Origin: a virus
Strand: one strand, 5' to 3'
DNA length: 24,517 nucleotides
Virus record (IMG/VR): IMGVR_UViG_3300037507_000420
Coordinates: 1-24,517 of that record
Shown here: one piece after another, positions 1 to 24,517 of the stretch
Position numbering within the stretch: position 1 is the first letter of the stretch
How the letters are laid out: each line of letters starts with the position of its first letter
Notes under the pieces: generated by a model
The model's database searches: none
Told to the model about the DNA's origin: nothing
The model's input: only the letters and a program-made list of their open reading frames with translations
Translations under genes and position numbers: made by a program

Positions 1-407
1 TATTCAAGAATAGCAAAGCCGTAGCATCAGCAAATGTGCTTATAGATGCAGCGCAAGCAGCAGTCGGAATCTTCAAGAATAGCACATCGCTACCAGAACC
101 CTTTGGTTCAATAAATAGGGGCATTCAATTAGCAGCCCTTGCAGCAACAACCGTTGCATCAATTCGTGACATTAACCGCGCCCAACCAACGGGAGGCGGC
201 TCACCGCCATCCACACCTACATCTACCCCAACCGCGCCATCACAACCACCGCAATTTAACATCGTAGGACAGGGTGGCGTGAACCAACTTGCACAGAGCA
301 TAGGAGGTCAGTTCAGCCAACCCATCCGTGCATACGTTGTGGGTGGTGATGTAACGACCTCGCAACAACTACAACGCCAAAGAGTAAGAACCGCAACATT
401 CGGATGA
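1..407 (+). CDS. Tail tape-measure protein, C-terminal fragment
   Basis: The reading frame is open from base 3 to the TGA at 405-407 and runs off the left edge, so only the last 134 residues are seen; the GTG at 36 is internal. An alanine-rich helical stretch (about residues 8-55) precedes a Pro/Ser/Thr-rich linker and a tail reading FNIVGQGGVNQLAQSIGG, then AYVVGGDVTT. I recall this ending from tape-measure proteins of Bacteroidetes siphophages. These proteins set tail length and sit inside the tail tube. The gene overlaps the protease start by four bases. Without the N-terminal part the call rests on the C-terminal signature alone. Confidence 0.7.
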   Translation, partial: FKNSKAVASANVLIDAAQAAVGIFKNSTSLPEPFGSINRGIQLAALAATTVASIRDINRAQPTGGGSPPSTPTSTPTAPSQPPQFNIVGQGGVNQLAQSIGGQFSQPIRAYVVGGDVTTSQQLQRQRVRTATFG

Positions 408-1339
408 TGAAACTAATTGAACTAATACTAGATGAATCAATGCTGCTAACTGGCATTGATGCAATCTCCCTTGTAGAATATCCTGCTATTGAGGAGGACT
501 TTATTGCCCTCAACTCACAACGGTTGGAGTTTGCCACGCAGAGCGATGAGAAGCGCATCCTTATGGGAGCAGCACTCGTACCCAACAAACCTATCTACCG
601 AGCAGAGGGGCAAGAGGAGTTCTATGTTTACTTCAGCGAAGCCACCATCCGCAAAGCAAGCGAGATGTTCTTTCAGAAGTCCAAGCAGAACAACGCTACG
701 CTTGAACACGAGGTAGGCATCAACGGACTCACGGTTGTGGAGTCTTGGATTATTGAAGATGAGGTACACGACAAGAGCAAGAAGTACGGCTTTGATTTGC
801 CCGTAGGCACTTGGATGGTATCTATGAAAGTCAACAACCCTGAGATTTGGACAAACTTTGTCAAGACAGGAAAGGTCAAAGGATTCTCTATTGAGGGGTA
901 CTTTGTGGACAAGCTAAACCTTGCTAAGCAAGAGATGGCGCATCTTGAGGAGCAGGAAGCAGCATTGATGCTTGCGCAGATTGTTGCAATCATAAAAAGA
1001 GATGGTCGTAAGAAGTCGGGAACACGCACCGAGATGGAGTCGTTCTCTGACTACCCCGATGCGGTAAAGAACAACGCCAAGCGTGGCATTGAACTAAACG
1101 AGAAGAACGGCAACAAGTGTGCAACGCCTGTCGGTAAGGTAAGGGCGCAGCAACTCGCACAGGGCAAGCCTGTAAGCGTAGAGACCATTACGCGGATGTA
1201 CTCGTACTTATCAAGAGCCGAAGAATACTACGATGAAAGCAATAGCGAAGCCTGCGGCACAATATCATTCCTGCTATGGGGCGGTCTTGCAGGTAAGCGT
1301 TGGGCAGAATCTAAACTAAAAGAACTTAACAATGTATAG
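404..1339 (+). CDS. Prohead protease (XkdF-type) with an extra C-terminal domain
   Basis: This 311-residue protein probably cleaves scaffold and capsid precursors during head maturation. Residues 50-170 match the XkdF / Peptidase S78-like pattern: GAALVPNKPIYR near 55-66, a candidate catalytic His in TLEHE (H102), and a candidate Ser in GFSIEGYF (S162). After a helical linker (172-200), residues 213-308 form a separate module (FSDYPDAVKNNAKRG to WAESKLKEL), rich in charged helices, which I recall as a stand-alone or fused domain in Bacteroidetes phages. The start ATGATG overlaps the preceding stop as ATGA. It lies directly upstream of the scaffold and capsid genes, which supports the role. 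Confidence 0.82.
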   Translation: MMKLIELILDESMLLTGIDAISLVEYPAIEEDFIALNSQRLEFATQSDEKRILMGAALVPNKPIYRAEGQEEFYVYFSEATIRKASEMFFQKSKQNNATLEHEVGINGLTVVESWIIEDEVHDKSKKYGFDLPVGTWMVSMKVNNPEIWTNFVKTGKVKGFSIEGYFVDKLNLAKQEMAHLEEQEAALMLAQIVAIIKRDGRKKSGTRTEMESFSDYPDAVKNNAKRGIELNEKNGNKCATPVGKVRAQQLAQGKPVSVETITRMYSYLSRAEEYYDESNSEACGTISFLLWGGLAGKRWAESKLKELNNV

Positions 1340-1556
1340 ACCACAAAAACTTCCCGTTGCTTCACCGAGAGGTGGCAGGCGTGGATGCTTATGCAAAGAC
1401 AACACCTACAAGTCCAACTGCTGCGATGGCACTATCCAAGCGCAAGGGATAGGCTCGTTAGTGGGTCAAGGCACAAGCGTTGTCATACTTGGCGAGGAGT
1501 GGCAGACCATCAACACGCTATGGGAGTCCACAAATACTCTATGGCAAGACCTCTAA
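1332..1556 (+). CDS. Small Cys-rich virion-region protein, function unknown
   Basis: The 74-residue product overlaps the protease gene by 8 bases. Residues 14-30 carry RGCLCKDNTYKSNCCDG, four cysteines in two pairs that look like a small metal-binding or disulfide knuckle, followed by a glycine-rich AQGIGSLVGQGT stretch and a Trp-containing tail. I recall similar short proteins beside the capsid genes of Bacteroidetes phages, but know no function. The position between protease and scaffold suggests a head-related role; this is inference. Confidence 0.6.
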   Translation: MYRPQKLPVASPRGGRRGCLCKDNTYKSNCCDGTIQAQGIGSLVGQGTSVVILGEEWQTINTLWESTNTLWQDL

Positions 1557-1596
1557 AAATGTTACAAATAATCAAAACCCCTTTAATTAGTTAGAT

Positions 1597-2175
1597 ATGA
1601 AAGCGAATAATATACTTAACCGCATCCTTGCTGAACTGTCCTCCATCCGCGAGGTTAAGTTCGAGCAAATGACACTTGAGAACGGAGCCGTTCTTGAGGC
1701 AGAATCATTTGAAGCAGGTAACGAAGTCTTTGTCGTAAGTGGCGATGACCGAGTTGCTGCTCCAGTTGGCGAACACCTACTTGAAGATGGTCGTGTACTC
1801 GTCATCACCGAAGAAGGCGTAATCGCTGAAATTAAAGAAGCATCCGCTGAAGCAGAGGTAGAAGTTGAGGTTGAGGCCGAAGCAGCTACTGAACTTGCTG
1901 ATATGCCAATGGCAGAAGAAGCCCCTGCGGTTGTTGCAATCATTGAGAGAGTTCTCGAAGAAATTGCAATGATGCGCGAGGAGATGAAAGGAATGCGTGA
2001 GGAGATGGGCGGTTACGCCAAGAAGGAGGAGATGGCTGCGGTTAAAGCAGAACTATCTGCCGCACCTGCTGCGAAAGCCATCAAGCACAACCCCGAAACA
2101 AAGCAAGTCCAAAAGATGAGTACCAACCGCCCCCAAAAGACGATTGACCGAGTCCTTGCACGAATCAACAAATAA
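1597..2175 (+). CDS. Capsid scaffolding protein (putative)
   Basis: The 192-residue protein is very acidic in the middle: about residues 78-105 are almost only Glu, Ala and Val. The N-terminal part (20-75) resembles a small beta domain (LENGAVLEAESFEAGNEVF, later LLEDGRVLVITEEG). Residues 112-150 form a Met/Glu/Lys-rich coiled coil and the C-terminus is basic. Acidic helical proteins placed between prohead protease and major capsid gene usually act as the internal scaffold. The ATG at 1597 follows a 40-base AT-rich gap; the capsid gene starts 9 bases after its stop. Confidence 0.68.
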   Translation: MKANNILNRILAELSSIREVKFEQMTLENGAVLEAESFEAGNEVFVVSGDDRVAAPVGEHLLEDGRVLVITEEGVIAEIKEASAEAEVEVEVEAEAATELADMPMAEEAPAVVAIIERVLEEIAMMREEMKGMREEMGGYAKKEEMAAVKAELSAAPAAKAIKHNPETKQVQKMSTNRPQKTIDRVLARINK

Positions 2176-2184
2176 TAAATAAAA

Positions 2185-3111
2185 ATGCCCACAACTACTT
2201 CAATCACTACAAACTACGCAGGTATTTTTGCGCAGAAGTATATCTCTGCTGCGCTTCTTTCTGCTAACACTTTGGACAAAGGACTCATTGAGATTCTTCC
2301 AAACGTAAACTACAAAACCACCTTGCAGAAGGTGAACACCAACGACATCGTAAAAGATGGCACGTGCGACTTTGATGCAACTTCTACCTTGACTTTGACC
2401 GACCGCGTTCTTGCCGTTGAGCCTTTTCAGGTAAACTTGCAGCTTTGCAAGAAAGACTACTACTCATCTTGGATTGGTGGTCAGATGGGAGTCTCCGCTT
2501 ACGATAGCATTCCTGCTTCTTTCGCTGACTTCCTTATCGCTCACGTTGCTTCAAAGACTGCCCAAAAGATTGAGCAGAACATTTGGAACGGAAACGCTGC
2601 AAGTGCAGGTGAGTTTAGCGGATTCCTTTCTTTGATGACTGCTGACTCTGATGTTATTGACGTAACCGCTACCACCGTGACTGCTGCAAACGTAATCACC
2701 GAGCTTGGTAAAGTTGTAGATGCTATCCCTTCTGCCCTTTACGGCAAAGAGGACTTGACCATCTACGTTCCACAGAACGTTGCAAAGGCTTATGTCCGCG
2801 CTCTTGGTGGATTTGGAACTTCGGGTCTTGGAGCAAATGGTGTTGACAATCAAGGCACAATGTGGTACGGCAACGGAGACTTGTACTTTGATGGCATCCG
2901 CGTTGCTATGGCAAACGGTCTTCCTTCTAACAAGATGGTTGCTGCTGAAGCTTCAAACCTATTTTTCGGCTGCGGTTTGGCTGATGAGAGAAACGAAGTG
3001 CGTGTCCTCGATATGTCCGACCTTGACGGAAGTGCCAATATTCGCGTAATCCTTCGCTTCTTCGCAGGAGTTCAGTACGGAATCGGAGCTGACTGTGTGC
3101 TGTACAGTTAA
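2185..3111 (+). CDS. Major capsid protein (HK97 fold)
   Basis: The 308-residue protein forms the icosahedral shell. The sequence fits an HK97-type capsid protein without an N-terminal delta domain, matching the separate scaffold gene. Features are an N-terminal arm (residues 1-60), KDYYSSWIGGQMG as a likely long helix start (about 90-102), the P-domain-like helix ASFADFLIAHVASKTAQKIEQ, LTIYVPQNVAKAYVRAL (192-208) and the C-terminal RVILRFFAGVQYGIG. A strong intrinsic terminator follows directly, as expected for a very highly expressed gene. The family call is from overall pattern and position. Confidence 0.87.
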   Translation: MPTTTSITTNYAGIFAQKYISAALLSANTLDKGLIEILPNVNYKTTLQKVNTNDIVKDGTCDFDATSTLTLTDRVLAVEPFQVNLQLCKKDYYSSWIGGQMGVSAYDSIPASFADFLIAHVASKTAQKIEQNIWNGNAASAGEFSGFLSLMTADSDVIDVTATTVTAANVITELGKVVDAIPSALYGKEDLTIYVPQNVAKAYVRALGGFGTSGLGANGVDNQGTMWYGNGDLYFDGIRVAMANGLPSNKMVAAEASNLFFGCGLADERNEVRVLDMSDLDGSANIRVILRFFAGVQYGIGADCVLYS

Positions 3112-3129
3112 TCCAAGTTAACATAAATC

Positions 3130-3166
3130 AAGAGGGGGCTTGGGCTATGTCCTCGCCCTCTTTTTT
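3130..3166 (+). terminator. Rho-independent terminator after the major capsid gene
   Basis: AAGAGGG (3130-3136) pairs with CCCTCTT (3156-3162) and the 3' arm runs into six T residues (3161-3166). The 19-base loop is long, but the GC-rich stem plus T-tract fits an intrinsic terminator. It would separate capsid from tail-tube transcription or set their ratio. Confidence 0.75.
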
Positions 3167-3189
3167 AATTCCAATAAAACAAAAAAACA

Positions 3190-3738
3190 ATGGCTTGTGA
3201 TTTAACTAAAGGCAGGGCAGTACCCTGTAAAGACGTAGTAGGTGGCATCCGTGCCGTGTACTTTGTAGATTATGGTGACTTGGGTACTATTACCCTCACC
3301 AACGATGAGGTAACCAACATTAGTGGTACTTTCTCTGCTTACCAATACTTGGTAAAAGGCAATAGCTCTTTTGAGCAAACCTTTAACTCAAGCCGTGATA
3401 ATGGCACAACCTTCTTCACGCAGACTTTGAATTTGACGTTGACCAAACTTACGAAGGAGGACAACAAAGAATTGAAGTTGCTTGCTTATGGCCGCCCTTA
3501 CGTTATCGTACAAGACTACAACGGCAACGCATTCCTTATGGGTATGAACAACGGTGCTGAAGTAACGGGTGGAACGATTGTAACTGGTGCGGCAATGGGT
3601 GACCTATCGGGTTACACTTTGACAATGGAAGGGCAAGAGACAATGCCTGCCAACTTCATCGCAGGTGCTACTACTGCCAATCCATTCGCAGGACTTGCAG
3701 GTGCAACTGACACGATTGTTGTGGGTTCAAACTCGTAA
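3190..3738 (+). CDS. Major tail tube protein (putative)
   Basis: The 182-residue protein probably polymerises into the tail tube. It begins MACDLTKGRAVPCKDVVGGI and continues with alternating beta-strand patterns (AVYFVDYGDLGTITLT, FFTQTLNLTLTKL, YVIVQDYNGNAFLMG, TGGTIVTGAAMGDLSGYTLTMEG), as expected for a tube-fold beta sandwich. I recall very similar proteins as tube proteins of Bacteroidetes siphophages. The two flanking terminators make it a separate highly expressed unit. Cys3 and Cys13 near the N-terminus are notable. No experimental support is visible here. Confidence 0.72.
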   Translation: MACDLTKGRAVPCKDVVGGIRAVYFVDYGDLGTITLTNDEVTNISGTFSAYQYLVKGNSSFEQTFNSSRDNGTTFFTQTLNLTLTKLTKEDNKELKLLAYGRPYVIVQDYNGNAFLMGMNNGAEVTGGTIVTGAAMGDLSGYTLTMEGQETMPANFIAGATTANPFAGLAGATDTIVVGSNS

Positions 3739-3761
3739 CCTACCGCAAGGCAGAATAGTTG

Positions 3762-3788
3762 AAGGGGCGCAAGCCCCTTTTCTATTTT
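3762..3788 (+). terminator. Rho-independent terminator after the tail tube gene
   Basis: AAGGGGC (3762-3768) and GCCCCTT (3773-3779) form a perfect 7-bp stem closed by a GCAA (GNRA) tetraloop, followed by a T-rich tail to 3788. It is one of the clearest terminators in the window. Confidence 0.85.
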
Positions 3789-3823
3789 CAAACAAATCGG
3801 AATTAAAAGGTTATTTATTTAAG

Positions 3824-4159
3824 ATGCATATTCTTCAAGTATCAGCCTCGCCACAAGCAATAGTAATCATACCTCGCACATTCCCTGCGAGCGTTACGAT
3901 TGCGCTGATTGATGAATCAACAAACACCACCGCAACACCTGCGGTTACTGCTGCCTCTGCGAATGGTTTTATGACCCTCACAGGCACGTTCGTACTTGTC
4001 AATAATAGATTCTATGGGTTGAAGGTATTCGCATCGGGAAATCTAATATATCGAGATAGGGTATTCGTAACTTCGCAAACAGACTACGAGAAATTTACGG
4101 TGAACGAAAACGTCTACACCGAAGAAACAAGCTACAACAATGAGTACATCATCATCTAA
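3824..4159 (+). CDS. Small beta-rich virion protein, probably tail or head-tail
   Basis: The 111-residue product starts at ATG 3824, just after the terminator and an AAAGGTTATTTA leader. Short hydrophobic strands (AIVIIPRTFPASVTIALI, GFMTLTGTFVLVNNRFYGLKVF, LIYRDRVFV) suggest an immunoglobulin-like sandwich. The C-terminus YNNEYIII overlaps the portal start by 20 bases. I recall similar proteins following tube genes in Bacteroidetes phages. A longer frame beginning at 3665 would overlap the tube gene and run through the terminator hairpin, so I reject it. Function is unknown. Confidence 0.68.
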   Translation: MHILQVSASPQAIVIIPRTFPASVTIALIDESTNTTATPAVTAASANGFMTLTGTFVLVNNRFYGLKVFASGNLIYRDRVFVTSQTDYEKFTVNENVYTEETSYNNEYIII

Positions 4160-5903
4160 AGTCCACGTTGTGAACTTCAGTTCCTACACCACACCTGTTG
4201 TTAAAGAGGTGCAGGGCAAGGACTATGTAGAATACGGAAATAACAACGACTACTTCGGCTACCTAATTGACCGATACAACGGCTCACCTACCAATAACGC
4301 CATCCTCAACTCTTTGATGGATATGACCTTTGGTAAGGGCTTGGATGCAACGGACTCTGCCAAGAAGCCGAGCGAGTACGCAGCGATGCGTGGCTTGTTC
4401 ACGAAAGCCTGCTTGCAGAAGGTCGTAGCCGACTATGTGATGATGGGGCAATGTGCATTTCAAGTGGTGTACTCCGCAGACCACAATATGATTGTAGAGG
4501 TTCAGCACATCCCAGTAGAGACGTTGAGAGCTGCAAGGTGCAACGAAGACGGAGAGATTGAGGCGTACTACTACGCAAAGGATTGGAACGATGTAAAGAA
4601 CAGAAAAGAGACTGCGGTACGCATCCCTGCATTTGGCACAAGCCGTGAGGGATTGGAGATATTGTACATCAAGCCATACCGAGCAGGATTCTACTACTAC
4701 TCCCCCGTTGACTATCAAGGTGGACTTCCATACGCAGAACTTGAGGAGGAGATTGCCAACTACCACATCAACAACATTCAGAACGGCCTTTCGCCTTCTA
4801 TGCTTATCAACTTCAACAACGGAGTACCGAGTGAAGAAGAACGCAGAACCATAGAGCAGCAGATTGCAACGAAGTTTAGCGGTAGTTCAAACTCTGGTAA
4901 GTTTATCCTTGCGTTCAACGATAACAAAGACCTTGCTGCAACGGTTGACCCTGTTCAGTTATCGGATGCCGCAGAGCAGTACCAATTCTTGAGTGCTGAA
5001 GCCACGCAGAAGATAATGGTGTCGCATCGTATCGTAAGCCCTATGCTATTGGGTATTAAAGACAATTCGGGACTCGGCAACAACGCTGATGAACTAAAGA
5101 CCGCATCTACGCTTTTGGATAACCTTGTAATCCGACCTAAGCAGGAGATTATCATTGACGGCATAGATATGATTCTTGCGTACAACGACATCAGCCTAAA
5201 CTTGTACTTCAAGACCCTTCAGCCTTTGGAGTTTACGGAAGACGTAGTTACGCCTATGGATATGGAGACCCGTGAGGAGGAGACTGGCGTTAAATTGTCA
5301 AGCCAAGAGCCGAGCGATGAGATGTTTGAGGAGGCGTTTGCTGCTTTAGAAGAAGTAGGCGAGGTCGTGAATATGGATGAGTGGGAGCTTGTAGATGAAA
5401 GACCCGTTGACTACGATGCGGAGCAGGCATTAAGCAAGTACGCATTCGCATCAACAGGCAGCGCATTCCCTAACGCCAAGAGCAGCCAAGACGGAGTTAC
5501 TGAAGAAGGCAAGAGGTACAAGGTTCGTTATGCTTATGCTCCCGAATCTACAAAGACCAATAGCCGTGAGTTCTGCAAGAAGATGGTAGCATCTGGCAAG
5601 GTCTACCGCAAGGAGGATGTGCTTCGTATGGGAGGCCAAGCGGTAAACGCAGGTTTCGGTGTAGAGGGAGCAGCAACCTATTCAATATGGTTATACAAGG
5701 GCGGTGCAAGGTGTCATCACTTTTGGATGCGTAAGACGTACTTGGCAAAAGGCGAAGGCGTAACTCCCGATGTAGGCAACCCTAACGCAGAGGTGAGTGT
5801 AAACAAGGCAAAGAAGGAGGGCGTGGTACTTGAGACCAATCCTACAAACGTAGCAAAGCGACCTGTTGATATGCCCAATCAAGGATTTGTAAACCCACGA
5901 TAA
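4140..5903 (+). CDS. Portal protein with a fused C-terminal domain
   Basis: The 587-residue protein forms the dodecameric DNA-entry ring. Residues 30-60 (YGNNNDYFGYLIDRYNGSPT), 85-110 (FTKACLQKVVADYVMMGQCA), the hinge at 175-200 and the stem/crown helices (AELEEEIANYHINNIQNG; LSAEATQKIMVSHRIVSPMLLG near 284-305) fit a SPP1/HK97-type portal. From about 435 a second module begins, with REFCKKMVASGKVYRKED, GFGVEGAATYSIWLYKGG and CHHFW, a Cys/His pattern that may bind metal. I recall this module on portals and minor head proteins of Bacteroidetes phages. The gene lies after the capsid and tube genes, not after the terminase, which is unusual. Confidence 0.85.
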   Translation: MSTSSSKVHVVNFSSYTTPVVKEVQGKDYVEYGNNNDYFGYLIDRYNGSPTNNAILNSLMDMTFGKGLDATDSAKKPSEYAAMRGLFTKACLQKVVADYVMMGQCAFQVVYSADHNMIVEVQHIPVETLRAARCNEDGEIEAYYYAKDWNDVKNRKETAVRIPAFGTSREGLEILYIKPYRAGFYYYSPVDYQGGLPYAELEEEIANYHINNIQNGLSPSMLINFNNGVPSEEERRTIEQQIATKFSGSSNSGKFILAFNDNKDLAATVDPVQLSDAAEQYQFLSAEATQKIMVSHRIVSPMLLGIKDNSGLGNNADELKTASTLLDNLVIRPKQEIIIDGIDMILAYNDISLNLYFKTLQPLEFTEDVVTPMDMETREEETGVKLSSQEPSDEMFEEAFAALEEVGEVVNMDEWELVDERPVDYDAEQALSKYAFASTGSAFPNAKSSQDGVTEEGKRYKVRYAYAPESTKTNSREFCKKMVASGKVYRKEDVLRMGGQAVNAGFGVEGAATYSIWLYKGGARCHHFWMRKTYLAKGEGVTPDVGNPNAEVSVNKAKKEGVVLETNPTNVAKRPVDMPNQGFVNPR

Positions 5904-5906
5904 GAT

Positions 5907-6407
5907 ATGGCAACGGCATTATTTATTAAAAGAGAGGACTTGGTTCGCAACACCGCAATAGGCGGTAACGTGGACACGGACAAGTTTATCCAGTTCATCA
6001 AGATTGCACAGGAGATACACATCCAAAACTACACAGGCACAAAGTTGTATGACAAGATAAGCGATGACATCATTGCAGGAACTCTTGCCAACCCTTACTT
6101 GGCGTTGGTCAACGACTACTTGCAGCCGATGCTTATCCATTGGGCGATGGTGGAATACTTGCCTTTTGCTGCTTATACCATCGGCAACGGTGGGGTGTTC
6201 AAGCACAACTCCGAGAATAGCACTACCGCTGAAAAGATTGAGGTTGACTATTTGGTAGGCAAGGCTCGTGACTTGGCGCAGTACTACACGGACAGGTTCA
6301 TCACTTATATGAGCTACAACCAAGCGTCATTCCCTCAATATAATTCAAACAATAATGCAGATGTCTACCCCGACACCGATGCGAACTTTGCATCGTGGGT
6401 TCTCTAA
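5907..6407 (+). CDS. Head-tail connector / adaptor protein (DUF6712-like)
   Basis: The 166-residue all-helical protein begins MATALFIKREDLVRNTAIGGNVD and contains FIQFIKIAQEIHIQNYTGTKLYDKI, LVNDYLQPMLIHWAMVEYLP and a final helix ending in YYTDRFITYM. This arrangement resembles the short helical adaptors that bind under the portal; I assign it to the DUF6712-type group from memory. It starts four bases after the portal stop, consistent with a head-completion role. Confidence 0.68.
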   Translation: MATALFIKREDLVRNTAIGGNVDTDKFIQFIKIAQEIHIQNYTGTKLYDKISDDIIAGTLANPYLALVNDYLQPMLIHWAMVEYLPFAAYTIGNGGVFKHNSENSTTAEKIEVDYLVGKARDLAQYYTDRFITYMSYNQASFPQYNSNNNADVYPDTDANFASWVL

Positions 6408-6477
6408 AAAGACTTACGAGCCGAAGAAGAGCAATATCATCAAGTTAAAGAGTTATTTAAAAGACAATGGCAAATAA
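6361..6477 (+). CDS. Possible 38-residue basic microprotein
   Basis: An ATG at 6361 opens a frame of 38 codons (MSTPTPMRTLHRGFSKKTYE onward) that overlaps the connector gene by 47 bases and the next gene by 11. The product is strongly basic (Lys/Arg in SKKTYEPKKSNIIKLKSYLK). It fills an otherwise non-coding 59-base gap, which argues mildly for a real gene. No function recognised. Confidence 0.42.
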   Translation: MSTPTPMRTLHRGFSKKTYEPKKSNIIKLKSYLKDNGK

Positions 6478-6685
6478 TATCAACTGGGGTGAAGTATATT
6501 GCTCATCTTATTTTGGCGATGAGGATTACAACACACGCACCTTAACGGGTGATGGTGTGCCTGCTTGCTTTGATAATGCCTTTACTTATGCTGAGAAATA
6601 TTCTATTCGTGTGTTGGCAGATGGCGGAACGGTAGAGTCCTTTGCCTGCTTGGTAGATGCAATTGACAGACTAAACTACAACTGA
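6467..6685 (+). CDS. Conserved small tail-region protein, function unknown
   Basis: The 72-residue protein starts MANNINWGEVYCSSYFGDED and ends ADGGTVESFACLVDAIDRLNYN. The INWGxxYCSSYFG opening and the C-terminal helix are, from memory, typical of short proteins before fibre genes in Bacteroidetes phages. The fibre gene starts at GTG 6688, three bases after its stop codon begins the spacer, so they are probably co-translated. The role in the virion is unknown. Confidence 0.62.
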   Translation: MANNINWGEVYCSSYFGDEDYNTRTLTGDGVPACFDNAFTYAEKYSIRVLADGGTVESFACLVDAIDRLNYN

Positions 6686-6687
6686 TT

Positions 6688-8181
6688 GTGAGCGATTTTG
6701 ATGACGCAAGTCTTGTACTGATTCCTTCGGGATACAAGAATGGCAAGGTGTATTCTGTCAAGCCGACCGATGGTACTGGGGACTTAACCTTCACCCGTGC
6801 CTCAAGCGCCACCCGAGTGGCAAGTGACGGGCTTATTGAAAAGGTGCGGACTAATTTGTTGCTCAATAGTGCAACATTTGTAACGCAAACAGTGACCGTA
6901 ACTGGGAACACGCATACAATATCATTTACTGGTACGGGAACTATTGTAATTACTGGTACTGGTTCTGGAACATTAGTTGGAACGGGCGCAGCAAACCGAG
7001 TGAGTTTGTCATTTACGGCAACCGCAGGGGCATTGATTTTAACGGGTACTGGAACTGTTACGCTTGCCCAACTTGAAACGGGTGATATAGCAACAGACTA
7101 CATCCCCACCACCACCGCAGCGGTAAGCGTTGGCCCCGTTAGCGGTTTACCCCGTTTGGACTACCTCAATAGCACTTGTGGAAAACTTCTCTTGGAGCCG
7201 CAGCGTAGCAACTTGGCTACATACTCCGAGCAGTTCAACAATGCTGCTTGGTCAACGCAGGAAATAAATGTTACGGCTAACGCAGCGATAGCGCCCGATG
7301 GAACGCAGTCAGCGGATAATATCGTGCCAACTGCGGTAACTGGAACCCACCAAATTTTTAGCGCTGCTTTAGTTTCCTCATCGCAATGCGCAATGAGTGT
7401 TTTTGCAAAAGCAAACGGGTACTCCACGTTCCAGATGCTTGATAGGGCAAGCGGTTCAAATGGCGCTGTATTTAATTTAGCAAACGGGACCGTTACAAAC
7501 GCAGGAAGTGGAACAGGTACAATTACCGCAATGGGGAACGGATGGTACCGATGCACTGCCGTTGCAACCACTACGGGCGTTCGTTTTTACGTTCCAACCT
7601 CAGCAAGTAATTTTACTGGCGATGGTACAAGTGGTGTTCTTTTATGGGGCTGCCAAATGGAAGCTGGAGCCTACGCCACCTCGTACATCCCCACGCTTGG
7701 GGCATCAGTTACAAGGGTTGCGGATGCTGCTACAAAGACGGGGATAAGCTCTTTGATTGGGCAGACTGAGGGGACTATTTTCGCAGAGGTTGACTTTGAT
7801 GCTGCAATAAATACCGAAGGCTATATTTTTAGAATTGATGTATCTTCTTTTAACGATACTGTCTACGTTAGTCGTGGTGGTGATAAAATTTTAACTGGTG
7901 GTCTTCGTGCTGGTGGCAGCAATATTGTGCAATTGCAAAAGACTGCGTTCAACGGTGTAAATAAATTGGCCTTTGCTTACAAGAGTGGAAGCTTTGCACT
8001 TTATGTCAACGGAACGCAGGTCGCAACAAGTGCAGCAACCTACACCAATGGAATCACCTACGATGATATTCGCATAGGTGGTTTTAGTGCTACTACTTCA
8101 AATATGTCGGGAGGCATCTCTCAGATGCTTTTATTTAAGACCCGTTTAACCAACGCCCAACTTGCCGAACTAACCGCATAA
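6688..8181 (+). CDS. Tail fibre / receptor-binding protein with tandem carbohydrate-binding-like modules and a LamG-like end
   Basis: The 497-residue protein starts at GTG 6688. An N-terminal segment (SVKPTDGTGDLTFTRASSATRV, broken by nothing obvious) is followed by two beta-sandwich modules. The first (about 56-138) is short and Gly/Thr-rich and ends QLETGDIATDYIPTT; the second (about 175-335) has the common phage pattern RSNLATYSEQFNNAAW, GNGWYRC, GDGTSGVLLWGCQMEAG and SYIPT. Residues 350-497 (GTIFAEVDFDA, FALYVNGTQV, DIRIGGF, LLFKTRLTNAQLAEL) resemble a concanavalin/LamG lectin domain. It probably binds host surface glycans. Confidence 0.75.
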   Translation: MSDFDDASLVLIPSGYKNGKVYSVKPTDGTGDLTFTRASSATRVASDGLIEKVRTNLLLNSATFVTQTVTVTGNTHTISFTGTGTIVITGTGSGTLVGTGAANRVSLSFTATAGALILTGTGTVTLAQLETGDIATDYIPTTTAAVSVGPVSGLPRLDYLNSTCGKLLLEPQRSNLATYSEQFNNAAWSTQEINVTANAAIAPDGTQSADNIVPTAVTGTHQIFSAALVSSSQCAMSVFAKANGYSTFQMLDRASGSNGAVFNLANGTVTNAGSGTGTITAMGNGWYRCTAVATTTGVRFYVPTSASNFTGDGTSGVLLWGCQMEAGAYATSYIPTLGASVTRVADAATKTGISSLIGQTEGTIFAEVDFDAAINTEGYIFRIDVSSFNDTVYVSRGGDKILTGGLRAGGSNIVQLQKTAFNGVNKLAFAYKSGSFALYVNGTQVATSAATYTNGITYDDIRIGGFSATTSNMSGGISQMLLFKTRLTNAQLAELTA

Positions 8182-8192
8182 TTCAACACACG

Positions 8193-8564
8193 ATGAAATT
8201 CTTAAAATACGAGTTCACGCCTACCCAATGGGCTACGGCTAAAGCCAAGATTGAGACCACCGATAGCGAGGGCAACGTAACTTGGGATGCTACCAAAGTG
8301 ACTGCGGTAGTAGAACTCGGTCATCTTTGCACCCAATGGGGAACCGATGCCGAAGGCAACCAAGTGTGTGAGGTAACGTCACCAAAGTACGCAGTTGACA
8401 TCCTATGGACTGCGGAGCCTCTGGTTACTTCGTTTGCGTCTTATGTCGTATGGCCAGCCCCTTGCGGAGTTCATATCTTCGCTGGATGGGAATCAGCATA
8501 CGAGTCAGAATACTGCGTAGCTAACCCCGATGCTTCTTATTGCCAAGAACCAAATAATAATTAA
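8193..8564 (+). CDS. Conserved tail-associated protein, function unknown
   Basis: The 123-residue protein starts MKFLKYEFTPTQWATAKAKI and has VVELGHLCTQWG, KYAVDILWTAEPL, YVVWPAPCGVHIFAG and a Cys-containing acidic end. I recall this layout from proteins placed between fibre genes in Bacteroidetes phages. Four cysteines (in HLCTQ, NQVCE, PCGV and EYCV) plus one near the end could form disulfides. Its place between two fibre-like genes suggests a fibre or adsorption accessory. Confidence 0.6.
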   Translation: MKFLKYEFTPTQWATAKAKIETTDSEGNVTWDATKVTAVVELGHLCTQWGTDAEGNQVCEVTSPKYAVDILWTAEPLVTSFASYVVWPAPCGVHIFAGWESAYESEYCVANPDASYCQEPNNN

Positions 8565-8566
8565 AT

Positions 8567-9442
8567 ATGGGAACAACACTTACGGGGACAACCCCACAGG
8601 ACACATACGATAGCCTTATTAAGGTTACGGACAACGGGCCTCTTACAGGGTCATTAAAGAAACTGACTGACGGATTAGGCAACGATTCTTCTTTGTCTTT
8701 GTCAACGACTGCTGCTTCCTTATCGGGCACTTTGGCAGTAAGCGGCAACGCTACGTTTGACACAACTACTCTTGTGGTTGATGCAACCAACAACCGCGTA
8801 GGCATCGGCACAAGTAGCCCTTCGGGCACGCTGCACGTTGCAGGTGGTGACATCATCTTGGGAGCATCATACGGATTAAAGTTCAGCTCAACATCTTATA
8901 TGACTCCTGAAAACAACGTAACAGGAGCAGAGATTAGCACGGCAGGTGTGTTTGTACTTAAAACGGGAGTAACTCCTGCCGAGCGTATTCGTGTTGATGC
9001 TGACGGATTGAAGTTCAACGGGGACACCGCAGCAGCCAACGCCCTTGATGACTACGAAGAAGGCACTTGGACTATGGGTGTTGCTTTTGGTGGTGCGTCT
9101 GTTGGTGTGACTTATTCAGCAAACACGGGAACATATACCAAGATAGGAAGGCAAGTTACGGTGAGTGGAGTTGTTACATTGTCAAGCAAGGGAAGTTCTT
9201 CGGGTGACGCAAGGATTACGGGCCTGCCTTTTGCAATTCCCAATTCATTTCAAAATTACCCAGCAGCGAGTGCGTGGTTTAGCAATATTACTTTTGCTAA
9301 TCAACTTGTAGCGGTTGGTCAAATCAATTCTACAACAATAAGATTAGATGAAGTGAGCTTGTTGGGAACAACAACAAACATTACTAACGCTGACTTTACA
9401 AATTCAAGCGAAGTAATCATTTCTCTCACCTACTTCGTATAA
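8567..9442 (+). CDS. Tail fibre protein with repeat shaft and beta-rich tip
   Basis: The 291-residue protein has an N-terminal MGTTLTGTTPQDTYDSLIKV, a Ser/Thr-rich stalk (TTAASLSGTLAVSGNATF), the phage/peptidase-linked shaft motif LVVDATNNRVGIGTSSPSG (about 67-85), DGLKFNGD, then LDDYEEGTWTMGVAFGG, which starts a C-terminal tip domain with YTKIGRQVTVSGVVTL. These are recurrent in trimeric tail fibres. It starts two bases after the previous stop. The host range determinant could be here or in the 6688 fibre. Confidence 0.75.
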   Translation: MGTTLTGTTPQDTYDSLIKVTDNGPLTGSLKKLTDGLGNDSSLSLSTTAASLSGTLAVSGNATFDTTTLVVDATNNRVGIGTSSPSGTLHVAGGDIILGASYGLKFSSTSYMTPENNVTGAEISTAGVFVLKTGVTPAERIRVDADGLKFNGDTAAANALDDYEEGTWTMGVAFGGASVGVTYSANTGTYTKIGRQVTVSGVVTLSSKGSSSGDARITGLPFAIPNSFQNYPAASAWFSNITFANQLVAVGQINSTTIRLDEVSLLGTTTNITNADFTNSSEVIISLTYFV

Positions 9443-9460
9443 TAAATTAAACTAAACAAA

Positions 9461-9706
9461 ATGATTGAAGAAGTAATCTACATCAGCGAATTCAACGTCA
9501 GACTTGACGGAACTATCGCAGTTCGCAAAACCACAGACGTTACCAAAGACGGAGCCGTAATCGCTTCATCTTATTGGCGCACCGTGCTTGCAGTTAACGA
9601 CCCTGCTGCCGATGAGGTATTGGGAGTTGATGGCTACTACCGCACCCTTGCCAACGATGCTTGGGCAATGATTCCTGCACCCGTTGCAGAAGTTGTAGCC
9701 GAGTAA
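9461..9706 (+). CDS. Small protein following the fibre gene, function unknown
   Basis: The 81-residue acidic protein (MIEEVIYISEFNVRLDGTIA onward) has beta-strand-like segments and a central SYWRTVLAVNDPAADE; the C-terminus is Ala/Val-rich. It is preceded by an A-rich leader ending ACAAAATG and no Shine-Dalgarno sequence. I recall short proteins with the RLDGTIAVR...YWR layout after fibre genes and treat it as a fibre-cluster accessory of unknown function. Confidence 0.6.
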   Translation: MIEEVIYISEFNVRLDGTIAVRKTTDVTKDGAVIASSYWRTVLAVNDPAADEVLGVDGYYRTLANDAWAMIPAPVAEVVAE

Positions 9707-9841
9707 GTGGAACACCTACAACAACGGCTTGAGGCATTAAAGCAGCAAGAGGCGAATCTACTAATGCAATTAGATGAGGTTCGTGTCTTGGTTGCGGCAT
9801 ACGAGAACACCCTAAAAGAAAATGACAAAAGAGTCAGTTGA
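9707..9841 (+). CDS. 44-residue coiled-coil microprotein at the start of the lysis block
   Basis: GTG 9707 directly follows the preceding TAA. The product (MEHLQQRLEALKQQEANLLM onward) is a single heptad-like helix with leucines at regular intervals, and its gene overlaps the next, holin-like gene by 20 bases. Such short coiled-coil proteins before holin genes are common in these phages, to my recollection. Function unknown; an anti-holin or structural role is only possible. Confidence 0.55.
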   Translation: MEHLQQRLEALKQQEANLLMQLDEVRVLVAAYENTLKENDKRVS

Positions 9842-9992
9842 TAGCGTTGTAACGTCTTGGTCTTTGACAGGCACAGGGCTGCTCTTGAGCTACGTTCACC
9901 AAGCCTTTGGGCTTATGGTATTAGTTGCCTCTTTGGGATACACCTTATGGAAGTGGCGCAGGGATTATCTGAAGGACAAAGGTGCTAATTGA
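9822..9992 (+). CDS. Holin-like small membrane protein
   Basis: ATG 9822 opens 56 codons. After a polar N-terminus (MTKESVDSVVTSW), a hydrophobic stretch runs from about residue 14 to 42 (SLTGTGLLLSYVHQAFGLMV, then LVASLGYTLW), either one long or two short transmembrane segments, and the C-terminus KWRRDYLKDKGAN is strongly basic. Size, charge distribution and position before the M15 peptidase fit a phage holin that permeabilises the inner membrane. The holin call is by context. Confidence 0.58.
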   Translation: MTKESVDSVVTSWSLTGTGLLLSYVHQAFGLMVLVASLGYTLWKWRRDYLKDKGAN

Positions 9993-10182
9993 GCGCATCT
10001 TCGGTAACCCGAAGACTACTCTACTTGGGCTGATAATCATCGGCCTTTGTTTTGTGCTTGTGTTTTACGAGAAGGCCACGCTCACGGAGGTGAGTGCGTT
10101 TATGATGGGTGCGTTCGCACTTATGTTTCTAAAAGACCCTAAAGATGGCGAAGCAACAGGCGGTAAGCCAACGAATAAGTAA
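9982..10182 (+). CDS. Second small membrane protein of the lysis block
   Basis: GTG 9982 overlaps the preceding gene by 11 bases. The 66-residue protein has two hydrophobic segments, about 14-28 (LLGLIIIGLCFVLVF) and 36-49 (VSAFMMGAFALMFL), and a charged Gly/Lys tail. Two adjacent small membrane proteins may form a holin pair or holin and anti-holin; the sequence cannot tell which is which. Confidence 0.58.
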   Translation: MLIERIFGNPKTTLLGLIIIGLCFVLVFYEKATLTEVSAFMMGAFALMFLKDPKDGEATGGKPTNK

Positions 10183-10273
10183 GAGCAAGAAGCGAGGCAA
10201 GCACTCCAAGAGTGCATCTGCCAATAAAGCGAGTAAAAACTACAAGAAGCCTTACAAAAGTCAAGGTCGTTAA
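10145..10273 (+). CDS. 42-residue Lys/Ser-rich basic microprotein
   Basis: ATG 10145 lies inside the 3' end of the membrane-protein gene in another frame (38-base overlap) and ends at TAA 10271-10273. The product (MAKQQAVSQRISKSKKRGKH onward) contains about 13 Lys and 4 Arg and ends SKNYKKPYKSQGR. I recall a KRxGxHSK...SKNYKKxYxGQGR pattern in many Bacteroidetes phages, so I consider the gene real. High charge suggests nucleic-acid binding, but this is unproven. Confidence 0.6.
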   Translation: MAKQQAVSQRISKSKKRGKHSKSASANKASKNYKKPYKSQGR

Positions 10274-10434
10274 AATGTGCATTAAGGCGCACTTTACCTG
10301 TTAATGTACGTTTTAATGTACATTATGACTACAAATTGTGCAATTAAATGCACATTAAGCACTATGCAAAAACTGCAAAGTGTAAACTCAAATGAGCATA
10401 ATGTGTAAAATGTCCAACTTTTGATATTAAAAAT
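10274..10434. repeat. Non-coding spacer with inverted repeats and palindromes
   Basis: The spacer holds AATGTGCATT (10274-10283) and its exact reverse complement AATGCACATT (10347-10356), with the perfect palindrome AATGTACATT (10315-10324) midway and the near copy TTAATGTACG at 10301-10310. AATTG/CAATT arms at 10334-10345 form another dyad. The AATGTG core recurs near 10400 and 10432. I see no gene or TAnnTTTG box. Operator, origin or terminator-like functions are all possible. Confidence 0.6.
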
Positions 10435-10860
10435 GTGACCAAGAACTTCACCCTCGCAGAACTGACTGCTACAAAAACAGGGCTTCCTAACGCTTTACCC
10501 AAGCATCTGGAACCCAACCTCCGTGCGCTTGCAGAAAACGTCTTACAACCCACGAGAGATGCCTTAGGTGCGGTGAAAGTAACGAGTGCATACCGCAGCC
10601 CTGCGGTGAATAGCAAAGTAGGGGGAGCAAAGACATCGCAGCATACGCAAGCACAAGCAGCCGACCTAAAGTGCGAAGCAGGCAATGATGTTTTATTTCA
10701 TTGGATAAAGGACAATTTAGACTTTGACCAACTCATTTGGGAATTTGGCTCTGATAGTGCGCCATCGTGGGTACACGTTAGTTACTCAAGTACCAAGAAC
10801 CGAAAACAAATTCTAAAAGCAGTAAAGCACAATGGCAAAACCAAATACCTCACCTTTTGA
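10435..10860 (+). CDS. Endolysin: M15-family peptidase
   Basis: The 141-residue protein, from GTG 10435, matches Peptidase M15 (DD-peptidase / L-Ala-D-Glu type): SAYRSPAVNSKVGGAKTSQH (51-70), AAD (75-77) and WVHVSY (112-117). The expected zinc ligands are H70, D77 and H114. It cuts peptidoglycan cross-links or stem peptides at lysis. No signal peptide is visible, so release would depend on a holin. The spanin-like gene starts 11 bases after its stop. Confidence 0.85.
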   Translation: MTKNFTLAELTATKTGLPNALPKHLEPNLRALAENVLQPTRDALGAVKVTSAYRSPAVNSKVGGAKTSQHTQAQAADLKCEAGNDVLFHWIKDNLDFDQLIWEFGSDSAPSWVHVSYSSTKNRKQILKAVKHNGKTKYLTF

Positions 10861-10871
10861 TAACTGGCTCA

Positions 10872-11279
10872 ATGAACTTGAAACTAAACCCCAACCGACT
10901 TGCAATGTGGACAATCCTGCTGACTGCGACTCTTGCGGCTCTTAGCAGTTGCGCTACTGTGAAACCCGTCCTTCAGAGTGTAGTTGTAAGGGACACGGTG
11001 ATTGTCACCAAGACAAAGTACCTGACCGACACTCTGGAACTTTACAAGGACACGACCATCTACCAAGACAAGGTAAGGCTTCAGCTCCAGTACATAGACC
11101 GAAAGGTGTACGTTGAGGCAACGTGCTTGCCCGATACCATCCGAGTCACACAAACCAAGATTCTAACAAAGGAGAAAAAGCAGAGGGGATGGACTTTGGA
11201 AGGAGCAGCGGTTACGCTTGGGCTTATCCTTGTGGTTGCGTACTTCATCAAGAAGTGGATAGATAAGCTCGTAGAGTAG
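10872..11279 (+). CDS. Unimolecular spanin-like lipoprotein (putative)
   Basis: From ATG 10872 the product is 135 residues. Residues 9-27 are a lipoprotein signal with lipobox LSSC (acylated Cys27), residues 35-100 are a Thr/Val/Asp-rich beta or extended stretch (VVVRDTVIVTKTKYLTDT), and 110-127 (EGAAVTLGLILVVAYFIK) are a transmembrane segment. An outer-membrane lipid anchor plus an inner-membrane C-terminus is the architecture of u-spanins such as T1 gp11, which fuse both membranes at lysis. Position right after the endolysin supports this. An internal ATG at 10905 (MWTILLT) is an alternative start. Confidence 0.65.
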   Translation: MNLKLNPNRLAMWTILLTATLAALSSCATVKPVLQSVVVRDTVIVTKTKYLTDTLELYKDTTIYQDKVRLQLQYIDRKVYVEATCLPDTIRVTQTKILTKEKKQRGWTLEGAAVTLGLILVVAYFIKKWIDKLVE

Positions 11280-11345
11280 GTTTATTTGGCTTCTACTGCA
11301 CTTAGATACTAAAATGGTATAAGTGTATGACTTGAGGTATTTGGA

Positions 11346-11397
11346 TGCGTTAGAACGCAACTTCTTTCTTTTTCTTTGTTTAGTTTCTTTTTCTTTA
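11346..11397 (+). terminator. Possible terminator: short hairpin plus pyrimidine tract
   Basis: TGCGT (11346-11350) and ACGCA (11355-11359) pair around a TAGA loop, then follows a 37-base stretch of almost only T and C (11361-11397). The stem is short, so termination is uncertain, but the place after the lysis genes fits. Confidence 0.4.
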
Positions 11398-11409
11398 AGT
11401 TGTTTGGTA

Positions 11410-11495
11410 AAGTTAAGAGTTGACTAACTACTAACTAAAGTCAAGTTAATAGTTGATTAAGTAATTAAGTTAAGTAAGTTAACTATTCAACTTTG
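11410..11495. repeat. Iteron-like AAGTTAA repeat cluster
   Basis: AAGTTAA occurs at 11410, 11443, 11467 and 11476. A tandem CTAACTA pair lies at 11424-11437, and TTGACT (11420-11425) faces AGTCAA (11439-11444) as an inverted repeat. The whole stretch is AT-rich and non-coding, just upstream of the replication genes. An origin or operator array is plausible but not shown. Confidence 0.55.
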
Positions 11496-11513
11496 ATAAA
11501 AAACAAAATAAAA

Positions 11514-11542
11514 TTGACATACGCAAGTCCTTATGCTAATAT
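11514..11542 (+). promoter_or_regulatory. Sigma70-type promoter TTGACA-17-TAATAT
   Basis: TTGACA (11514-11519), a 17-base spacer and TAATAT (11537-11542) form a near-consensus proteobacterial-style promoter. Transcription would start near 11549, 10-15 bases before the first replication-region gene. The Bacteroidetes housekeeping sigma uses a different -7 box, so its use in the host is uncertain. Confidence 0.5.
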
Positions 11543-11562
11543 GTAATGATTCTAAATAATGA

Positions 11563-11874
11563 ATGACCACATCTACATTTATTGGGATGATGTACCTTTG
11601 GCTAATGACACCAAAGTACTACATCGGCAAGACGTTGAAGATAGAAGCGAAGGATGTGGTGATGGACTTCCAACCTGATAATTACAATCTTGGAACTGCC
11701 CTCACCTACCTAATGAGAGCAGGGAAGAAACCTCACAATCCTATCTGCGATGACATCAGAAAGGCTATCGCACACCTAAATTTTGAACTTGAACGCCAAG
11801 ATGAGCAGCAAACCATTAGCGCAACAAGCGAAGGAAGCCAAACAACAACAGGCCGATATGCAGTACTATACTAA
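11563..11874 (+). CDS. DUF3310-family protein (T7 gp1.7-like nucleotide kinase family)
   Basis: Residues 16-77 carry the DUF3310 pattern: PKYYIGKT, IEAKDVVMDF, NLGTALTYLMRAGKK and CDDIRKAIAHLNFELERQ. T7 gp1.7 of this group has nucleotide kinase activity, so a role in nucleotide metabolism is possible. The frame opens at ATG 11563, but ATG 11605 (MTPKYYIGK) would give a family-typical N-terminus. The low-complexity Ser/Thr/Gln C-terminus overlaps the next gene by 74 bases. This is the first gene after the iteron region. Confidence 0.68.
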   Translation: MTTSTFIGMMYLWLMTPKYYIGKTLKIEAKDVVMDFQPDNYNLGTALTYLMRAGKKPHNPICDDIRKAIAHLNFELERQDEQQTISATSEGSQTTTGRYAVLY

Positions 11875-12058
11875 CCCTGCCAAACGCAGGAAGATAGACT
11901 TCATCCTTGAGGAGTGCGCTACGCTGATGTCTAACTGCGAAGCCACATACCAAGCTCGCCAACAGGCGAAGTACAAAGAACAAGAGCTACTGGGTGAGAT
12001 AGCCAAGATAGACCTGCACTTCGCTATACAATGCGGCTACCTGATTCCCGATAATTGA
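11801..12058 (+). CDS. Hypothetical helical protein (early region)
   Basis: From ATG 11801 the product has 85 residues; the frame extends upstream to a TTG at 11783 but this adds overlap. It is helical and Gln/Ala/Lys-rich (MSSKPLAQQAKEAKQQQADM), with KRRKIDFILEECATLMSNCE in the middle and a hydrophobic end. It overlaps DUF3310 at its start and RusA at its end (TTGA), so all three are probably translated together. I do not recognise the family. Confidence 0.55.
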   Translation: MSSKPLAQQAKEAKQQQADMQYYTNPAKRRKIDFILEECATLMSNCEATYQARQQAKYKEQELLGEIAKIDLHFAIQCGYLIPDN

Positions 12059-12411
12059 AAAGCTACAAGGTTGTAGTCACAAAGGTTCCGAGCTTAAATG
12101 CATTTTATGCATCAAGGCATTGGACAGTTCGCAAAAAGGCTAAAGACTTACATTGCGATGAAGTCCTTGCGCAGCTTTACGCAATGGACTGCGTACAAAT
12201 CACAGACGTACATATAACCTGCCTTGTGAATTACAAGTACGATGTGGACAATTCCATTATGGCGGTGAAGTTTGCGCTTGACGCATTCAAGAAGTGGGGA
12301 GCTATTCGTGATGATAGCCCCAAGTATGTGAAACAAATTAAACTGGTACATAGCGAGGCCATTGCTAAAGACACCGCAGAAATTATTTTTGAGGGAGTGA
12401 TTGTAGAATAA
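12055..12411 (+). CDS. rusA: RusA-like Holliday junction resolvase
   Basis: The 118-residue protein starts at TTG 12055, overlapping the previous TGA as TTGA. It has the RusA hallmarks: PSLNAFYASRHW (12-23), YDVDNSIMAVKFALDAFKKWGA with the metal-binding D63 and D65, and IRDDSPKYV with D86/D87. RusA cuts four-way junctions made during recombination and replication, helping to resolve DNA before packaging. The length is normal for the family. Confidence 0.82.
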   Translation: MKSYKVVVTKVPSLNAFYASRHWTVRKKAKDLHCDEVLAQLYAMDCVQITDVHITCLVNYKYDVDNSIMAVKFALDAFKKWGAIRDDSPKYVKQIKLVHSEAIAKDTAEIIFEGVIVE

Positions 12412-12418
12412 TTAGTTG

Positions 12419-12426
12419 TATATTTG
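12419..12426 (+). promoter_or_regulatory. Bacteroidetes-type promoter (-7 box TATATTTG)
   Basis: TATATTTG matches TAnnTTTG and lies 23 bases before ATG 12449. A GAATAATTAGT stretch upstream (12406-12416) recurs at the 16655 promoter. No clear -33 TTTG box at normal spacing. Likely starts transcription of the microprotein and the putative ssDNA-binding gene. Confidence 0.62.
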
Positions 12427-12437
12427 CATAACTTAAA

Positions 12438-12444
12438 ACCAATC
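12438..12444 (+). promoter_or_regulatory. ACCAATC leader element, copy 1
   Basis: ACCAATC preceded by TTAAA lies 4 bases before ATG 12449, in the presumed 5' leader of the TATATTTG promoter. It is one of seven copies in the early region. Confidence 0.6.
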
Positions 12445-12448
12445 AGTT

Positions 12449-12589
12449 ATGACTTTATCATTTTCACAAGACGTTTACACCGAGATGGTGCAAGTGCAAC
12501 AAGCACAAATCCAAGCACTTCAAAACAAGATACAAGAGCTTCAAGCTCGTATTGATGTATTGGAGCAGCAATCAATTCTATTTATCTAA
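12449..12589 (+). CDS. 46-residue coiled-coil microprotein
   Basis: ATG 12449 opens MTLSFSQDVYTEMVQVQQAQ, then a Gln/Leu/Ile heptad helix (IQALQNKIQELQARIDVLEQ) and ends in ILFI. It is the first gene after a promoter and has the ACCAATC leader, which supports translation. A short oligomerising helix; function unknown. Confidence 0.6.
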   Translation: MTLSFSQDVYTEMVQVQQAQIQALQNKIQELQARIDVLEQQSILFI

Positions 12590-12590
12590 A

Positions 12591-12597
12591 ACCAATC
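12591..12597 (+). promoter_or_regulatory. ACCAATC leader element, copy 2
   Basis: ACCAATC lies between TAA 12587-12589 and ATG 12602 (4-base gap to the start). There is no promoter box in between, so this copy must act within an operon, pointing to RNA or translation. Confidence 0.6.
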
Positions 12598-12601
12598 TAT
12601 T

Positions 12602-13039
12602 ATGCCTAAAATTATTTCAATCACCCCCACAGGACAGTGGCAGGATTTATACAAACTTGAAGTCAGGTTCGACTCAGGGGATTTTGGAACTGCCTTTGCC
12701 AAATCACAGACCCCACCCTATGCCGTAGGCGAAGACGTGGAGTACACCAAGAACGAAAAGGGTACGGTGAAAATCCAACGAGCCAATGCTTTTGGCGGTG
12801 GTGGATACACCCAGTCTGCACCATCTGCTCTTTCATATGCTGGTAAGACAGATGACCGTTCCGCTTCTATCATCCGACAGGTTGCTTTGAAGTCTGCGGT
12901 GGAGTACGCTTGTGCTGCGCAACACGATGTCAACACCATCCTTGCCAACGCAGAGACCTTTAACGCTTGGATGACAGGGCAGAGTGCTGCTCCTGCATCA
13001 CACACCGAGCATTTCGCAAATCGCAACGACCCTTTCTGA
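12602..13039 (+). CDS. Putative single-stranded-DNA-binding protein
   Basis: The 145-residue protein has an N-terminal beta-rich half (residues 2-60: IISITPTGQWQDLYKLEVRF, DFGTAFAK, YAVGEDVEYT, GTVKIQ) that could be an OB fold, a Gly-rich linker (64-70), and a helical part (IIRQVALKSAVEYACA; DVNTILANAETFNAWM). It ends in NRNDPF, like the acidic-Pro-Phe tip of SSB proteins. It lies between the resolvase and the helicase-like ATPase and is followed by a strong terminator, fitting high expression. Not a canonical SSB, so the call is tentative. Confidence 0.5.
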   Translation: MPKIISITPTGQWQDLYKLEVRFDSGDFGTAFAKSQTPPYAVGEDVEYTKNEKGTVKIQRANAFGGGGYTQSAPSALSYAGKTDDRSASIIRQVALKSAVEYACAAQHDVNTILANAETFNAWMTGQSAAPASHTEHFANRNDPF

Positions 13040-13068
13040 TTGGTTTTATATTAGGTCGTTGTGTGAAG

Positions 13069-13091
13069 CCCCTCTACGGAGGGGTTTTTTT
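13069..13091 (+). terminator. Rho-independent terminator with TACG tetraloop
   Basis: CCCCTC (13069-13074) pairs with GAGGGG (13079-13084) around TACG, the very stable cUACGg-type loop, followed by T7 (13085-13091). It separates the putative ssDNA-binding gene from the ATPase gene, which has its own promoter at 13108. Confidence 0.88.
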
Positions 13092-13107
13092 ATGTCAATT
13101 ATTTTGT

Positions 13108-13115
13108 TATATTTG
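13108..13115 (+). promoter_or_regulatory. Bacteroidetes-type promoter (-7 box TATATTTG)
   Basis: TATATTTG, identical to the boxes at 12419 and 16655, lies between a terminator and ATG 13133. Transcription would start near 13121, giving a leader of only about 12 bases that includes or begins in ACCAATC. Confidence 0.65.
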
Positions 13116-13118
13116 CTC

Positions 13119-13125
13119 ACCAATC
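13119..13125 (+). promoter_or_regulatory. ACCAATC leader element, copy 3
   Basis: ACCAATC, 7 bases before ATG 13133 and only 3 bases after the -7 box, so at or near the predicted transcript start. Confidence 0.6.
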
Positions 13126-13132
13126 AGAATCA

Positions 13133-14065
13133 ATGATACACCCCGACCTTCTTTCTAACGAGTCTTCGTTACCATATCTGCAACGCGCCCTCAAGGGCAA
13201 GTACTACGACACTGGCAAGCTCGGTGTTTATGAGGTAGACCAATACCTACGCCTTAAAGATGGTGAGTTTGTCGTAGTGGTCGGCCACGCTAACGTGGGC
13301 AAGACCCATACGCTGCTTTATCTTATGCTCTTGCAGTCGTATAACTTTGGCAAGAAGTGGCTGATATACTCCGCAGAGAACGAAGTGCCAAGCCTCAAGC
13401 GCAAGCTCATTGAGTTCCTTGTCTGCAAACCCATACAGGGAATTGATGAGGGGATGATGTACCGCAAGCTTGACTTCATCAACGAGTACTTCCAATTTCT
13501 TGACGGCAATCGGCTATTCACCGCATTTGAACTTCTTGAGGTGATGAACTCTATCAAGAACGAATGGAACTATACAGGTGCTTTGATTGACCCCTACAAC
13601 TCCCTATCCACAGACCAAAAGAAACTTGGCAAGACAGGGATGCACGAATACCACTATGAGGTAGCCTCTGCGCTGCGTGTGTTTGCTCACACTAACAACG
13701 TCACCACTATCGTAAACGCCCACCCTGTTACTGAAGCGATGCGCAAGGTGTTCTATAAAGGACACCAATACGAAGGGATGCCAATGCCCCCAAATGCGGC
13801 AGATGTTGAAGGAGGGGGTAAGTGGAGTTCCCGCAGCGACTGTTTTGTTGTGATTCACCGTTTTGCAGCCCACGAAACCGATTGGATATACACACACATT
13901 CACGTTCGAAAGGTCAAAGAGATGGAGTCTGGTGGGCGCATCACGCCCCTTGAGACACCGCTTGTTTTGCAGAGCGTGTTGGGTAATGTCGGTTTTGTGA
14001 TAAACGGGCGTAACTTGCTGCCAATTAAAATGGATGAAACGCCTGCGACTGATGTACCCTTCTGA
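13133..14065 (+). CDS. RecA/DnaB-type replicative ATPase (putative helicase)
   Basis: The 310-residue protein has Walker A GHANVGKT (51-58), a strand plus Glu in LIYSAENE (77-84), Walker B GALIDPYNSL (148-157, D152) and NAHP (194-197) as sensor-like motif. This is the RecA-like / DnaB C-terminal ATPase fold without an N-terminal primase or DnaB-N domain, so probably a short replicative helicase or a loader/recombinase. The C-terminus DVPF again resembles an SSB-type tip. It has its own promoter and leads the operon with the DnaA-like and sigma genes. Confidence 0.75.
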   Translation: MIHPDLLSNESSLPYLQRALKGKYYDTGKLGVYEVDQYLRLKDGEFVVVVGHANVGKTHTLLYLMLLQSYNFGKKWLIYSAENEVPSLKRKLIEFLVCKPIQGIDEGMMYRKLDFINEYFQFLDGNRLFTAFELLEVMNSIKNEWNYTGALIDPYNSLSTDQKKLGKTGMHEYHYEVASALRVFAHTNNVTTIVNAHPVTEAMRKVFYKGHQYEGMPMPPNAADVEGGGKWSSRSDCFVVIHRFAAHETDWIYTHIHVRKVKEMESGGRITPLETPLVLQSVLGNVGFVINGRNLLPIKMDETPATDVPF

Positions 14066-14363
14066 TGACTCCCACGACCTTTACATAAGGGAGAAGCAGT
14101 TGATGCTTGCAGGTACTGCGATGTGGTTGGCGCAGCAAGCAGCAGACAAGGCAAAAGGCAGAGAGGTACAAGATGACATCCTGCACCACGTTATGAGCTG
14201 CCACTATGCAGACCTCCTCTTGCAGCAGTTTATTGACTACCGCCAGTTCACCGAAGGCAAGATGAACGAGATGTACCTTGCTAACGCCAAGCTGCGAGTT
14301 GATAGTGAGCAGATGATATACGAGATACAACGCCTGCAAGGGATTATTGAGGACTCGCTATGA
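14052..14363 (+). CDS. Hypothetical helical protein downstream of the ATPase
   Basis: ATG 14052 overlaps the ATPase gene by 14 bases (ATG 14034 in the same frame is the alternative). The 103 residues are helical: YIREKQLMLAGTAMWLAQQA, VQDDILHHVMSCHYADLLLQ and a C-terminal coiled coil (LRVDSEQMIYEIQRLQGIIE). The stop overlaps the next start as ATGA. Possibly a helicase partner by position; family not recognised. Confidence 0.55.
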   Translation: MYPSDDSHDLYIREKQLMLAGTAMWLAQQAADKAKGREVQDDILHHVMSCHYADLLLQQFIDYRQFTEGKMNEMYLANAKLRVDSEQMIYEIQRLQGIIEDSL

Positions 14364-14587
14364 AGCAAATCCTTTCACCCTTTCAGAAGTACGAATGTTT
14401 CTCCGTTGACGGAAGCGACTACCTCGTAGTAGACTACACCATAATCCAAGACAAGGATGACAATTTAGTGGAGTGGGCGAGTGAGATGAAGTTTAAGAGA
14501 CTTTCAGACCACAAGCACTACACTATGCCAATGACCAAGATATTAACCAATTACAACGAGGGCAGAGCGAAACGCTGCAAATGCTAA
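14360..14587 (+). CDS. Hypothetical protein, 75 residues
   Basis: ATG 14360 overlaps the previous TGA. The protein has beta-like segments (YLVVDYTIIQDKDDN), a charged middle and a basic, Cys-containing tail (RAKRCKC). Tightly packed in the operon between two replication-linked genes. No family recognised. Confidence 0.55.
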   Translation: MKQILSPFQKYECFSVDGSDYLVVDYTIIQDKDDNLVEWASEMKFKRLSDHKHYTMPMTKILTNYNEGRAKRCKC

Positions 14588-15000
14588 TGAGACCATTTGA
14601 AATACGCCAATTAAAAGTAAGCAAAGAACAGTACTATGCCCGTCTGGGATTCCAAGACAATGGAAGCCGTGCGCATAAAGAATCTACTGCAAGAGCAGCA
14701 TTCGTTTCAGCATTCCGAAACCACGCCACGCTCCACGAACTCGGTGAGGCCATAGACAAAGACCATAGCTCGGTGGCCTATGCCGTAAGGATGCACAAAG
14801 ACCGCCTTATTTACGGGGACTATCAGCACTACTACAAGGTAGCTTGCTGCGTTCTTGAGGAAAACCCGATGGCAACGATTGACAAGCCCGACTTTGAAGC
14901 GTTGGAGCAGGAACTAAATAAACTCAACGAGGTGGTAGCGGAGTTATCTAAGTATAAAGAACTATACTTAACTCTTAAACGCACCTTTGATGAATTTTAA
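14581..15000 (+). CDS. DnaA domain IV-like DNA-binding protein
   Basis: The 139-residue protein carries ARAAFVSAFRNHATLHELGE then AIDKDHSSVAYAVRMHKD (about 37-74), with DHSSV (61-65) matching the DnaA signature GRDHTTV that reads DnaA boxes in the major groove. The AAA+ domain is missing, so it binds DNA but cannot act as an initiator ATPase. The C-terminal half (105-139) is a coiled coil (ALEQELNKLNEVVAELSKYK). It may mark the phage origin or act as a regulator. ATG 14581 or the ATG at 14587 could be the start. Confidence 0.68.
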   Translation: MLMRPFEIRQLKVSKEQYYARLGFQDNGSRAHKESTARAAFVSAFRNHATLHELGEAIDKDHSSVAYAVRMHKDRLIYGDYQHYYKVACCVLEENPMATIDKPDFEALEQELNKLNEVVAELSKYKELYLTLKRTFDEF

Positions 15001-15148
15001 CGTAGGACTTTACCCAATCTATGGGCTTGTAGTTGGGGCTAACTGGTCAAAGACCGATTACCTTGAAGAGGATATTGTGATGCACACCGTTCAGTTTGCC
15101 CTGTTTGTGATAATCGTAGAAATCACTTGGGACTCCTCGCAGTATTAG
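14990..15148 (+). CDS. 52-residue membrane-like microprotein
   Basis: ATG 14990 overlaps the previous gene by 11 bases. The product MNFNVGLYPIYGLVVGANWS continues with a charged SKTDYLEED turn and a hydrophobic VQFALFVIIVEITW helix. I recall this layout (GLxPIYG...HxxQFxLFxxxxEITW) from Bacteroidetes phages, so it is likely a real conserved gene. Its 3' end overlaps the sigma-factor gene. Confidence 0.6.
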   Translation: MNFNVGLYPIYGLVVGANWSKTDYLEEDIVMHTVQFALFVIIVEITWDSSQY

Positions 15149-15663
15149 CAAAGCGGCAGACCGATTGGATTCGGATGTGCAAGAGCTTTGGGGCGAGCGA
15201 TGACCTTGCCCAAGAGCTTGTGCAGGAGATGTACGTTCGGTTGTACAAATACGTTGATGATGCCGAGAAGATAATGTACAACGAGACGGAGGTCAACACC
15301 TTCTTCGTTTACGTTACGCTTCGCAATATGTACGCTACCTTGATGCGCCAGAGAGCAAGATTTGAATTCGTAGACGTGGACATCCTTGAGGAGTTTATAT
15401 ACGAGGAGGCCAACGAAGATGCAGAGGTGCAGCTCATCCAACTATACGACAGGGTGTGGTCAACCCAAACTGACTGGCATTGGTACGACAAAAAGATATT
15501 TGCCTTGTACCACAACACCGATATGTCAATTCGCACGTTAGCGGATGAGACCAAGATTTCAGCACGTTCCATATTCAACACACTAAAAAATGCAAGAGAG
15601 CGAATCCAAGAAGACTGCCAAGACACCTACCAAGCGTACAAAGAAGCCAAGCGGCTTGGGTGA
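15127..15663 (+). CDS. Phage-encoded sigma-70 family (ECF-like) sigma factor
   Basis: The 178-residue product starts at TTG 15127, inside the 3' end of the preceding gene. An N-terminal region-2-like helix set (DDLAQELVQEMYVRLYKYVD; EVNTFFVYVTLRNMYATLMR) is joined by an acidic linker (FIYEEANEDAE) to a region-4-like helix-turn-helix (YDKKIFALYHNTDMSIRTLA, ISARSIFNTLKNARERI). This two-domain layout and length fit ECF sigma factors. It could redirect host RNA polymerase to phage promoters, probably late ones that lack TAnnTTTG. Confidence 0.75.
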   Translation: MGLLAVLAKRQTDWIRMCKSFGASDDLAQELVQEMYVRLYKYVDDAEKIMYNETEVNTFFVYVTLRNMYATLMRQRARFEFVDVDILEEFIYEEANEDAEVQLIQLYDRVWSTQTDWHWYDKKIFALYHNTDMSIRTLADETKISARSIFNTLKNARERIQEDCQDTYQAYKEAKRLG

Positions 15664-15994
15664 TACCATAGAGCAAATCACAACCGCCACAGGCATCAAG
15701 GCTGCGGTAGATTGGTTTAGCGAAGCAACTGGTGTTGACTGCGGATGCGATGCCCGTAAGGAGAAACTGAACAAGCTATTTAGGTACAGGAAGCCTGAAT
15801 GCTTGACTAAAGAAGAATACGAGTTTGTTGGCAAGATGCGAGGCAGGAACACCGTGACTGCTATTGAGCAGACGGAAGTGAATAGAATCTACAACCGAGT
15901 GTTCAAAGACTCCGTGAAGCCAACAAGCTGCGGCTCTTGCCTTCGTGGTAGGTTGCAGGAGCTTGAGACATTATACAACGCTTATGTCAGTTAG
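15590..15994 (+). CDS. Conserved Cys-containing phage protein, function unknown
   Basis: ATG 15590 overlaps the sigma gene by 74 bases in another frame. The 134 residues have a basic N-terminus (KKTAKTPTKRTKKPSGLGDT), then GLGDTIEQITTATGIKAAVD, CGCDARKEKLNKLF and a C-terminal CGSC motif. The CxC and CxxC pairs could bind zinc. I recall this GLGDTIE...CGCDxRKEKLN family as common in Bacteroidetes phages, without known function. The long overlap and sigma proximity hint at a regulatory partner, as inference. Confidence 0.62.
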   Translation: MQESESKKTAKTPTKRTKKPSGLGDTIEQITTATGIKAAVDWFSEATGVDCGCDARKEKLNKLFRYRKPECLTKEEYEFVGKMRGRNTVTAIEQTEVNRIYNRVFKDSVKPTSCGSCLRGRLQELETLYNAYVS

Positions 15995-16490
15995 TAACGA
16001 GCGCAGAGTGTACTCCAACCAAGTTGGAGACATTACTGCAAAGAGGTTTGTAGAGGCTTGCGAAGCCATTGGCTACTCTTGTGAGAAGTCAGACCGCAAC
16101 ACCGACATCTACGACCACATTGACTACTTCGTTACACGGCTAAACGGAACGACATCCGTAGATGTAAAAGGGGGCAACCACCCCAACACCATCTGGGTGG
16201 AGTTCAAGAACGTAAAAGGTGACAATGGATGGATGTACGGCAAAGCCGAGTACATTGCATTTGATATGCCAGAGCTTGGAGGGTTTGTGATGGTGAGAAC
16301 GCAGGAGCTTGCACGGCTATGTGAGCAGATTGTAGAGCCTGTGTTTGTCACAAAGCAAGAAGCGACAAGAAAATACTACCAAAGAGAAGGCAGAGAGGAT
16401 GTGATAAGCAGACTTGAGTTGCCAGACATTCAAAGATTAGTTTCATTTAAAGTTTTAACCTATGCCAATCCCTCAACCCAAAAGTGGTGA
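15984..16490 (+). CDS. PD-(D/E)XK-type nuclease (putative)
   Basis: From ATG 15984 the protein has 168 residues; the upstream extension to 15945 lies inside the previous gene. The nuclease core is visible as YDHIDYFV (43-50, D47), then SVDVKGG (58-64, D60-x-K62) and WVEFKNVKGDNGWMYGKAEY (71-90), with E73 and K75. PD-(D/E)XK enzymes of this size act in recombination, repair or host DNA breakdown. The exact substrate is unknown. It overlaps the next small gene by 29 bases. Confidence 0.65.
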   Translation: MSVSNERRVYSNQVGDITAKRFVEACEAIGYSCEKSDRNTDIYDHIDYFVTRLNGTTSVDVKGGNHPNTIWVEFKNVKGDNGWMYGKAEYIAFDMPELGGFVMVRTQELARLCEQIVEPVFVTKQEATRKYYQREGREDVISRLELPDIQRLVSFKVLTYANPSTQKW

Positions 16491-16599
16491 AAAGCAATCC
16501 GAATACATCCAACGCTGCTTGGAGGCCATCGGAAGCGAGTACCCAGACAAAGACCAAGCAATAGCAGTTTGCTACACGCAATTTAGAGAGGGCAAGTAG
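16462..16599 (+). CDS. 45-residue conserved microprotein (protease-tail-like motif)
   Basis: ATG 16462 opens MPIPQPKSGEKQSEYIQRCL; residues 26-42 read EYPDKDQAIAVCYTQFR. The PxPKxGE...YPDxxQxxAVCYxQF pattern is, from memory, often found at the end of prohead proteases or near head genes of other phages; here it stands alone in the early region. Its stop codon lies in the loop of a terminator. Function unknown. Confidence 0.6.
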   Translation: MPIPQPKSGEKQSEYIQRCLEAIGSEYPDKDQAIAVCYTQFREGK

Positions 16600-16612
16600 T
16601 CCTCTTTTTTTT
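16587..16612 (+). terminator. Rho-independent terminator overlapping a stop codon
   Basis: AGAGG (16587-16591) pairs with CCTCT (16601-16605), extendable by a G-U pair, and is followed by a run of T from 16605 to 16612. The TAG stop (16597-16599) lies in the loop. It ends the helicase-sigma-nuclease operon; a new promoter follows at 16655. Confidence 0.65.
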
Positions 16613-16654
16613 ATTTATTTTTTATTGGAGTGTGAATAATTAGTAAAGTTGTTA

Positions 16655-16662
16655 TATATTTG
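16655..16662 (+). promoter_or_regulatory. Bacteroidetes-type promoter (-7 box TATATTTG)
   Basis: Third identical TATATTTG box, again right after a terminator. GAATAATTAGT upstream (16634-16644) also precedes the 12419 box. It probably drives the small early genes from 16699 and possibly the RecE-like and glycosyltransferase genes. Confidence 0.63.
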
Positions 16663-16675
16663 GGTATAATTAAAA

Positions 16676-16682
16676 ACCAATC
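16676..16682 (+). promoter_or_regulatory. ACCAATC leader element, copy 4
   Basis: AAAAACCAATC, 14-20 bases after the -7 box and 16 bases before ATG 16699, in the presumed leader. Confidence 0.55.
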
Positions 16683-16698
16683 ACAAATACCACGCACT

Positions 16699-16911
16699 AT
16701 GCTAACTATTGAAGAACAGAAAATGTACCCCAAAGTAATGATAGCGTCTTACTTTCCTAATGGGGCTGACAAAAGAGACAAGTTTTTAGAGTCATACAGA
16801 ATAGAAACGATAGTCAACGATAATCGTTCGGAATCAGCGTATTACGAAAATCTTTGCCACGAGTCGAATATAACTTTGATGGTAAAACTACCGAACGGAG
16901 TAATTAAGTAA
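16699..16911 (+). CDS. Hypothetical early protein, 70 residues
   Basis: I choose ATG 16699 because the frame's upstream TTG (16660) overlaps the promoter and the leader element. The product MLTIEEQKMYPKVMIASYFP continues with a charged middle (KRDKFLESYRIETIVND) and a beta-like end (NITLMVKLPNGVIK). First gene after an early promoter, a common place for host-takeover proteins, though nothing in the sequence names a target. Confidence 0.55.
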   Translation: MLTIEEQKMYPKVMIASYFPNGADKRDKFLESYRIETIVNDNRSESAYYENLCHESNITLMVKLPNGVIK

Positions 16912-16920
16912 GTAACAAAA

Positions 16921-16927
16921 ACCAATC
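16921..16927 (+). promoter_or_regulatory. ACCAATC leader element, copy 5
   Basis: AAAAACCAATC ends two bases before ATG 16930, between two genes with no promoter box. Confidence 0.6.
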
Positions 16928-16929
16928 AG

Positions 16930-17034
16930 ATGTACCAATTCAAAGTTTACCTTGCAAAGACAGTTGCTTCATTAGCAATTATCTTTACCCTTATTGGCAG
17001 CCTTGCCCTTGTTGAATTTCTAATAAGCCTTTAA
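16930..17034 (+). CDS. 34-residue single-pass membrane microprotein
   Basis: ATG 16930 to TAA 17032-17034. A short polar start (MYQFKVYLAK) is followed by one hydrophobic helix (TVASLAIIFTLIGSLALVEF). The ACCAATC leader directly before the ATG supports translation. It could modulate a host membrane protein; the function is unknown. The next gene starts one base after its stop. Confidence 0.55.
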   Translation: MYQFKVYLAKTVASLAIIFTLIGSLALVEFLISL

Positions 17035-17035
17035 G

Positions 17036-17362
17036 ATGATATTCACATACAACGACCTAAAGTTCTGGCTCGAAGATGCCGACCTTTTGCCACAGTCCTA
17101 TTGGGATGCCCTTGAGGATTACGACCCAGACAATAAGAACTCCGATGAGATTCTTGCCAAGTGGCTCGGCTACGTTCACGTTGCTGACTTCTACGAGTAC
17201 GAGATGCAAATCACATACATAGAGGAGTCATACAACGAGGATGGCTATACCAACACCACCGCATACCCTACCACATCCATTTACAGGGATATACCAAACC
17301 TTGCCGATGACATCTACATTAAGTGGATGAATTGGGCAACTCAAGTCGCATCCGAAGAATAA
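17036..17362 (+). CDS. Hypothetical acidic protein, 108 residues
   Basis: The product starts MIFTYNDLKFWLEDADLLPQ and is strongly acidic, with many Asp, Glu, Tyr and Trp (SYWDALEDYDPDNKNSDEI; YEYEMQITYIEESYNEDGY). Overall acidity with aromatic residues recalls DNA-mimic anti-restriction proteins such as Ocr or ArdA, but no family motif is visible, so this is only a thought. Its gene sits among other small early genes, and the next has the ACCAATC leader. Confidence 0.55.
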   Translation: MIFTYNDLKFWLEDADLLPQSYWDALEDYDPDNKNSDEILAKWLGYVHVADFYEYEMQITYIEESYNEDGYTNTTAYPTTSIYRDIPNLADDIYIKWMNWATQVASEE

Positions 17363-17367
17363 TTAAA

Positions 17368-17374
17368 ACCAATC
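17368..17374 (+). promoter_or_regulatory. ACCAATC leader element, copy 6
   Basis: TTAAAACCAATC ends two bases before ATG 17377, after the TAA of the previous gene; no promoter box in between. The 12-base string occurs at copies 1 and 6. Confidence 0.6.
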
Positions 17375-17376
17375 AA

Positions 17377-17559
17377 ATGAAATACCAAACTATATCCCAA
17401 CTACTCCGAGAGCTGAAGTCGGTAGACATATCCGAATCAATCCTCAAAGACATAGAAACTATTGAGAAGGTCACCTTGCGTATAGCCTACCACGATGCCC
17501 TGCTTCGTGTGCCTTTTGACCAATGGTATGAAGCAACATTCAAAACAGAATCAAAATGA
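17377..17559 (+). CDS. Hypothetical helical protein, 60 residues
   Basis: ATG 17377 follows the leader element; the frame extends upstream but only into the previous gene. The product MKYQTISQLLRELKSVDISE is predicted helical, ending FDQWYEATFKTESK. It overlaps the nuclease gene by 4 bases (ATGA), so it may be co-translated with it. No family recognised. Confidence 0.55.
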   Translation: MKYQTISQLLRELKSVDISESILKDIETIEKVTLRIAYHDALLRVPFDQWYEATFKTESK

Positions 17560-18326
17560 AAATCATAGAACTACTTGACGGAAGCACTTGGGATATGGAG
17601 ACAATCCTTGAGAAGATGCACGATGACCAATTTTACTACGGAGTACTGGGCAAGAACGCCCTATCCTCATCTGCTTGTAAGCTGCTGCTGACATCACCAA
17701 AGACGTATCACTACGTTACGAAGTACGGCAGCGAGGACTCCGATGCGTTTGCAGTAGGCAGGCTCGTTCACCTAATGGCTCTGGAGCCGCACCGCGTAGC
17801 GGACTACGAGGTGATTGAGGTGCAGAGCAAGAACGCAAAGGCGTGGCAGGATGCAAAGGGCAAGCGCAACCTCTGCACCCGTAAAGAGTACAACGAGGCG
17901 CAACGTATCTCTGACGCGCTCCTGCGCAACGAGAACGTGCTTGGTCTTATCACAGGCTGCGAGTTTGAAGTACCAAAAATTGGTATGATTGGCGGCCTGC
18001 CCTTTAGGGCGAAGGCTGACATCTATGCTGAAGGATTCTTGGCTGATTTGAAAACAACAACCGACCTACGAGCATTCCCTTATTCTGCAAAGAAGTACGG
18101 CTACGATGTGCAGGCGTTTATCTACACCCGATTATTTGGAGTGCCGATTGACAAGTTCTTCTTTGTCGCTATTGACAAGGCAAGCCTTGACATAGGCATC
18201 TACTCGGTGAGTCCAGAGTTCGTGGCAGAGGGAGAACGCAAGACCCTTGAGGCTATTGAAATGTACAAGCAGTTCTTCATCTTGGGTGAGGACTTGGATT
18301 CGTACACAGTTGTGGGTACGTTATGA
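17556..18326 (+). CDS. RecE-like / DUF3799 PD-(D/E)XK exonuclease
   Basis: The 256-residue protein shows the RecE-C / exonuclease VIII-like layout: LSSSACKLLLTSPKTYHY (36-53), AVGRLVHLMALEP with H72, PFRAKADIYAEG (149-160, D155), LADLKTT with D164 and K166, and YGYDVQAFIYTRLFGV with Q186 and Y190. These are the residues of the lambda-exonuclease-type fold. It would resect 5' ends for annealing-based recombination or concatemer formation. I do not see a RecT-like annealase partner in the window. Confidence 0.78.
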   Translation: MKIIELLDGSTWDMETILEKMHDDQFYYGVLGKNALSSSACKLLLTSPKTYHYVTKYGSEDSDAFAVGRLVHLMALEPHRVADYEVIEVQSKNAKAWQDAKGKRNLCTRKEYNEAQRISDALLRNENVLGLITGCEFEVPKIGMIGGLPFRAKADIYAEGFLADLKTTTDLRAFPYSAKKYGYDVQAFIYTRLFGVPIDKFFFVAIDKASLDIGIYSVSPEFVAEGERKTLEAIEMYKQFFILGEDLDSYTVVGTL

Positions 18327-18475
18327 CCGACATCACCAAATGCACAGGCGAAGGTTGCCCTCTAAAAGAAACCTGCTACCGCTTCACCGCCCCTACGGAT
18401 ATGTACCAATCGTTCTTTGTTGGCATACCCATCAAGCACGGACAATGCGAATACTATTGGAACACCAAACTTTAA
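18323..18475 (+). CDS. 50-residue Cys-rich, probably zinc-binding microprotein
   Basis: ATG 18323 overlaps the previous TGA as ATGA. The product has C7, C12, C18 and C42 in KCTGEGCPLKETCYRF and GQCEYYW, a spacing that fits one zinc site. I recall this ITKCxGExCPLKExCYRxxAP family from many Bacteroidetes phages. It is placed with recombination genes; function unknown. Confidence 0.62.
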   Translation: MTDITKCTGEGCPLKETCYRFTAPTDMYQSFFVGIPIKHGQCEYYWNTKL

Positions 18476-18481
18476 CATAAA

Positions 18482-18488
18482 ACCAATC
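18482..18488 (+). promoter_or_regulatory. ACCAATC leader element, copy 7
   Basis: AAAACCAATC, 7 bases after the stop of the Cys-rich gene and directly before the inverted repeat at 18489-18505. Confidence 0.55.
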
Positions 18489-18505
18489 GTTGCATTTTTT
18501 GCAAC
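18489..18505. repeat. Perfect inverted repeat GTTGCA-TTTTT-TGCAAC
   Basis: A 6-bp dyad with a 5-base loop lies right after the ACCAATC element. In RNA it would form a weak hairpin across the TTG at 18490. It may decide which start codon is used, or bind a regulator. Confidence 0.5.
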
Positions 18506-18525
18506 ACCTCAAATACCAAAGAATA

Positions 18526-18681
18526 ATGCAAGACCAATTTATGAGGATAGCGATGGCGCAGCTCCGTAGCACCTACCCCTTCAAGCCCCAACGCAGAGCA
18601 GTAGCTGCTCGTATGTGGGTGAAGTTTCTTGAGCGCAAAGCGATGGCGCAATGGTTCAAAGCCCAAGAGGCTAATGTATGA
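18526..18681 (+). CDS. Hypothetical basic protein, 51 residues
   Basis: ATG 18526 gives MQDQFMRIAMAQLRSTYPFK onward; a TTG at 18490 in the same frame would give 63 residues and lies one base after the ACCAATC element, but falls in a hairpin. The protein is basic and helical (KPQRRAVAARMWVKFLERKA; WFKAQEANV). It overlaps the glycosyltransferase gene as ATGA. No family recognised. Confidence 0.5.
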   Translation: MQDQFMRIAMAQLRSTYPFKPQRRAVAARMWVKFLERKAMAQWFKAQEANV

Positions 18682-19616
18682 TTAGACCCTTTGTACTCGC
18701 GTTCCACAAGCAAAACTCTGGTGTATCACACCACAGGACATTTGCACCCTTGATATGCCACAAGGATGCCGATGTCTTTTTTATTGAGAAAATCACCGAC
18801 ATTGACCCTGAGATGTGGCCTAAAGTCACTCACATCTTTGCAAGCCGTGCATTCCCAGTAGAGCCGTTTGATGACTTCGTAAAGCTCTGCCGTAAGGAGG
18901 GCATCAAGCTAATCGTTGACAATGATGACTGGTGGGTTCTGCCTCCTACGCATCCTTTGCAGGGATTGTACGTTGAGCGGATGAGAACTCGCATCGTGCG
19001 CTCTATGAAAGCAGCAGATGAGGTATGGGTGACAAACAAGCACCTTGCCTCAAAGGTCAAGAAGTACAATACCAACATCCGAATCATCCCCAATGCAATC
19101 AGCGTAGCAACGTGGCAGGTAGAGAGAAAGCCAAGCGAAGAAGTACGCTTTGGGTATATCGGAGGCAATCACCACGCAGCAGACGTAAAGGATTCCACAA
19201 TCAACCTTGAAGGCTATCAAGGGTATGTGGCAGAGGTAGATGGCTACCCAGATATAATGAAGGCAAGCCATAGGCTGCCAACAATGCCACCAACACACTA
19301 TCACAAACTCTACGAGTTCTTTGACGTGAGCCTCGTACCGCTTACGACATCGGAGTTTGCAAAGTGCAAGTCGCACCTAAAGATGTTGGAGGCAGGATTT
19401 AGCAAGTGCGCTCTGATAGTGAGCAACACGCAACCGTATTCACCCTACATCACCAAAGAGAACTGCATTGCCATCAAGCACCCAAGCGAATGGGCAGGAG
19501 CAATCAAAAGACTTAAAGAAAACCCCAACCAAGTGGCTGACCTAACGGAATCGTTATATGAGTTTGTGCAGGACTTCACGATGGATAAGATAAACGAACT
19601 GCGATGCTTTACATAG
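18678..19616 (+). CDS. GT-B fold glycosyltransferase (GT4-like)
   Basis: The 312-residue protein has a Rossmann-like N-terminal half with GVSHHRTFAPL, THIFASRAFP, LIVDNDDWWVLPP and DEVWVTNKHLASKV, followed by IIPNAI, which joins to the C-terminal half (FGYIGGNHHAADV; FDVSLVPL; KCKSHLKMLEAGFSKCALIV), the usual donor-binding region of GT-B enzymes. It transfers a sugar from a nucleotide-sugar donor; the acceptor is unknown. Candidates are phage DNA, a virion protein or a host surface glycan. It leads a four-gene run with 4-13 base overlaps. Confidence 0.75.
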   Translation: MIRPFVLAFHKQNSGVSHHRTFAPLICHKDADVFFIEKITDIDPEMWPKVTHIFASRAFPVEPFDDFVKLCRKEGIKLIVDNDDWWVLPPTHPLQGLYVERMRTRIVRSMKAADEVWVTNKHLASKVKKYNTNIRIIPNAISVATWQVERKPSEEVRFGYIGGNHHAADVKDSTINLEGYQGYVAEVDGYPDIMKASHRLPTMPPTHYHKLYEFFDVSLVPLTTSEFAKCKSHLKMLEAGFSKCALIVSNTQPYSPYITKENCIAIKHPSEWAGAIKRLKENPNQVADLTESLYEFVQDFTMDKINELRCFT

Positions 19617-20131
19617 TCACTCCCTGCTCACGCCCTCATAACCTCGTAAGGCTAAAACAACACATACCTGCGTACGCAACGTGGGTTGTGATGATGGATG
19701 CTGCTACCAATTACAAGGGAGCAACAAGCGCATCAATCACACACTACTCCACACGCACGGGAGATATGGGCAACCCACTCCGCAATGAGTTTCTTGACTT
19801 GTATGCTGATTCCTTTACCAAAGAGGACTGGGTTTACTATTTGGATGATGATAACGTGCTGCACCCAAAGTTCCTTGAGGAGTGGAACAACCTAAACGCT
19901 TTGGACTGTTCTATCGTAACGTGGGGACAAATAGGTAGGCTACGCCCTACCGACCAACCAAGAGTCGGCAACATAGACACCGCCTGCTATATGTTCAAGC
20001 CATACGACCTGCCCAATCTACGCTTTGAAATGACGTATGAGGCAGACGGTACCTTTGCCCAAGCAGCATCCGAGCAAGGCACACTTATCTGCGTAGAGCA
20101 GTACCTTTGTTATTACAACGCCCTAAAATGA
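19604..20131 (+). CDS. GT-A-like glycosyltransferase
   Basis: The 175-residue protein starts MLYIVTPCSRPHNLVRLKQH, a typical GT-A opening, and contains WVYYLDDDNVLHPKFLEEW, in which DDD is the metal/nucleotide-sugar motif (DxD). NIDTACYMFKPYDLPNLRF and YEADGTFAQAA cover the acceptor end. It is short for a GT2 enzyme, so it is a minimal catalytic domain. It overlaps the GT-B gene by 13 bases and the methyltransferase by 4, arguing for one pathway. Confidence 0.72.
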   Translation: MLYIVTPCSRPHNLVRLKQHIPAYATWVVMMDAATNYKGATSASITHYSTRTGDMGNPLRNEFLDLYADSFTKEDWVYYLDDDNVLHPKFLEEWNNLNALDCSIVTWGQIGRLRPTDQPRVGNIDTACYMFKPYDLPNLRFEMTYEADGTFAQAASEQGTLICVEQYLCYYNALK

Positions 20132-20655
20132 AAACGAGCAAACAAATAGACGGGTGGTTCAACCACCAAGCAGCATACGACTACCTCCTTGCCAATATGC
20201 CAGAAGACGGCACGTTCGTAGAACTGGGTGCGTGGCTCGGTAAGTCATCAGCTTACCTATGCGACAAAGCAACATCCCAAAACATCACAATCATAGATTC
20301 TTGGAAGGGGTCACCAAACGAACTCACGACCACCCACAAGCTCGCAACGGAGGTAGACATCTACGACCTGTTCTTGGAGAATATGGGAGACCGTAAATAC
20401 AAGGCCATCAAAGCAACATCCAAATCAGCATCAAAGAAGTTTGCCAACGAATCCCTTGACGTGGTGTTTATAGACCTAACCCATACTTATGAAGCGGTAA
20501 AGGAAGACATCAAGCTATGGCTACCCAAAGTAAAGAAGGGAGGCTACATAGCAGGAGATGACTACCACGAACATTGGAAGGGAGTAATCCAAGCCGTTGA
20601 TGAACTGCTGCCTCGCGCTACGTTCATTGATGACTGTTGGATTTACCAAAGGTGA
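20128..20655 (+). CDS. Class I SAM-dependent methyltransferase (Methyltransf_24-like)
   Basis: From ATG 20128 (overlapping TGA as ATGA) the protein has 175 residues. Motif I is TFVELGAWLGKSSAYL (29-44), motif II ITIIDSWKG (D57), and the motif IV region is LDVVFIDLTHTYEAVKEDIK and KVKKGGYIAGDDYHEHW. This resembles small-molecule/sugar O-methyltransferases such as the Methyltransf_24 or CmcI type more than DNA methylases (no DPPY or PC motif). Next to two glycosyltransferases it probably caps or decorates a glycan. Confidence 0.75.
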   Translation: MKTSKQIDGWFNHQAAYDYLLANMPEDGTFVELGAWLGKSSAYLCDKATSQNITIIDSWKGSPNELTTTHKLATEVDIYDLFLENMGDRKYKAIKATSKSASKKFANESLDVVFIDLTHTYEAVKEDIKLWLPKVKKGGYIAGDDYHEHWKGVIQAVDELLPRATFIDDCWIYQR

Positions 20656-20912
20656 AGAACCACACAAAGGTCTACCTCAAAGGGATGGGCTACTCCACAA
20701 CTGACTTTATCCCCTGCGAGGTATGTCAAGGCCAAGCCGTAGACATACATCACATAGAGTCAAGAGGAATGGGTGGAAGCAAAATTGCTGATACGATAGA
20801 AAACCTGATGGCACTATGCCGTGCCTGCCACGTTGCATACGGAGATATTAAAGAATTTAAGGAGCGACTTAAAGCAACACACAACCACCACCTATCAAAA
20901 AGAGTTATTTAG
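20652..20912 (+). CDS. HNH endonuclease domain protein
   Basis: GTG 20652 overlaps the methyltransferase TGA (GTGA). The 86-residue protein is one HNH domain: CEVC (22-25), DIHHIESRG (31-39), N51 and CRACH (56-60). The two CxxC knuckles bind zinc and the HH pair plus N/H hold the catalytic metal. Small HNH proteins near terminase can assist packaging, or be homing or anti-competitor nucleases. Here five genes separate it from neither fibre nor capsid but only ParB and ABC-GNAT from terminase. Confidence 0.8.
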   Translation: MKNHTKVYLKGMGYSTTDFIPCEVCQGQAVDIHHIESRGMGGSKIADTIENLMALCRACHVAYGDIKEFKERLKATHNHHLSKRVI

Positions 20913-20914
20913 TT

Positions 20915-21433
20915 ATGCAAAGAGCAGCAATCGGTACAATCATACCAAACCCAGTAAACCCAAGAATCATAAAGGATGACAAGTTCAAGAAGCTTGTAAA
21001 GTCCATACAGGAGTTCCCACAGATGCTTGAGCTGCGCCCAATCGTAGTAGATGGCAATATGGTAGTGCTTGGGGGAAATATGCGCCTTAAGGCTTGCATA
21101 GCCGCAGGACTGAAGGAAGTACCCATCATTGTCGCAGACCAACTCACCGATGCGCAGAAGGCTGAGTTTATCATTAAGGATAACGTAGGCTTCGGTGAAT
21201 GGGATTGGGACTTGCTTGCCAACCAATGGGATGTAGAGGCCTTAGAAGATTGGGGTCTTGAACTGCCCTTTGACAATACCCCTGTGCTTGAAGCAGAAGA
21301 TGAAACCGATTTGTCAGACAAAATCAAATCAGCATTCAGAATAGAAATAGAACTTGAGAACGAAGAAGAACAAGAGAAGATGTATAATCAGTTAATATCA
21401 GACGGGTACAAATGCCGAGTTTTGACATTGTAA
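20915..21433 (+). CDS. ParB-like nuclease-domain protein
   Basis: The 172-residue protein has the ParB/Srx N-terminal fold: NPVNPRIIKDDKFKKLVKSI (12-31), RPIVVDGNMVVLGGNMRLKA (41-60, GGNMRLKA for the usual GGERR-like motif) and CIAAGLKEVPIIVAD. Then follow DNVGFGEWDWDLLANQWD (91-108) and an acidic tail with IEIELENEEEQEKMYNQLI. Phage ParB proteins of this kind usually partner DNA-modification enzymes rather than partition plasmids. It overlaps the ABC-GNAT gene by 22 bases. CTPase residues are not obvious. Confidence 0.8.
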   Translation: MQRAAIGTIIPNPVNPRIIKDDKFKKLVKSIQEFPQMLELRPIVVDGNMVVLGGNMRLKACIAAGLKEVPIIVADQLTDAQKAEFIIKDNVGFGEWDWDLLANQWDVEALEDWGLELPFDNTPVLEAEDETDLSDKIKSAFRIEIELENEEEQEKMYNQLISDGYKCRVLTL

Positions 21434-22473
21434 GGGAGTCCAAGCCCTCAAAATCTTTTCGTGTTGCATCTGTAATGGGAAAGTTTGACCTTGACTCAAA
21501 TCACATCAAGGAGCATTTTGTAGGTAGCATTGATATTCCAAGTTCTTGGAATGTTGGTCTCATTGTAGGTTCATCAGGAACGGGCAAAACAACAATAGCT
21601 CGTGAGCTATTTGAAAATGCATACATTACAGATTTTCACTATGAATCGGAATCAATACTTGATGATATGCCAAAGTCAAAGAGCGTTGATGAAATTACAT
21701 CAGTATTCAATTCAGTTGGTTTTTCATCACCGCCTTCTTGGCTTAAGCCTTATTCGGCATTGAGCAATGGTCAGAAGATGCGTGTTGACTTGGCAAACGC
21801 TTTGCTCCAAGATAAAGACTTAATTGTATTTGATGAGTTTACTTCAGTAGTAGACCGCAATGTTGCGCAAATTGGTTCCAACGCAGTACAGAAGTCAATA
21901 CGAAAGCTCAATAAACAGTTCATAGCAGTAACTTGTCATTTTGATATAGAAGATTGGCTCTTGCCCGATTGGGTATTTGATACTGATTCAATGACCTTTC
22001 GTTCTTACGAAGGGCAAAAAAAAAATAGACCATCAATTAACTTCGAGATATTGCAAGCAGCAGATAAGTCAATTTGGAAGGTCTTTGCTAAACATCACTA
22101 TTTGAGTCACACGCATAACAACGCAGCAAATGTTTTTGTCGCATACATAAATGGACAGTTGGCAGCATTCTTGAGCGTTCTCCATTTTCCACATCCCAAA
22201 GTAAAGAATATGAAAAAAGTACATAGATTGGTTGTCTTGCCCGATTATCAAGGCATAGGTATCGGAATAAAGATGCTTGAAAGTATTGGTGAGATGTACA
22301 AAAAGCAAAAAGATAGATATTCAATAGTCACATCTTCGCCTTCTTTAATTCACGCTTTGAAGAAATCTGATAAATGGAGATGCTTAAGATTTGGCAGAAC
22401 AAAAGAATCTACGGGTGTATTAAAAGGTGCAACATCCAAACAACGTATAACAACATCATTTGAAATTAGATGA
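21412..22473 (+). CDS. ABC-ATPase/GNAT fusion, Mom-like DNA-modification candidate
   Basis: The 353-residue protein has an ABC ATPase half: Walker A GSSGTGKTT (53-61), signature LSNGQ (117-121), Walker B LIVFDEF (137-143), D-loop SVVD and H-loop H176. After a linker at 200-208, a GNAT half follows: HHYLS (228-232), VFVAYINGQLAAFLSVLHFP (241-260), the acyl-CoA loop HRLVVLPDYQGIGIG (271-285) and a C-terminal W322. The HHYLS and LVVLPDYQGIGIG motifs recall the phage Mu Mom family, which modifies adenine N6 and blocks restriction. No membrane segments, so not a transporter. The substrate is inferred. Confidence 0.72.
   Translation: MPSFDIVRESKPSKSFRVASVMGKFDLDSNHIKEHFVGSIDIPSSWNVGLIVGSSGTGKTTIARELFENAYITDFHYESESILDDMPKSKSVDEITSVFNSVGFSSPPSWLKPYSALSNGQKMRVDLANALLQDKDLIVFDEFTSVVDRNVAQIGSNAVQKSIRKLNKQFIAVTCHFDIEDWLLPDWVFDTDSMTFRSYEGQKKNRPSINFEILQAADKSIWKVFAKHHYLSHTHNNAANVFVAYINGQLAAFLSVLHFPHPKVKNMKKVHRLVVLPDYQGIGIGIKMLESIGEMYKKQKDRYSIVTSSPSLIHALKKSDKWRCLRFGRTKESTGVLKGATSKQRITTSFEIR
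22016..22025 (+). other. A10 run at the ABC/GNAT junction (slippage candidate)
   Basis: Ten consecutive A fall in codons 202-205 (QKKN), in the linker between the two domains. One extra A would give a TAG right after K-K-K and thus a free ABC-ATPase; one A less would end the frame after some 25 codons. It is the longest A run in the window. Confidence 0.5.
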
Positions 22474-22817
22474 CAAGTAGTGACATCCATAAAAAGGCAA
22501 TGCTCGATGCGTTGGAGAAATCTTTAGGGGTAGTGACCTCCGCTTGCAAGAGCGTTGACATCGCAAGGCAAACGCATTACCGATGGCTGCAAGAGGATAA
22601 AGAATACAAAGCAGCAGTCGAAGAACTATCAGACGTAGCCATTGACTTTGCAGAGAGCCAACTGCACAAGCAGATAAAGGAGGGCAACTCCACCGCTACT
22701 ATCTTCTTTCTAAAGACCAAAGGCAAGAAGCGTGGGTATGTGGAACGCCAAGAGCTAGACGTATCTTCGGGCAAGCTATTTCAAATTGAGGTGCTTGGCG
22801 AAGATTTACACGAATAA
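22470..22817 (+). CDS. terS: Terminase small subunit
   Basis: The 115-residue protein begins at ATG 22470, overlapping the previous TGA. An N-terminal helix-turn-helix (MLDALEKSLGVVTSACKSVD, IARQTHYRWLQEDKEYKAAV) would recognise the packaging site; SQLHKQIKEGNSTATIFFLK and TKGKKRGYVERQEL are typical of phage small terminases that resemble HTH transposase-like domains. It lies directly before and overlaps the large subunit by 32 bases. Confidence 0.82.
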   Translation: MTSSDIHKKAMLDALEKSLGVVTSACKSVDIARQTHYRWLQEDKEYKAAVEELSDVAIDFAESQLHKQIKEGNSTATIFFLKTKGKKRGYVERQELDVSSGKLFQIEVLGEDLHE

Positions 22818-23952
22818 GGTTTACAACCACCTAAAGCGCAGCGATAAGAAGATAGTCGTTGAGCAGGGCGGTACTCGTAGCGGAAAGACTTACAACATCC
22901 TGCTATGGGTGATTTTCTATTATAGCACACGAGAGACCAACAAGACCATCACCATCTGCCGTAAGACGTTCCCTTCGCTGCGTGCTTCGGTGATGCGTGA
23001 CTTCTTTGAGATACTGCGCAACCACGACCTGTACAGTGAAAGCTACCACAACAGGTCAAGCCACGAGTATTATCTGAATGGCAACCTTGTGGAGTTTATC
23101 AGCCTTGACCAACCGCAGAAGATACGAGGGCGCAAGCGCAACCTACTTTACATTAACGAAGCCAACGAGCTGACGTATGAGGATTGGCAGCAGCTTATTA
23201 TGCGAACTGAAGACAGGGCAATCCTTGACTACAACCCTTCGGATGCGTTCCATTGGATTTATGATAAGGTGGTGACCCGTGATGACTGCGACTTCTATCA
23301 GACCACCTACCTTGATAACCCGTTCCTTGATAGCAGCATCCGAAATGAAATAGAACGGCTACGTGATACCGATAACGACTATTGGAGAATCTACGGACTC
23401 GGAGAACGTGGGATGAGCAGAGCCACCATCTTTCAATACGGGCAGGCAGAGATACCAACGGATGCCACGCTCTTATGTCACGGACTTGACTGGGGTTACA
23501 CGAATGACCCAAGCGCATTGGTGGCAGTCTATAAGTCGGGTGACAATCTTTATGTGGATGAGCTTATCTACCGCACGGGGATGACCAACCCCGACATCAG
23601 CAACGTACTTGCCTCACTTGGGCTTGATAGACGTACGGAGGTATTTGCTGACTCTGCTGAACCCAAATCTATTGAGGAGCTGCATCGTATGGGATGGAAC
23701 GTGAAACCCACGCAGAAGGGCGCAGATAGCGTCATAGTGGGCATTGACGTGCTGAAGCGGCACAAGCTATTTGTAACCCCACGCAGCAGCAACCTAATCA
23801 AGGAACTTCAGAACTACAAATGGGTAGAAGACAAAAATGGAAACCTGCTTAATCGCCCCATTGATGCATTCAACCACGCCATAGATGCGCTTCGCTATGC
23901 AACCTACAACAAACTAAGCAGACCTAACTTTGGCAGGTATGCCATACGCTAA
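22786..23952 (+). CDS. terL: Terminase large subunit
   Basis: The 388-residue protein (TTG 22786; TTG 22795 is a second choice) packages DNA. The ATPase half has Walker A GGTRSGKT (28-35) and LLYINEANEL (120-129, E125; an Asn stands where Asp is usual). The RNase-H-like nuclease half has HGLDWGYTNDP (D235), VFADSAEPKSI (D289) and IDAFNHAIDALRY (D367). Length is normal to slightly short for Terminase_6/3-type proteins. It is followed by the chaperone-like gene after a 21-base gap. Confidence 0.92.
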   Translation: MRCLAKIYTNKVYNHLKRSDKKIVVEQGGTRSGKTYNILLWVIFYYSTRETNKTITICRKTFPSLRASVMRDFFEILRNHDLYSESYHNRSSHEYYLNGNLVEFISLDQPQKIRGRKRNLLYINEANELTYEDWQQLIMRTEDRAILDYNPSDAFHWIYDKVVTRDDCDFYQTTYLDNPFLDSSIRNEIERLRDTDNDYWRIYGLGERGMSRATIFQYGQAEIPTDATLLCHGLDWGYTNDPSALVAVYKSGDNLYVDELIYRTGMTNPDISNVLASLGLDRRTEVFADSAEPKSIEELHRMGWNVKPTQKGADSVIVGIDVLKRHKLFVTPRSSNLIKELQNYKWVEDKNGNLLNRPIDAFNHAIDALRYATYNKLSRPNFGRYAIR

Positions 23953-23973
23953 AACTAAAAGGTTATTTTAATA

Positions 23974-24517
23974 ATGGAACTAAAGGTAATTGTACCCACC
24001 GCCCTGTCGGAGATAACGCTTGACCAATACCAACGCTTTGCGAGGCTTGAGGGCGATGAGGAGTTCTTGACCCACAAGATGCTTGAGATATTCTGCGGAG
24101 TGCCTCTTGCCAATCTTCCCAACGTACGCATCAAAGATGTGAGCCATATCAGCAAGCACATTAGTGCGATGATAAACGAGAAGCCAAGTCTCACGCCAAC
24201 CTTCACGATGGGAGACACCAAGTACGGCTTCATCCCAGAGCTTGACAATATCACCTACGGTGAGTTCGTTGACCTTGACGGCTACCTGCAAGACGTACAA
24301 GACCTGCACAAAGCGATGGCGGTATTGTATCGCCCTATCACAAGCGAAGTCAAGCATCGGTACCTGATAGAGCCATACGAGGGAGCAGGGAAGTACTCGG
24401 AGCAGATGAAGCAAGCCCCGATGAATGTTGCGATGGGCGCAACGCTTTTTTTTTGGCATTTAGGGAACGAGTTACTGCAAGCTATGCTGACCTCTTTGGA
24501 GGCGAAGAATCAAACGA
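23974..24517 (+). CDS. Putative tail assembly chaperone, runs off the right edge
   Basis: ATG 23974 opens a frame that stays open to the end of the window (181 codons seen). The protein is helical and acidic: MELKVIVPTALSEITLDQYQ, EFLTHKMLEIFCGVPLANLP and YGEFVDLDGYLQDVQDLHKA. A gene of this kind before the tape measure is usually a tail assembly chaperone; I recall similar ITLxQYQ...MLxIFxxx proteins in Bacteroidetes phages. A T9 run at 24446-24454 could allow frameshifting. Its C-terminus lies outside the window. Confidence 0.55.
   Translation, partial: MELKVIVPTALSEITLDQYQRFARLEGDEEFLTHKMLEIFCGVPLANLPNVRIKDVSHISKHISAMINEKPSLTPTFTMGDTKYGFIPELDNITYGEFVDLDGYLQDVQDLHKAMAVLYRPITSEVKHRYLIEPYEGAGKYSEQMKQAPMNVAMGATLFFWHLGNELLQAMLTSLEAKNQT
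24446..24454 (+). other. T9 run, possible programmed frameshift site
   Basis: The codons ctt-ttt-ttt-tgg hold nine T. Frame 0 and the +1 (or -2) frame are both open to the window end; the -1 frame stops at a TAG 3 codons later. Tail chaperone genes often use such sites, but usually with -1 shifts. Confidence 0.35.

Follow-up and report, generated by a model that had tools for sequence, protein, structure and literature searches.

Gene content and conserved features of the cassette

The window, by which we mean the complete stretch of 24,517 nucleotides that was analysed, carries a ParB-like gene that overlaps the gene of an ABC ATPase-GNAT fusion protein (ABC-GNAT), and terminase genes follow directly. 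The features are:

20915..21433, + strand: ParB/Srx N-terminal-domain protein, 172 aa (PF02195, E 4.3e-7; phrog_498/17622/620/940)
21332..21430, + strand: C-terminal adaptor module of the ParB protein, residues 140-172 (47.7 bits with an adaptor HMM whose training set included this very module)
21412..21433, + strand: 22-nt dual-coding overlap of the ParB and ABC-GNAT genes (ORF coordinates)
21412..22473, + strand: ABC-GNAT fusion protein, 353 aa (ORF call, Pfam, PHROG, AlphaFold)
21568..21591, + strand: Walker A GSSGTGKT, residues 53-60 (motif inspection)
21760..21774, + strand: ABC signature LSNGQ, residues 117-121 (motif inspection)
21817..21837, + strand: Walker B DLIVFDE, residues 136-142, with catalytic Glu142 (E142 100% in 154 sequences)
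21937..21939, + strand: H-loop His176 (motif and family conservation)
22016..22025, + strand: A10 slippery run in the linker CAA AAA AAA AAT, residues 202-205 (clade conservation)
22018..22473, + strand: GNAT domain, residues 203-353 (PF13508/PF00583/PF13673; AlphaFold pLDDT 91.1)
22026..22028, + strand: TAG stop right after a -1 slip, which would yield a 205-aa ABC-only product (clade conservation)
22093..22107, + strand: HHYLS motif, residues 228-232 (H229 98%, Y230 100% in 154 sequences)
22216..22269, + strand: GNAT CoA-binding motif KVHRLVVLPDYQGIGIGI, residues 269-286 (motif and family conservation)
22470..23952, + strand: small and large terminase genes, directly 3' of the cassette (phrog_309, E 1.1e-9; PF04466, E 1e-22)

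These ORFs and their overlap confirm the gene arrangement given in a preliminary description of the locus, and both the complete ABC core and the GNAT domain with the motifs HHYLS and HRLVVLPDYQGIGIG named there were located. At full length, the second protein matches ABC_tran (PF00005, E 1.5e-9) and Acetyltransf_7 (PF13508, E 5.4e-8); its isolated GNAT half matches PF13508 (E 1.3e-8) as well as PF00583 and PF13673. All four elements of an ABC ATPase (Walker A, signature, Walker B glutamate, H-loop) are found, and the GNAT superfamily is indicated by the domain profile together with CoA-binding motif A, with QGxGxG conserved in the family. PHROG 11143, a large family of phages and prophages of which the protein is a member, covers residues 6-327 (E 1.3e-97). 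Laboratory phages with the cassette include Lactococcus P335, Arthrobacter EastWest, Gordonia/Rhodococcus Jace and Nonlabens P12024S. Among 154 non-redundant family members (<80% identity, drawn from 361), G53, G58, K59, S118, G120, D141, E142, H176, D178, Y230 and W322 are conserved to 100%, and R272, P277 and G281 to 99%. Because the active-site residues are near-invariant, both halves look catalytically intact, and AlphaFold models the full protein with confidence as a pair of globular domains (mean pLDDT 90.6).

No transmembrane segment is apparent in the protein (top 19-residue Kyte-Doolittle mean 1.56), and Pfam finds no membrane-transport family among the eight genes scanned in 18678-23952, the ABC domain itself aside. 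Since no membrane part is apparent, a role as ABC transporter seems unlikely, as the preliminary description had held. Its proposal of an SMC/Rad50-type ATPase is not supported: only 58 residues separate K59 from the signature (L117), and this architecture was rejected for want of a coiled-coil insert between Walker A and signature. The ABC entries among the structural neighbours listed are mostly transporter-type domains; the absence of SMC proteins from these 50 rows excludes nothing. PADLOC yields partial matches only: sections of the ABC half match mad3 and mad8, and sections of the ParB protein match MTase_II and, weakly, PglX.

The 172-aa protein, in which Pfam detects no HTH, has a ParB domain with relatives in phage proteins that bear the name DNA methyltransferase (phrog_498). 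Its C-terminal module of ~34 residues is the recurrent partner of ABC-GNAT and occurs as a separate protein of ~55 aa in the Mu-like set. Region 137-170 matches PHROG 28816 weakly (E 0.015), and this same PHROG identifies two stand-alone adaptor proteins; judged from these sequences, the module is homologous to the small proteins of the Mu-like set. Of the window-type loci, 81/81 have an adaptor directly 5' of ABC-GNAT; the figures for the Mu-like set, the Jace-like loci and the genome-contig loci are 75/80, 18/21 and 64/80. In two loci (L106 and L144) ParB, adaptor and ABC-GNAT are naturally fused in a single ORF. The geometry of the 22-nt overlap recurs identically in 121 of the 253 loci with an adaptor upstream; a test for the exact ATG finds the overlap in 132 loci, 44 of them non-redundant. 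The PX29-like set has the adaptor in just 2/97 loci, so not every member needs ParB, and no conserved partner was found among the neighbouring genes of this set.

The position next to the terminase genes suggests another reading, in which the cassette controls how phage DNA is packaged or segregated and does not modify bases. A TerL-like ORF is present in 65 of the 99 sequences scanned, the window and its own locus both counted, and in window-type loci it is mostly the second ORF downstream. The cassettes of Porphyromonas, Jace and PX29 phages, however, do not directly precede a terminase, and the conserved acyl-CoA motif would have no obvious use in packaging, which leaves this explanation quite improbable.

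The A10 run at the ABC-GNAT joint

Exactly ten adenines occupy the joint in 107/107 unique in-frame sequences of the window clade, and in 105 of these a -1 shift reaches a stop after exactly one codon. The linker codons are invariant in 23 non-redundant loci: of the 19 K/N/Q positions whose amino acid is invariant in these loci, the codon is likewise invariant at 4/4 within the linker versus 0/15 elsewhere, where the codon-invariant fraction for all two-fold residues is 7/52. In the dnaX genes of E. coli and Thermus, A-run codons lie near a domain joint and a -1 shift gives a short product by reaching a stop within a codon or two. The window resembles this case in having an A-run at the joint, where AAAAAAA followed by TAG fits the pattern X XXY YYZ with an early -1 stop and a -1 shift is predicted to give a short product. 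It differs from dnaX in the protein concerned and in the lack of a detected stimulatory structure, and some relatives are inverted such that the shift would give the fusion.

These inverted relatives comprise 21 unique sequences with the GNAT half in the -1 frame, 17 of which carry a canonical slippery heptamer at the joint (of four kinds: AAAAAAA, TTTTTTT, GGGAAAG and AAAGGGC), as compared with 1/100 in-frame sequences outside the window clade. Three streptococcal/lactococcal out-of-frame sequences have just a C4-C5 run at the joint, and one locus (L311) has no heptamer within the stretch counted; heptamers that L004 and L016 have farther downstream in the shared stretch were left uncounted because they are located inside the GNAT domain.

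To us, the A10 run looks designed for a single gene to yield two proteins, as a slippery joint implies both an ABC-only and an ABC-GNAT product. The opposing explanation is that the run is unprogrammed and merely encodes KKN in AT-rich genomes, the out-of-frame copies being products of decay, assembly errors or separately started genes. AAA indeed accounts for 81% of the lysine codons in these genes, A-runs are mutational hot spots (L441 has A11 instead of A10), and no convincing RNA structure was found 3' of the slip site in six loci (MFE -6 to -10.8 kcal/mol, calculated without shuffles). Moreover, TTG or GTG precedes the conserved GNAT start in 3/9 split loci, where separate initiation is therefore possible. 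Against this stand the K/N/Q codons fixed only within the linker, the near-universal early -1 stop and the four different heptamer kinds; the out-of-frame copies retain the conserved GNAT motifs, the nine split loci span eight host names, and in 4/9 the shared stretch lacks a start codon. We consequently regard an unprogrammed run as improbable.

The likely target of acyl transfer

In structural comparison, the GNAT half has a GNAT fold (Z 14.7, rmsd 2.4 over 128). Nearest among the solved structures listed, and tied at Z 13.9-14.7, are RimI, Naa50 and 1y9k, an acetyltransferase. The preliminary description had named beforehand, as an argument against a DNA target, a confident match to acetyltransferases of proteins or antibiotics: RimI/Naa50-like matches do appear, but at 8-19% identity they, like those to other GNATs, remain at superfamily level and are not decisive. 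The GNAT half might acylate a protein (host RNA polymerase, a nucleoid or a restriction protein) or RNA, with the ABC half recruiting the target, and the nearest folds, which include RimI and peptide acetyltransferases of the Naa50/NatC type, are in line with this. So is TmcA (tRNA(Met) cytidine acetyltransferase, PDB 2zpa; 33rd in the Foldseek ranking obtained with the full model), which also joins an ATPase to a GNAT domain. TmcA acetylates a nucleobase amino group of RNA, unlike the DNA target proposed for ABC-GNAT, and its ATPase is helicase-like, not ABC. Apart from the low identities, the recurrent partner with a ParB domain akin to that in proteins named DNA methyltransferase, the contig-end position in Mu-like records and the Mom neighbours described below point to DNA, and we think a protein or RNA target rather unlikely.

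The preliminary description had cast the protein as a Mom-type base-modifying enzyme. Its functional half is supported, since DNA-directed acyl transfer without transport is the likeliest role in view of a published prediction for GNAT+ABC proteins, the contig-end position and the Mom neighbours; membership in the Mom family is unsupported by Pfam, PHROGs and hhalign. Profile searches place the GNAT half in GNAT families, and neither the full protein nor this half matches PF25680 or phrog_1384, both of which recognise the Mu Mom control (E 2.4e-75 and 7.8e-84). Aligned by hhalign to ten Mom sequences, the GNAT half reaches a probability of 6.8% over 43 columns, with HHYLS in register with Mom KHYS. 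A genuine Mom-family enzyme installing N6-carbamoylmethyl-adenine would fit this motif and the common superfamily, but besides the failed profile matches the QGxGxG CoA loop is kept in ABC-GNAT and not shown by the Mom alignment, and Mom genes sit beside ABC-GNAT as separate genes: within about 4 kb, they occur in 10/97 loci (L312-L408, with Pfam run solely on L345). We therefore give this identity hardly any credence. In sum of likenesses, Mu Mom (PF25680; PDB 8bv8) shares with ABC-GNAT the GNAT superfamily, an end location (near the genome end in Mu, at the contig end in the Mu-like records) and the HY(S/L) motif in register; ABC-GNAT is set apart by its separate profile family, the ATPase fusion, the canonical CoA loop and the ParB/adaptor partner. 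The structure 8bv8 is not among the 50 rows listed for the GNAT model by Foldseek or VIA, which excludes nothing.

Twenty records of the Mu-like set were searched whole (18/80 plus two named phages), and 11 of them contain a Mu transposase C domain. In the 10 records above the transposase cut-off, 0-611 nt separate the end of the ABC-GNAT gene from the contig end, and the gene lies 20-33 kb from the transposase. Mu itself keeps mom near the genome end and distant from its transposase. A search for Mom in these whole records, run with a positive control, gave no match in 20/20. Ends of predicted-provirus contigs may come from trimming, which would weaken an argument from end position.

Base acylation is not a new idea for such proteins, because Iyer, Aravind and colleagues already predicted that GNAT+ABC proteins acylate a DNA base (PMC7824862, section 3.4.7, which cites the same group's earlier work). 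The domain pairing described in that section is the same as in the window, which thereby belongs to the predicted kind, and pT24, an example phage of that article, carries an ABC-GNAT homologue (35.3% over 79%, matched by phage name). Section 3.4.7 itself makes no mention of a ParB adaptor, donor genes, slippage or genome-end position, some of which the group's earlier paper may include.

Proposed mechanism and candidate acyl-donor genes

Taking together what the sequences display, namely apparently intact catalytic domains, paired genes, the adaptor, a conserved slippery site and donor-type neighbours, we consider it probable that the locus is a phage DNA-modification cassette with guided base acylation by ABC-GNAT and programmed slippage at A10. 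The ParB-N protein would bind ABC-GNAT via its short C-terminal adaptor module and guide it to DNA; the ABC half would dimerise on ATP and thereby engage or remodel DNA, and the GNAT half would move an acyl group from acyl-CoA onto a base amino group, protecting the phage genome before packaging. Through slippage, most chains would become ABC-GNAT and some would stop after the linker as the 205-aa ABC-only subunit, so that a dnaX-like event would set the ratio of ATPase to ATPase-transferase subunits. In some relatives, neighbouring genes may make the acyl donor. Neither the A10 run in the linker nor the adaptor module nor any donor gene figures in the preliminary description.

If true, this would be a DNA modification system widespread among phages and prophages, with directly testable chemistry: the adduct follows from the donor genes, and two subunits are expected from the slippery joint. 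Alongside Mom, base acylation would gain a second path that uses ATP; the system would add a new dnaX-like example of a single gene yielding motor and motor-plus-enzyme, and it would explain genes presently labelled 'siderophore transporter' or 'hypothetical'. We did not find the adaptor module with the Mu-like contig-end position, the donor genes or the slippery joint in print; literature searches, which covered few subscription papers, listed no report of PanD/CoA-transferase in phage, a formyltransferase-GNAT pair, or frameshifting in an acetyltransferase/ParB context.

A donor gene was not found in the window. Some other lineages add likely ones, either aspartate decarboxylase (PanD) together with a family III CoA-transferase or a formyltransferase that resembles FDH. 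Jace-like loci have PanD in 13/21 and the CoA-transferase in 17/21 cases (8/15 and 12/15 of the unique loci). The latter protein is short and weakly placed, with a Pfam score just over the cut-off for L306 and no solved relative at E 0.1, and neither the CoA-transferase nor PanD of L306 has a PHROG match. A PanZ-like role of the GNAT half, namely activation of PanD, was dropped as an explanation, since a PanD match is missing for most of the family members seen. A bolder version of our reading, which we hold only tentatively, is a modular system of DNA base acylation, in which a small adaptor, alone or on ParB, would load ABC-only and ABC-GNAT subunits in a mix set by slippage, and neighbouring genes would supply lineage-specific acyl groups: Jace-type phages would use beta-alanyl (from PanD and CoA-transferase via beta-alanyl-CoA) and Mu-like phages a formyl-derived group, the system perhaps replacing mom in the latter. 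For the formyltransferase gene that neighbours a Mu-like member, the top match among solved structures is the N-terminal domain of 10-formyl-THF dehydrogenase (1s3i, E 3.2e-23), from which the phage gene differs in being stand-alone.

The ABC-GNAT cassette and its relatives

A ParB-like gene overlapping an ABC ATPase/GNAT fusion had been proposed at 20915-22473 of the window, a viral fragment of 24,517 bases, and this arrangement is confirmed by the coordinates together with Pfam and PHROG matches:

20915-21433, + strand, ParB-N gene (172 aa; ParB_N, E 4.3e-7)
21412-22473, + strand, ABC-GNAT gene (353 aa; ABC_tran, E 1.5e-9; GNAT, E 5.4e-8; PHROG 11143, E 1.3e-97)

The small and large terminase genes lie directly 3' of this cassette. 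Because the large terminase (TerL) is nearest, at 37-39% identity, to those of a faecal phage and of Phocaeicola, Parabacteroides and Flavobacterium phages, the host is likely a member of the Bacteroidota. On the 5' side, 18678-20655 holds a Methyltransf_24 gene and two glycosyltransferase-like genes, one recognized by phrog_7162 and the other by weak Pfam matches alone; together they may form a cluster for glycans of the virion or of a surface.

In the predicted full-length model of the fusion (pLDDT 90.6), the ABC domain resembles transporter-type nucleotide-binding domains, with PmtCD on top (Z 15.7, rmsd 2.7/178) and the lower-ranking matches tied. The isolated GNAT domain (pLDDT 91.1) resembles RimI (Z 14.7, rmsd 2.4/128), 1y9k and Naa50, the three being tied; another structural match to this half is BFVD A0A8S5PZ92, a phage entry annotated as aspartate 1-decarboxylase. 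The catalytic residues are conserved across 154 non-redundant members. The DNA-modification role put forward in the preliminary description is upheld in part; membership in the family of Mom, the DNA-modifying GNAT of phage Mu, is not. A GNAT-ABC base acyltransferase has already been published as a prediction (PMC7824862, section 3.4.7). Literature searches, covering result listings and passages of PMC7824862 and PMC10853773 but not the predicting group's earlier paper, gave no report of the adaptor, the donor modules, a genome-end position or the slippage proposed below.

A tblastn search of 50,697 phage records gave 81 matches, 44 of which cover 80% or more of the query; 312 IMG/VR stretches encode relatives of the window query, and 468 genome-contig stretches, many from Planctomycetota, Nonomuraea and Endozoicomonas, were found with a 15-sequence profile. 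We retained the best 80 of 312, the best 80 of 468, and, in sets named after their query, the best 80 of 359 Mu-like loci (L179-L258), the Jace-like loci (L291-L311) and 97 PX29-like loci (L312-L408); the Jace query gave 39 loci, including L312-L329, and the PX29 query 250, of which the best 80 were kept. As the retained loci are the top scorers, near-duplicates included, all counts tilt toward close relatives. At least some genome-contig loci are prophages, since 18 of 80 contain a match to the window TerL. Some family members among the phage records are labelled 'ABC iron siderophore transporter', 'hemin importer ATP-binding subunit' or 'DNA polymerase', which are likely misnomers. In Tenacibaculum phage pT24, the example phage of the published prediction, the homologue (L015, 2860-4032) is annotated as two same-frame ORFs, with an in-frame stop within the GNAT domain.

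An adaptor module at the ParB-ABC overlap

The end of the ParB gene overlaps the ABC-GNAT start by 22 nt in 87 of the 90 loci in which a single-sequence search found both genes (among them the window, L001, which is its own locus, and L018, nearly identical to it). With an adaptor profile this overlap is seen in 121/253 loci, and other lineages have a 4-nt overlap instead (90/253, 75 of them Mu-like). Many members carry GGAGG-like codons shortly 5' of the ABC-GNAT start, which the window lacks and which, judged from sequence, could serve as a ribosome site for the second gene.

The recurring unit is not the complete ParB domain: It is the last ~34 residues of the ParB protein. Among loci picked for having ABC-GNAT, this module is present in 81/81 window-type (window and L018 included), 75/80 Mu-like, 18/21 Jace-like (one without room), 64/80 genome-contig (three without room), 12/16 named-phage (L001 left out) and 2/97 PX29-like loci (L320, L321). 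In the Mu-like set, where a ParB domain was counted in 0/80 loci, the module stands alone as a small protein, assigned to PHROG 28816 in both examples tested; this PHROG weakly matches residues 137-170 of the window ParB (E 0.015). L106 and L144 combine ParB, module, ABC and GNAT in a single ORF. Of 288 adaptor matches in 35,337 ORFs of these loci, 270 overlap ABC-GNAT or sit directly 5' of it; the remaining 18 are two fusions, ORFs whose extended start precedes that of the neighbour, or lie up to ~3 kb away in the same locus. A second ParB-like gene occurs close to ABC-GNAT in L138, L310, L301 and L318.

A slippery joint between ABC and GNAT

Some relatives are annotated as two genes, the GNAT half being in the -1 frame relative to the ABC half. 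In four of nine split loci inspected, the shared stretch lacks any start codon; the other five have TTG, GTG or ATG, which in L111, L140 and L174 precedes the conserved GNAT start, so that GNAT may be initiated separately in these three.

We compared frames in 278 loci (229 unique sequences; Mu-like and PX29-like sets left out). Among sequences of the clade of the window (window clade) with both halves in frame, all 107 unique ones have A10 at the joint (window 22016-22025), followed by a -1 stop after exactly one codon in 105 and after 2 and 10 codons in the other two. GNAT is in the -1 frame in 21 unique sequences (16 distinct at <85% ungapped identity), and a strict X XXY YYZ heptamer marks the joint in 17/21 (12/16 distinct); the four without it are L311 and three streptococcal/lactococcal phages, the latter having a C4-C5 run instead. 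One sequence, L441, is in the +1 frame with A11. The heptamer is found in 1/100 in-frame sequences outside the window clade. A separate count gave linker heptamers in 81/81 window-type loci, where the remainder of the gene predicts ~15, and in 2/80 versus 3.4 expected in the Mu-like and 1/95 versus 7.7 expected in the PX29-like set.

Codon usage was compared among 23 window-type loci made non-redundant at <82% nucleotide identity. Their relatedness makes them non-independent draws, but the base rates are taken from them too. Codons are invariant at 12 of 138 amino-acid-invariant degenerate positions, four of which are the consecutive Q202-K203-K204-N205: 4/4 K/N/Q in the linker versus 0/15 elsewhere, where the corresponding values are 2/37 for K/N/Q/R/E/D and 7/52 for all two-fold residues. 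Codon invariance at R206 is 96%. The simplest reading is that slippage, ribosomal or transcriptional, would yield ABC-only as well as ABC-GNAT chains irrespective of the encoded frame. Upstream of the linker, the M194-T195-F196 codons (21991-21999, ATG ACC TTT) are nearly nucleotide-invariant (T195 0.96, F196 1.0).

Donor-type genes and genome position

Of the 59 Mu-like loci that extend 450 nt or more past ABC-GNAT, 55 have a formyltransferase-like gene 3' of it (a further 21 lack this room), and the same holds for Gordonia Ligma and L320. For the one searched, that of L180, the N-terminal domain of 10-formyl-THF dehydrogenase ranks first among solved relatives (E 3.2e-23), followed by sugar-nucleotide formyltransferase (2.1e-15), methionyl-tRNA formyltransferase (1.7e-14) and glycinamide ribonucleotide transformylase (2.6e-10). 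The Jace-like set carries PanD in 13/21 and a short family III CoA-transferase in 17/21 loci (8/15 and 12/15 with one locus per ABC sequence; Pfam was run on examples), and the genome-contig set in 3/80 and 5/80, respectively. PanD starts 4 nt within the ABC-GNAT gene in four Jace-like cases, counted by unique sequence; in L302 both genes are 5' of it. Weighing against these assignments, no solved relative of the CoA-transferase was found at E 0.1, neither L306 gene matches any PHROG, and the Pfam score of the L306 CoA-transferase is barely over the cut-off (24.6 vs 23.3 bits). The alignments retain GS in PanD, HPSLLP in the formyltransferase (HPSPLP in L006) and a GDTxxG stretch in the CoA-transferase, which we take to be the active sites. 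Most economically, PanD would supply beta-alanine, the CoA-transferase would convert it to beta-alanyl-CoA, and GNAT would transfer the beta-alanyl group. Since the window itself contains none of these three donor-type genes, its enzyme may draw on a common host acyl-CoA.

Twenty records were searched whole: 18 of the 80 from the Mu-like set, plus two named phages. Eleven carry the Mu transposase C domain, ten of them above the cut-off. In these ten, 0-611 nt separate the end of ABC-GNAT from that of the contig, itself a predicted and possibly trimmed provirus end, and the transposase is 20-33 kb away; mom has this location in Mu. A search of all 20 records for Mom gave no match, and no control matched in that run; the same search did match the record of L345.

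Mom-family genes occur in 10/97 PX29-like loci, five overlapping the ABC-GNAT end by a few bases, and that of L345 is confirmed (PF25680, E 3.1e-12). Near some relatives, genes show DNA-methyltransferase motifs by eye (DPPY, NPPY); the one scanned gave a sub-threshold Eco57I match and nothing else. The ABC-GNATs from the PX29 query (L330-L408) have no constant neighbour among nearby genes; DNA polymerase-like and other replication-type genes, named by eye, recur near some of them.
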